IMG/VR virus record: IMGVR_UViG_3300046373_000086 | Coordinates: 1-42,896 of that record | Source of the DNA: a virus | DNA: 42,896 bases | Direction: 5' to 3' (one strand) | Shown here: one piece after another, positions 1-42,896 of the stretch | Position numbering within the stretch: position 1 is the stretch's first letter | How the letters are laid out: each line of letters opens with the position of its first letter | Position numbers and translations under genes: made by a program | The notes under the pieces: generated by a model | Told to the model about the DNA's origin: nothing | Seen by the model: the letters and a program-made list of their open reading frames with translations, nothing else | Databases searched by the model: none

Positions 1-127
1 AGTTCCAGGCACATCAGGGTAAATCCGTCTTCTTCGCTTGCGTTTCCTTTATCAAGGTACTTGCTTTTTATTTCAGGTCGGCGCCCAAACATGCGTTCAT
101 TAAGCCATTTTTTGCAATGTGTTTTTG
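1..127. repeat. Direct terminal repeat, left copy (map overlap)
   Basis: These 127 bases are identical to the last 127 bases of the window (42770-42896). A gene reads in frame across the joined ends, so the repeat marks the point where a circular or circularly permuted genome was opened. A length of exactly 127 equals a common de Bruijn assembly k-mer, so it is probably an assembly overlap and not a biological terminal repeat. The unique map length is then 42769 bp. Confidence 0.95.
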
Positions 128-347
128 CTCCTTCTGGTAGTTCTGGATTGTCTCGTTTTTTGATAAGTGATAACCTTTCGGTTTTCATATTATCGGTTAA
201 TGGTTTACCTGTGCCATTATGGCGAAGTTCTAATTCCGCTAATCGTGAAGCTTGCTTATCGGTCAACCCAATTTCCCCAGCGCAAATCTCCAATGTTGCC
301 GATGATCGGCAATAGTATTCATCTGCTAAATTTCCGTAATGTTCCAT
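1..347 (-). CDS. YqaJ/RecB-like PD-(D/E)xK exonuclease, N-terminal part (continues at 42769)
   Basis: This is the first 115 codons or so of a gene cut by the window edge. The ATG at 347 opens a frame that reaches base 1 without a stop and continues in register at 42769 down to 42253, giving a 287-residue protein when the ends are joined (864 nt including the stop). The start overlaps the 3' end of the Rad52-like gene by 22 nt, and the sequence just before it is purine-rich (GAAGGAAA), a fair ribosome binding site. This part holds the N-terminal helical region; the nuclease motifs lie in the other part. Pairing of an annealing protein with an exonuclease is the classic phage recombination module. 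Confidence 0.85.
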   Translation of the reverse strand, partial: MEHYGNLADEYYCRSSATLEICAGEIGLTDKQASRLAELELRHNGTGKPLTDNMKTERLSLIKKRDNPELPEGAKTHCKKWLNERMFGRRPEIKSKYLDKGNASEEDGFTLMCLE

Positions 348-1003
348 TTTCCTTCAAATATATCGTTAAGTTCAGTTGTTAAATGCGTTCTAAGTGCGTC
401 AAGTTCGGCACGTGTTTTTGCTTTATCAATCAGTTTTACCATGCGCTCGTGTTCCTTTTTATTCACCACGTTTACCAGTGTGCTATCGGGGTTAACTGGC
501 AATACATCCTTTCGGTTAAGGTTAGCCCCAAATATGTTTCCTATATGATCCGATGCATCTTTAACGGCTATGGTTTTTGCAATACCTAATGCCATTGGCA
601 CAGCACCTTTATTTATATTTGAGGCATCTAATTTAAGTACCCCTGTGCCGCTTTCAGTTTGCAATTCGCAAGCGCCTACACCGTCATATTCAACCCATTC
701 GTTATCTATAGGGTCTTTATACCTAACTGTCACCGAACAGCTAATTGAGTTTAACAACTGCTTATATTCGATAACCTTAATGGAGTACCTTTTGAAAAAC
801 CTTTTGAGCATAAACTCTACCTTTTCAATTGGCAAGTATTTATGGTTTTTAATGTAGGGATGCACCTTTACCCATTCAGATGGTGGTTCTTGGTTTAGGA
901 AGGTGATTAATTTGTCGCGCTCTAATTGCAATTGCGGGTTCTGGTACAACTCTTGTATCGTTACCTTGTTTTCTTTCGTGGTTGTTTGTACGGCTGTACT
1001 CAT
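326..1003 (-). CDS. Rad52-like single-strand annealing protein
   Basis: This 225-residue protein looks like a phage recombinase of the Rad52/22 superfamily, which coats single-stranded DNA and promotes annealing of complementary strands. The central region (about 60-165) has the family's pattern: a conserved basic helix, a beta strand ending in a YDGVGA-type turn, then a stretch running AVPMALGIAKTIAVKDA, followed by a Gly-Asn-rich end of the fold. The N-terminal 30 residues are polar and probably disordered. It is translated just upstream of a PD-(D/E)xK exonuclease with a 22-nt overlap, as in lambda Red-type pairs. The start at 1003 lies 6 nt after the stop of the preceding small gene. Family assignment is from sequence pattern only. 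Confidence 0.82.
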   Translation of the reverse strand: MSTAVQTTTKENKVTIQELYQNPQLQLERDKLITFLNQEPPSEWVKVHPYIKNHKYLPIEKVEFMLKRFFKRYSIKVIEYKQLLNSISCSVTVRYKDPIDNEWVEYDGVGACELQTESGTGVLKLDASNINKGAVPMALGIAKTIAVKDASDHIGNIFGANLNRKDVLPVNPDSTLVNVVNKKEHERMVKLIDKAKTRAELDALRTHLTTELNDIFEGKWNITEI

Positions 1004-1009
1004 ATTATT

Positions 1010-1144
1010 TTACTTTAATTTACTTGCCAAATTCGTATTCCTGATCTTATCCAGTTGGCGCTGGAGGTAGCGTTGCCAGATGTTGAAATTCTTACCGTTC
1101 CATTCGGGCGGGTAGACGGTGTGGGAGGTGGATTTGATAGGCAT
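1010..1144 (-). CDS. Small basic hypothetical protein (44 aa)
   Basis: A short ATG-initiated frame fits exactly between the stop of the frameshifted gene upstream (1147) and the start of the Rad52-like gene (1003), leaving 2 and 6 nt. The product is rich in Asn, Lys, Arg and aromatic residues and has a mid-protein WQRYLQRQLDKIR helix; no membrane segment or known motif is seen. Tight packing in the early operon is the main support. I do not recognise a family. Confidence 0.5.
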   Translation of the reverse strand: MPIKSTSHTVYPPEWNGKNFNIWQRYLQRQLDKIRNTNLASKLK

Positions 1145-1146
1145 GG

Positions 1147-1364
1147 TTAAACGATTTTATCCAATTCGGTTAACAAATCTTTTGCCCACTGAACGGCTAA
1201 TGTTACACCCTCTTTACTATTACTTAAATGCCCATCAGGCGCACGATTAATAATCGTGCCTGCATTGCTAATCCTGCAAAGTGTTCTAATTTGCAAATGC
1301 CATATTCGGGCTCAACATTGTTGTGGTCGCCCGTTGGGTATGCTGTTTTAAAAGCGTTTTTCAT
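1147..1364 (-). pseudogene. Small phage gene split by a -1 frame change
   Basis: From the ATG at 1364 the frame codes a start typical of a small phage family: a short polar head, then GICKLEHFAGLAMQ, like the GMTLRDYFAAKAMQ type found in many phages. That frame ends at 1224. In the -1 frame, coding-like sequence resumes at about 1260 (AGTIINRAPDGHLSN, then TLAVQWAKDLLTELDKIV) and ends at 1147, one codon-scale step before the next gene. Joining the frames gives a protein of about 73 residues with a sensible ending. No good slippery heptamer is visible, so a one-base deletion, real or from sequencing, is more likely than programmed frameshifting. A perfect palindrome sits at the change point. 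Confidence 0.5.
1241..1259. repeat. Perfect 9-bp inverted repeat
   Basis: GCACGATTA is followed by one A and then TAATCGTGC, a perfect palindrome of 19 nt. In RNA it could fold as a 7-bp stem with a 5-nt loop. It lies at the point where the coding frame of the small gene 1147-1364 changes, so it may have promoted a replication or sequencing slip, or may be a protein binding site. Confidence 0.7.
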
Positions 1365-1386
1365 ATCTATTTTAATTTAGTGGTGG

Positions 1387-2157
1387 TTAAATCTGACTAA
1401 GTATTTCACGAATAACATTCCCGTTATACTCATTTGATGTTGCGTCCAAGAATTGCAATGTTGTCATTTCGCCATCCAGATCAATACCGTGCGATTTAAC
1501 AAACATCATACGCCCACTTTCACAACTCCCAGTTAAAAAGTGATGCCAATCAAAGAACAATCTATTGCTATACAATTCGTTCTTTTTGAACTTTGATATA
1601 AATTCTGCCTTCTTTTCATCGAAAGACAACGAAGCAAAAAACTTATCCTGAACATCACGTATTGCAAGTTCTTTAGTTTCGCCATGTGCGAATAAGTTTC
1701 CCGACTTAGCTATGTACATTTTGCGCGTGCTCATGTCATCTTTAATGATCAGAACCTTAGCCAGGTTGTTAACGACTGACAAAAACGTACATGGTATATC
1801 ATCGATGTAATACACTGGTTTGCCGTTGAATTTGCTAAATGAATGGATTTCTTTGTTAAGAAAGCCTTTACGATATTCTGCAATAGGTAACTGTTTAACA
1901 TCGCCATAGCCATAGCCATCGCCATCGCCAGAGCCATCGCCATCGCCATCGCCATAGCCATAGCCATCGCCATCGCCAGAGCCATCGCCATCGCCATCGC
2001 CATAGCCATCGCCATAGCCAGAGCCATCGCCAGAGCCAAAGCCAGAGCCATCGCCAAAGCCAGAGCCATCGCCATAGCCAGAGCCAGAGCCAGAGCCATC
2101 GCCAGAGCCATCGCTTACAGGGTCAATACTCATAAATTGTTTAATTAGATTTTCCAT
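1387..2157 (-). CDS. Gly-Xaa low-complexity repeat protein with conserved HHxLTGSC C-terminal domain
   Basis: The 256-residue product has three parts. Residues 1-14 form a short helix. About residues 15-86 are an uninterrupted run of Gly alternating with Asp, Ser or Tyr. The rest is a globular domain that opens with a GKPVYYIDDIP strand, carries an FAHGETKELA motif, and contains WHHFLTGSC followed by a Gly-Arg and a Thr-Leu-Gln-Phe helix. I recall similar proteins in many phages and bacteria, always with a variable Gly-Xaa head, but know no function. The start overlaps the end of the DUF6948-like gene by 13 nt, and the two families are often neighbours, which suggests a shared role. The head is acidic and probably disordered. 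Confidence 0.72.
   Translation of the reverse strand: MENLIKQFMSIDPVSDGSGDGSGSGSGYGDGSGFGDGSGFGSGDGSGYGDGYGDGDGDGSGDGDGYGYGDGDGDGSGDGDGYGYGDVKQLPIAEYRKGFLNKEIHSFSKFNGKPVYYIDDIPCTFLSVVNNLAKVLIIKDDMSTRKMYIAKSGNLFAHGETKELAIRDVQDKFFASLSFDEKKAEFISKFKKNELYSNRLFFDWHHFLTGSCESGRMMFVKSHGIDLDGEMTTLQFLDATSNEYNGNVIREILSQI
1900..2114 (-). repeat. Hexanucleotide repeat tract coding for Gly-Xaa
   Basis: On the plus strand this is about 35 tandem hexamers of the form GCCATC, GCCATA, GCCAGA and, rarely, GCCAAA. They encode Gly-Asp, Gly-Tyr, Gly-Ser and Gly-Phe on the minus strand. Runs of hexamers recur as larger blocks (for example two adjacent copies of a unit of about 48-54 nt near 1905-2005), so the tract has grown by unequal exchange or slippage at more than one scale. 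Length changes in steps of six keep the frame, so the tract is a good candidate for length variation between relatives. Confidence 0.9.
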
Positions 2158-2444
2158 TCTTTCACAGATTTAATGTTTGAAACCGCTTGTTCAGTACATG
2201 GTAATACCTCAATAACTTGGGGTAAATAAACGCCATCTTCATCGGTGATAGTTACAGTGAATTTGCACGATTCAGGTTTTTTAGTTCCTTCCATAGCTAA
2301 TTGGCTTAAAGAAGCGGCGCCAGACCAGTACCACAAGCGACGGGCGTTTGTTATAATAGCAATACTGCCATCTAACGATTTCTTGTTACCAAACCATACA
2401 CCCGCCGAATGGGTGCGAATAATGTAGAATTTTTCAGTTTTCAT
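2145..2444 (-). CDS. DUF6948-like protein, first gene of the early leftward operon
   Basis: The 99-residue product fits a widespread family that I know as DUF6948: an opening strand with the pattern IIRTHSAGVWFG, then NARRLWYWSGAASLSQLAMEG in the middle, a FTVTI strand after a Cys-Lys, and an ending in which an IEVLPCTEQA helix is followed by a Trp. No enzymatic motif is visible and function is unknown. I chose the ATG at 2444 because a longer reading from 2504 would put the start inside a strong promoter match and add a Cys-rich, non-conserved head. The TSS expected from that promoter lies about 30 nt upstream of 2444. The 3' end overlaps the Gly-Xaa repeat gene by 13 nt. Confidence 0.78.
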   Translation of the reverse strand: MKTEKFYIIRTHSAGVWFGNKKSLDGSIAIITNARRLWYWSGAASLSQLAMEGTKKPESCKFTVTITDEDGVYLPQVIEVLPCTEQAVSNIKSVKEWKI

Positions 2445-2481
2445 AATTGTTAAGCCGATATTGTTATCGCATCGACAAGGG

Positions 2482-2513
2482 CAAATATAAATACACGAAA
2501 CCATACTACCAAA
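2482..2513 (-). promoter_or_regulatory. Early leftward promoter (PL)
   Basis: On the minus strand there is TTTG (2513-2510), a 20-nt spacer, and TATATTTG (2489-2482). This is a full match to the Bacteroidota primary-sigma consensus TTTG-N19-21-TAnnTTTG. It lies about 38 nt before the ATG at 2444 and faces leftward into the recombination operon. Its -33 element is part of the longer block AAATAAATTTG shared with the plus-strand island promoters. Confidence 0.72.
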
Positions 2514-2545
2514 TTTATTTTACAATTTATTTTCAAATAAATTTG
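2510..2545. repeat. Symmetric control region between divergent promoters
   Basis: CAAATTTATTT (2510-2520) and AAATAAATTTG (2535-2545) are perfect 11-bp inverted copies separated by 14 nt. Each arm contains the -33 TTTG of one of two divergent promoters. The symmetry means both directions carry the same extended -33 block, and a dimeric regulator bound here could control both at once. Confidence 0.7.
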
Positions 2546-2573
2546 CAGGTAATAAAAATAGTCCGTACACTTG
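2542..2573 (+). promoter_or_regulatory. Rightward promoter of island A (P1)
   Basis: TTTG (2542-2545), a 20-nt spacer and TACACTTG (2566-2573) match the Bacteroidota consensus with one mismatch in the -7 box. The block in front reads AAATAAATTTG, as in PL, in P2 at 16314 and, with one extra A, in P3 at 8993. The first gene on this strand starts at 2608, leaving a leader of roughly 28 nt. Confidence 0.62.
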
Positions 2574-2607
2574 TATTGTCAATCAAGGGAAACAAAACTT
2601 AGCAGTT

Positions 2608-2754
2608 ATGAAAACTATACAAATAACAAATACCTCTAAAAATATAGCCGGCTTAAAAAAGAACGGGTATAAATATAAAATAATTAATCTAATGCTATTG
2701 AGCGTTCAGGTTGAATTAGATGTAACCCCAAATAAACTTACTAAATCATTTTAA
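2608..2754 (+). CDS. Small basic hypothetical protein (48 aa), first gene of island A
   Basis: This frame begins at the first ATG after promoter P1 and stops one base before the next gene. The product is Lys-rich, with an IAGLKKNGYKYKIINLML segment that could form a strand-turn-strand or an amphipathic helix; no known motif. Support is position (first gene after a promoter, abutting the next) and a coding-like residue mix. Function unknown. Confidence 0.55.
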   Translation: MKTIQITNTSKNIAGLKKNGYKYKIINLMLLSVQVELDVTPNKLTKSF

Positions 2755-2755
2755 T

Positions 2756-3016
2756 ATGACGCACATATCTCAAAATTGCAAAAGCAGAAATAAACAATTG
2801 AAAGACTTTGAACCAAGGCCAAACGATTGTTTTATTGTTTCAGAAGACCATAGTAGCGATATCCACAAAGAAGATATTTTACTTTTTGCAGAGGAAAGCA
2901 ATGGCTCAACAATGTTTTTAATTAATTTGTCTACAGTAAAAGTTTTACTTATACCTGCCTGCCAAAGTATAAAAGTAAGACCTTTACATTCAATAGAAAT
3001 TAACTGGTCTTTATAA
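2756..3016 (+). CDS. Hypothetical protein (86 aa)
   Basis: A small cytoplasmic-type protein with no recognised family. The N-terminal third is polar and charged (Asn, Lys, Arg, Asp, His), and the C-terminal half alternates hydrophobic residues in a way that suggests a beta-rich fold. It begins one base after the stop of the 48-aa gene, so the two are probably co-translated from the P1 transcript. Two short hairpins follow it before the next gene. Confidence 0.55.
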   Translation: MTHISQNCKSRNKQLKDFEPRPNDCFIVSEDHSSDIHKEDILLFAEESNGSTMFLINLSTVKVLLIPACQSIKVRPLHSIEINWSL

Positions 3017-3028
3017 CCCCATGTTTTA

Positions 3029-3077
3029 CCTGCTAGGTTTTGCAGGCTACCAACCCCGCCCGTTTCGATTGGCGGGG
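3029..3077 (+). promoter_or_regulatory. Two tandem RNA hairpins in an intergenic leader
   Basis: CCTGC/GCAGG (3029-3033 with 3042-3046) and CCCCGCC/GGCGGGG (3054-3060 with 3071-3077) are both perfect. They fill the 73-nt gap between the stop at 3016 and the ATG at 3090. Neither is followed by a T run, so they are not simple terminators; they may set mRNA stability or translation of the next gene. Confidence 0.4.
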
Positions 3078-3089
3078 ATTTGGTGGTAT

Positions 3090-3293
3090 ATGGAGACAAC
3101 AAAACGTAAAAACAGAAACACAAAGTACCCATTTAGCCAGTTGCCACAAGGTGGAACATTTAAAATACAGTACTTTGAATACAACAGCATGCTAACATCA
3201 TTACGTGGTTATAACAAACGGCATGGGTTAAAAATGACTGTTGAGAAATCGGATCTAAACAAAACACAATTACTTATCACCCGCATATCATGA
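3090..3293 (+). CDS. Small basic hypothetical protein (67 aa)
   Basis: The ATG at 3090 is preferred to an upstream alternative at 3021, because the extra residues would be coded by the GC-rich hairpin sequence and do not look conserved. The product opens with a strongly basic stretch (TTKRKNRN), has FKIQYFEYNSMLTSLRGYNKRHG in two parts around residue 25-45, and ends in a hydrophobic strand. This resembles short phage proteins with a split beta fold and basic surface, perhaps nucleic acid binding. The stop overlaps the next ATG (ATGA). Confidence 0.6.
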   Translation: METTKRKNRNTKYPFSQLPQGGTFKIQYFEYNSMLTSLRGYNKRHGLKMTVEKSDLNKTQLLITRIS

Positions 3294-3481
3294 CCACCCA
3301 ACCCCGCCGTCGTATCATCATCAGATTTGATGAGTATTTTAATTACGAGATAGTTGTTTACCGCCGTAATTGGTGGTGGCGATTTGAAAGCCAATACAGG
3401 CGAACGAGTAAGATTGATGCGTGTAGATTGGCGATTGCGTTGGGCAGGAATTATGGGTGTGGCGTAATAGATTTAACTTAA
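3290..3481 (+). CDS. Small Arg/aromatic-rich hypothetical protein (63 aa)
   Basis: The start overlaps the previous stop as ATGA, a sign of translational coupling. The product is very rich in Arg, Tyr, Phe and Trp, with a central NWWWRF run followed by an amphipathic helix (KIDACRLAIALGR). High positive charge suggests binding to nucleic acid or to an acidic partner, but I recognise no family. Confidence 0.6.
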   Translation: MTTQPRRRIIIRFDEYFNYEIVVYRRNWWWRFESQYRRTSKIDACRLAIALGRNYGCGVIDLT

Positions 3482-3493
3482 TAACCTAATAAA

Positions 3494-4342
3494 ATGAAAA
3501 ACGATAAGCTAACAGGCCCCGTAAAAGACGGGCTATTTACCCCAATAAACATTTGCCACAGCAAGTATCACAGACAGGAGTATAGCGAATTATACTCCAC
3601 CCTCCCCATCTTCGACACTTCCGGCATCCCTGTAAAATATGCTGAAAAGGTGGAAGCAGAGGGGCCGGTGTGGCAGTATAGGCCAAAAGACGGACTTAAC
3701 GAAATCAATGATATCAAATGGCGTGAATTTCAAACTTCATGGAAAAAGATGAATGGAAACGAATATCGCCAAGTCTACCTGTTAACCGTATCACCAACAG
3801 AACAGAATTCTAATTGTACCGAAAAAGGTATAATTAAAAAGGCCGATGCACAGCCTGTAAAAGAGGGGGATGGGGGAATAACCCCTGTTAATTTAGGGGT
3901 TGCCAATGGCATTGACCCGTGCCCATTTTGCGCTGGTAAAGAGGGCGAAACGGTATTTTTAGGCTACAAGGAGCCGAGATATATGATATCATGCGCTAAT
4001 TGTAATGTAAGGCTTATTGACGACAGAAAAGATAAGGTTCAGGCAAAATGGAATTTACGTAATGGCATAACATTTTGGGACAAACAATCGTGGCTGAAAG
4101 AAAATACCGCCGCCCTCACTACTCATTCGAGTAGTGAGGGCGGCGGTAATCAATGGATAAGCGTAGAGGATAGCTTACCAATCGACAACCAAATTGTAAC
4201 AGCAAAACATAGGCATTCCGGCCACATTGGTAAAGAGGTAACATTCAAAAATGGCAAATTCTATCATGAGTTTACATCTGTTAATTCTTTGGAAACTACT
4301 GATGTTGAGTTTAAAAATGTAACAGAATGGCAGCCGATTTAA
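3494..4342 (+). CDS. Lar-like zinc-ribbon and DUF551 fusion protein
   Basis: The 282-residue product joins two known small phage domains. At about residues 137-190 is a Lar-type zinc ribbon: CPFC, then about 20 residues later SCANC, then an Asp/Lys-rich loop and the KWNLRNG ending typical of Lar restriction-alleviation proteins. At about 218-282 is a DUF551-like domain that opens WISVEDSLP, has a KNGKFYHEF strand, and ends TEWQPI. The N-terminal 130 residues are less clear, with a GPVWQYRPKDG segment. The linker between the two domains is coded by a perfect GC-rich 20-bp hairpin. Lar proteins of the Rac prophage modulate type I restriction; here that role is only inferred. It sits in an island with a methyltransferase gene. 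Confidence 0.75.
   Translation: MKNDKLTGPVKDGLFTPINICHSKYHRQEYSELYSTLPIFDTSGIPVKYAEKVEAEGPVWQYRPKDGLNEINDIKWREFQTSWKKMNGNEYRQVYLLTVSPTEQNSNCTEKGIIKKADAQPVKEGDGGITPVNLGVANGIDPCPFCAGKEGETVFLGYKEPRYMISCANCNVRLIDDRKDKVQAKWNLRNGITFWDKQSWLKENTAALTTHSSSEGGGNQWISVEDSLPIDNQIVTAKHRHSGHIGKEVTFKNGKFYHEFTSVNSLETTDVEFKNVTEWQPI
4105..4148. repeat. Perfect 20-bp inverted repeat (4-nt loop) inside a coding region
   Basis: The arms 4105-4124 and 4129-4148 are perfectly complementary around the loop ATTC. The core arm is CCGCCCTCACTACTC and its inverse. The sequence is far more GC-rich than its surroundings and stays in frame, coding a Thr/Ala/Ser/Gly-rich linker between the Lar-like and DUF551-like domains. 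It has no T run after it. It looks like an inserted mobile palindrome or a selected RNA hairpin. Confidence 0.95.
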
Positions 4343-4363
4343 TCATCCAAATAAAAACTTACG

Positions 4364-4531
4364 ATGAAAATTAAAGACTTACGGGCAATAATAAATGACC
4401 CGATGATTGATGAAGAACTTGAAGTTGGCTACGCCGATAATTGTATTGAGCCGACAGGAGTTCAGCCTATAGAACGGCTAACAGAAGTATATAACGGATT
4501 GGATCAAATTGTTGGCTACGTCGTAGTTTAA
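4364..4531 (+). CDS. Small acidic hypothetical protein (55 aa)
   Basis: A short frame between the Lar/DUF551 gene and the next cassette. It starts MKIKDLRAIINDPMIDEELE, a pattern found in small phage proteins that begin with a helix and a run of acidic residues, and ends in a hydrophobic VGYVVV strand. The upstream sequence AAAACTTACG is A-rich as for neighbours. No family recognised. Confidence 0.6.
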   Translation: MKIKDLRAIINDPMIDEELEVGYADNCIEPTGVQPIERLTEVYNGLDQIVGYVVV

Positions 4532-4566
4532 TCAACCAAATACGAAACATTTAAAAGAAAATAATA

Positions 4567-4959
4567 ATGAAAATCATGAACATCATGAACATTACAGAAT
4601 TAGCCAATAAGGCAGCAAATCAAACAGCACGTGAGCACGAAGGTCAATTTGACGAACGTGTATATTACTTCGAGGAAGGCGTAAATGAGTTGGTAAAAGC
4701 ATTAATACCCATCCTAATGGATAAGATGAACCCTGATAACTCAATATCTGCTAAAGAGTATTGGTACAGATGCGGCATTAACGATGTAATCGAAATACTA
4801 AAAGCCTCTGTAAAAACGGACTTTGATTTAGGGCTTAGTGAAAAAGCTACAATTGAAAAAATGAACAATATGTGTGATCAGTCATTAGACCCAGGAACAC
4901 ATAATAAGTGGGAGGAAGTAAAAAGTATGCTTTTTGAAAATAGAAAAGCATTGAAATAA
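4567..4959 (+). CDS. Hypothetical helical acidic protein (130 aa)
   Basis: Mostly alpha-helical by composition, with acidic and aromatic patches (HEGQFDERVYYFEEG) and two long amphipathic helices in the middle and C-terminal parts. There are three closely spaced ATGs at the start (4567, 4576, 4585); I list the first. No signal peptide, membrane segment or catalytic motif. It is in a run of similar small genes driven from P1. Confidence 0.6.
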   Translation: MKIMNIMNITELANKAANQTAREHEGQFDERVYYFEEGVNELVKALIPILMDKMNPDNSISAKEYWYRCGINDVIEILKASVKTDFDLGLSEKATIEKMNNMCDQSLDPGTHNKWEEVKSMLFENRKALK

Positions 4960-4987
4960 TACACGAAACATTTAAAAGGATAAGAGA

Positions 4988-5227
4988 ATGAAAAAACAAA
5001 CACAGTACCATGCTTCAGGACATGCAGGTTTTAGCTTAAAAAACGGCGTAGCAGAAACAGAAAAACTAAATAGGCTATGCTGGTTAACCTCAAATGAGTT
5101 TATTCTTGAGGGTAATGAATGGCATCATCTACAAGAACCAATTATGATTAAACAATCAATCGTAGAAACAGCCACTGTTGCAGAGTGGGATATACTAATT
5201 GATAGTATAGAGTATTTCACAATATAA
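4988..5227 (+). CDS. Hypothetical protein (79 aa)
   Basis: The ATG follows AAAGGATAAGAGA, a purine-rich ribosome binding site. The sequence has a His/Gly-rich head (YHASGHAGFS), a Trp-rich middle, and ends with an AEWDILIDSIEYF helix. No known domain. Spacing of 28 nt from the previous gene fits one operon. Confidence 0.58.
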   Translation: MKKQTQYHASGHAGFSLKNGVAETEKLNRLCWLTSNEFILEGNEWHHLQEPIMIKQSIVETATVAEWDILIDSIEYFTI

Positions 5228-5239
5228 CGATTAAAAAAA

Positions 5240-5368
5240 ATGGCATTTAGATATTCAATAATTTATTTCAATAGCGGAAGCGTACGCATGTGTACTGTTT
5301 TAGCAGGTAATGTACAGCATGCGATTGAACAAGCAATAGAAACGGGTGATTTAACAATGAACGAATAA
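5240..5368 (+). CDS. Small hypothetical protein (42 aa)
   Basis: A short ATG frame after an eight-A run, starting 12 nt past the previous stop. The product has a hydrophobic strand (FRYSIIYFNSG), a second strand (VRMCTVLAG) and an acidic helix (HAIEQAIETGD). This beta-beta-alpha layout reads like a small folded protein. No family recognised. Confidence 0.5.
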   Translation: MAFRYSIIYFNSGSVRMCTVLAGNVQHAIEQAIETGDLTMNE

Positions 5369-5384
5369 TTAGCATTATTAAATT

Positions 5385-5681
5385 ATGAAAGACTACCAAA
5401 AATTAATTAACGAAAAATTGGTTAAGGTTTATGGCACTTTTAGCGTATGCCAAAAAAAATTTAAAGAGTTTGATTTTGAGAACAGGGGTTTTATAATCGA
5501 CTTAATGCAGGTCACTGATTACATATCGCCTTTAAAGCCAGATGATTTTATCCAATGGATTATAGATAACGATAAAGTTCTATTATTCAATGCTGCTGTT
5601 ATGTATCTGATTGATATGAAATCGGGTAAGATATATCGGAATCAAATTCCATTGTTGCAATACATGGGTAAAACATATTAA
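5385..5681 (+). CDS. Hypothetical protein (98 aa)
   Basis: A mixed alpha/beta sequence with a basic first helix, an FDFENRGFIIDLMQV region and a C-terminal hydrophobic strand near AAVMYLIDMKSGK. No Cys, no membrane segment and no motif that I can name. It starts 16 nt after the previous stop and is followed by 42 nt with no clear terminator. Confidence 0.55.
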   Translation: MKDYQKLINEKLVKVYGTFSVCQKKFKEFDFENRGFIIDLMQVTDYISPLKPDDFIQWIIDNDKVLLFNAAVMYLIDMKSGKIYRNQIPLLQYMGKTY

Positions 5682-5723
5682 CCCCCTCACACCCAAACCG
5701 ACAATTAAGACAAAGGAAAAGAT

Positions 5724-6110
5724 ATGAAAAGAGAAATAAAGTTTCGAATATGGGATGATGCACCTATAAATGACGGGGTTGCTGGTGTGATGATTGATAT
5801 GGATTATGCTATGAAGTCTGACTACTTAAAATCAGCACTCGATGGTAAATATCCTATTATGCAATTCACTGGACTTAAAGACAAAACGGGGGCTGATATA
5901 TGGGAAGATGATATTGTTGAAGCAATTTTTAATGTTCACGGGATGGAGAGTAGTATAAAGTTTAACGCTAAAATTATTTATAACAGCAATATAGGTGCAT
6001 TCCAAATTTCATATAGAAACAGTGACGATCATTTTGTAAGCGATACGATATACAGCCGGTATTTTCTTAAAGTCATCGGCAACATCTATGAAAACGCTGA
6101 ACTTATTTAA
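5724..6110 (+). CDS. YopX family protein
   Basis: The 128-residue product has the YopX family layout: an opening EIKFRIWDD, then a mid-protein IMQFTGLKDKTGADIWEDDIV motif in which the TGLKD and the acidic IWEDDIV turns are the hallmark, and the ending VIGNIYENAELI. YopX proteins are common in phages and genomic islands of Firmicutes and Bacteroidota; their function is not known. The insert between head and motif (about residues 15-45) is longer than usual. The ATG follows CAAAGGAAAAGAT. Confidence 0.9.
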   Translation: MKREIKFRIWDDAPINDGVAGVMIDMDYAMKSDYLKSALDGKYPIMQFTGLKDKTGADIWEDDIVEAIFNVHGMESSIKFNAKIIYNSNIGAFQISYRNSDDHFVSDTIYSRYFLKVIGNIYENAELI

Positions 6111-6124
6111 CCCCCAACACCATT

Positions 6125-6514
6125 ATGAAAACAGAACAAGAAATAGCTGCAAGGGCAGAATCGTACTCATACGGCATATTTAATCAAGTCACAGGCCGTA
6201 ACAAATTCCAGGAGGTCAAATCGGCCTACATCAAAGGCGCAACTGACCAGCAAGCCATAGCAGATGCTGAATACAACGATCTGCTGAAGAAAGCGCAAAA
6301 TCTACTGGAGAAAGTTAACGAGTTGATGGTGGAGAAAAATGCATTTCTAAAAACACATGCCCCCTTGATCGAAGTGGTTCGTATTCTCCAATCATTCAGA
6401 TTTGAATCAATTAGGAATAAAAGCCATTCTGGCGACTTTGCCGAAACCTTGTTTTACCGATCAATTGAACAAGTAGGGGCGATTTTAACCGCAAAACCTT
6501 TAACACCCCAATAA
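6125..6514 (+). CDS. Hypothetical coiled-coil protein (129 aa)
   Basis: Residues 40-85 look like one long helix with heptad spacing (LLKKAQNLLEKVNELMVEKNAFL), so a dimeric coiled coil is likely. The first 25 residues carry Glu, Ala and Tyr in a motif seen in small phage proteins (AARAESYSYG). The C-terminal part is mixed. No enzymatic motif seen. Confidence 0.58.
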   Translation: MKTEQEIAARAESYSYGIFNQVTGRNKFQEVKSAYIKGATDQQAIADAEYNDLLKKAQNLLEKVNELMVEKNAFLKTHAPLIEVVRILQSFRFESIRNKSHSGDFAETLFYRSIEQVGAILTAKPLTPQ

Positions 6515-6534
6515 CCTCACTTAAATTGATAAAG

Positions 6535-6747
6535 ATGAAAAAGTACACTTCACAACGCTGGATATGCGTGCAGAACATGAACAACGGCAATGAATGGTAT
6601 TATGAACCATCGTTAGCATTTACTCGCAAAGAAAGCATTAAGAACTTAATAAGCGGTTGGGTTTATAATTGGCGACAAGCAAAAGAAAAACATGGTTGGT
6701 CATGCATAAAAGTTGAACTTACTTTAGCCCCAATTAACCATGCTTAA
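6535..6747 (+). CDS. Small Trp-rich hypothetical protein (70 aa)
   Basis: The ATG at 6535 follows GATAAAG and is chosen over a TTG three codons upstream. The product has repeated Trp and Tyr (WICVQNMNNGNEWYYEP) and an amphipathic helix ending in KHGWSC, a look common in small phage proteins of the zinc-free beta/alpha type. The stop codon overlaps the start of a lipoprotein-like gene by 8 nt, tying them to one transcript. Confidence 0.6.
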   Translation: MKKYTSQRWICVQNMNNGNEWYYEPSLAFTRKESIKNLISGWVYNWRQAKEKHGWSCIKVELTLAPINHA

Positions 6748-6919
6748 ACCCCTAGCCGCCTACCTAATGCTTATAATAGTTATGAGTGGGTGTGAGAAGA
6801 AGCAAGATTCACGTAAATGGAGGCAATACCCGAGATATTACCAGACGCTTGTTTCCGATAGTAACGTATTTTATATTTACCCAACACGCATTAATAAAAC
6901 CATACATAAAACGAAATGA
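6740..6919 (+). CDS. Small predicted lipoprotein (59 aa)
   Basis: The product starts with a positive charge, a hydrophobic core (LAAYLMLIIVM) and a lipobox-like SGC at residues 16-18, followed by charged EKKQD. This is the arrangement of a lipoprotein signal peptide, so the mature peptide of about 42 residues would be lipid-anchored; the residue at -3 (Met) is not ideal. It overlaps the previous stop by 8 nt and its own stop shares ATGA with the next start. The mature part is basic and aromatic, with no known motif. It may alter the envelope of the infected cell, or belong to lysis or superinfection exclusion, but that is inference. Confidence 0.6.
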   Translation: MLKPLAAYLMLIIVMSGCEKKQDSRKWRQYPRYYQTLVSDSNVFYIYPTRINKTIHKTK

Positions 6920-7116
6920 AAATAATAAAAATCTTAATCGTGGCATGGATGTTCTCAGTTATAGCTTTTGCATGGTACGCAACGGACTATGCCGCAACAT
7001 ATAACCCTTTAACAGATACGATTGAAGTACTACCACATAGTGAAATATCAGAAGCGGAGATTTATGGCGAAATGATGATGGAACAATCGATAGAAAGGAA
7101 TAACCACCGTGAATAA
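6916..7116 (+). CDS. Small secreted or membrane-anchored protein (66 aa)
   Basis: Residues 1-22 form a hydrophobic N-terminal segment (IIKILIVAWMFSVIAFAWYA), either a signal peptide cleaved near AFA or AWYA, or a membrane anchor. The rest is acidic and polar, ending in several Glu and Asn residues. It is coupled to the lipoprotein gene upstream (ATGA) and to a 40-residue membrane peptide downstream (overlap of 8 nt). The three form a small-envelope-protein set just before a methyltransferase gene. Function unknown. Confidence 0.6.
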   Translation: MKIIKILIVAWMFSVIAFAWYATDYAATYNPLTDTIEVLPHSEISEAEIYGEMMMEQSIERNNHRE

Positions 7117-7231
7117 ACTACACTCAATAGTTGCCCATTTATATGAAAATAACCCAGTCTCGCTATGCTTGATATTTTGGGTAATGGGATTAACAACAGG
7201 AATGATGATTACTTATTTGATAATGAGATGA
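7109..7231 (+). CDS. Single-span membrane peptide (40 aa, GTG start)
   Basis: The GTG at 7109 overlaps the previous stop by 8 nt, and the TGA at 7229 overlaps the next ATG as ATGA. Being locked on both sides is strong support for so short a frame. The peptide has a polar head of about 16 residues, then one membrane span with CLIFWVMGLTTGMM in its core. It also fixes the start of the following methyltransferase at 7228. Confidence 0.6.
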   Translation: MNKLHSIVAHLYENNPVSLCLIFWVMGLTTGMMITYLIMR

Positions 7232-7857
7232 AAATATTAGAGCTATTCGCCGGTGCAAGATGTATAGGCCGAGCAGCAGAGCAATTGGGGCATGAGGTGT
7301 TTAGCGTAGACTGGACGGCTTATGACGGCATAGATCTGCAAATGGACATATTAAACCTTACACTTGATATGTTGCCATGGATACCAGACCACGTACATGC
7401 CTCATTCGATTGCACAACTTACACCATAGCAGCGATTAGCCACCATCGTAATGGAACAGAACCTAAAAGCGATTATGCTAAACAATGTGATAAGACTAAT
7501 ATGAAGGTTTTAGAACTTATACAGCAATCAGGGGCAACATATTCTATAGAGAATCCACGGGGTATGTTACGTAAAATGCCGTTCATGCAACACCTACCAA
7601 GATACACCGTTTGGTATTGCCAGTACGGTGATGATAGGGCAAAGCCAACTGATATATGGACAAATCTTAACTGGACACCTAAACCCGTTTGCCATAATGG
7701 TAATACAAAGTGCCATCATCAACCCGCCCCAAGAGGCTCAGCAACAGGTACTCAAGGACGTAAAAATGCACATCACCGTAGTATGATGCCTGAACAACTA
7801 TGTTTAGAATTAATGGTCTGTCTTGGGGCTATAAAAGAGCCGATAACTTTATTTTAA
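7228..7857 (+). CDS. Divergent cytosine-C5 methyltransferase-like protein, copy 1
   Basis: Numbered from the ATG at 7228, the 209-residue product opens with the SAM-binding motif LELFAGARCIGRA (residues 4-16), then SVDW at the end of strand 2. The position of the catalytic loop reads SFDCTTYT: Cys62 is present but the usual Pro of Pro-Cys is Asp61. IENPRG (107-112) takes the place of the Glu-Asn-Val motif. It is short for a C5 methyltransferase and lacks a clear target-recognition domain, though it has a Cys/His-rich stretch near 155-165. Phage proteins of this type may modify DNA against restriction. The start is fixed by coupling to the 40-aa gene. The last 4 nt overlap the convergent holin-like gene. 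Confidence 0.68.
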   Translation: MKILELFAGARCIGRAAEQLGHEVFSVDWTAYDGIDLQMDILNLTLDMLPWIPDHVHASFDCTTYTIAAISHHRNGTEPKSDYAKQCDKTNMKVLELIQQSGATYSIENPRGMLRKMPFMQHLPRYTVWYCQYGDDRAKPTDIWTNLNWTPKPVCHNGNTKCHHQPAPRGSATGTQGRKNAHHRSMMPEQLCLELMVCLGAIKEPITLF

Positions 7858-8135
7858 ATCGCCGCCTTCACCTTCTCATTAACATTCTCAGCCTTAGCGT
7901 TGGTATCACTGGTTATAGTAGTCTTAGCAGGCTCTATTAACCAGTTTTTAAGTATATACGAAACGCCTCCGCCAATACCCATCATAAGTAAAGCCTTCCA
8001 GCTAAAGTCAACCTTGCCTGCATCAATAAGTCGCTCTACAGCCACCAAAACAGGTGTAGCGATTGCCATACCTAAACCGCGTAAAAAGTCACCACCTTGC
8101 AGTGTGAACTTCTTTGATAATGTAATATTTGCCAT
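7854..8135 (-). CDS. Holin-like membrane protein (93 aa)
   Basis: The product has two hydrophobic segments, about residues 19-36 (LRGLGMAIATPVLVAVE) and 46-64 (WKALLMMGIGGGVSYIL), separated by a short polar turn, then a charged tail with Lys and Glu. Size, two spans and charged C-terminus fit a class II holin, the protein that permeabilises the inner membrane to time lysis. It follows the endolysin gene by 2 nt on the same strand. Function is inferred from topology and place. Confidence 0.65.
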   Translation of the reverse strand: MANITLSKKFTLQGGDFLRGLGMAIATPVLVAVERLIDAGKVDFSWKALLMMGIGGGVSYILKNWLIEPAKTTITSDTNAKAENVNEKVKAAI

Positions 8136-8137
8136 AA

Positions 8138-8692
8138 TTATGCTTGTTTATAAGGAATTATACGTGAATACCAGCTTTTACGCCAAACAGCCTGTGACGG
8201 GTTATTGGCAATTATATTGTCGTAATACGCTTTTCGCTGCGCATTAAAAGCATCGTAAACTTGTTTGGCAGGTAATGAGTTTACCGCGCGTATTGTTGCC
8301 GGCCCGATCTTGCCATCATCATTTACATTTGCGGCCCTCTGTAGCCTCTTTGCAGCCGTTCCGACACCAGCGTTTACCCCGAAGTCGTAAACGTTTGTAG
8401 CCAGTTGCTGATCGTTTAAAAGTTGCAGGGTAAGCGGATACCAAAAGTTTGCTTTGTAAAATTCAGATACCAGGGTCTGAATCATTGGGCTGCTGCCAGC
8501 GTGCATGTTAATTGTTGATGCCGATGATACAAACTGCTTTTTAATAGAATCTATCAACGCCCAGCCTTTCCAGTTCGGCCAGTTATTACGGGATATGCCC
8601 ATATACGTTTCTCCGCCTTTATCCTTTGATGAATTGGCATAAGCGCCTTCGTTCTGGGCGGTGTGTTTAAATGCTAAATTGAAATCAGCCAT
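8138..8692 (-). CDS. GH108 family endolysin (lysozyme) with C-terminal peptidoglycan-binding domain
   Basis: The 184-residue product matches the GH108 N-acetylmuramidase layout. The N-terminal catalytic domain (about 1-95) has the conserved NEGAYANSSKDKGGETYMGIS stretch in two parts: Glu15 is the likely catalytic acid and GGET at 26-29 the conserved turn, with Trp-Pro-Trp nearby. The C-terminal part (about 100-180) resembles the PG_binding_3 domain, with YDFGVNAG and DGKIGPATI motifs. There is no signal peptide, so release should need a holin. It is preceded by two tiny membrane peptides and followed by a holin-like gene. Confidence 0.9.
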   Translation of the reverse strand: MADFNLAFKHTAQNEGAYANSSKDKGGETYMGISRNNWPNWKGWALIDSIKKQFVSSASTINMHAGSSPMIQTLVSEFYKANFWYPLTLQLLNDQQLATNVYDFGVNAGVGTAAKRLQRAANVNDDGKIGPATIRAVNSLPAKQVYDAFNAQRKAYYDNIIANNPSQAVWRKSWYSRIIPYKQA

Positions 8693-8777
8693 ATATCGCT
8701 AAATAAAACGCCACCAAAATAGCTAATGTTGCTATGATAGCGAGAATAATGTTTTTGTTTTTTATTTGCCAGTACAT
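8685..8777 (-). CDS. Membrane peptide of the lysis operon (30 aa)
   Basis: Starts at ATG 8777, coupled to the previous stop as TAATG, and ends at 8685, overlapping the endolysin start by 8 nt. The peptide has a basic head (YWQIKNKN) and one hydrophobic span to the C-terminus (IILAIIATLAILVAFYLAIYG in its full run). Its location right before the endolysin suggests a role in lysis, as a pinholin-like or accessory peptide. Too short for homology to be judged by eye. Confidence 0.55.
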   Translation of the reverse strand: MYWQIKNKNIILAIIATLAILVAFYLAIYG

Positions 8778-8860
8778 TACCTTTCTGTATTTACCGGTAA
8801 ACTACATACCATACAAAGCAGGAAGCATATTATAATAATGAAGTGTCCTGTTAGTGGCAT
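8777..8860 (-). CDS. Tiny lipoprotein-like peptide of the lysis operon (27 aa)
   Basis: The frame starts at ATG 8860, three bases after a TATATTTG box, and its stop forms TAATG with the next start. The peptide has a hydrophobic core (FIIIICFLLCMVCS) with two Cys in lipobox-like settings, then a polar tail. It could be a short outer-membrane lipoprotein (o-spanin-like) or only a leader. Coupling on its 3' side supports it; its small size keeps confidence modest. Confidence 0.4.
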   Translation of the reverse strand: MPLTGHFIIIICFLLCMVCSLPVNTER

Positions 8861-8863
8861 AAT

Positions 8864-8871
8864 CAAATATA
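8864..8871 (-). promoter_or_regulatory. TATATTTG box at the start of the lysis operon
   Basis: On the minus strand TATATTTG matches the -7 consensus and lies 3 nt before the ATG at 8860, after the terminator at 8885-8915. No TTTG is found at the usual -33 distance. If it is the -7 box, the mRNA would be leaderless or start inside the first gene. The same box-to-ATG spacing is seen before four other minus-strand operons. Confidence 0.4.
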
Positions 8872-8884
8872 CAAAATAGTTTAA

Positions 8885-8915
8885 ATAAAAAAGCCCCGTA
8901 TGCAAGTACAGGGCT
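8885..8915 (-). terminator. Rho-independent terminator, leftward
   Basis: On the minus strand AGCCC (8915-8911) pairs with GGGCT (8896-8892) and is followed by a six-T run. No minus-strand gene lies between it and the plus-strand start at 9131, so it may end a noncoding leftward RNA or insulate the lysis operon from transcription out of the intergenic region. Confidence 0.55.
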
Positions 8916-8939
8916 GATCAATTTTCTAAAAGGAACGGA

Positions 8940-8971
8940 GTTGTTAGCCTCGTGTTACTATCGCTTACAAC
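8940..8971. repeat. Imperfect inverted repeat in the intergenic region
   Basis: GTTGTTAGC (8940-8948) and GCTTACAAC (8963-8971) match in 8 of 9 pairs. Read leftward, this hairpin is followed by the terminator at 8885-8915, which together have the shape of a short structured RNA of about 90 nt. No gene is seen in 8916-9130. Confidence 0.4.
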
Positions 8972-8992
8972 ATCATAAAGGTAAAAATAAAA

Positions 8993-9023
8993 TTTGCAAT
9001 ATTCAAAGTAGTGCGTATATTGC
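8993..9023 (+). promoter_or_regulatory. Rightward promoter of island B (P3)
   Basis: TTTG (8993-8996), a 19-nt spacer and TATATTGC (9016-9023) approximate the Bacteroidota consensus, with two mismatches in the -7 box. The upstream block AAATAAAATTTG differs by one added A from that of PL, P1 and P2, and as in P1 and P2 the spacer ends in CG. The gene that follows starts at 9131, leaving a leader of about 100 nt with a strong hairpin. Confidence 0.5.
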
Positions 9024-9069
9024 GAGTGTATTAAACGCAACGTGCAGGTTGTAACCGAAAATATTAAAG

Positions 9070-9119
9070 AGCCTTCGTCGGCGGGGATAGACTGCACTCT
9101 TGAACCGCTAACGAAGGCT
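9070..9119 (+). promoter_or_regulatory. Structured leader hairpin before the second methyltransferase gene
   Basis: AGCCTTCGT (9070-9078) pairs perfectly with ACGAAGGCT (9111-9119), and inside it GCGG (9081-9084) pairs with CCGC (9105-9108). It ends 11 nt before the ATG at 9131, and the bases after it are TTATTAGTCTT. It could act as an attenuator or hide the ribosome binding site; it is too short to be a tRNA. Confidence 0.55.
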
Positions 9120-9130
9120 TTATTAGTCTT

Positions 9131-9880
9131 ATGAAAACCTACGGTATACTAATCGACCTTTTCGATCACAGCGGACACGCCAATGAAGAATACAAACGTA
9201 ACAACTGGCATGTGTTCCAAGTAGATATTAAAAACGGGATTGACATTTTAGAATGGGATTATAAAGAGGCAATATTTGACTGGATGTCAACGTGTAGATA
9301 TAGCGAACCAAACTGCGAGTTTGTGTTTGGGATATTAGCTGCGGTACCTTGTACAGAATATGCGACTTCGGGAGCAAGGCATTTTGCACGAAAAGATGCT
9401 GACGGAACAACAGAAAAAAGCCAGTTACTTGTTGATAAAACTAAAGAGATTATTGATTGGGTTGATAGTCGGTTTAATCTGCTGTTTTGGAAAGTTGAAA
9501 ATCCAAGAAGTAGAATACACACTTTAAACCCATGGTTAGGTAAAATAAGGTTTAAGTTTAACCCCTGTGATTTTGCGGGGTATACCAATATTATTTATGA
9601 TTTAGATAATATGGATCAACTGGCTTGGTTAAAAAATCAAGATATTAGCAAGGTTGATAAACACTACATAAAGTTGGTTATTGACTGCAATACCTACAAC
9701 AAAGAAACGTGGTTATGGGGTAAATTTAACATACCTAAAAAAGATAGGTTTGATCCGACATGGAAAGATAGCCCAATGTTTATTCTTTATGGTGGAAAAT
9801 CTGAACGCACTAAAGAGTTAAGAAGTATAGATCCTAAAGGATTTTGTAAGGCGTTTTATGAAGCAAATAATATAGAATAA
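9131..9880 (+). CDS. Divergent cytosine-C5 methyltransferase-like protein, copy 2
   Basis: The 249-residue product has the motif order of C5-methyltransferases in weakened form. The SAM-binding start reads IDLFDHSGHAN (8-18), VDI ends the second strand, and the catalytic loop keeps Pro73-Cys74 in AVPCTEYATSG. VENPRSR (122-128) stands for the Glu-Asn-Val motif, and an ETWLWGKF segment near 200 resembles the conserved part after the target-recognition region. It shares its layout with the copy at 7228-7857 but the two are not close paralogs. It is the first gene of island B, under P3 and a leader hairpin. Activity is plausible, since the catalytic Cys and the Glu are both present. Confidence 0.7.
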   Translation: MKTYGILIDLFDHSGHANEEYKRNNWHVFQVDIKNGIDILEWDYKEAIFDWMSTCRYSEPNCEFVFGILAAVPCTEYATSGARHFARKDADGTTEKSQLLVDKTKEIIDWVDSRFNLLFWKVENPRSRIHTLNPWLGKIRFKFNPCDFAGYTNIIYDLDNMDQLAWLKNQDISKVDKHYIKLVIDCNTYNKETWLWGKFNIPKKDRFDPTWKDSPMFILYGGKSERTKELRSIDPKGFCKAFYEANNIE

Positions 9881-9881
9881 T

Positions 9882-10199
9882 ATGAGAACATTTAAGGAAC
9901 TATTTGAGAAAAGTTACGGGGAAGATTCATTCAATGAAGATTTCTTGATTGACGCTATTTCGGCCAATGGAATACATGAAAGTTGGAAAGCCAAGGTCAT
10001 TGACGAAATCGAACCGCTATGTATAAATAATGAAGGAGCGCATCTTTTAACTTCCATAATAGCATTATTAGACGGGTATAAATTAACTGTCTATCAGGCA
10101 AAACACGACTTAGGATATTGGTATAACTTGAAAGACCAAGCCGAATACGATGGTTTAGAGGAATTAGGTACTTATCAGTTAAGAATATTACAAACATAA
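9882..10199 (+). CDS. Hypothetical acidic protein (105 aa)
   Basis: Begins one base after the methyltransferase stop and ends inside the left arm of a strong bidirectional terminator. The sequence is acidic and mostly helical, with a FKELFEKSYGEDSF head, a central LLTSIIALLDGYKL helix and a Tyr-rich tail. No motif recognised. Its fixed link to the methyltransferase gene suggests a joint function. Confidence 0.6.
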   Translation: MRTFKELFEKSYGEDSFNEDFLIDAISANGIHESWKAKVIDEIEPLCINNEGAHLLTSIIALLDGYKLTVYQAKHDLGYWYNLKDQAEYDGLEELGTYQLRILQT

Positions 10200-10244
10200 A
10201 CAAAAAGCCCCGTTTCAGCATCACGCTGGCGGGGCTTTTTGTTT
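10198..10244. terminator. Strong bidirectional terminator
   Basis: AAACAAAAAGCCCCG (10198-10212) and CGGGGCTTTTTGTTT (10230-10244) form a perfect 15-bp stem with a 17-nt loop. A-runs and T-runs flank the GC core, so it works in both directions. It separates island B (plus) from the fibre/receiver operon (minus), whose stop codons lie at its two edges. Confidence 0.92.
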
Positions 10245-10476
10245 ATTTCTTATCTCTTGCATATTCCCGCATCCTATCCAGTTCCCGCTCAAGAGCCTGC
10301 ATCTTTTCGGATTGTACCCGGTTAGAGTATTCGCCTATTTTTGCGTCCATCATGTGTTCAATATTTTCCATAAGCTTAGCAGATCTTTTTTCTGACCTGT
10401 TCTCTATCCATGCAAAAAACCCACCTAATGTGGTAAGGATAGTTACACCAAAGCCTACAATCTCGTTAGTTCCCAT
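10243..10476 (-). CDS. Small membrane protein with charged coiled-coil tail (77 aa)
   Basis: Residues 4-23 are one membrane span (EIVGFGVTILTTLGGFFAWI); residues 25-77 are a long charged helix rich in Arg, Lys and Glu with heptad spacing. The layout resembles XhlA-type or Rz-type accessory lysis proteins, or a small transducer. It overlaps the receiver-domain gene by 11 nt, implying coupled translation, and is the last gene before the terminator. Function unknown. Confidence 0.62.
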   Translation of the reverse strand: MGTNEIVGFGVTILTTLGGFFAWIENRSEKRSAKLMENIEHMMDAKIGEYSNRVQSEKMQALERELDRMREYARDKK

Positions 10477-10879
10477 TTAGAGCCTCCTTCATTTCAGCAC
10501 GGGAACGCAACCTGCCGCTAAGCCCCTCAACAGCAGTACCCAAATATTCCAGCCATGTTGAACTTTTCTCTACTGTATCACTAACCCTTAGTCGTATCAG
10601 CTGTCTCAATAAAGGCACATCTAAGTACGCAGAAACGATTATTATGTAACAGTTAGGGGAAACATCATAAATGCGCTGTATTCGCTCTATAACGTCCGTT
10701 CCGTCTTTTAAACGAACGTCCATTATAACTAAATCTACAGACGAATTAAAGGCAGAGAAAAAATCTTGAGAGTTACTGAAAGAGATTACATTATACCCTA
10801 TTGATAATTGTTCGCTGATAAGATCACGCCATATCTGCTCATCATCCAGTACATTTATGAGTATTTTAATGGGTGTCAT
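10466..10879 (-). CDS. Stand-alone CheY-like response-regulator receiver domain
   Basis: The 137-residue product has a complete receiver active site: Asp12-Asp13-Glu14 after the first strand, phospho-acceptor Asp54 in VIMDVRLKDG, Ser83 at the end of strand 4 (IIIVSAY), and Lys105 after strand 5 (TVEKSS). The five alternating strands and helices can be followed by eye. There is no DNA-binding or enzymatic output domain; the last 18 residues are basic. Receivers signal by phosphorylation from a histidine kinase, and none is coded here, so a host kinase or acetyl phosphate would be the donor. It overlaps the 100-aa membrane gene upstream (ATGA) and the 77-aa one downstream. A receiver in a tail-fibre operon is unusual for a phage. 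Confidence 0.85.
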   Translation of the reverse strand: MTPIKILINVLDDEQIWRDLISEQLSIGYNVISFSNSQDFFSAFNSSVDLVIMDVRLKDGTDVIERIQRIYDVSPNCYIIIVSAYLDVPLLRQLIRLRVSDTVEKSSTWLEYLGTAVEGLSGRLRSRAEMKEALNGN

Positions 10880-11178
10880 GGCTTGCGAAGCTCGGCATAT
10901 ATTTTAAGTACGGTATCATTAAAGTGCTTCATATCACTTTCTCTAAAGTGTTTAAGCTCAATAACATCGTTTTTAATCTCATTAAGAGAACTCTCCATGG
11001 CCTCTCGAACTACAGTCTTTATAAATGTCTCCTTTTCTGTTTTCTTATCGGCAAAATACTTATCGATGTATTTCCAAAAAGCTATTATAAATGCCAGGCA
11101 GCCTGAAATCCATTTTATAACAGATTCCCAGTCTATATCGTTGTGGGGTATAGGTAAATTTGCCAATCTTTTATCCAT
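10876..11178 (-). CDS. Small membrane protein with long amphipathic tail (100 aa)
   Basis: A polar head of about 18 residues (LANLPIPHNDIDWES) is followed by one membrane span around residues 20-38 (VIKWISGCLAFIIAFWKYI) and a long charged helix to the end (about 45-98). This matches the plan of the 77-aa protein two genes on, with the receiver gene between them. Its stop overlaps the receiver start as ATGA. Either could be a holin-like or signalling membrane partner. Confidence 0.62.
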   Translation of the reverse strand: MDKRLANLPIPHNDIDWESVIKWISGCLAFIIAFWKYIDKYFADKKTEKETFIKTVVREAMESSLNEIKNDVIELKHFRESDMKHFNDTVLKIYAELRKP

Positions 11179-11207
11179 GTGTTAATAGGCACCAAAAGCA
11201 TGCCGTG

Positions 11208-11585
11208 TTATAATTCATCTTTGAAATAGTCATGTTGTAATCCAGAGTTTAATATAAACAGACTAGTTAATGCAACGGCAAATAAATATATAAACATGAG
11301 GTATACCCCATCACACAAATTAAATATAGTAAAAGCGCTTAATGTGAAATTACAAATAAATATGCATTTATTAACGGTATTGAATTGAAGTTGTTTAAAG
11401 TCCCTTACCCCATCCCATTCATCTATAATTAGATATATCCATATCAGGGACATAAATAAGTATACGCAACCTTTCACATAAGTAGGAGGATAGCCGCTAT
11501 AATACAGCATAAACAAATAAAATGAAAAACCAACGGCGTGCAAAATAGCGGCTATAAGATTTATCATAGAGGGTTTTTTACGCAT
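11208..11585 (-). CDS. Polytopic membrane protein (125 aa)
   Basis: Four hydrophobic segments of span length can be seen at about residues 7-28, 38-55, 72-90 and 95-113, with basic residues at the very start (MRKK). Acidic and basic turns lie between them (DEWDGVRDF). It could be a superinfection-exclusion, holin or sensor-like membrane protein; no family recognised. Its start overlaps the end of the 180-aa gene upstream by 22 nt. Confidence 0.6.
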   Translation of the reverse strand: MRKKPSMINLIAAILHAVGFSFYLFMLYYSGYPPTYVKGCVYLFMSLIWIYLIIDEWDGVRDFKQLQFNTVNKCIFICNFTLSAFTIFNLCDGVYLMFIYLFAVALTSLFILNSGLQHDYFKDEL

Positions 11586-12106
11586 CTTTTTAAGACTGGA
11601 TCTGCATCGTACCCACTATAGCAATTTGGATATATTCCGCCATCCGGCCCTAATAACTCAACCTTACCAATCTCGTCATACCATGCTTGCTGTATCTTTT
11701 GTAGATCTGATTGTGATACGCCGCTATCGGTAAGTATATTGGCCAGGTGAATCCATATTGAACCTAAAGCTGTAGCCCTATATTCTGAATCCATTGACTG
11801 GATAAGTTTAACTGCATCAGCAAATATTTCATCCGGTGTTTTACCTGCTTCATCAGAAACCAGTTTCATTTTAACCACAATGGACGGCAGCGCAGCCCTT
11901 AGTTTATCTAACAGATAATTATCAAACGACCCGGGTATAACAGCCACTAAGGCGTTTAATATTTCGGGATGGCTTGTGTCAGCCGTTTTAATGAAGTTGA
12001 CAATGCCGGAAGCCAGTTTTAAAAACTTTTGGCTTGATGGTAGTATTTTACTAATGAAGTTTTTAGCCCATCCGGCTATACTTTCGAAGATGTTTGATAT
12101 ATTCAT
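11564..12106 (-). CDS. Hypothetical helical protein (180 aa)
   Basis: Mostly alpha-helical, with an N-terminal amphipathic stretch (IFESIAGWAKNFISKIL), an AVIPGSFDNYLLDKLRAALP segment split by a Gly-Ser turn, and a C-terminal tail with two Cys (YPNCYSGYD and KRCVKNP) that could form a disulfide if exported. No catalytic motif. It lies between the fibre-like genes and the membrane/receiver genes of one operon. I recall similar unknowns in Bacteroidota phages. Confidence 0.58.
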   Translation of the reverse strand: MNISNIFESIAGWAKNFISKILPSSQKFLKLASGIVNFIKTADTSHPEILNALVAVIPGSFDNYLLDKLRAALPSIVVKMKLVSDEAGKTPDEIFADAVKLIQSMDSEYRATALGSIWIHLANILTDSGVSQSDLQKIQQAWYDEIGKVELLGPDGGIYPNCYSGYDADPVLKRCVKNPL

Positions 12107-12108
12107 GA

Positions 12109-12573
12109 TTATAAAGTTGTTTCGTCTACTGAAATAGATGTACCAAACGTACTTGTCCCGCTGGACACAAATTTATAATAGTACCCAGGAGGTATATCTA
12201 CAACAAGTTCTGTTGTTTGGGCTTGGATTGTGTTTAATCCAATAGTCAGGCCACCTGTATTATTATTTGTAGCGGTTTGCTTTGTAGTGTAAGTAATGCC
12301 ATCTGGTGATGTTTGTAATGATATTGACCCCGATTGGCCTCCAGACAATGTTAATGAAGACGTAATAGATACCGATCCTTTAATGGACATAAAGCGGGTG
12401 ATGTTAGGCTGATAAGCAGTTCCTAAAGACCTTGTAAAGGTTTGTATTGTTATAGGCTTATATTCAAATTTAGCGAAGCAAAATCCGTATATAGTGCCAA
12501 GTAATACCATGCCTATAAAAGCAGATACCACAATTGTTTTATCCTTTTTTGAAGGGTTTAATTGTTTATCCAT
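12109..12573 (-). CDS. Membrane-anchored beta-rich protein, fibre-like (154 aa)
   Basis: Residues 1-13 are basic, 14-34 form a membrane anchor or uncleaved signal (TIVVSAFIGMVLLGTIYGFCF), and the rest is a Ser/Thr/Gly-rich beta domain with SLTLSGGQSGSISLQTSPDG, an Asn-rich loop and a VVDIPPGYYYKF strand. Such repeats of short strands are typical of fibre and adhesin heads. It overlaps the 191-aa gene by 16 nt. With its neighbours it makes a run of three products with export signals, which is not expected of virion parts assembled in the cytoplasm. Confidence 0.6.
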   Translation of the reverse strand: MDKQLNPSKKDKTIVVSAFIGMVLLGTIYGFCFAKFEYKPITIQTFTRSLGTAYQPNITRFMSIKGSVSITSSLTLSGGQSGSISLQTSPDGITYTTKQTATNNNTGGLTIGLNTIQAQTTELVVDIPPGYYYKFVSSGTSTFGTSISVDETTL

Positions 12574-13133
12574 GTCGTTCCTGTTGAAATAAGTGTGCGT
12601 GATTGATTTTGAGTACCGAGTGTGTTATTACCGCTTACGCCTGATAGCGTTACTACATTGGCAGTTGCATCTGTTTTAACTACGTAAATGGTATATCCCG
12701 CAAATGTAACCGCCGATGGCAATGTTTGAGTATTATTACCGCTGGTAGCATCAACGCTTAATATTAATGATGCTGCCTTACCAGCACCAAAATCACCAGA
12801 CGCAATAGTATAGTTTGCCGTTTTGCTTAATGTATTCATGGGTGCAACTGCCGATGATACCGTCCACGATCTGTTTGTACTCAGATCCTGAGTGGTGCCG
12901 TTTATAGTCAGCGTAGTTGATTTATTAACAGCATCTGTTATACCATAACCAGTTATGGTTGTCGGAAGGTGTAACAGGTTATCAAAATAGCCGCTGATAG
13001 CTACCTGTGGTAGAAATGTCGGGCTGATCTGATTCATGAATGCGCTATCGACAAACAGCACTTTCATTTGTGGACGTTGTCCATAACAATGTATGCTGCA
13101 AATAAAACCTGCGATAAATAATAGTTTTTTCAT
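12558..13133 (-). CDS. Secreted fibre-like protein with Sec signal peptide (191 aa)
   Basis: The first 18 residues are a signal peptide (KKLLFIAGFICSIHCYG), with cleavage expected before Gln19. Bacteroidota signal peptidase I substrates favour Gln at +1. The mature part resembles tail-fibre or capping segments: ITGYGITDAVNKSTTLTING, a YTIASGDFGAGKA turn, and short beta repeats ending in a Thr-Trp. These shaft-like units occur at the tips of phage fibres. It starts one base after the 1043-aa fibre stop and overlaps the next gene by 16 nt. Confidence 0.65.
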   Translation of the reverse strand: MKKLLFIAGFICSIHCYGQRPQMKVLFVDSAFMNQISPTFLPQVAISGYFDNLLHLPTTITGYGITDAVNKSTTLTINGTTQDLSTNRSWTVSSAVAPMNTLSKTANYTIASGDFGAGKAASLILSVDATSGNNTQTLPSAVTFAGYTIYVVKTDATANVVTLSGVSGNNTLGTQNQSRTLISTGTTWINN

Positions 13134-13134
13134 A

Positions 13135-16100
13135 TCAATAACCTTCTAAAATAATGTACCCTGTTGTGGTAGCACCCGTAACCGTCACCGCCGTTGCGCT
13201 ATTCGCCGTCACAACACTCGAAGATAAACTACTCGTGCTGATAATGATTGGCGTTCTCACAAAAGCAGTGGGGAACGTATAAGATGCCGTACCGTTCAAT
13301 GCGTTCAAATATATGATAACTTTTTTAAATGATGAACCGCTGAAAGGTTCACTAAATACAGCATTCCCACTTGTACTGCCTGAAATAGTTGACTGAGCAG
13401 CCGACACATTCATCCCAGCAATTGTGTTAGTAGCATCAATTGTTTTGTTAGATATTGTTTGTGATGCATCTGTATTAACTATGGTTCTCCGCGTAGGGGT
13501 AGATGTTGTATATCGCAAATCAGTGCCATCAAATTCAATCGCACCTGCTTCCGCAGTGGTTAAGTTAACACCGGCAGTCAATTTTAAAGGTTGTGTGTTT
13601 GCTGTCGCTGTGCCTGCTGGCAACTTAAGCCAACCGCCATCTGTAGGGCTTGTGCCCAATGTCATGTGCCCATTGCCATATGTGGTTCTCTGAACCGTAG
13701 TATAATTGGTAAGCGATTCAGTTATGCCGGTTGCAGCCAATGCAGAGTTAGCATCCTTTGCCTTTGCCCTTAATTGAATACCAGTTCCTGTTGTTGCACT
13801 TGGCGACCCTTGTATTAAAATGCCGGCATTACCCGCAATGGTTGTTCTTGCGTTTATTAAAGGGGCTAATGCACCGCTTGTGCTACCGTTACTGGTCATT
13901 TCCAAAGTGCTTGTGCTGTCGGATGTCCTAAGCATTAAATGCGTTGAATTGCCTCTCCTAGCACCCAAATCAACATCAATATTACCATAGGTATAATGAT
14001 TACCAACACTATCTAATGTGGCCTGTGTTTTATAACCTTTATCAACAGCCTGATAAATGTATTTGCTGCCTGCTGCCTGTTGTAGTATTACCTTATCATT
14101 ATACCTGCTAATCACCTCCCTGGCTTCTGCAATGTGTTGATTGGGCGAATTATTTAGTGGCTTGCTTTCATAATTTCCTGTAATGGTGTTTAATATTTGT
14201 GGTGCGCTAAATGAGGTGGGGCAAGTATTTGTATTTCCGTTGCTGGTATTTATGAAGAATTGGTAAATCCAAGCCTGTTCGATGAATTGAAAACTTGCCA
14301 GTGTTGGATTTGGATTAGCGGGTGTACGCTCACCATAATTAACCATATACCGCGCAGTGTCAATCTTAATTATCGTAGGGTAGCCGTACTGGCTTTGTAG
14401 ACTGGAATAGTATGGGCGCAGGTAACTGGTAAGCCTATAGCCATTTGGGTTGCTGATTACTTCCGATAAAGCATTTGCATAAACATAGATGCTATCAGCC
14501 CCCTGCAAACCGTTTGTTCTGTTCCGAGTAGGAGCAACAACCAATAATAAGTCTTTTACACTATCGTAATAGAACCCGGGACCTGTACTAAGATTTTTAC
14601 CATATGCTAAGTTCGTGAGAGCAGGTGTCGAGAATGTTGAACCGCCATCGGTAGACACAGATTGATACCAACCACGACCCCCGATTGTACTTCTGTATAT
14701 CCCTAAAACAGTATTAGTGCCTACCGTTTGAAAATATGGCTCGACAAAAGTCTGCCCCGAATATTTTAACCCCTCGCTTGTCCAGGTCACACCGTCTGTA
14801 GTGCTTAACCACTCGCAGCTATCTCCCGAATATATAGATACGTATGTTTTTGAACCTATTTTAAATAAATCCCCATACGGTGCTGATAATGGCACTACAC
14901 TCAACAATGTTGTTACCTTAATCAAAGTACTCCATGTTTGCCCGTTATTGTCAGAGTAAACGAAGCCCATATATTTGGTATCACTGGTTACCTTGTCGGC
15001 TCCACGCAACCAAACTACCATCCTGTTACCCACTAATCCGGCTACATGATTGCGCTCATCTATACCAAGACTATCCCTTACTTTTTTAAATCCCGACCAA
15101 GTGCCACCATGGTAGGACTTACGCATGAAAATACCTTCTTTATTGAAGTTTCCTACATGTGACCCCGCACTATCTATGCGAACGAATTGAAAAACAGTGT
15201 CCGATTTTAAAACATTTCTCGCCTCGCTTGTATGGCTAATTGTACCTGTTGGGAAGTTGGCGTCTACGCATATTTGCTGGAATTTTGTTTTTATAGGTTT
15301 TTTTACATACGTGTTTGATATAGTGGCGCTATCTGGTCGTGATGTTATATCTCTAAGCCTAACTGCATCATTTAGATCCGTTGGTGTTACTGGTATCGTA
15401 ACGTGATCACCTGTTAGTTGTAGCGTTTTGGTTGAGGCTATTGTAGTTATAGATGTATTTGCGTTTATAGCAAGCGTATTGCCCACATTACCTAATACTA
15501 AATCAGTAGGTGACATGTGAAAATTGCGACCATCTGTTGCATACATATTTACGCTACCGTAATTATATACACTAAAATTACCACCTGATGGATTACCAAC
15601 TAATAAAGTTCCCACATTGCCAGTTCCATTTATTTTAAATGATGCGCTCTGAGTACTATCGGTTTGATTTATTATTGACTTATATAACCCACTATCTACG
15701 GCTCCAAATGCCAAACTATCAGCATATTTTTTTGTGATATAGCTATTAGCCGTTGGATTAAAAGATACTCCGGCAGTATCGAATTGCAATCCCTTGCCAT
15801 CATAAGTTTTAATAAACACTCCTGAGTTATTAAATTGAAGTCTGTTAAGTGCATCTGTTGGGTTGCCATCTGGTCTGTGCAGCAGCGTTAAATTAGTTCC
15901 ACCACCAGACCCATTACCCTGTACTAAGGCATAACCGGCTGTAAAAGGATCTAAATATAATGAGTAAAAACCAGATGGCGTATATCCTCCCTGTACGTTA
16001 CCTACAGACCATGTATTGATATTCTGGAACTGGTTAATACCATATATTGCCCCGTAGTACTTTGATAAGTATTTATTGGTAGGCATAAAATAGTACTTAT

Positions 16101-16266
16101 TGTTAATAAATGCCTGTGGTATTAAATCACCGCCAAAATATGAATATCGCCATTGAGGTGTTACGCTTGTACTCGGTGTTATTAATGTTGTGTCCTTCAC
16201 GGCAGGCAGTTGCGCAAATGCCGATATGGGTAGGATTAGGTATAGAAAAAGTATGAGTTTCTTCAT
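13135..16266 (-). CDS. Large fibre-like protein with signal peptide and sialidase Asp-box domain (1043 aa)
   Basis: Residues 1-18 are a clear Sec signal peptide ([16 protein letters not shown]) with cleavage before Gln19. Residues 20-320 are a fibre-like shaft. About 330-700 form a beta-propeller-like domain with Asp-boxes at 438-445 (SDNNGQTW), 488-495 (STTDGVTW) and 538-545 (STDGGSTF), the mark of sialidase/BNR folds that bind or cut surface glycans. The end, about 760-1043, has fibre repeats such as [13 protein letters not shown] and a beta-sandwich tip. Known tail fibres rarely carry a signal peptide. It may be a receptor-binding fibre that is exported, or a cell-surface protein. It heads the operon that runs to 10243. 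Confidence 0.75.
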
Positions 16267-16270
16267 AGGC

Positions 16271-16278
16271 TAAAGATA
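16271..16278 (-). promoter_or_regulatory. TATCTTTA box before the fibre operon
   Basis: TATCTTTA on the minus strand differs from the -7 consensus only in its last base and lies 4 nt before the ATG at 16266. It is the only candidate in the 102-bp divergent region, since P2 faces the other way. No -33 TTTG is found at the right distance. Confidence 0.35.
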
Positions 16279-16313
16279 GTCTAAAAAATAAAATAAAAAA
16301 AATGCAAAATAAA

Positions 16314-16345
16314 TTTGGATATATGATTTACATTGCGTTACTTTG
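16314..16345 (+). promoter_or_regulatory. Rightward promoter of island C (P2)
   Basis: TTTG (16314-16317), a 20-nt spacer ending in GCG, and TTACTTTG (16338-16345) match the Bacteroidota consensus with one mismatch. In front lies AAATAAATTTG, as at P1 and PL. The ATG of the first gene follows at 16369, giving a leader of about 15 nt. Confidence 0.6.
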
Positions 16346-16368
16346 TTATACAATAAACAAACAGATAT

Positions 16369-16617
16369 ATGAAACCAGAAATAACCATCGAAAACGAAAC
16401 AGTAAAATCAGTAACTATCTTGATTGAAGGTGACAAAATAGAAAAAGCTGTTATCCTTAAAAAAGATCTTGTTGAATATGCTGTAGATAACGGCATGAAC
16501 ATATTAGAAATGTGTAACGCTGATTGTACCGATATGGACGAGGTTGAACTGGATGCCGCAACTTACGTAAACGACAATCTTTTAGATGTAGCAAAAGAAT
16601 ATTATTTCGCAGCTTAA
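16369..16617 (+). CDS. Small acidic hypothetical protein (82 aa), first gene of island C
   Basis: An acidic protein with an N-terminal run of alternating hydrophobic residues (ITIENETVKSVTILIEG), likely beta strands, then a helix and a Cys/Asp-rich region (MCNADCTDMDEVELD). Net charge is strongly negative. That resembles DNA mimics and other small phage inhibitors in composition, but there is no motif to name it. It is the first gene after promoter P2. Confidence 0.62.
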   Translation: MKPEITIENETVKSVTILIEGDKIEKAVILKKDLVEYAVDNGMNILEMCNADCTDMDEVELDAATYVNDNLLDVAKEYYFAA

Positions 16618-16619
16618 TT

Positions 16620-16763
16620 ATGACAACAGAACAATTAGAGTGCATGTATCAAAAAGCTTATAGTAAGCAACTGCACTGCATGAAATTAAAAGACAGTGTG
16701 AACTTTTGGAGATTTACACTTATAGCAAACAGAATATTAACCGCTAAACTTGGCAAAATATGA
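16620..16763 (+). CDS. Small hypothetical protein (47 aa)
   Basis: Starts two bases after the previous stop and shares ATGA with the next gene. A helical, basic peptide with two Cys (LECMYQKAYSKQLHC) and a C-terminal amphipathic helix (FWRFTLIANRILTAKLG). Coupling on both sides supports it. No known family. Confidence 0.55.
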   Translation: MTTEQLECMYQKAYSKQLHCMKLKDSVNFWRFTLIANRILTAKLGKI

Positions 16764-16921
16764 AAGAACCAAAATATACCGCAAGTCTAAATGTTCGCAT
16801 CGAACCATCGGACAAATCAAACGCTAAGATGTTAGCAGAATTACATAACAGAGGCGAAGCAGATATGTACCGCCTTATTTTTAAAACTGGCTTAAAAGCC
16901 TTAACAATCAATCAAAAATGA
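16760..16921 (+). CDS. Possible ribbon-helix-helix protein (53 aa)
   Basis: The pattern ASLNVRIEPSDKSNAKMLAELHNRG then EADMYRLIFKTGLKAL fits a ribbon-helix-helix fold: a short strand with VRI, a first helix, a Gly turn, and a second helix. Such small dimers bind DNA through the paired strands and often repress their own operon. It is coupled by ATGA on both sides. It is the only DNA-binding regulator candidate on the three islands, so it may act on the shared promoter block; that is inference. Confidence 0.5.
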   Translation: MKEPKYTASLNVRIEPSDKSNAKMLAELHNRGEADMYRLIFKTGLKALTINQK

Positions 16922-17037
16922 AAAACTTACTAATCAACCTCCAAAACGGACACAACGCCACACAGGTAAAAACCTTTTGCGTGCTGTTTATCGTGTTCAT
17001 GTCGCTTTACATAGGCTGCGGAAATATTAAATTATAG
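16918..17037 (+). CDS. Single-span membrane peptide (39 aa)
   Basis: Coupled to the gene before by ATGA. A polar head of 16 residues is followed by one hydrophobic span (TFCVLFIVFMSLYIGCG). It resembles the 40-aa peptide of island A in size and layout. Function unknown. Confidence 0.5.
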   Translation: MKNLLINLQNGHNATQVKTFCVLFIVFMSLYIGCGNIKL

Positions 17038-17064
17038 AGAGATGAAAAAATATACACTGCCAAG

Positions 17065-17454
17065 ATGAAACTAATAAACCCAAAAATATCTATCCTGATA
17101 AATAGTGACAGGACAACTATTGAATTTCACGATGATGCAAGTAGTATAACTTTTTTACGAGCCGTGTTGTCACCTGCACAAACAGTTCAGGCATTAAGCA
17201 GGTTGTCATATACAGACTGTGAAGTTGAGTTAATTAAGATCGACCGCGTTGGTAAGGTAATGACCCATAAAAAGCATTCTTTTGAGATACCAAAAGAAAT
17301 AAAACATCAACGTGATGTCTCTAAATTAATCTCCTTGTGCGAGGCAACAAAACCCGATGGATGGGTTAGTGATAACAATTTTAGCTCACAGGACACATTC
17401 TTTTCTAAGGATGGTAAAGACTACGCACAAACAACAATCAGGCAATGGGTTTAA
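17065..17454 (+). CDS. Hypothetical protein (129 aa)
   Basis: An alpha/beta protein with strands at the start (ISILINSDRTTIEFHDD), an LSPAQTVQALSRLSYTDCEVEL segment that reads helix then strand, and a basic loop (VGKVMTHKKHSF). The ending is Asp/Ser-rich and aromatic. I have seen similar sequences beside small zinc-ribbon proteins in phages, without function. No signal or membrane segment. Confidence 0.6.
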   Translation: MKLINPKISILINSDRTTIEFHDDASSITFLRAVLSPAQTVQALSRLSYTDCEVELIKIDRVGKVMTHKKHSFEIPKEIKHQRDVSKLISLCEATKPDGWVSDNNFSSQDTFFSKDGKDYAQTTIRQWV

Positions 17455-17490
17455 CTCCTAACCCCCTTAACGAATTTAAAGTAAGAGATT

Positions 17491-17658
17491 ATGAAAAAGA
17501 TAAAGTTTGCTGTTGCCTATTCATTATGGGACGAGGGTGATGTCTTAACGGACTTCAAGGGTAACGGGTTCTATAAAGAATATGAATCAGACGAATTTGG
17601 ACTTAGCCAATTATACGTAGATAAGCTGTTGGCATGTTCAGAAGTTGTATATTTTTAA
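17491..17658 (+). CDS. Small acidic hypothetical protein (55 aa)
   Basis: The ATG follows AGTAAGAGATT. The sequence starts with a hydrophobic strand (KKIKFAVAYSLW) and continues with Asp/Glu and aromatic residues (FKGNGFYKEYESDEFG). It resembles small folded phage proteins with acidic surface. No family recognised. Confidence 0.55.
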   Translation: MKKIKFAVAYSLWDEGDVLTDFKGNGFYKEYESDEFGLSQLYVDKLLACSEVVYF

Positions 17659-17684
17659 CTAACCCATTATAAAGTAACGGAGAT

Positions 17685-18013
17685 ATGAAAGAATTTAAAG
17701 GAACAAAAGGCGAGTGGGAATATGCTGTCAGAACAAGCAAAAAAGGTTCAACTCGCATTATGGCCATCATACCAAAATATTATGGGAAAGACGTTTAGAA
17801 ACAGAACTTATAACTGGGTATATAAACGATGATGACTGTTGTGTTGCTACATGCTGCAAAGTAGAAGAACATGCTAATGCAAAATTAATTTCAACCGCTC
17901 CAGATTTGCTTGATGTTTGCTTAAAAATACAAGAATGGGGTGGAAGTATGGGCACAGAAATAGATTCCTTATTGCAAGCCGCCGTTACCAAAGCCCTCTC
18001 ACTAAACAATTAA
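17685..18013 (+). pseudogene. Phage gene split by a -1 frame change (about 109 aa)
   Basis: From ATG 17685 (after ACGGAGAT) the frame codes FKGTKGEWEYA and RIMAIIPKYYGK, and stops at 17798. In the -1 frame coding sequence continues with LETELITGYINDDD, then HANAKLISTAPDLLD, a signature of a common phage family, and ends at 18013. The N-terminal part fits the same family, where both halves are one protein. Restoring one G or A in GGGAAAG near 17784-17790 joins them. No slippery heptamer fits the frame, so a homopolymer indel is more likely, real or from sequencing. A reading from an internal ATG at 17714 gives an unlike N-terminus. Confidence 0.6.
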
Positions 18014-18025
18014 ATAAAGAAGATT

Positions 18026-18112
18026 ATGACCTCAATTAACCAGCTATTAACTTTTGCATTTGGCATGTTATTTAACACAGCCATTGCTATAATTATAAAT
18101 TTTAAAAAATGA
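18026..18112 (+). CDS. Tiny membrane peptide (28 aa)
   Basis: One hydrophobic helix (LLTFAFGMLFNTAIAIIINF) with a short basic end. Its stop shares ATGA with the next gene, and a purine-rich AAGAAGATT precedes its start. Short, but coupled; resembles the other one-span peptides of the islands. Confidence 0.42.
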   Translation: MTSINQLLTFAFGMLFNTAIAIIINFKK

Positions 18113-18267
18113 CTGCCAATCAAAAATACCAAAAGGAAAGAGCGAAAGAGCAGGCAGATCGGGTTAAGATAGCAGTAAAATGGGCTGAAGTTTGTTTTAG
18201 ATATCCAAATTCGGCCGCTATGAGAATGTACCCCGATAGACAACACAAACGCTTACAATTAATTTAA
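18109..18267 (+). CDS. Small basic hypothetical protein (52 aa)
   Basis: A strongly basic, helical protein: a first helix rich in Lys, Arg, Glu and Gln (YQKERAKEQADRVKIAVKWAE) is followed by an RYPNSAAMRMYPDRQHKR tail. It could bind nucleic acid. The start overlaps the previous stop as ATGA. Confidence 0.5.
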   Translation: MTANQKYQKERAKEQADRVKIAVKWAEVCFRYPNSAAMRMYPDRQHKRLQLI

Positions 18268-18275
18268 AAGAAGAA

Positions 18276-18575
18276 ATGTATTACGACAAGATAAATGAAA
18301 CAGAGCCGGTTATAAGGAAGTCGCATCATTGCGCGGGGTGTGGTGTTAAATATCCCATAGGTACGAAAATGGTTAACACCGTTGGTAAGTTTGATGGTCA
18401 ACTACAAAATAGCTATTGGTGTTACCCGTGTAATAACTTTTTAAGAGAACACTGGCAGGATTTAGAAGAAGGAATTGCTATGGGAGATGTTTTTGAATTT
18501 CCCGACTACAAAGAATATAGGGAGCAGTATAATGATAAAAATGGACTTATTGACCCTTTAACCACAACTATTTAA
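18276..18575 (+). CDS. Zinc-ribbon protein (99 aa)
   Basis: Two Cys pairs, CAGC at about residues 19-22 and CYPC at about 49-52, frame a beta hairpin (PIGTKMVNTVGKFDG), the layout of small phage zinc ribbons that resemble the HxCxxC heads of other unknown families. The C-terminal part is acidic and aromatic. It lies 8 nt after the previous stop. Likely binds zinc and a protein or nucleic acid partner; not proven. Confidence 0.65.
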   Translation: MYYDKINETEPVIRKSHHCAGCGVKYPIGTKMVNTVGKFDGQLQNSYWCYPCNNFLREHWQDLEEGIAMGDVFEFPDYKEYREQYNDKNGLIDPLTTTI

Positions 18576-18587
18576 CTTTTTAAGAAA

Positions 18588-18893
18588 ATGAAAATCAACA
18601 ACCAAACAGTACAAGAAACTTTTAGCTATACAAATGTAATAGTTGAAAAGAATGAACCCGAATTAATACTGCCAACATCTTTGCCTGTAATACTTAATTA
18701 CGATTTAACTGCCGTTATAGGGATAGCCAGACCGCGTTATTTAAACGGCGGTATATTATGCAATATCGATGTATTTAGAGATTGCAAAGGCTTATACCCC
18801 GGGATTTGCTTTAACACACATCCCGATAGTAAAATGCTGTATCTGTCATTGGGCACAGATGCAAATATTGACACAACAATAACACCGTTATAA
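18588..18893 (+). CDS. Hypothetical beta-rich protein (101 aa), last gene of island C
   Basis: Mostly short strands, with LPVILNYDLTAVIGIARPRY in the middle and a Cys-containing loop (DCKGLYPGIC). No membrane segment or motif recognised. It ends 43 nt before the stop of the convergent tail operon, with a possible folded element in between. Confidence 0.55.
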   Translation: MKINNQTVQETFSYTNVIVEKNEPELILPTSLPVILNYDLTAVIGIARPRYLNGGILCNIDVFRDCKGLYPGICFNTHPDSKMLYLSLGTDANIDTTITPL

Positions 18894-18895
18894 TT

Positions 18896-18936
18896 AGCCG
18901 TTCCATAGGGCATCATGCACAGAAGTCGGCTGCCCT
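18896..18936. terminator. Folded element between convergent operons, possible pseudoknot terminator
   Basis: AGCCG (18896-18900) can pair with CGGCT (18927-18931), and AGGGCA (18907-18912) with TGCCCT (18931-18936). The two stems interleave and share one base, giving either two competing hairpins or an H-type pseudoknot. It lies between the stops of island C and the tail operon, where a terminator is expected, but there is no long T run. Confidence 0.4.
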
Positions 18937-19377
18937 TTATAAAGCATAAACCGTAAACATAAACTTATCTGCGAACTTCCCATTCTCATCGGGCGCACCA
19001 TATATATCAACCCGATTAACGGTCGTATAAGTGTTGTCTACCCATAGCGTTTGATAAGTCATAGTAGCCCCGTTGGTGTCTGAAAAATAAGCTCCACCTG
19101 AAATAGGCAATAGTATTTCAAACTTTATTCCAAACTTATCATTAAATCGGGCAGGCAGGCTAAAAGACTTTGGCATGTTATCCCCTGGATTAACGAAGTC
19201 GATATAAGGTGCTACCGATGGTGTTATTACCTCGTTTAAGTTATCTTTGGTAACATAATCAGTACCATCTAAATCCGCAATAGGATAAAACCCCTCGTTG
19301 GAAAGTATATTTCCTAACACTGTTCTTTCTCCGCTTTCGGATCTAATTCTATTAGCCTGTACAGTTACCTTTGTCAT
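18937..19377 (-). CDS. Tail-tip associated protein (146 aa)
   Basis: The last gene of the tail operon. It begins with a short head (TKVTVQANRIRSESGERTVLGN), then a beta-rich domain with repeated Asp, Asn, Gly and aromatic residues (DFVNPGDNMPKSFSLPARFNDKFG). No catalytic motif. Its start is coupled by TAATG to the 550-aa tail gene. By position it is a tail-tip, fibre-attachment or receptor-binding part. Confidence 0.58.
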   Translation of the reverse strand: MTKVTVQANRIRSESGERTVLGNILSNEGFYPIADLDGTDYVTKDNLNEVITPSVAPYIDFVNPGDNMPKSFSLPARFNDKFGIKFEILLPISGGAYFSDTNGATMTYQTLWVDNTYTTVNRVDIYGAPDENGKFADKFMFTVYAL

Positions 19378-21029
19378 TAGTTGATTGCTAAAAATGGAAG
19401 TTCATAAATAGATTTAGGCCTAATGTCTAAAGGTGTAGCATCGCCCAGCGGGAATGATATGCCGGATATTTGGGTTATATTACCTGGAGCCTTTGCGGTC
19501 TCATAACTGTTGCCTACTTGCCTTGATCTGGCAACATGATCTGTTTCGTTTGGTCCCTGATCGCCACCCGATGCGTTCACATAGCTGGCAAATAAACCTA
19601 CTCCTGAATTTGGTAGGTTTGTCTTTGCAATTAATTTTGAATTTGATCCGACAGCAGAGCCCAAAAGAGCTATATTTGATATGCCAACAAATATAGAATA
19701 ACTATCCATTAAATTTGGCGTTCCGTTACGACCGTCACATATTGCGCAATTTGAGTAACCCGTATTAGGCTTCCCTAATCCGCTCGCTAAATCAAACGAT
19801 GCTTCTAATTCGCCGTCTGCAATCTCTAAAAAAGAACCTCTAAAGTTCTTAGGAAATAATTGAGCACCATCAGTTGATATATTTATATTCGGTTCATCAT
19901 CCTGATCGAAAATAACAAATAGATTAAGCTGTGCCCCTGCTATACCAGTAATATAAACAGGTGTGTCACTATCGAAAAAATGATGTATAATTAGAGTATA
20001 TGTTTCATCATCGGCGGTTACATCGGCGGTTGCTATTTCTGCCCCCCCATCTGTTGTGCCTATATTTATGGTAAAAGCATCAAGGCCTTTATTAATCAAA
20101 TCTACCCTACGTAAATTAGTATTAACTCTGAACGAACCATTAATTGTTCTGTTTACGGCGTTATCTATCCATTGCAGCCGTTTAGTAATTATTGTATATA
20201 AACCGTCTGCCATATCACCGCTTTTTAATCGTTGCAAAAAAAAATTCTCTACAGGTATAATATCTATTGATGCTATACCGTATGCGTAACCGTCAACCCT
20301 TTGTATCTCTAACTTTGCTCCTGTTGTTTTTTCATAGTAAACACTATCAATTTGCTTTTCGTCAACGTTTAATACCCAATTAAGCAAGTTTAAAGCCCAA
20401 TCTGGTAGGTATTGTGTAGTAAGTTTAAATTGTTTAAAGGGAATGCTATTTAGTTGGGTAGCGTTATGCATCTCATCAATATACAATTCATCTTCAAACT
20501 GTGGGGTAAACTCCCGTATTTGTGCTTCTAAACGCGTGTTAAATGTTATGCCTGTTTCAAATACAACTGAGTAGTTATTAAAACTATTTTTATACTCAAA
20601 TAATACTGTCTCAGGCCATTTATTCGCAGTTTGCCAGGCTTGTGATTGGTAAATATTTAATACCGAATCATCATCTACAAAACTTATCTCAGCGTAAAAG
20701 AACCCGTTGCCATAATCACTAAAATCAAATTCAGCCTCGTAAACCTTAAATGTCTGGTTTTGTATATTGCTTACTTTTTCAACAGGTAAAATTGTAGCAA
20801 CCGAGATGCGCGTGCCTAATTTGTAAACGGTTATAGTTACATCTGGGTAATCGGACAGATATTGTATTTTTGTATCGTCGCCAAATTCCCATTTTTGATA
20901 GTAGCATCCGTTTACCGTTCTTGCTGTTGGTTGCAAATCAAACGGTATCGTGTTATACTTATAGGCAAATTCTTTAATCTGCCTGAATGGCATCGGGTTA
21001 GCCTGAGATATGAGGAATGTTTTTGCCAT
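19377..21029 (-). CDS. Tail-tip/baseplate protein with collar-like C-terminus (550 aa)
   Basis: The N-terminal half alternates beta strands with aromatic and acidic turns. The last 130 residues look like a tail-collar or fibre-tip segment: a SYSIFVGISNIALLG run, then Gly/Asn-rich loops, a VARSRQVGNSYETAK stretch and a LDIRPKSIYEL ending similar to the NRPP-type end of collar domains. The gene lies after the tape measure and Dit-like genes and is coupled on both sides by TAATG. Likely a tail spike, hub or adhesin; exact role unknown. Confidence 0.62.
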   Translation of the reverse strand: MAKTFLISQANPMPFRQIKEFAYKYNTIPFDLQPTARTVNGCYYQKWEFGDDTKIQYLSDYPDVTITVYKLGTRISVATILPVEKVSNIQNQTFKVYEAEFDFSDYGNGFFYAEISFVDDDSVLNIYQSQAWQTANKWPETVLFEYKNSFNNYSVVFETGITFNTRLEAQIREFTPQFEDELYIDEMHNATQLNSIPFKQFKLTTQYLPDWALNLLNWVLNVDEKQIDSVYYEKTTGAKLEIQRVDGYAYGIASIDIIPVENFFLQRLKSGDMADGLYTIITKRLQWIDNAVNRTINGSFRVNTNLRRVDLINKGLDAFTINIGTTDGGAEIATADVTADDETYTLIIHHFFDSDTPVYITGIAGAQLNLFVIFDQDDEPNINISTDGAQLFPKNFRGSFLEIADGELEASFDLASGLGKPNTGYSNCAICDGRNGTPNLMDSYSIFVGISNIALLGSAVGSNSKLIAKTNLPNSGVGLFASYVNASGGDQGPNETDHVARSRQVGNSYETAKAPGNITQISGISFPLGDATPLDIRPKSIYELPFLAIN

Positions 21030-21253
21030 TAAAGTAACGGTATCAATTCTTTTAGTTTTTCATTTGCTAATTGTATAACATCGGCATTTACAAGCATCCC
21101 ATTACTAACCAAATCGGAAAGCGCCTGCACCTTTAAAGATACATTGTCGCCTAATTTTTTTTGTAATCGAGTTGCTTCTTTTAATTTAGCAATCATTAAA
21201 TCGCATTGCTCTAAGGCTTCCTTAGTCACAATTTCGTCTATCTTCGTCGTCAT
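21029..21253 (-). CDS. Small coiled-coil protein of the tail operon (74 aa)
   Basis: A wholly helical protein with heptad repeats (EALEQCDLMIAKLKEATRLQKKLG), and a second helix after an Asn-Gly turn. Coupled to the 550-aa gene by TAATG. It may be a chaperone or a short structural piece for the tail tip. A hairpin terminator and a -7-like box lie directly upstream. Confidence 0.6.
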   Translation of the reverse strand: MTTKIDEIVTKEALEQCDLMIAKLKEATRLQKKLGDNVSLKVQALSDLVSNGMLVNADVIQLANEKLKELIPLL

Positions 21254-21257
21254 GGTG

Positions 21258-21265
21258 TAAATATA
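21258..21265 (-). promoter_or_regulatory. TATATTTA box before the tail-tip operon
   Basis: On the minus strand TATATTTA lies 4 nt before the ATG at 21253 and just after the terminator at 21279-21313. It would give a near-leaderless mRNA if used as a -7 box. No TTTG is placed at the -33 distance. Confidence 0.38.
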
Positions 21266-21278
21266 CTATTTTGGCAAT

Positions 21279-21313
21279 AAAAAACCGCAATATCAAATCA
21301 ATGAATATTGCGG
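21279..21313 (-). terminator. Rho-independent terminator, leftward
   Basis: CCGCAATAT (21313-21305 on the minus strand) pairs perfectly with ATATTGCGG (21293-21285), a 9-bp stem with an 11-nt loop, followed by a run of six T. It follows the 664-aa tail gene and lies 26 nt before the next ATG, so it may act as a terminator or as an attenuator in the leader of that gene. Confidence 0.85.
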
Positions 21314-21389
21314 CCTGAAAAACCTAAACCTTTGTAAGATGTGAAAACCATTCTACGCACCCGTTCGCTCGGCTCTATGAATGATAAAT

Positions 21390-21421
21390 CAAATATACAA
21401 ACTTACCTCACTAATTCCAAA
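21390..21421 (-). promoter_or_regulatory. Leftward promoter candidate inside the end of the 664-aa gene
   Basis: TTTG (21421-21418), a 20-nt spacer and TATATTTG (21397-21390) form a full match to the Bacteroidota consensus, like PL. Its transcript would run into the terminator at 21313-21279 before reaching the ATG at 21253, a layout typical of attenuation. Chance matches are possible in AT-rich DNA. Confidence 0.45.
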
Positions 21422-23397
21422 AGATTATTATCAACCGTCAATAAACATTTAAAATCTCGTTCGCTATTCATGGCTAAATCAATCGATGCGTTAATAAAAA
21501 ACCCCTTTAAGTTAACTCCAACGTAACTAAAAAGCCCATATCCGTATACCCCATTATTAACATACTGCCAAAAATCTTGCGGTAAACGGGTTGTAAATGA
21601 TGCGTAGTGTGGCTGAAAATAAGGCGGTGCTAATTCTGCAACATTAACATTGCTATTCTCAACTACAACAGACCCGTTATATACTGTACTAACTGCTGTA
21701 TTCTTTTCACCGCTCACAAATCTGATTTGGTATGCATCATTTCCATAAAATACTGAATGAATATAAGACCCCCAACGCAATAAGTTTCTATGTGGGGATA
21801 TATACCAGTTATAATAAGTTTCGCCTGCCTTAACGCCTGTAATGTCGCTTGTAGTCAAAGGGCAATAATAGCCCCCAACCTGGGCAACTGGTTTAACGTA
21901 AATAAAAAAAACATCGTTATCCGCATCGTTATCGGTTGTACGTTTGCCATCTAAATTTATACGCAAAAATTCAATGCCGTATGCGTCGGCACGATAGGCA
22001 GATGTAATATCTAATTCCTTTACTGGCGCATAAGTATCTATAACGTACTGCTGAATAGCATTTATTTCATCTTTGCCGTTAACCTCGTCATAAGTTTGTG
22101 TCTCATACCCTGCTTTAATCGAATTAAACATCAGATCTAAGGCGGGTTCAATAGAAACATCTTTGCTATCTAACATTGATAATGTTTGACTATTTCGGTA
22201 ATATGATTGTCTATATTCTAAAGTTGCCGCTCCAATTTCCACCGCATGACCAGCACATGTAACTGCCGAAATTGATTTAAAGAAATCTGAAAATGTGGTT
22301 TTAATTTTAGCGCCTTCAATTTGCCTTATAGCATCGCCGCATGTTATAGTTAACTGTTCCCATTCTTTTAGCAATAACGACTGAACGGGGTATGCAAAAC
22401 CACCATTCATTTGTTTAACCAATTGCTGGAAAACATATGCAGGTCGTAAAGCCTTACACTTCGTTGCTGGTGATATAGTCTCGTATGATAGCGATAAGGT
22501 ACCTTCGGTATAATTAAACCCTGTATTGCTATCTAAAGTGCCATCTATGCGCTGATATACAAACACCTTATCCCCTACATTAATGGGTATTGTGTAAGTT
22601 TGGTTTATATCAAATGCCGGCGACCCTAACGCATGGGTTACGTCTAAAGGGGTAGCCAGCACCGTTCCATCCTGCTTTACTAACTGTATTCTGAAACGTT
22701 TTGCCGATCCAAGAAAAGTTTGGGTAGATCCTTTAACCCCATCGAAAAAAAAACTTACATCGCCAGTAGTTTGAGCGGTAAAAAACCAGTCCCCATCTGT
22801 TGCAAAATTAGGAGTTAAGGCTGTTCTATATGAGACATCCTTCACCGATTGATTAACTGATTTTACTTCGTTGTTAACGATTGACAATGCTGTGTAGCCT
22901 GGCTGCTGGTCTAACTGTGATGCAACGAATAATAAATCGGCTAATTCAATAAGTTTTAAAGGCGTTATTTCAATATCTATAGCTTCTGGGACATCTACAG
23001 GTATCTCGTACTTAACGTTCTCAAAAGCCTTTGTTTTAACCGACAAGTCAGCATCGGTAGCGTTAACTGTGAAATAATCTTCCTCGTCTTTTGCTTTGGA
23101 AAAATCAAGTTTACCATAGTACGCAATCTCATAATCCCATGTTGACGGATTTTGCTTATCTATTTGGATATAAACCTGCGCCTGTACACCGTATTGATAA
23201 TACTGTTGACGTAATATCCATGCCCCATCTAAAACGAATTTAAGCGGTATGGTTAGCGACCTTACAGCCCCGAAATAAGTTTCTGAACGGGAAAACTCCA
23301 ACGTGCTATCTTCACTCCATCCGCTTGGCGCATTGGGTAATACATAGCTATCTACAGCAGGTACAATAAGCGTATATCGAAACTCTTTAGGTTGCAT
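21403..23397 (-). CDS. Distal-tail (Dit)-like or tail-hub protein (664 aa)
   Basis: Follows the tape measure gene with TAATG coupling, the usual place for distal tail and hub proteins. The N-terminal 150 residues read like a Dit-type galectin fold: a FRYTLIVPAVDSYVLP head, GWSEDSTLEF and a strand-rich core. The middle has long stretches of strand and turn with a VNATDADLSV motif, and the C-terminal part resembles a baseplate hub. It is longer than a classical Dit. Bacteroidota phages often have such a protein annotated only as hypothetical. Role as tail tip is inferred from place and fold. Confidence 0.6.
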   Translation of the reverse strand: MQPKEFRYTLIVPAVDSYVLPNAPSGWSEDSTLEFSRSETYFGAVRSLTIPLKFVLDGAWILRQQYYQYGVQAQVYIQIDKQNPSTWDYEIAYYGKLDFSKAKDEEDYFTVNATDADLSVKTKAFENVKYEIPVDVPEAIDIEITPLKLIELADLLFVASQLDQQPGYTALSIVNNEVKSVNQSVKDVSYRTALTPNFATDGDWFFTAQTTGDVSFFFDGVKGSTQTFLGSAKRFRIQLVKQDGTVLATPLDVTHALGSPAFDINQTYTIPINVGDKVFVYQRIDGTLDSNTGFNYTEGTLSLSYETISPATKCKALRPAYVFQQLVKQMNGGFAYPVQSLLLKEWEQLTITCGDAIRQIEGAKIKTTFSDFFKSISAVTCAGHAVEIGAATLEYRQSYYRNSQTLSMLDSKDVSIEPALDLMFNSIKAGYETQTYDEVNGKDEINAIQQYVIDTYAPVKELDITSAYRADAYGIEFLRINLDGKRTTDNDADNDVFFIYVKPVAQVGGYYCPLTTSDITGVKAGETYYNWYISPHRNLLRWGSYIHSVFYGNDAYQIRFVSGEKNTAVSTVYNGSVVVENSNVNVAELAPPYFQPHYASFTTRLPQDFWQYVNNGVYGYGLFSYVGVNLKGFFINASIDLAMNSERDFKCLLTVDNNLLELVR

Positions 23398-26300
23398 TAG
23401 TTGAAGTGATTATTACGATACGTATTCCAGTTGCTTACTTGCTGCTGTTGTCTTTTCCATCCGCCTTTGGTAATAAATGTCCCTGCCATTTTTTGACCAT
23501 GTATAGCCTTTGTAGTTTTGCGCTGTTCACTAACCAACTGCTGTATATCAACTGCCTGTCCACCTACATAATTAATGCGTTCAGGCTTAGCTAACATCTT
23601 TATTACTTCGTAGTTTGGTAATACCTTTGTACCAGCTGGTGCGGTTGTTAGCGTGTCGGTATCTGGCGTTAAGTATCGCTTGCCATTTGGCTCAATTACT
23701 AACTCTGTACCTGCATCACCTACTATCATTGCACCGCCTTTGTGATAGTCTGTGCCTTTGGCGTATTTGGGGATGGGGGTTGCGATAACGGTTGCCAATT
23801 GTAATGCGCCTAATGCACCTATAGCAGCCGCAATGGCCGGGTATAATGGTGCTGTAAAAGGGTTGGATAGGTAACTCAATGCCTGTACCTCAGCTATACC
23901 TACAGCCTCAACAATTTTAGCAATTGATATTAATTTATCAAACTTGGCCTGTCTTGTTTTTACTTCACGTTCTTTTTGAGCGATAACATCCTGTTGCGCC
24001 TGAGTTTTTGCATCAATGATATTTTTTTTGTTAGCCTTTTCTTCATCTGTAGCCAAAGACCTATCAACAACTTCTTTCTCTTTATCTGAATTTTTAGTTA
24101 ATTGATCTGATTGTACGGATAGCGCATCCAGTTGCTTTTGATAGCTGCCATCTACCAATGTTTGTATTAATTCGATACTTTGGTCGGCTATCTGTTTTTC
24201 GAGGTCATGAAGAGATTTTCTTGCTGATTCTACTTTTTTAATATTGTCTAATTCTACTTGCGTTGCTAAATTAGAACCATCAATTCTTAACTTAGTTATT
24301 AAGTTCTGCGTTCTTTGAACTTCTTTCGGATCGCCTATCCCGAATTCAAGATTAGATTGTTGAGTTTCTAATATTTTCTCAAGTGTTTGTATTTGTAAAT
24401 CAATCCTGTCCTTTGAGGCCTGTTTTTCTATATCGTAAACTTGCTGGTTGTATTCGGCTGTTGATATTTTACCCGTTCTATACAGGTCGGCTGTTGCGCT
24501 AAGGGCTTCGCTTTGGTACTTCTCAATTTCTAATAATTTGGTGTCCTGCGCATCTCTTAAGTCTATTATCTCTTGTTGTAAAACGGTATTTGCGTTTTTC
24601 GCCCCTTCATTTAGTATTTTCGCAAGTTCCGTCTCTGCCTGTTTTTTTATTTCATTTGTTTTAGTCAATCCCTCTTTGTCAATATCGGCTAAGTCCCCTT
24701 GTAATTTCGATTCCACAGCCTTTCTCTTGTCTGAATTTTCACCAGCTTCAATAAGGTCGAATTTTGACCTTGTTTGTACCAACTCTTTTGAGGTATCTAC
24801 ATATTTTTTTACAGCGGCTAATCTATCATCGTATGAATTATTAGCATCTGCTATAAAGGCTTGCTCTTGTTTTTTAGAAGTCTCCAACTCTTGTTGCTTT
24901 AAGGCAGCCCTGTCCCTATTTGCTGATACTATCAAATCACGAGACTGCTTATTAAATTCAATGGTTGTTTTTAATATTTCAGCATTTTTTTTGTCGTTTA
25001 TAGCCTGTTCCTGGTCTGCTTGTATACCAGGAACATCCAATTCTTTTATAGCATTATTTTTTATAATCTGAAGTCTATCTGATAAGGCTTTTTTTAATGA
25101 AGACTGCCTTTCTGAATAAGATTTTTTATCATTGTTGGCAATGTCCATATTCCTATCGGCATCTGCTTGCAATAAGCTATTATTGTAATCTATAGCTTCT
25201 GATGTCTTTCGCCTTTGTATGTCTGACGAGTCAACGCTTACAAAGTTTTTAGCAAATTGATTAGCCAATGTTAATAACTTATCATACGTAGATGTTGTTT
25301 GATTAACCAACTTATCTTGATTATCTTTTGCGTTCTTTACTGATTTTTGATCCACCCTATTTGCATTTTCTGCAATTTTCAGCAATCCCTTATATGACTC
25401 GGCATTTGACCCGCCTTTTGCTATCTCATCCCTTATTTGCTTTAGGTCTTTTGCGGTAAGGGTGGCATTTGCCTCTTCTGTCATTAGTTTTTTAGTAGCT
25501 TTAACTAAATCGTCAGTACCCTGCGATAGTGCAGCTGCAGCTGCAGCTTTAAAAAACATTGATTTTATATAATCTCGCGAGTTGTTTTTTAACTGTTGCT
25601 CAACCTGATCTAATGTTTGAACTTGACCCACTGTTTTACCAATAGTATCGTTATACTTTTTAACTACAGTCTCGCTATCTATAAAGCCTTCTTTTGCAAG
25701 TTTTATTTGCTCTTTTAAGTCTATAACACTTGATATTGATTCCTTAAACAAGGTATTATCAAATGCTGCCATTAACGCCTTTCTTTTTGAGTCAAAATCA
25801 GATAGCGAAGTATTGAGTACACCTAACTCAGTTACAACATATTTTATACCTTCAAACAAGGCTAAGAATATACCACTTATCCCTAATCCAGGTAGTATAT
25901 TTGCTGCGGTTCTTATAGCACCGTAAGCAGTTGAAAAAACTCCAGCAATCCCCTTTGCATAATTCCCTACATTCCTTTGGAAGTTGCCCAAAGGCTGGTC
26001 AATGCTATCTAATTGAGCCCTTAACCTATTGGCATCAGCTGCTGCAATTTTAAATTGAAGTGAACGTGTACCGAATACAACTCCAGCCTCTCTTGCTGCG
26101 GCAGTAGCTGCGTTATATTCTGCTGTTAACTTTTGATACTCTGTTTTAGCTTTGTTTGCAGTAGCTGTTTGCCTATTTAATTGCTCCTCCTCTCGCCTAC
26201 GAGCGGCCGTAAGCCTAATTTGAGCCTGTTCATTTAATGCGGTAGACCTTGCAAGATCTTGCTGTGCTTTTGCAGTTTGAGCCTGTAGCCTGTTTAGCTT

Positions 26301-26504
26301 CTCAAGCTCTTTTGAAGCGTTTGCGGAAGATACACTAATATCTCTTAATCCCTTCGCACCAGATAAAGCGTCACTAAATGCTTTAGCGTTTCGTATGCTT
26401 TCTACAAGCGTAATATTTAGCGCGGATAGATATGTTTCTACCTGTTCAAGCTGCTGAAACGCTTTCGCACTTACAAAATCTTCAATTACGCCAGTACCTG
26501 CCAT
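23397..26504 (-). CDS. Tape measure protein (1035 aa)
   Basis: A long helical protein with coiled coils for most of its length, rich in Ala, Gln, Glu and Lys, with a central hydrophobic segment near residues 190-225 (IRTAANILPGLGISGIF) that may cross or open the membrane at injection. A second hydrophobic stretch lies near 890-920. The end has GGAMIVGDAGTELVI, a conserved tape-measure C-terminal motif. At about 0.15 nm per residue it predicts a tail of about 155 nm, thus a siphovirus. It overlaps the stops and starts of its neighbours as TAATG. Confidence 0.9.
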   Translation of the reverse strand: MAGTGVIEDFVSAKAFQQLEQVETYLSALNITLVESIRNAKAFSDALSGAKGLRDISVSSANASKELEKLNRLQAQTAKAQQDLARSTALNEQAQIRLTAARRREEEQLNRQTATANKAKTEYQKLTAEYNAATAAAREAGVVFGTRSLQFKIAAADANRLRAQLDSIDQPLGNFQRNVGNYAKGIAGVFSTAYGAIRTAANILPGLGISGIFLALFEGIKYVVTELGVLNTSLSDFDSKRKALMAAFDNTLFKESISSVIDLKEQIKLAKEGFIDSETVVKKYNDTIGKTVGQVQTLDQVEQQLKNNSRDYIKSMFFKAAAAAALSQGTDDLVKATKKLMTEEANATLTAKDLKQIRDEIAKGGSNAESYKGLLKIAENANRVDQKSVKNAKDNQDKLVNQTTSTYDKLLTLANQFAKNFVSVDSSDIQRRKTSEAIDYNNSLLQADADRNMDIANNDKKSYSERQSSLKKALSDRLQIIKNNAIKELDVPGIQADQEQAINDKKNAEILKTTIEFNKQSRDLIVSANRDRAALKQQELETSKKQEQAFIADANNSYDDRLAAVKKYVDTSKELVQTRSKFDLIEAGENSDKRKAVESKLQGDLADIDKEGLTKTNEIKKQAETELAKILNEGAKNANTVLQQEIIDLRDAQDTKLLEIEKYQSEALSATADLYRTGKISTAEYNQQVYDIEKQASKDRIDLQIQTLEKILETQQSNLEFGIGDPKEVQRTQNLITKLRIDGSNLATQVELDNIKKVESARKSLHDLEKQIADQSIELIQTLVDGSYQKQLDALSVQSDQLTKNSDKEKEVVDRSLATDEEKANKKNIIDAKTQAQQDVIAQKEREVKTRQAKFDKLISIAKIVEAVGIAEVQALSYLSNPFTAPLYPAIAAAIGALGALQLATVIATPIPKYAKGTDYHKGGAMIVGDAGTELVIEPNGKRYLTPDTDTLTTAPAGTKVLPNYEVIKMLAKPERINYVGGQAVDIQQLVSEQRKTTKAIHGQKMAGTFITKGGWKRQQQQVSNWNTYRNNHFN

Positions 26505-27109
26505 TATTTATTTTGTCTTTTGAAACGGTTAAATATAGCGCAAAATTCTGACACGGTCAATTCTTTACTTTTTAGGTGGTATCCTTGAAACTTTGACAGC
26601 TCGCTTAGTGTTTCGTCATAATCATTTTCGCTAGCCCATTCGCCTTTTTGCCCTTCAAAAAAACGCTTTAATTCGCCCTCTTTTACGCCTTTTTGCACCA
26701 CAAACATGCTACACTCTGCTATTACGGATTGCAAATCGGACAGCATTGTTTCGGGTGTAAAGTCGTAATAAAAACCATACTCATTAAGTATTAGCACAAG
26801 CTCAGGCATATATGAAATTTTAAACCTGTCAATTATTGCCTGTATAATTGCAATCTTTGTTTCTAAATGTTTTATCTCGCGTGTTATCTGAACAATGTAC
26901 GTGCTATTGGTGGTGGGGCAAATGTCGGAGTATTCAGTAAATATATTATCCCATGCGTCGGTTAATTGCTCTTGAGTTGGCTCACCATGAATTATCAACC
27001 ATTTCAAATCATTATTGCAGGCCACTTTAATGAAGTTATATAATGGTATTTCGCAGTTATCGTAAACTAAGGCCGGTAATGCTTTCGACATATCTTTTGA
27101 TTCCGACAT
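26504..27109 (-). CDS. Probable tail assembly protein (tail chaperone position, 201 aa)
   Basis: Lies directly before the tape measure gene, where tail assembly chaperones are coded. I chose the ATG at 27109, which is preceded by GAGGGAT at a good distance; a longer reading from 27172 overlaps the upstream gene by 116 nt. The product is helical with several acidic and aromatic patches, including an IPLYNFIKVACNNDLKWLI segment near residues 20-40. It shows none of the usual -1 frameshift arrangement of gpG/gpGT, since the overlapping frame is +1. Function by position. Confidence 0.55.
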   Translation of the reverse strand: MSESKDMSKALPALVYDNCEIPLYNFIKVACNNDLKWLIIHGEPTQEQLTDAWDNIFTEYSDICPTTNSTYIVQITREIKHLETKIAIIQAIIDRFKISYMPELVLILNEYGFYYDFTPETMLSDLQSVIAECSMFVVQKGVKEGELKRFFEGQKGEWASENDYDETLSELSKFQGYHLKSKELTVSEFCAIFNRFKRQNK

Positions 27110-27512
27110 ATAAAGATCCCTCAACGAACTCTTTTTTGCTGTCTTCGGTAAGACCGAAAATGTCTTTGCCATATTTTTCTGTTAAGGTTTTGGTTTTATT
27201 ATCGGTAGATGTTATTTCGTAAAAATTGCCCTTTACCCTAACAACGAATGCTTTATAAAAGTCACCTGTTTTATATAAGTCAGGTCTGCCGAAGCCTGGC
27301 AAAGGGTTTTGTTTCTCCTTTTCAAATGCGTATGAATTGCTATTGTAAAATCGTAATGGGATGCCTAAACTATCAATTGATTGAGCATATAATTGGCGTT
27401 GGTTTAAAGTTATTATTTCGTTGCTATAATCCTGTTGAACTTGGCGCTTAACCTCGTTACGGAGGTTTAAACGCTTGAATTTAGCCAACATATCAGGAAG
27501 TGTAACGCCCAT
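27057..27512 (-). CDS. Tail completion or neck protein (HK97 gp10-like, 151 aa)
   Basis: The sequence has the alpha/beta build of small tail-completion proteins: a helical head of about 50 residues, then PDLYKTGDFYKAFVVRVKGNFYEI and YGKDIFGLTED, followed by a helix that ends in a Tyr-Val-Glu. The LYKTGDFY turn is typical of HK97 gp10-type neck proteins. It is preceded by a hairpin terminator and a TACCTTTA box 4 nt before the start, and overlaps the next gene by 53 nt. Assignment is moderate. Confidence 0.55.
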   Translation of the reverse strand: MGVTLPDMLAKFKRLNLRNEVKRQVQQDYSNEIITLNQRQLYAQSIDSLGIPLRFYNSNSYAFEKEKQNPLPGFGRPDLYKTGDFYKAFVVRVKGNFYEITSTDNKTKTLTEKYGKDIFGLTEDSKKEFVEGSLYVGIKRYVESITGLSLR

Positions 27513-27516
27513 ATTA

Positions 27517-27524
27517 TAAAGGTA
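27517..27524 (-). promoter_or_regulatory. TACCTTTA box before the tail completion gene
   Basis: On the minus strand TACCTTTA lies 4 nt before the ATG at 27512 and directly after the T run of a terminator. It shares the TAnnTTTR form and spacing of the boxes at 8864, 16271, 21258 and 35734. No TTTG at -33; TTG is found 21 nt upstream. Confidence 0.35.
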
Positions 27525-27529
27525 ACAAA

Positions 27530-27560
27530 AAAGCGGCGTGTTTCACAACATGACCGCTTT
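27530..27560 (-). terminator. Rho-independent terminator, leftward
   Basis: On the minus strand AAAGCGG (27560-27554) pairs with CCGCTTT (27536-27530), and a run of six T follows. It lies between the major tail operon and the 151-aa gene, 17 nt before its start, so it may terminate upstream mRNA or attenuate the next gene. Confidence 0.6.
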
Positions 27561-27597
27561 AACCATTAATTTAAGATGTTTGGGAAGTATCTTAATG

Positions 27598-27625
27598 CAA
27601 AGATATGTGCTTTAACCATATCAAA
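27598..27625 (-). promoter_or_regulatory. Weak leftward promoter candidate
   Basis: TATCTTTG (27605-27598) matches the -7 consensus in full; the nearest TTTG lies 16 nt upstream, shorter than the preferred 19-21. It is between two terminators. A transcript from it would pass through the hairpin at 27560-27530 before the ATG at 27512. Confidence 0.3.
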
Positions 27626-27639
27626 TTACGGGTTACCGT

Positions 27640-27668
27640 AAAAGCCCCATATTTCTACAGGGCTTTTT
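27640..27668. terminator. Terminator after the tail-tube genes
   Basis: AAAAGCCC (27640-27647) and GGGCTTTT (27660-27667) form a perfect 8-bp stem with a 12-nt loop. A-run and T-run on the two sides allow termination in both directions. It begins right after the stop of the 58-aa gene (27670). Confidence 0.78.
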
Positions 27669-27669
27669 A

Positions 27670-27846
27670 CTACTTCTTAGAATCAGCTGGCTTCTCAGCC
27701 TTCGCATAATGCGTTTTGTATGCGTCTTTCAGTTCATCAATTGGTATTTCAGAACCAGCGTCTTTATGCGCTTGCAGGAAGTGTTGTTCATCCTTGTAAA
27801 TAATATCCCTATTCCAGTCGATTTTTTTGTCTTTAGTGTGTGCCAT
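27670..27846 (-). CDS. Small charged protein after the tail tube gene (58 aa)
   Basis: ATG 27846 lies 2 nt after the stop of the 315-aa gene, and the stop is at the edge of a terminator. The peptide is highly charged (KDKKIDWNRDIIYKDE and ELKDAYKTHYAKAEK), with no hydrophobic core, probably helical. Place and spacing support it as real; it may be a tail assembly factor, since a small gene often follows the tube gene. No family recognised. Confidence 0.58.
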   Translation of the reverse strand: MAHTKDKKIDWNRDIIYKDEQHFLQAHKDAGSEIPIDELKDAYKTHYAKAEKPADSKK

Positions 27847-27848
27847 GG

Positions 27849-28796
27849 TTATACTGTTACTGTGATTATATTACTTTCAAAACCCTTAACCAATAACGCG
27901 CTTAGTTCAGTTGGCCCCGCCCATGATACATTAACTGGTGCACCGGCTACATAGTCGGGGTCTGTTGTATCAAGCGTTAGAGTCCATCCTAACACGTTAT
28001 CATCTGCGGCCACGCTTGATAGCGTAATTACTGCTCCTGCTGAATTTTTAACAACCCATGCACCAACTACAGCCAACTGCGTTTTGTATAGGTTATACAG
28101 GTTAACAGATCCACAGGCGGTTGATGCGCCAATTTTCAATACGGCCACTGTGCGGCTGATTTTGTTTAGGGCAACGTCTTGCAATCCACGTAATGAACGC
28201 AGGAAGGTATCTGTACCAAAATCAACAAGCGATAGGTTATCGGCTAATTGACCCTTAGCGAAAGATAACCTCCATCGGTATGCAGTTACAGCATCCTGTC
28301 CTTGTGATAGCACAGGCGCAAGCGCAAACAGGATAGACGGATCATATCCCTTTAACATATCAGCGGTCGATCCTTTTTGACCAATCAAATGGTTCTCGGC
28401 ATCCACCAACAAGATATCTTCGTTCTGTCCATTGTGTTGGCGTAAACGTGATGAAAGGCAGTTTTTACCCTCTAGCAGGTCAAACGTCCAATCGTAAACG
28501 CCTTCCCCTGTAACCACAACTGTACCATCAGGGTACGTTTGCACTTGCAAATCTCCGCTGTTATCAGCCTGCGGTACAAGGTTCGGTATTGGGTAGTAAC
28601 GCAGTAAAGGATCGTCTACCATTGTACCGCTGGTTAAAGCGGTTTTAAGAGCGGCCAGATCGGTTGAGATATCAATCTCTGTGCCCGATGGTATTGATAT
28701 AGCCCCAACTATTCGGGCGATATTTATCACACATGCGCCCGTAGCGGTATTCCCGCTGCCTGGCTTAACGCATATGATTTTGTTGCTTAATCCCAT
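27849..28796 (-). CDS. Probable major tail (tube) protein (315 aa)
   Basis: A beta-rich protein with Gly, Thr, Val and Asp in many short strands, lying between the neck genes and the tape measure, where tube proteins are coded. It has a NKIICVKPGSGNTATGACV opening, a central DWTFDLLEGKNC region, and a C-terminal Ig-like segment with a VGAWVVKNSAGAVITLSS stretch. The C-terminal part may be a surface Ig-like domain as in other tail tubes. Identification is by order, size and composition, not by a motif. Confidence 0.6.
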   Translation of the reverse strand: MGLSNKIICVKPGSGNTATGACVINIARIVGAISIPSGTEIDISTDLAALKTALTSGTMVDDPLLRYYPIPNLVPQADNSGDLQVQTYPDGTVVVTGEGVYDWTFDLLEGKNCLSSRLRQHNGQNEDILLVDAENHLIGQKGSTADMLKGYDPSILFALAPVLSQGQDAVTAYRWRLSFAKGQLADNLSLVDFGTDTFLRSLRGLQDVALNKISRTVAVLKIGASTACGSVNLYNLYKTQLAVVGAWVVKNSAGAVITLSSVAADDNVLGWTLTLDTTDPDYVAGAPVNVSWAGPTELSALLVKGFESNIITVTV

Positions 28797-28800
28797 GTTT

Positions 28801-29313
28801 TTAGCAGTTTTCTTGTTTAAATTTTAAATTTAAGTTTCTTATCTCAACACAATCAATAAAATCCGTAAAAATGTTAGCTTCCTTGCCGTAAATGCTTTCA
28901 CGCCCATAAAAGTAGTGATCAATCTGCGTGTAATCTAAGCCAATACCCGATGTTAAAAATTCTCGACCCCAATTAATCTGCTTTTCCAGTGCCTCCCAAA
29001 TTGGATGCAAAACAGGCTTAAAAGAAATTTCTTTCCTTTTTTGCGTGTTATACGTTGGCTCTGTCCTGGTGCAAATTAATAGTGTAACAGTAGGTTCGCT
29101 GTATATGCCTATCTCTTGCCCTTTTGCTTCTGGGAAATCCCTTAACAAGGCAACCATAGGAAAGCGCATTGCCTTTGTTGACTTGGCTTCGCTTAGCTTT
29201 TTTAACTCGCCGATTATCTCTACAATATCGCCACAAAACCAATATATAGGCCGGTCTAATTCGGCAGATGCCGCTGAAACCTTTGCCTGCAATATTTCGT
29301 CTATGTAGATCAT
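28801..29313 (-). CDS. Probable tail terminator or completion protein (170 aa)
   Basis: An alpha/beta protein in the block of connector genes. It has a FCGDIVEIIGELKKLSEAKS helix after the first strand and later a FKPVLHPIWEALEKQI segment. No catalytic motif. ATGA coupling to the 172-aa gene upstream and 4 nt to the tube gene downstream set it in the head-to-tail joining set. Role by position. Confidence 0.5.
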   Translation of the reverse strand: MIYIDEILQAKVSAASAELDRPIYWFCGDIVEIIGELKKLSEAKSTKAMRFPMVALLRDFPEAKGQEIGIYSEPTVTLLICTRTEPTYNTQKRKEISFKPVLHPIWEALEKQINWGREFLTSGIGLDYTQIDHYFYGRESIYGKEANIFTDFIDCVEIRNLNLKFKQENC

Positions 29314-29828
29314 CTGTTTTGATAATTTAGCTTTTCAAAAATATCAGGCAGACACATGCGGTTATATCCATAATAAAACATGTGACATACCGTAGGCAAA
29401 TAATAATTACCATACAGCGAATTGTTATCCTGAATATATTTAGCTGACGTATAGGAAGCATCAACCATATCATTCCAAACATCCACTTGAGTTATTATTG
29501 GGCTTATCGCTGTTGCATTTTCAGACTTAGGCTTAACAATAACATTCAACCCGGAATTATAGCTATTCTTGCTCCGTATGTAGTAGAAGAATACGAATGA
29601 CGCTATTTGTTCAATGCTGATATTATCTTTTAAGGATTGCCATTTAGCTGGTATCGGTTCAATAACTAAACCTGCTTTAAAATCCGTGTACAGAGCGTCA
29701 CCTAATAATTGAGTTAAATAACGAGGCTCATATTTATTTATGAACCCCTGTAAGTTTTCAATTACCGCAGTTTCATCCGTATTAGGGATATTAATTTCGA
29801 TTATAAAATCATTTACCGATACCAGCAT
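29310..29828 (-). CDS. Probable head-tail connector protein (172 aa)
   Basis: A mainly helical protein with NKYEPRYLTQLLGDALYTDFKAG near residues 31-53, a pattern I recall from Bacteroidota phage connector-like unknowns (DUF6712-like). It lies between the capsid genes and the tail genes, where gp6-type adaptor proteins are coded. It ends with ATGA coupling to the next gene. Exact role uncertain. Confidence 0.52.
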   Translation of the reverse strand: MLVSVNDFIIEINIPNTDETAVIENLQGFINKYEPRYLTQLLGDALYTDFKAGLVIEPIPAKWQSLKDNISIEQIASFVFFYYIRSKNSYNSGLNVIVKPKSENATAISPIITQVDVWNDMVDASYTSAKYIQDNNSLYGNYYLPTVCHMFYYGYNRMCLPDIFEKLNYQNR

Positions 29829-29837
29829 GGTTGTGTC

Positions 29838-30068
29838 TTATTTTTTAGCTGTTGCCTGTCCTTTTGCAATCAGTTTTTCAGCAAGTACTCGGTGAACAGT
29901 ATGCTCAACGCCATCACCTAATAAACTGTCTTTTGTACCGACAATAACAGTGTCCTCTTTTGGACGTACTAATGTGCCGCCATCAACAACGCTGTTCGCT
30001 GTAGTTAAAGCCTTTACATCTTCCTGTCCTGCGGGGATTATTTCTTCTTCTTTTTTTACTTGTCCCAT
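29838..30068 (-). CDS. Small structural protein near the capsid gene (76 aa)
   Basis: A short protein that starts with an acidic and basic head (KKEEEIIPAGQEDVKALT), then has a beta-like middle (TLVRPKEDTVIVGTKD), and a basic helical end (AEKLIAKGQATAKK). It lies 4 nt after the capsid gene. It could be a head decoration or fibre-base protein; no motif identifies it. Confidence 0.5.
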   Translation of the reverse strand: MGQVKKEEEIIPAGQEDVKALTTANSVVDGGTLVRPKEDTVIVGTKDSLLGDGVEHTVHRVLAEKLIAKGQATAKK

Positions 30069-30072
30069 GATA

Positions 30073-31398
30073 TTACGGTTTTAAAAGTGCTGCTTTAACT
30101 GTTGCGAAAGACGCGGTTACAAATGAACCGATGTTGTTTGTTGCGATGTAGTCTTTAAAGAAGTTCTCAACAATGATACGCATACGGTTGTTGTCAAAGT
30201 CACTTGAAACAGAAGTTACCACGCTTGTGCCTGATACTGTTGCTGTAGTGAAGTCGATACCGTAACCGATACGGATTGTCAATGCCTCCTGTTCGATTTT
30301 GAACAACCCACTTTCGCCCAACGTGAATGTACCTATAGTCTGATATGTTGAGGTCAACACACGGAACCCCATCATTGATACAAGTCCATCAGGATTATAC
30401 ATTGGGATCATCATGTAGTAACGACCCTGGCTGTCTTTCTCCAAACTTAAACGCCATTTGTCCTGCGGGTGGATAATCAGCAAGTCAGGGAAGAAGTTTA
30501 AAGTTTCGATTTGAGCCGCAACTGCCCCGATAGCATCATAATCGTTCGGTGCAACAAATGTATCATCCAATGATGTACCAACGTAACCAGCCGCCTGCGC
30601 TTGTAAATCTGTTGTTAAGATAGCTGCGTAATCACGTAGTATCTTATCGTTAATAAGGTTTTGGATGATAGATAACGCTTTTTTACGCCATTTAGCAAAC
30701 TCCTCTGTGATAACGTATTTTGCTGCTACTTTTTTAGCTTTAGCAAAGTTACGAACCAATGCGTAAGATACCAATGGCTTAACGGCGCCCTCTGCAACAA
30801 TAGCAAACGCGCCCTGTTCAGATCCTTCCTCTAACCATGTGGTGTACTCTTCCAATTCGGCAACGGTTGTTACATCGGCTATATCGAAAATGTACTGTGT
30901 GCCGCGTCGTTTTTTAACGACGCCATCAATAACGTTAAACGATTCTATCATCGGTAGAGGATAGTTGTTTTCGTTAATGGTGTTATCGGTTTGCATGTTA
31001 GCTGCCGCGCGGATGTTTAATACAACTTCGCTGTGTCCGCCTTTACCCTTGTTGCGTTGCATTAACTCAACATCGCTGGTTTTACCCTCTTCAGGAAATA
31101 ACAATGCGTTAATTGATCGCTGGATAAGTTCTTTTGTATCGTCCTGTTCGGCAATACCTACACGAATGTTTTTAACTTTTTCCAGTTCTCCTGCAATGTT
31201 GCGAATGGTTAAATTTAATGCCTCGCTGTCTGTTGAGTAATTTCTAAGCGCATCTAAAGGTAAACCCGTTAATGCGGTGTTAAGCAAATTCTCAACATTT
31301 TCTTTGTTTTGATAGCCCCTTGCTTCTATCTCTGTTTTTGCGGTTTCTCTAACCTTGCCTAACAGAGCATCATGAGCGGCTTGTTCTTCTGCTGTCAT
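30073..31398 (-). CDS. Major capsid protein, HK97 fold (441 aa)
   Basis: Follows the prohead protease, and has the build of HK97-type capsid precursors. An N-terminal helical delta-like domain of about 120 residues (TAEEQAAHDALLGKVRETAK and on) is followed by a beta-rich capsid part with IADVTTVAELEEYTTWLEEG and a KAKKVAAKYVITEEFAKW segment that resembles the P-domain helix. LLIIHPQDKWRLSLEKDSQGRY, split here by a turn, is a conserved stretch near the A domain. Cleavage by the protease is expected near the end of the delta domain. Confidence 0.88.
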   Translation of the reverse strand: MTAEEQAAHDALLGKVRETAKTEIEARGYQNKENVENLLNTALTGLPLDALRNYSTDSEALNLTIRNIAGELEKVKNIRVGIAEQDDTKELIQRSINALLFPEEGKTSDVELMQRNKGKGGHSEVVLNIRAAANMQTDNTINENNYPLPMIESFNVIDGVVKKRRGTQYIFDIADVTTVAELEEYTTWLEEGSEQGAFAIVAEGAVKPLVSYALVRNFAKAKKVAAKYVITEEFAKWRKKALSIIQNLINDKILRDYAAILTTDLQAQAAGYVGTSLDDTFVAPNDYDAIGAVAAQIETLNFFPDLLIIHPQDKWRLSLEKDSQGRYYMMIPMYNPDGLVSMMGFRVLTSTYQTIGTFTLGESGLFKIEQEALTIRIGYGIDFTTATVSGTSVVTSVSSDFDNNRMRIIVENFFKDYIATNNIGSFVTASFATVKAALLKP

Positions 31399-31408
31399 GT
31401 TTTAATTT

Positions 31409-32164
31409 TTAAAATTGTTTAATTAAATAAGTATAATCTATGCCTTTTTTCTCTATCGACTGCTTTGTTTTAAGGTCTTCCAAATGAATGTTACGAGCCT
31501 CAACTTCGTTCAGTGATTTATGAATGGCAAAAATACGCCTCGCCTCCAATTGATTTTGACGGGGTAATGTTTTTATAAAGTCTTCTGTTAATTCAAAAAT
31601 ATCATCATTCCCCAATGACCTGATGGCGAATGTGCCTAAGTCTGAAGGTATAGCTGTACCGCTAATTTCAAACAGCCTGGCATTAAATACATCTATAGAC
31701 TGCTCTGCATCATTCCATTTTATGGCTTTGTCATCAAATATATATTTAAAGCCATTGCTAAAGTTTGAAATTGTGCCGCTTCTAAGTTGGGTTAAATGGT
31801 CATCAGCCCAACTTACATCATCCAATGGTTTTGTTCTGAAATATAGACCTATATTATCTTCTTTTAGATCATCAAACAATGACATAGCACGACCGTGTTC
31901 GTCACGATATTTTATCTGATATGCAGCATTACTATTTGGGCCATTTTCTTCAATTGATCTTTTAAAAGCCCCCTTGAAAAATCTTTCTTGATGAAGGTTT
32001 TTATTGCCCCATATGCATCCATAGCCCTCCACTATTCGCTGGTCTAACAGGCTTTCTCGCTCTTGCAACTGACCAGAAGCATTAACTTCAGTACTGCTGT
32101 ATGAAATAGGTGCTGCCCTAAGCTTGAGTTCCTGTATTTTCGGGTGTAGTTGAATTTTGGACAT
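31409..32164 (-). CDS. HK97-type prohead protease (251 aa)
   Basis: The sequence has the U35-family pattern: GYGCIWGN early, RFFKGAFKRSI, then YRDEHGRAMS with the catalytic His90, and ISNFSNGFKY with the likely catalytic Ser136 in a Ser-Asn-Gly-Phe turn. A Glu follows near 166. It cleaves the capsid delta domain and itself during head maturation. The start lies inside the portal gene 3' end (overlap 47 nt), and the capsid gene is 10 nt downstream. Confidence 0.88.
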   Translation of the reverse strand: MSKIQLHPKIQELKLRAAPISYSSTEVNASGQLQERESLLDQRIVEGYGCIWGNKNLHQERFFKGAFKRSIEENGPNSNAAYQIKYRDEHGRAMSLFDDLKEDNIGLYFRTKPLDDVSWADDHLTQLRSGTISNFSNGFKYIFDDKAIKWNDAEQSIDVFNARLFEISGTAIPSDLGTFAIRSLGNDDIFELTEDFIKTLPRQNQLEARRIFAIHKSLNEVEARNIHLEDLKTKQSIEKKGIDYTYLIKQF

Positions 32165-33551
32165 TTGCTTTCAAATTTAATACATTTTTTACCTTTTGCA
32201 ACTCTTCGTCTGTTAAATCGAATATTTTAGTTTCGTATAACCTGCCTGAACCCTTAACGCCGTCTGTTGCGGCTATCCAATCGTTTAACGTACAAACACC
32301 GTTTTGCCAACGTGTAAGCCATATTTCGCCGTTAGTTTTATCAACTGTTGCTTTATCTTTTCGGTTTTCCTGAAGTTCTGGTATGGTTGAGAAGTCTGCC
32401 CATATATAACGGCGATCAAACTTAAATTTATTTGTCCATGCCTCCGCATAACGATTAGCACAAGGTATGATAACGTTTGCGTAAAAAGACTTCATATCCG
32501 CATCCGCGTTTGCAAAGGTGCTGCTATCTTTAGACGGCACTAAGTGACGAGGGACTTTTAATGCGGCATAGATAGCAACTGCATCGGCCAATGTTTCATC
32601 GAATGGCTGCAACTCCTGAATAGACATTGAGGTCTTAACAAACTCAACAGGTGCGGATGAAACGCCGACCTGATTTTTACCTGCTGTCAATCCGTAAGAC
32701 CCTTGATATTCCCGTTGCGCTTCTTCTTTCTCTGATTTGGTTAAGCTGATTAATCCGCTTTCATCTGATTTCTTAGACACCAAAAACCCCAATGCGCCGC
32801 GCTTAATGTATATTACACCCCTGGCTTCGTAAACAGGCAATAGGTTTTTAATAGCCAACTTAGCCCCGCATAGTTGCGAACGAAACGACCCAACATCTTC
32901 AGGGTTACCTAAATCTCCAGTAATGAAAGGTAATACATTCGAGGTGTCGAATTGCCTATTACCTACCTCGTATCCAGTTACCAAGTCACTCATCTTAGTT
33001 GCCGAATATAGATCAGCTCCCTGCCTCCGTTTAATACAAACCTTATCAGAAGGCAGGTTATACCAGCTTAAATAATTCTTGTACTCATCTGGTAATGTTA
33101 ACGGCCTATTGAAATACTCAATATTAGCCCCTGTAAGCAACTCATAGCACACCGCTTGATATACGAACTGTTTAAATGAAGTTAATGGATTAGGTTGACT
33201 AAAAAGCCTGTTAAAGTCTTTATCTGAATAGTCTATCTCATCATTCCATGATTTTTTAAGTTGCCATGTTGCATCGGCTACACGTGACGCTATTTCGTTT
33301 ACTGGTGCAAAGATTTCAGGTAGGCAGTAAAACAGGTTAATAAAATTTTGCCTGCCGTATGATCCGTATAGTAAATTGTCTATAGTTCGGTTTAATTTTG
33401 CAGGGGCATCGCCTGAATATTCATAATCATTCATTGCAAACTGGTCGCCGAATGGCCCTTGTACATAAACTGTTTGTGGTAATGAGGTTAAACCCGTTGC
33501 GCTTCGGGTTGCAATATCTTTACTCCATGTAGCAGGGTTATACCAAGTCAT
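32118..33551 (-). CDS. Portal protein (477 aa)
   Basis: The order terminase, portal, protease, capsid fixes the role. The sequence fits the HK97 portal family: a WLLKSW-type stem reading here as WQLKKSW, a PNPLTSFKQFVYQ helix, GVIYIKRGALGFLVS strands near the stem, and an acidic C-terminal region with NGEIWLTRWQNG and the ELQKVKNVLNLKA helix. Portals form the dodecamer ring at the packaging vertex. TAATG coupling to the 91-aa gene upstream. Confidence 0.87.
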   Translation of the reverse strand: MTWYNPATWSKDIATRSATGLTSLPQTVYVQGPFGDQFAMNDYEYSGDAPAKLNRTIDNLLYGSYGRQNFINLFYCLPEIFAPVNEIASRVADATWQLKKSWNDEIDYSDKDFNRLFSQPNPLTSFKQFVYQAVCYELLTGANIEYFNRPLTLPDEYKNYLSWYNLPSDKVCIKRRQGADLYSATKMSDLVTGYEVGNRQFDTSNVLPFITGDLGNPEDVGSFRSQLCGAKLAIKNLLPVYEARGVIYIKRGALGFLVSKKSDESGLISLTKSEKEEAQREYQGSYGLTAGKNQVGVSSAPVEFVKTSMSIQELQPFDETLADAVAIYAALKVPRHLVPSKDSSTFANADADMKSFYANVIIPCANRYAEAWTNKFKFDRRYIWADFSTIPELQENRKDKATVDKTNGEIWLTRWQNGVCTLNDWIAATDGVKGSGRLYETKIFDLTDEELQKVKNVLNLKANVQNSTTPENTGTQA

Positions 33552-33826
33552 TATGATAATTGGTGTTTAAGTGCATCCCTATGTATAACAACAATTTCGA
33601 TGTGGTTTTTTAACTTTCTTACTTCACTTCCTAAAAAGTTAGTATATAAACTATCGTAATCAATATTTAATACTCCATAAGGTATATGATAAATATCACC
33701 TAAATTATTAGATGAATGTAAGTATTGTTGCAATGGGTTGCTTGAATATGTTGTACAATCATTGGATGTTAACATCTTAGGTTTTACACCGAATGCACTA
33801 AATATTTCATCGTATTGATTGCTCAT
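33551..33826 (-). CDS. Small protein between terminase and portal (91 aa)
   Basis: Lies between the large terminase and portal genes and overlaps the portal start as TAATG. The sequence has a YDEIFSAFGVKPKML head and a C-terminal helix (VRKLKNHIEIVVIHRDALKHQ); the middle is Ser/Asn/Tyr-rich and may be disordered. No family recognised. It may be a packaging accessory. Confidence 0.55.
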   Translation of the reverse strand: MSNQYDEIFSAFGVKPKMLTSNDCTTYSSNPLQQYLHSSNNLGDIYHIPYGVLNIDYDSLYTNFLGSEVRKLKNHIEIVVIHRDALKHQLS

Positions 33827-35245
33827 TTAATTATTGTTTGCGTAAAGATGTGAAAAATTCTTCTCATAATAGCTTGCCCCCATTTCGCATACGTCTGGCG
33901 CATCGTCGTGTTTATTGCCTTTACCCGCTTCTTGTATACGCAAATATGACGTTAAATTACGTATAAACTTTGCATATTGAGGAAATTGTAAATAATCTTT
34001 ACGAAAATAGAAATTATTTCTGATAAATGAAGCACGGTTTAATATACGTGAATGTTTTTGCTGTCTTGTCCTGAGCAACCTAAACTCACCCTGATAGTTT
34101 TTACGCTCCAAATCAACCCTTACCCTTTCGGCTGTTTCCTTCCATCCAAACACGGCCTCTACTCCAGCGGATGAGGCTTTTGCATCTAATATCATTTTAA
34201 CTAATGCGGCCTCGTTAAAGTCAGCCCCTTCTGTGTTATATAATACATCGGTAATGTAAATCCTATCACCTACAAGCTTACTCGCAAATGCTGCAAAATC
34301 ATCGCCACCCTCATTAGCGGGGTCTGCGGGTACGAAACAAAAATCAGGGTCGTTAAGTGCTTTTTGTTCTGCATCATAATCATACCAGTGCAGTTCGTCT
34401 TTAGGGAATAGTAATCCAACTTTAGGTGTAGGATTTTGCTGGTATAGCCCCTCGAAATTATGTTCATTTCTTTTGCGGGTATTCTCTAACTTTTCACGGC
34501 TGTGTTTCTCGGGGAATAGCGCTTCGCCCTCTTGACGTGGATCTGCCTCTGTTGGTGCACCAACTTTTAAAGCCTGGTATAACACCATATCCCATTGGCC
34601 TTTTTCTTTATCAAGTAAGTACCCTGCTAAATCATATTCATGCCAACGGGTAAAAACAATTAGTTGCTGGCTGTCATTGTGCAAACGGGTATCGGCTACG
34701 CTATCGTACCAATCCTGTGTACTTTGGCGTATCGTATCAGATTGCGCGCTCATCCAGTCTTTGTACAAATCATCCATGATAAGTATATCAACTGGCTCAC
34801 CAGTTAATGACCCACCAACCCCAACTGTTTTAATTGATCCTTCGTGATTAACTATCTCAAACTCATCGAATGTTTTTGCATAACCGTCTGATCCATTGGA
34901 AAGGGATACATCAGGATAAAACTGTTTGTATTCTTCGGATGCAAGTACCCGCTGAAGTTCACGATTGAATTTTCGTGCTTTAGTAGCGTTATAGGATGCG
35001 ATTGCTATTTTTAAATCGGGTCTTTCCCCAATCATCATAGCAGGTAAACGCCGTGTTGAACCCTCTGATTTACCGTGTTGAGGGGGCACAAATACCATTA
35101 GTTTTTTTATCTTGCCTTTACGGAAATCATCGAGTTTTTTATAATATGCTTCCTGAAACCAGCCGCTAATAAATTTAGGCATTGATAGTGCGGTAAAGTC
35201 TATCAGGTTACGCCTGCCTAATTCTATCTCGTATTCATTAAGCAT
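33827..35245 (-). CDS. Terminase large subunit (472 aa)
   Basis: The ATPase part has a Walker A-like PPQHGKSEG (54-62), Walker B ILIMDDLYKD (155-164) and the coupling motif FTRWHEYDLAG (198-208). The nuclease part has PADPANEGGDD (306-316) with Asp308 as a likely metal ligand, and KHDDAPDVCEM near 452. These are the marks of the packaging motor and nuclease that fills the head. It overlaps the small subunit by 8 nt. The type of packaging (pac or cos) cannot be told from sequence alone. Confidence 0.95.
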   Translation of the reverse strand: MLNEYEIELGRRNLIDFTALSMPKFISGWFQEAYYKKLDDFRKGKIKKLMVFVPPQHGKSEGSTRRLPAMMIGERPDLKIAIASYNATKARKFNRELQRVLASEEYKQFYPDVSLSNGSDGYAKTFDEFEIVNHEGSIKTVGVGGSLTGEPVDILIMDDLYKDWMSAQSDTIRQSTQDWYDSVADTRLHNDSQQLIVFTRWHEYDLAGYLLDKEKGQWDMVLYQALKVGAPTEADPRQEGEALFPEKHSREKLENTRKRNEHNFEGLYQQNPTPKVGLLFPKDELHWYDYDAEQKALNDPDFCFVPADPANEGGDDFAAFASKLVGDRIYITDVLYNTEGADFNEAALVKMILDAKASSAGVEAVFGWKETAERVRVDLERKNYQGEFRLLRTRQQKHSRILNRASFIRNNFYFRKDYLQFPQYAKFIRNLTSYLRIQEAGKGNKHDDAPDVCEMGASYYEKNFSHLYANNN

Positions 35246-35729
35246 TTATCTTTTTTTGAATTGTTGCCATTTGGCGTAATTCTTCATCACTTAGCATTGA
35301 CAGGTCTTTTGGTTTGTTTAAACTGTCGCCCTTTGTTGTGTGGTCAATTGCCTGATTATCGACCCACCCCATGTTTTTTAAGGCGAAAATAGCACCAGTT
35401 GGCGATTGGTAAGCTAATGCATTTTCGTAACGGTTTTCAACTTGCAACTTGCATCTTTTTATAATGTAAGAAAATTCACCTGTTTTAGAATAGTCGTATA
35501 TACTTTGCCTGCTTTCAAAACCTAAAAATAAAGCTAAACCAGTGATGCTAATATTTACCGGTTCACGATCCCAAATACGTTCTGTATACTGAGTAATTGT
35601 ACCTTCTTTATCAGTTTTATCCCTAACCTCTTCGTGAAATTCCCCTTTTACCCATTCAAAGTATTCATCCGCCTTAGCTTGTAATTCTTCTGGGGTGTTA
35701 AAATGTGCCGGTCTTCCTACTTCTGCCAT
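35238..35729 (-). CDS. Terminase small subunit (163 aa)
   Basis: The sequence fits a phage small terminase: an opening VGRPAHFNTPEELQAKADEYF, then a helix-turn-helix region with ITGLALFLGFESRQSIYDY near residues 60-80, and GAIFALKNMGW later, which is typical of gp3-like small subunits. It recognises the packaging start site and loads the large subunit. It heads the late operon, with TATATTTG 4 nt before its ATG. Confidence 0.88.
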   Translation of the reverse strand: MAEVGRPAHFNTPEELQAKADEYFEWVKGEFHEEVRDKTDKEGTITQYTERIWDREPVNISITGLALFLGFESRQSIYDYSKTGEFSYIIKRCKLQVENRYENALAYQSPTGAIFALKNMGWVDNQAIDHTTKGDSLNKPKDLSMLSDEELRQMATIQKKINA

Positions 35730-35733
35730 GTTT

Positions 35734-35741
35734 CAAATATA
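35734..35741 (-). promoter_or_regulatory. TATATTTG box before the late operon
   Basis: TATATTTG on the minus strand lies 4 nt before the ATG at 35729. A TTTG lies 22 nt further upstream (35767-35764), one more than the preferred range. If used as the -7 box, the late mRNA would be almost leaderless. Confidence 0.45.
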
Positions 35742-35767
35742 CGATTATTTCTTTTTTCCCATACAAA

Positions 35768-35890
35768 TCAAAATGTTATGGAAATTAAAGATAGGATGAT
35801 GATAATTATGGCGAAAATTAGTAATACTACCCAGCCTATTGGGTTTGAGTTTATCCTTTCGTCTCGGTTGTGTTCGGTTGTTCTTTTCAT
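35768..35890 (-). CDS. Small tail-anchored membrane protein (40 aa)
   Basis: A charged head of 16 residues (KRTTEHNRDERINSNP) is followed by one hydrophobic span to the end (GWVVLLIFAIIIIILSLIS). Such short tail-anchored proteins are common in phages and are often unannotated. There is a competing frame from 35918 that lacks a hydrophobic core and ends in Lys; I judge it less likely. Function unknown. Confidence 0.42.
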   Translation of the reverse strand: MKRTTEHNRDERINSNPIGWVVLLIFAIIIIILSLISITF

Positions 35891-35931
35891 AGTCACTCGC
35901 TTTTATTTGTTCTTTCATGGTAAAAGGGGGG

Positions 35932-36222
35932 TTAAGTTTTTACTGGTTTCAAGCATAGTTCATTATACTTATCCAATGCCCTGTTATAGTCTTTGCCAGT
36001 ACTCCACGCTGTAACGCCAAACTGATTATCACCTGGCATTGCCTCATGCGCTGGTATTTTAACGCCTGGTATCTCACGTTCCTCGTATTTATTTATTTTA
36101 AATACTTCATGGCCTATCAACACGCCATTATAAAATTGTGCGTAAATGGCATATACGTCATTGCGATTTACTTGTACGTACTCAAATGCGTTTTTCTTGA
36201 TGGTTGTTTCTAACTTTTTCAT
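35932..36222 (-). CDS. Hypothetical protein (96 aa)
   Basis: A beta/alpha protein with a basic head and FEYVQVNRNDVYAIYAQFYNG, GHEVFKINKYEEREIPG in the first half. This is a form I recall in small phage unknowns near methyltransferases. The tail has a DYNRALDKYNELCLKP helix. No motif. It follows the methyltransferase gene by 22 nt. Confidence 0.58.
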   Translation of the reverse strand: MKKLETTIKKNAFEYVQVNRNDVYAIYAQFYNGVLIGHEVFKINKYEEREIPGVKIPAHEAMPGDNQFGVTAWSTGKDYNRALDKYNELCLKPVKT

Positions 36223-36244
36223 ACGCTATTTAATTTTATATTAT

Positions 36245-36895
36245 TTATTTTTTGAAAACATAAATATATTCGTTTGACACTCTCAATTCGTTATTAGCTC
36301 CAAACCTCATCCTTTTAACAGGTATTTCATATTTCTTTATTAATTGAAATCCTATTGAACATATATTTTCAAGGTGCCATCCCGACACGTCTATTACAAC
36401 CCCTTTTCTTATATGGTCTGAAATGTTAATTATTAATTTACCGTTTTTTTCAAGTATTTTATAAAAATTATTATAACACTCAATATGCTTTAATTTATAT
36501 CTATCCCCCCACTGCATTGCCCCTGTATTTTCAGGATGCAACTTTCTACCCAACTTATGTGTATAAGTAACCCTTTTAGACTTATCTTTTGCGTTATGAC
36601 TATCTGCCATCCTGTTACCATATGTCGGACTTGTGACTATAGCGTCAAAACATCCGGTTAATAACGAGGCATCAATATGTAACCATTTATCTATGCTATA
36701 CCCGCAATTTATTTTGTATTCAGGCTCCAAATCATTGCATGTTATCTTACCAGTATAACCAATATTTTTTACCATCCCAATTTTCCCAGTCCCTGCAAAT
36801 GGATCAAGTATGTTGTAGCAATCTTTTATCTCATCGTAAAATATATCAATGAATTGATTTGAGAAAGTAGCTGGATGTATATTTTCCTTTTTCAT
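36245..36895 (-). CDS. DNA methyltransferase, N4-cytosine/N6-adenine type (216 aa)
   Basis: A Rossmann-fold SAM methyltransferase: motif I DPFAGTGKIG (31-40), an acidic NDLEPEY at the end of strand 2, and catalytic motif TSPTYGNRM (88-96), a variant of the SPPY of N4/N6 amino-methyltransferases. It has Thr in place of the second Pro. The C-terminal half has a GKLIINISDHIRKGVVIDV region typical of the fold end. No target recognition domain is obvious. It probably protects phage DNA from restriction; it stands between replication and packaging genes. Confidence 0.78.
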   Translation of the reverse strand: MKKENIHPATFSNQFIDIFYDEIKDCYNILDPFAGTGKIGMVKNIGYTGKITCNDLEPEYKINCGYSIDKWLHIDASLLTGCFDAIVTSPTYGNRMADSHNAKDKSKRVTYTHKLGRKLHPENTGAMQWGDRYKLKHIECYNNFYKILEKNGKLIINISDHIRKGVVIDVSGWHLENICSIGFQLIKKYEIPVKRMRFGANNELRVSNEYIYVFKK

Positions 36896-36925
36896 TTTAG
36901 TGACGGGTTGTTTTTAGGGTGAAGG

Positions 36926-37153
36926 TTAAAATGGTAAGTCTCCATCAGTAGGTTTAGTGCCACACTCAAATTTAGCCATATCTTCTATAACTAACTTAAG
37001 TCCTAAATTTTCAATGTAGGCTGCTAAAACAGCTTCTACTGAATAAACATTAAGAAGCGTATTCGAACCTGAAAACTTAATTTCTACATCATCTTCAAAT
37101 CGCTCTGCGATCTTAAAGGTAATGTCTTGTTGTGTGTAATCGTTATTTTCCAT
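36926..37153 (-). CDS. Small acidic protein with an SSB-like C-terminal tip (75 aa)
   Basis: The product ends in PTDGDLPF. Bacterial SSB proteins end in an acidic run plus Asp-Ile/Leu-Pro-Phe, the peptide that docks many DNA-repair and replication proteins. Here the same kind of tip is carried by a 75-residue protein with a beta-like middle (VEIKFSGSNTLLNVYS) and a helix (LAAYIENLGLK), too short for a full SSB OB fold. It follows the prim-pol/helicase and the iteron region. It could be a compact SSB-like protein, or a mimic that binds host SSB partners. Similarity outside the tip is not evident. Confidence 0.6.
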   Translation of the reverse strand: MENNDYTQQDITFKIAERFEDDVEIKFSGSNTLLNVYSVEAVLAAYIENLGLKLVIEDMAKFECGTKPTDGDLPF

Positions 37154-37340
37154 TATACTTTTTTTAGTGTAACCTTTGTGTAACCTTGTGTAACCTAACT
37201 GTCACCCTATTTTTTGTTAATAATCTTTGTTTTTAGTGTCGTTAAGGCAGTTTTTATGTCAAGTGTAACCTGTCACCTTTGAAAATCGTAATAAATTTAT
37301 ATTTTTCATTTTGTATTTTTTAATTATTCTATCGCTAAAA

Positions 37341-37367
37341 TGTGTAACCTTAGGTGACAGTAGGGTT
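37341..37367. repeat. Long direct repeat, copy 1 of 2
   Basis: These 27 bases, beginning TGTGTAACCTTAGGTGACAG, are repeated exactly at 37416-37442, 75 bases downstream, a spacing close to seven DNA turns. Each copy joins the short GTGTAACCT iteron to a GGTGAC element, and GTAACCTTAGGTGAC reads nearly the same on both strands. They are the likely strongest binding sites of the region. Confidence 0.9.
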
Positions 37368-37393
37368 TAACTTATTAATAATCAATAAGTTAA
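37367..37393. repeat. AT-rich inverted repeat between the long repeats
   Basis: TTAACTTATT (37367-37376) and AATAAGTTAA (37384-37393) are perfect 10-bp inverted copies with a 7-nt spacer. Placed between two long direct repeats, it may be a melting or binding site. It has no GC core, so it is a poor terminator. Confidence 0.75.
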
Positions 37394-37424
37394 CTACTAA
37401 AATATGTGTAACCTTTGTGTAACC

Positions 37425-39680
37425 TTAGGTGACAGTAGGGTTACACTTAGAAACCCATTGCTGTACTGTTTTTCTTGATACCTGTAGCTTCTCTGCAACC
37501 TCCGATCTATTTAGATTAGGGTTAACTTTAAACAATTCTAAGAACTGTTCATGTTTTGGTTTAGACATATTAAGCCTTAGCATATTTTTAATATCAGCTA
37601 TCTCATTAGAGGATATTTTAATCTTCTTAGACATAGTAATAAAATAATCACTTAGCTTTTCCGCAGCCAATATAGAGGCCTTATTAATCGTTTTAAGCGC
37701 AGGTAATGGCTGGTCGGTATCAAATACCGTAATGCAGTTAATAAGTAACGCAAATCTAGGTATATATGATTTCTGCTTAGGCAGCATAGACTTCATATAT
37801 TCATTCTCATCATCGCTATTTTGTTGGCCTGTAATCTTATTAAAGATACGCTTCCACTCTACCTTCGCCTCGGTATCCATTAACGCTATTACGGGCTTAA
37901 TTTCATCGTCTAAATCATATTCAACTACACCTGAACGAATGGAGTTATAAAAGTTAATTATATAATCGTTGTACCAGTTGATGACGTCATAAGATAATTC
38001 ATTTTCGTTATACTCATCAACAACTAAATCGGGGTAACACAATAGCATACGGTCAATAAAACCATTATCTTTGTTTTCTTCATTATAAAATGTATCAAAT
38101 ATACCGGGTTGAATACCACCAAGTACAGGTATTAAGGGATGAGCTACAAAGGCAGATTTAGCTGTCTTACGGTTTAATGAATAAGACTTCGCAGACCACG
38201 TACTTAGCCAAAACTCCAAATCAGATCCTGCACGGTATTTATTCATATCCTTAATCCAACCTGCAAGCTCATCCTTAAATACACCAACAGAATTTTTGTT
38301 TTCTTCGTGCATATCTACTAATGCCTCCAATGTTATGTCATCAGCTATAAATTGTGTTTTCTTTGGTTTTTTTATCTGTTCTGTATTTTCACGGTCTTTT
38401 TTATCAAGTTCCATGAATGCGTTATACTTATCATAAGCATTAACGAATTTTTTAATTTCCCTATTATTGGCTTTTTGTAGCGGGAACACGATATTATTAA
38501 TAGAAGGAGTTTTACCGATACCCGCTTTACCCACTATGGTAGTCCAAACAGTTGCAGGTTCTACCCACCCTGGCTTAACCTGTATCTTAACACTATTACC
38601 TATAATAACTGATAATACCCATAAAAAAGAACACCCCATGTAATCAACACTACTGTCTAATGTATCACGGCATTGTATCATGTAGTTTTGAATTTCCTTT
38701 GGGAATATCTCAATAGGGAATGTTACTTCATCGTAGTTAATTTTAGGTTCTGCTTGTAATTCTGGTACAGCCTTAACAACCCTGCTTCCGAAATTCTTTT
38801 TATATAACTCTTTTGCGGCCTCACTAAAATTGCCATTATGGTATTTAATCGTGTAAGCGGTGAATGGACTGATTAGTTTTTCGTGTGGGTATATAGTGCC
38901 AGTGCTGAATAAAAACATACACCCGCTATTCTTATACACATATCCGCTGTGAGGTGATGTAGCACCATTACGCTTTATGATATATTTATCCGAAATATTC
39001 TTTACTATCTCAAAATCATCCTCTATAACATCGAAAATATTGGTTTTCTCGTTATAGTCTTGCCACGGTGTGATTTCGGCAGATGGTTCATAATTAAGTT
39101 TGTCGGGTATTATTTTATCAACCTGTTCAACAAAATTATAATATTTACTTATGCCAAATAAAGCATCACGATCTAATACGGATATCTCTTGTATTTGAAA
39201 ATAGCTTTTTTTACTAACTTTATTTTCGTAAATAAAAACGTAGCCACCAATACCTCGAGTTTCTATAATAGCTTCAGTATGGCCTTGTAACTTTGCAATT
39301 TTAGTATTACCTGCAATTTGTTCACACCTGTACAATATATGATACCCACCATTAACAGTTCGGTATATAACAAACTTGTCGTCAAAGTCTAATATATGAT
39401 CACGCAATAATTCAATATATTCAGCCCAAAAATCCTGTTGTTCTTTAAGTGTGGTAAATATTTTTAAATCAATATCAATAACCTCTAAACCATTGTAACC
39501 AGTAATTATACCTACACCTTTAGTAGATGATAATTGGTAGGCGGCCTCAAAGTTTTCCTTTGTAAATGGTTCTGTCTGATATTGCTTCCATGCGATATTT
39601 GGTATTTTTTTATCGCCAACTGTTATAAGTGAAAAACCGCTATCTAATAGCTTTTTGCATTTACCTATATCAACCTTCAT
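37425..39680 (-). CDS. Prim-pol primase with DUF3987-like helicase domain (751 aa)
   Basis: The N-terminal part (about 1-190) is an archaeo-eukaryotic type primase-polymerase: VIDIDLK with Asp69 and Asp71 as metal ligands, and NGGYHILYR with His114. The middle (about 320-600) resembles DUF3987/helicase-like ATPases with Walker A GKAGIGKT (384-391) and an Asp-Glu near DELAGW. The C-terminal 40 residues contain a helix-turn-helix (RSEVAEKLQVSRKTVQQWV). Such proteins prime and unwind phage DNA at the origin, with the host polymerase extending. The 3' end overlaps the iteron region, as if it binds its own gene end. It begins directly after the stop of the 92-aa gene. Confidence 0.85.
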   Translation of the reverse strand: MKVDIGKCKKLLDSGFSLITVGDKKIPNIAWKQYQTEPFTKENFEAAYQLSSTKGVGIITGYNGLEVIDIDLKIFTTLKEQQDFWAEYIELLRDHILDFDDKFVIYRTVNGGYHILYRCEQIAGNTKIAKLQGHTEAIIETRGIGGYVFIYENKVSKKSYFQIQEISVLDRDALFGISKYYNFVEQVDKIIPDKLNYEPSAEITPWQDYNEKTNIFDVIEDDFEIVKNISDKYIIKRNGATSPHSGYVYKNSGCMFLFSTGTIYPHEKLISPFTAYTIKYHNGNFSEAAKELYKKNFGSRVVKAVPELQAEPKINYDEVTFPIEIFPKEIQNYMIQCRDTLDSSVDYMGCSFLWVLSVIIGNSVKIQVKPGWVEPATVWTTIVGKAGIGKTPSINNIVFPLQKANNREIKKFVNAYDKYNAFMELDKKDRENTEQIKKPKKTQFIADDITLEALVDMHEENKNSVGVFKDELAGWIKDMNKYRAGSDLEFWLSTWSAKSYSLNRKTAKSAFVAHPLIPVLGGIQPGIFDTFYNEENKDNGFIDRMLLCYPDLVVDEYNENELSYDVINWYNDYIINFYNSIRSGVVEYDLDDEIKPVIALMDTEAKVEWKRIFNKITGQQNSDDENEYMKSMLPKQKSYIPRFALLINCITVFDTDQPLPALKTINKASILAAEKLSDYFITMSKKIKISSNEIADIKNMLRLNMSKPKHEQFLELFKVNPNLNRSEVAEKLQVSRKTVQQWVSKCNPTVT

Positions 39681-39959
39681 TTAACAAGATTGTAAGTGGT
39701 TTTTCAATGCGGTCTTTATTTTTTCGTTAGCTGTAGAATTATGCAGCATCCATGTAACGTATCGCAATTCTTCATCAGATAGTAAAGAAGAAATTTCGCG
39801 TCCTTTGTATTTGCCAAATGGCATAATAACAATAGGATTGTTTTTTGGGAGGTGCTTAATGTAAGCATCACAACCGTTGCAATAGGCAGTGTCGTGTAAT
39901 TCCGTTTTTACTACGTGGTAATCATTTACCGATCCGCAGCGTTGGCAGGTAATATCCAT
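39681..39959 (-). CDS. Zinc-ribbon and ExoX C-terminal-like protein (92 aa)
   Basis: Numbered from the ATG at 39959, an N-terminal zinc ribbon has CQRC at residues 5-8 and CNGC at about 27-30. The second half, MPFGKYKGREISSLLSDEE, fits the DUF3820/ExoX C-terminal-like domain, where the FGKYKG turn is typical. I chose the later ATG because the earlier one (39995) lies in a terminator stem. It is next to the prim-pol gene with no gap, suggesting a replication role. Confidence 0.72.
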   Translation of the reverse strand: MDITCQRCGSVNDYHVVKTELHDTAYCNGCDAYIKHLPKNNPIVIMPFGKYKGREISSLLSDEELRYVTWMLHNSTANEKIKTALKNHLQSC

Positions 39960-39960
39960 A

Positions 39961-40003
39961 TAAAAAAAATAGCCCGGCGTACTGGAAAGTTTCACGCTCG
40001 GGC
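39961..40003 (-). terminator. Strong leftward terminator with a possible antiterminator partner
   Basis: On the minus strand GCCCGAGCGT (40003-39994) pairs with ACGCCGGGC (39980-39972) with one bulged base, followed by eight T. It ends the early recombination operon and stops 2 nt before the ATG at 39959. The loop contains ACTGGAAAG on the plus strand (39981-39989), whose complement CTTTCCAGT occurs at 40042-40050, so an alternative pairing could open the terminator. Confidence 0.85.
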
Positions 40004-40009
40004 ATATAA

Positions 40010-40040
40010 GTTTAAATTGTTAAACTCGTCCACAAAGATA
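40010..40040 (-). promoter_or_regulatory. TATCTTTG box and palindrome before the replication operon
   Basis: TATCTTTG (40040-40033) matches the -7 consensus, though no TTTG is present at -33. Directly downstream lies GTTTAA-ATTG-TTAAAC (40010-40025), a perfect 6-bp palindrome placed where the start of transcription is expected. It may be an operator site; support is from sequence form only. Confidence 0.35.
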
Positions 40041-40102
40041 GCTTTCCAGTTCTATCCTTGTTAATATTTTTGGTAATGCAATATACTATTTCTTTTTTAT
40101 TT

Positions 40103-40585
40103 TCACAACCCATTAAAGAATTTATCCGCTTCGAGTTCTTTGCGTTCGGCTATGGTTAGGGAGTTGAAATGATATTCATTTATAAAAAGGAGTCCATTAT
40201 CTAAGTATTGAATAATTTTATTAAGCGAATTATCTAAATCCCAAGCGAAGTCTGCATAATAACCGTTATCTCGCAGTTCTTTAATAAAATCATACTGCTC
40301 AACATGGTGATCATTTGACCCTCGCCTCATGGTTCCGTTCTTGTTAAACAGTTCACTGTAACAGGACTTCAATTCCAAAAACAACCCATTATAATGTTTA
40401 GATGGTTTTATGATTTGAAAGTCAGGGTAACCGCGTTTGTATTGCTGTTTGCTATAAACTTGCCTGGCTACGTAGCTGACCTTATTAGCATCTGCACCCC
40501 CGTCAACCTTGAATATTACATTTGGATATTGAAGGCGCATATATTTGCATATTGCGTTTTGTAGTTCTTGTTCTTTTCGGTTCAT
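40103..40585 (-). CDS. VRR-NUC-like PD-(D/E)xK nuclease (160 aa)
   Basis: From the ATG at 40585, two bases after the stop of the 56-aa gene, the product has the VRR-NUC layout: Glu6/Glu8 in the first helix, RGYPDFQII with Asp55, and LELKS with Glu71 and Lys73, then a HVEQYDFIKELRDNGYYA helix. Phage VRR-NUC proteins act as structure-specific nucleases on branched DNA. A longer start at 40621 would overlap the upstream gene in another frame and is less likely. The gene closes the early operon. Confidence 0.82.
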   Translation of the reverse strand: MNRKEQELQNAICKYMRLQYPNVIFKVDGGADANKVSYVARQVYSKQQYKRGYPDFQIIKPSKHYNGLFLELKSCYSELFNKNGTMRRGSNDHHVEQYDFIKELRDNGYYADFAWDLDNSLNKIIQYLDNGLLFINEYHFNSLTIAERKELEADKFFNGL

Positions 40586-40587
40586 AA

Positions 40588-40758
40588 TTATTTTGTTATG
40601 TTCCTTAATGCCTGAGCCCACGCCCAGCTTTCTCTACTTTGGCATCCTAATAAAGAAGTGGTGCCATTTCCATTTTGTAACCAAACCTTATATAATTTCA
40701 TATCCCAAAATCCAATTATTTTAGGATAAATTTTCAACACTTTCTCTTTTGATGTCAT
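40588..40758 (-). CDS. Small hypothetical protein (56 aa)
   Basis: Its ATG overlaps the previous stop as ATGA and its own stop is 2 nt from the nuclease ATG. The product has a KIIGFWDMKLYKVWLQNGNG beta stretch and an SRESWAWAQALRN helix, a beta-hairpin plus helix form. Function unknown. It also sets the true start of the nuclease gene. Confidence 0.58.
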   Translation of the reverse strand: MTSKEKVLKIYPKIIGFWDMKLYKVWLQNGNGTTSLLGCQSRESWAWAQALRNITK

Positions 40759-40967
40759 GTCTTATACCTTTTTAAAATTTCTTCCTTTGTTTCTTCGCAC
40801 GTAAACACATCGCTAAATATTACACGGTCACGTAATATCCAATAACCACGCTCAAAGTTATCATCGTAAGGTAGTTTAGGAGGAGGTTTATATTTGGTTT
40901 TCCCGTCCCCTATATACCCATGTTCCTTAGCCGGGTCTATCCGCTTTTTTTGTCCTTTGTATGGCAT
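40755..40967 (-). CDS. Small basic hypothetical protein (70 aa)
   Basis: A basic, Pro-rich head (YKGQKKRIDPAKEHGYIGD and KPPPKLP) is followed by an aromatic, acidic second half (FERGYWILRDRVIF) that may be a small strand-helix unit. Coupled to the gene upstream by TAATG and to the 56-aa gene by ATGA. No family recognised. Confidence 0.55.
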   Translation of the reverse strand: MPYKGQKKRIDPAKEHGYIGDGKTKYKPPPKLPYDDNFERGYWILRDRVIFSDVFTCEETKEEILKRYKT

Positions 40968-41182
40968 TATAAAAGTTTAGATTTTTTGAGGTAAATATTG
41001 CGTCTGTTATTAGCCTCTCTGTTTCTAATACGCACTTTTATACGTTGTCGTTCATCCCATTTCATAGTGGCCAAGTTTTCAAGCAAGCATTGATCGCGCC
41101 AAAGATACCAGCCACCAGCCTCATTGATAGATTGCTGTATGTTGGCATCTTCAACCTGATTTACTGATGTGTATTCTTTCAT
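40967..41182 (-). CDS. Small basic hypothetical protein (71 aa)
   Basis: A first acidic helix (VNQVEDANIQQSINEAGG) leads to a WYLWRDQ segment and then a strongly basic tail (ERQRIKVRIRNREANNRR). The polarity suggests a nucleic-acid partner. TAATG coupling to the next gene; 22 nt to the one before. No known motif. Confidence 0.52.
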   Translation of the reverse strand: MKEYTSVNQVEDANIQQSINEAGGWYLWRDQCLLENLATMKWDERQRIKVRIRNREANNRRNIYLKKSKLL

Positions 41183-41204
41183 AATCCGATGAATATTTGT
41201 GGGG

Positions 41205-41669
41205 TCATAATTCTATCCATACCCCCATACGTAAAACTTTATTTAAATTTTCTTCGCTGGTAAGAAGGTCAGGCTTGCTTTTGTTTGTATAAGACAAATG
41301 TATTTTCCCGCTTTCGATATGAGTTATCTTTAATTCACAATCGGTCGATACTATCTTAAACCTATTATTCAATGTGAACCTGCTTAATTTAACCTCCGCT
41401 ACTTCTTTTATAATTGGTCTAAAAATCGGCATTTCAGATTTGAGCCCATCGGTGGTAAAAACTTTTTTCTTATTAACATCGCCAATAACTGATTGAACAT
41501 GCCAACCATTATTCCTAAAATGCAAAACCATTAAGTCTTGCTCAGCCAATTCCAATTCAGATTGAGGAACAAGTATTGATTTTTCTTTCTCATCTATCGG
41601 CCATACAAACTGTTTAGCAGCATTGACCCAATAGCTATTACCAGCTAATTTTGTATTTTTCGTAGCCAT
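41205..41669 (-). CDS. Hypothetical protein (154 aa)
   Basis: Mostly beta strands in the second half (AEVKLSRFTLNNRFKIV, ELKITHIESGKIHLSY), with a helical and polar first half. No catalytic motif or membrane segment. It overlaps the end of the 71-aa gene upstream by 32 nt. Its place between recombination genes suggests a recombination or modulation role, but nothing in the sequence proves it. Confidence 0.5.
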   Translation of the reverse strand: MATKNTKLAGNSYWVNAAKQFVWPIDEKEKSILVPQSELELAEQDLMVLHFRNNGWHVQSVIGDVNKKKVFTTDGLKSEMPIFRPIIKEVAEVKLSRFTLNNRFKIVSTDCELKITHIESGKIHLSYTNKSKPDLLTSEENLNKVLRMGVWIEL

Positions 41670-41853
41670 GCTCGTTTACTTTTTCAACAGTTAATAATTC
41701 GTTTTGTAATTGTGTAATGGTTTTGTCTGAAATTGCGATCCTGTGAAATGTATTTCCACCATTTTGAGCGACAATCATTAGTTGTTTTCTTATTGCGCGG
41801 TACTCTATTGTGTCAGTGCGCTCAATGAGTATGTTTTTTAATGTCTTTTTCAT
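41638..41853 (-). CDS. Small hypothetical protein (71 aa)
   Basis: I chose the ATG at 41853, which follows an A-rich leader, over an earlier one at 41913 whose head is coded by a hairpin. The product is basic at the start (KKTLKNILIERTD) and has an IEYRAIRKQLMIVAQNGGN helix and an ending in strands (EHGYEKYKISW). No family recognised. Confidence 0.5.
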   Translation of the reverse strand: MKKTLKNILIERTDTIEYRAIRKQLMIVAQNGGNTFHRIAISDKTITQLQNELLTVEKVNEHGYEKYKISW

Positions 41854-41867
41854 AATATTTTTTTTAA

Positions 41868-41893
41868 CCCCACCTACATTAAGCAAGTGGGGG
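41868..41893. repeat. Hairpin in the leader of the 71-aa gene
   Basis: CCCCAC (41868-41873) pairs with GTGGGG (41887-41892), separated by 13 nt. On the minus strand it is followed by an A run and then the ATG at 41853, so it is not a terminator; it may protect the mRNA or alter ribosome entry. Confidence 0.5.
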
Positions 41894-41903
41894 AATGAAT
41901 AAA

Positions 41904-42260
41904 TTATAGCCAATCAGGTGCAGCGGTTGGTGCAGCAGGAGTTGACGATGAATTATTATTTGAATTTTCACCCCATACAATAGCGTTACCTAAAATTGGG
42001 ATAACTTTCTTTTCTTCTTCGCTCATGGCCGCAAACTTTTCTTTACTAAAAGACTGCTTAACCAAGTGTGTATCCTTCCGGTCGGGTTTTAATTCCTTTA
42101 GTGGAATAGAAGTTGTTTCAAAATAAACAGCGTTCGCACCTTTATAAAGGCTTGCCATTTCAATCGGGATAACTATGCATTCAGTTTGATTTTTACCAAC
42201 TGGCATAATTACTGCGCCCTTAAGTTTTAAGAGGTCTGTTTTAGTTGTGATATTACCCAT
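41904..42260 (-). CDS. Conserved hypothetical protein of the recombination operon (118 aa)
   Basis: A folded first part (about 1-95) with LKGAVIMPVGKNQTECIVI strands and a KDTHLVKQSFSKEKFAAM helix is followed by a flexible Ser/Asn/Ala/Pro tail ending in PDWL. I recall similar proteins next to SSB or annealing genes in Bacteroidota phages. The tail form resembles SSB tails but lacks an acidic Pro-Phe tip. It overlaps the exonuclease stop by 8 nt. May bind ssDNA or the annealing protein; unproven. Confidence 0.55.
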   Translation of the reverse strand: MGNITTKTDLLKLKGAVIMPVGKNQTECIVIPIEMASLYKGANAVYFETTSIPLKELKPDRKDTHLVKQSFSKEKFAAMSEEEKKVIPILGNAIVWGENSNNNSSSTPAAPTAAPDWL

Positions 42261-42896
42261 TGTTATTTTTAGTTATAAGTTCGTTAATGTAAGCCCTGCA
42301 CATTGGCACACGCTGTGCTATCTTTGTTATTTTAGCAGGATCTAAAGTTACTTTAAATGGTTTAATTCTTTTCTCTTGTGGTATTTCAATAAAGCAATCA
42401 AGGGTTGATGACGGGAAAAACTCAGCCTTAAGCTCATCAAAGTATGACTTAGTAAAAACTAAGTTCATTGTTTTTCGATATGCTTCATCCGGATCAACAC
42501 ACCACTTAATTTCACGCTCTACAGTAGCTTTATCTGCATCTATGAGGGTGTAACACACCACACCATTTTTAACACCCCTCATGCTACAATATGAGTTTAC
42601 CTGCCATTCATATTTTTCGTCTGGCAACTCTGTTTCCCACATCGGGAATGTATCTAACGACCATGAGCATTTATTATCGTAAACAATATCATTAACAAAT
42701 AAATCATCAGTTCCCTTTTGATATTCATTTTGTAGCAGTTCTGTATTTTTATATACCATGCCTAAATTAAGTTCCAGGCACATCAGGGTAAATCCGTCTT
42801 CTTCGCTTGCGTTTCCTTTATCAAGGTACTTGCTTTTTATTTCAGGTCGGCGCCCAAACATGCGTTCATTAAGCCATTTTTTGCAATGTGTTTTTG
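42253..42896 (-). CDS. YqaJ/RecB-like PD-(D/E)xK exonuclease, C-terminal part (5' end at 347)
   Basis: The frame is open to the window edge and continues in register into the N-terminal part at 1-347, giving 287 residues in the circular map. Numbered from the joined start, the motifs are Glu105/Glu106 (GNASEEDGF), Asp137-Asp138 (GTDDLF) and Asp147-x-Lys149 (VYDNKCSW), the order found in YqaJ-type exonucleases. An EKYEWQVNSYC helix with Gln follows at about 175-185, matching the QuH-like motif of the family. It degrades one strand for the annealing protein. An internal Met at 42861 is not the true start. Confidence 0.85.
   Translation of the reverse strand, partial: KTHCKKWLNERMFGRRPEIKSKYLDKGNASEEDGFTLMCLELNLGMVYKNTELLQNEYQKGTDDLFVNDIVYDNKCSWSLDTFPMWETELPDEKYEWQVNSYCSMRGVKNGVVCYTLIDADKATVEREIKWCVDPDEAYRKTMNLVFTKSYFDELKAEFFPSSTLDCFIEIPQEKRIKPFKVTLDPAKITKIAQRVPMCRAYINELITKNNNG
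42770..42896. repeat. Direct terminal repeat, right copy (map overlap)
   Basis: Exact copy of bases 1-127. Genes or sites in this stretch are duplicated only by how the map was opened. Any feature count should treat it once. Confidence 0.95.

What the first reader, a model, noticed from the sequence alone, without database searches (positions are those of the whole stretch)
10243..11178. Phage-encoded stand-alone receiver domain locked between two small membrane proteins
The 137-aa gene at 10466-10879 carries every receiver active-site residue (Asp12/13, Asp54, Ser83, Lys105) with no output domain and no kinase anywhere in the genome. It overlaps by ATGA a 100-aa protein with one membrane span and a long charged helix, and by 11 nt a 77-aa protein of the same plan. 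The three are therefore coupled in translation. This looks like a minimal membrane-linked signalling unit that could tap a host histidine kinase to time lysis, gate superinfection, or alter surface traits. Receiver domains in phages are rare, and this arrangement I do not know.
Basis: partly seen in the sequence, partly recalled or inferred. Interest (0 to 1): 0.78.

Follow-up and report, generated by a model that had tools for sequence, protein, structure and literature searches.

The report
Phage receiver domain among membrane proteins
A bacterial virus carries a lone signal-receiver protein of the kind that bacterial sensor kinases phosphorylate, translated together with small membrane proteins of a type that sets when viruses burst their host, and two other viruses keep the same gene order, so it may let a virus read its host's signalling state.

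Summary
The 137-aa gene is a true receiver: Pfam Response_reg is above cut-off, the predicted fold is (βα)5 at pLDDT 87, and both acidic residues, Asp54, Ser83 and Lys105 are present. It overlaps a one-span protein on each side, and the terminally repeated 42.9-kb genome has no HATPase kinase domain.

The order four-span / one-span / receiver / one-span recurs in two other IMG/VR phages, with 4-nt overlaps and Asp54 and Ser83 kept. Compared with phage G003, whose capsid protein is 28% identical, the receiver (66%) and the 77-aa protein (78%) are the best-conserved proteins, at saturated synonymous sites. They form the constrained core.

The one-span proteins have the N-out/C-in, charged-tail topology of LysF1b-type lysis regulators. 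In all three phages the unit lies just before the endolysin cassette. In the window it has its own terminator and the endolysin genes a candidate promoter, so it is not simply the lysis operon.

Best reading, mostly inferred: a membrane-docked phospho-switch, fed by host kinases or small phosphodonors, that tunes late events, most likely lysis timing. I found no such arrangement in the held databases or papers.

The parts
10466..10879 (-). Stand-alone receiver domain, 137 aa; D12 D13 E14, D54, S83, K105; long last helix (109-135)
   Evidence: Pfam PF00072 E 1.2e-11; AlphaFold (βα)5, pLDDT 86.7; Foldseek PDB receivers; orthologues 66% and 36% identical in two phages
10243..10476 (-). 77-aa membrane protein: one span (about 6-22), N-out/C-in by the positive-inside rule, 55-aa helical tail with 47% charged residues; start overlaps the receiver stop by 11 nt
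   Evidence: orthologue 78% identical in G003; its two orthologues are weakly similar to phrog_1009
10876..11178 (-). 100-aa membrane protein of the same plan: one span (19-35), 65-aa charged tail; stop overlaps the receiver start (ATGA)
   Evidence: same place in L010 (85 aa) and L004 (97 aa), but only about 22% identical
11208..11585 (-). 125-aa protein with four predicted membrane spans, first gene of the conserved unit
   Evidence: hydropathy peaks at 10-26, 39-55, 74-90, 96-112; 28% identical to the 126-aa gene at the same place in G003
10196..10246 (.). Bidirectional intrinsic terminator that ends the unit and the convergent plus-strand genes
   Evidence: RNA fold -30.8 kcal/mol, z -8.8 against shuffles
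8864..8871 (-). Bacteroidota-type -7 element TATATTTG, candidate promoter of the lysis cassette (context)
   Evidence: the motif is common (76 in the window against 61 expected), so only suggestive
8777..8860 (-). Tiny 27-aa membrane ORF at the head of the lysis cassette (context)
   Evidence: a tiny ORF of 29-32 aa in the same place in both relatives
8685..8777 (-). Second tiny ORF, 30 aa, one span, overlapping the endolysin start (context)
   Evidence: same overlap with the endolysin start in both relatives (26 and 28 aa)
8138..8692 (-). Endolysin, Glyco_hydro_108 plus PG_binding_3 (context)
   Evidence: Pfam E 2.1e-18, PHROG endolysin E 4.4e-35
7854..8135 (-). 93-aa one-span protein after the endolysin, holin candidate (context)
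   Evidence: a roughly 92-aa membrane protein follows the endolysin in both relatives

Best explanation
The unit 11208-11585 / 10876-11178 / 10466-10879 / 10243-10476 is a late-operon, membrane-docked phospho-switch. SHOWN: a receiver with an intact phosphorylation site is translated in overlap with two one-span proteins of N-out/C-in plan, after a four-span protein, just upstream of the endolysin cassette, in three phages; the receiver and the 77-aa protein are the strongly constrained pair. INFERRED: the receiver binds the cytoplasmic helix of the 77-aa protein (and perhaps the 100-aa one) and so is held at the membrane. Phosphorylation of Asp54 by a host histidine kinase or a small phosphodonor such as acetyl phosphate changes this binding. 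The membrane proteins act like LysF1b-type holin-like regulators, so phosphorylation advances or delays lysis (or a related late membrane event) with host state. Rough likelihoods: true phosphorylatable receiver 0.95; receiver plus 77-aa protein as one functional unit 0.85; output is lysis timing 0.45.
For: Receiver identity and active site. Same four-gene order with overlaps in G002 (L004) and G003 (L010). Receiver 66% and 77-aa 78% identical to G003 while capsid protein is 28% and portal 25%, with saturated synonymous sites (pS 0.80 and 0.85) and low dN (0.27 and 0.16) against 0.85 and 0.83 for the two upstream membrane proteins: old, selected co-conservation. Topology: 3-4 basic residues just after the span, tails 37-50% charged, the published description of LysF1b (PMC13056207) and of one-span Gordonia phage proteins (PMC9671378); deletion of lysF1b alters lysis timing. 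Weak hits of the small proteins fall next to holin/endolysin genes in Arthrobacter, Mycobacterium, Streptococcus and Brochothrix phages; the G002 53-aa protein touches a PHROG holin (phrog_1350, E 0.004) and all three orthologues touch phrog_1009, the family of the Brochothrix and Streptococcus lysis-cassette proteins. The unit precedes the endolysin genes in all three phages although the endolysin family differs each time.
Against: In the window a strong terminator and about 1 kb of opposite-strand genes separate the unit from the endolysin genes, which have a promoter-like motif and their own tiny membrane proteins and holin candidate; in G003 opposite-strand genes also intervene. Similarity to lysis-cassette families is weak (E 0.004-1), possibly shared composition only. 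No binding, phosphorylation or lysis effect can be shown from sequence. Only three phages, no isolate.
Confidence: 0.45

Rival explanations
1. Host-signalling decoy: the membrane-held receiver drains phosphate from, or competes on, a host sensor kinase (for example an envelope-stress or secretion kinase), muting a host response late in infection. The membrane proteins only place it beside membrane kinases; lysis is not the target.
For: Single-domain receiver with no output domain and no own kinase; the phosphorylation-site core is the best-kept part; phages do target host two-component systems (PIT4, PMC10714779, listed).
Against: Helix 1, a usual kinase-binding surface of receivers, is only moderately kept (8/13 with G003, 2/13 with G002). 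Strong co-conservation with one particular small membrane protein and placement before the lysis genes are not needed for a decoy.
Confidence: 0.25
2. Superinfection or surface control: the unit works with the upstream exported fibre-like proteins to alter the infected cell's envelope late in infection.
For: It is the end of an apparent operon whose preceding genes have Sec-type signal peptides in all three phages, one with a BNR_2 domain.
Against: The fibre-like genes vary while the unit stays; no link beyond adjacency. Apart from the fibre gene's first 55 or so residues in G003 and one 137-residue patch in G002, the exported proteins do not match between phages.
Confidence: 0.15
3. The receiver is a phosphorylation-independent adaptor: the fold is kept as a scaffold for the 77-aa coil and phosphorylation is irrelevant, as in atypical receivers.
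For: No kinase; overlapping translation with its neighbours; a long last helix could serve as the interface.
Against: The acidic residues, Asp54 and Ser83 persist at 36% identity in G002, which a mere scaffold would not require; the beta-5 lysine is exact in two phages and one gap away in the third.
Confidence: 0.12
4. cRec-type enzyme acting on cyclic phosphates in anti-defence, as proposed for divergent receivers of jumbo phages.
For: Phage receiver-like domain without kinase; that family is described in phages (PMC7824862).
Against: Pfam calls the classical Response_reg model and no cREC model; no NAD-processing domain in the Pfam scan of the neighbours; no convincing PADLOC match.
Confidence: 0.03

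Closest known systems
Single-domain response regulators (CheY, Spo0F, DctD/FixJ receivers; PF00072)
   Same: Fold, acidic pair, phosphoacceptor Asp, Ser/Thr and, in two of three phages, Lys in place; extended last helix, with DctD receiver-plus-linker structures among the best matches
   Different: Phage-encoded, no kinase partner in the genome, translated in overlap with membrane proteins; 'NVLDDE' and 'PNCYII' hallmarks; no close cellular relative found
LysF1b and one-span holin-like proteins of actinophages (PMC13056207, PMC9671378)
   Same: Small size, one N-terminal span, N-out/C-in, 3-4 basic residues after the span, charged helical tail, ATGA overlaps, array with a multi-span protein near endolysin genes
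   Different: Host is presumably Bacteroidota (Gram-negative); no significant sequence similarity shown; a receiver gene sits inside the array; separate terminator in the window
Brochothrix/Streptococcus phage proteins of phrog_1009, encoded just upstream of holin
   Same: N-terminal NE..span..WI motif (hhalign 92% probability over 26 residues), one span plus helical tail
   Different: Match limited to the N-terminal span; no receiver gene in the cassettes looked at
cRec domains of jumbo phages (PMC7824862)
   Same: Receiver-like domain in phages without histidine kinases
   Different: No cREC profile match; the paper links cRec to NAD and cyclic-nucleotide processing, not membrane proteins

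Membership tests
Response-regulator receiver domain (PF00072) | Profile match above curated cut-off and (βα)5 fold | tested here: met
   45.2 bits against 30.2; the two relatives are also above cut-off; fold pLDDT 86.7 with receiver hits
Response-regulator receiver domain (PF00072) | Acidic pair, phosphoacceptor Asp, Ser/Thr, Lys | tested here: met
   D12 D13, D54, S83, K105 in window and G003; in G002 all but Lys are aligned as invariant, Lys needs a one-residue gap
Response-regulator receiver domain (PF00072) | Aspartyl phosphorylation | not testable with these tools
   needs biochemistry
Self-contained two-component system | Cognate histidine kinase in the same genome | tested here: not met
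   no HATPase_c in the window or the two relatives; control genomes 14/14
LysF1b-type one-span holin-like protein | Single N-terminal span, N-out/C-in, charged cytoplasmic tail | tested here: met
   hydropathy and charge counts for the 77- and 100-aa proteins and their counterparts; the span of the G002 97-aa protein is weak (0.65)
LysF1b-type one-span holin-like protein | Lies in the endolysin cassette | tested here: inconclusive
   immediately upstream of it in all three phages, but separated by a terminator and opposite-strand genes in the window
LysF1b-type one-span holin-like protein | Sequence relationship | tested here: inconclusive
   only weak repeated hits to phrog_1009 and phrog_1350; LysF1b itself was not compared
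LysF1b-type one-span holin-like protein | Loss changes lysis timing | not testable with these tools
   needs a cultured phage
Rz-type inner-membrane spanin | N-in/C-out topology with a partner lipoprotein gene nested or adjacent | tested here: not met
   charge pattern predicts C-in; no further minus-strand ORF of 40 aa or more in 10243-11178
cRec | cREC profile and NAD or cyclic-nucleotide neighbours | tested here: not met
   Pfam lists Response_reg only, besides one sub-threshold DUF

The most novel reading that the evidence does not exclude
A phage lysis timer built on two-component chemistry: a phage receiver, phosphorylated by host kinases or metabolic phosphodonors, gates an array of holin-like membrane proteins, so that lysis time is set by the host's signalling state.
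Probability: 0.33. Interest if true: 0.85.

Novelty: new variant of a known kind. Interest (0 to 1): 0.62.

Why it matters
Phages are known to read host state through repressors, small-molecule signals and antiholins such as those of T4 lysis inhibition. A receiver coupled to membrane proteins before the lysis genes would be a direct wire from host phosphosignalling to a phage membrane event. The unit is small, conserved in three otherwise divergent phages and has one obvious test residue (Asp54), so the idea is directly testable.

Tried and rejected
Relatives were sought with eight scans of IMG/VR and two of GTDB genomes (six IMG/VR and one GTDB scan with parts of the unit, the others with terminase, portal and fibre): only two IMG/VR phages carry the unit, and no genome hit survived. 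Part of this narrowness comes from the exact-peptide seeding of those scans. Two INPHARED hits to the receiver lie in ordinary bacterial response-regulator/kinase operons, probably in mis-binned contigs (Enterococcus 'phage' Efs 1-1-1, MT835670) and were dropped. Plasmid hits are ordinary response regulators such as FixJ. A histidine in the 77-aa tail (IEHMMD) looked like a phosphotransfer site but is alanine in G003, so rejected. The named phage with the nearest terminase (Porphyromonas phage005b) has holin-endolysin-spanin and no annotated receiver in the part viewed; its holin is not detectably related to the 125-aa protein. The spanin reading was rejected on topology. A PorX/T9SS link rests on a weak hit (E 0.024) and generic fold matches, so was not pursued. 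Hosts could not be assigned, because no relatives are drawn for virus records. Complex prediction of receiver plus 77-aa tail was not possible with the tool.

Full report
WHAT IS THERE. The window is a 42.9-kb tailed-phage genome with a 127-bp direct terminal repeat, so very probably complete. Its terminase is nearest, among named phages, to Porphyromonas and Bacteroides phages, so the host is presumably a member of Bacteroidota. On the minus strand, after the tail-fibre-like genes, come four genes: 125 aa (11208-11585, four predicted spans), 100 aa (10876-11178, one span), 137 aa (10466-10879) and 77 aa (10243-10476, one span). The last three overlap by 4 and 11 nt. A strong hairpin with T-runs on both strands (10196-10246, -30.8 kcal/mol, z -8.8) follows.

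THE RECEIVER IS REAL. Pfam Response_reg scores 45.2 bits against a cut-off of 30.2. PDB sequence hits are FixJ, DctD and Spo0F-type receivers. AlphaFold gives all five strands and helices at pLDDT 86.7, and Foldseek returns receivers. The last helix runs from 109 to 135, longer than usual; DctD receiver structures are among the best matches. No HATPase_c domain was found in this genome or in the two relatives, while the control rings in 14 of 14 genomes, and each phage has exactly one receiver.

RELATIVES. Two IMG/VR phages carry the unit. G002 (3300023314_000003; capsid protein 90% and terminase 80% identical to the window) has 143-aa, 97-aa, receiver (36%) and 53-aa genes with ATGA overlaps around the receiver. 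G003 (3300023094_000018; capsid 28%, portal 25%) has 126-aa, 85-aa, receiver (66%) and 77-aa (78%) genes with GTGA overlaps. Window-G003 synonymous differences are saturated (pS 0.80 and 0.85) while dN is 0.27 for the receiver and 0.16 for the 77-aa gene, against 0.85 and 0.83 for the 100- and 125-aa genes. So the likeness is not a recent transfer but long purifying selection on the receiver and its downstream partner. The acidic triad DDE, Asp54 and Ser83 are invariant in all three. The beta-5 lysine is exact in two and matched in G002 with one gap. The active-site strands and loops are the best-kept segments; helix 2 and the end of the last helix vary.

THE SMALL MEMBRANE PROTEINS. Each has one hydrophobic span near the N-terminus, 3-4 basic residues just after it, and a tail with 37-50% charged residues. 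The 77-aa protein is predicted as one long helix (moderate confidence). By the positive-inside rule the tails are cytoplasmic, where the receiver is. This is the published description of LysF1b (one N-terminal TMD, N-out-C-in, basic residues after the span, charged helical tail, ATGA overlap), whose deletion changes lysis timing in F1 mycobacteriophages (PMC13056207), and of one-span proteins that in Gordonia phages always occur in arrays with other membrane proteins (PMC9671378). Sequence links are weak but point the same way. All three 77-aa orthologues and the G003 85-aa protein touch phrog_1009 (E 0.006-0.08). That is the family of Brochothrix and Streptococcus proteins encoded just upstream of holin or cell-wall hydrolase genes. 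Four of seven distinct weak tblastn hits lie in lysis cassettes (others), which has p about 0.003-0.01 if 10-15% of small genes did so (a rough estimate with an assumed base rate).

PLACE IN THE GENOME. Downstream lies the endolysin cassette. In the window it is 8860-7854: two tiny overlapping membrane ORFs, GH108 endolysin, 93-aa membrane protein. The same layout, two tiny ORFs, endolysin, and a roughly 92-aa membrane protein, occurs in G002 and G003 with different endolysin families (PF11860 muramidase, M15 peptidase). In the window the cassette has a Bacteroidota-type -7 motif of its own (8864-8871) after a hairpin, and the receiver unit has its own terminator. Hence the receiver unit is adjacent to, not part of, the lysis transcription unit in the window; in G002 the two are contiguous with a TACCTTTG motif between.

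MECHANISM. Shown: intact receiver, overlapping translation, conserved order, co-constrained receiver and 77-aa pair, cytoplasm-facing helical partners by prediction. Inferred: docking of the receiver on the 77-aa helix; phosphorylation by a host kinase or small phosphodonor; effect on lysis timing. I give lysis timing 0.45, host-signalling decoy 0.25, surface or superinfection role 0.15, phosphorylation-independent scaffold 0.12 and a cRec-like enzyme 0.03.

NOVELTY. Phage receivers exist (BFVD entries annotated as CheY-like or response regulator; cRec, PMC7824862), and one-span holin-like proteins exist. A receiver embedded in such an array was not found in the held literature or databases. 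Papers in subscription journals were mostly not searchable. I file it as a new variant combining two known kinds.

Noticed in passing
window 8685-8860 (-), L010 8129-8304 (+), L004 2117-2289 (+): Two tiny overlapping ORFs (27+30, 32+26, 29+28 aa; in the window and G002 both look hydrophobic enough for one span) run straight into the endolysin start in all three phages: candidate miniature holin or lysis-regulator pair that a gene caller would miss.
   Followed up: partly
window 12558-16266 (-); L010 2002-5156 (+); G002 21297-25833 (+): Fibre-like genes start with Sec-type signal peptides (ending AFAQ, AIGQ, NAQ and similar) in all three phages, odd for virion proteins; the window's 1043-aa protein has a BNR_2 (sialidase-like) domain. 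They may be exported into the host envelope.
   Followed up: partly
window 9131-10199 (+) and the same place in L010 (6639-8054, -): A variable island of opposite-strand genes sits between the receiver unit and the lysis cassette (methyltransferase-like phrog_757 in the window); it is absent in G002.
   Followed up: no
window 8892-8915 (-): A G+C-rich hairpin with T-tail lies just upstream of the candidate lysis promoter, possibly a second insulator or attenuator.
   Followed up: no
MT835670.1, OR846663.1: Two records labelled phage in GenBank carry ordinary bacterial kinase/response-regulator operons around the receiver match and look like mis-binned host contigs.
   Followed up: partly
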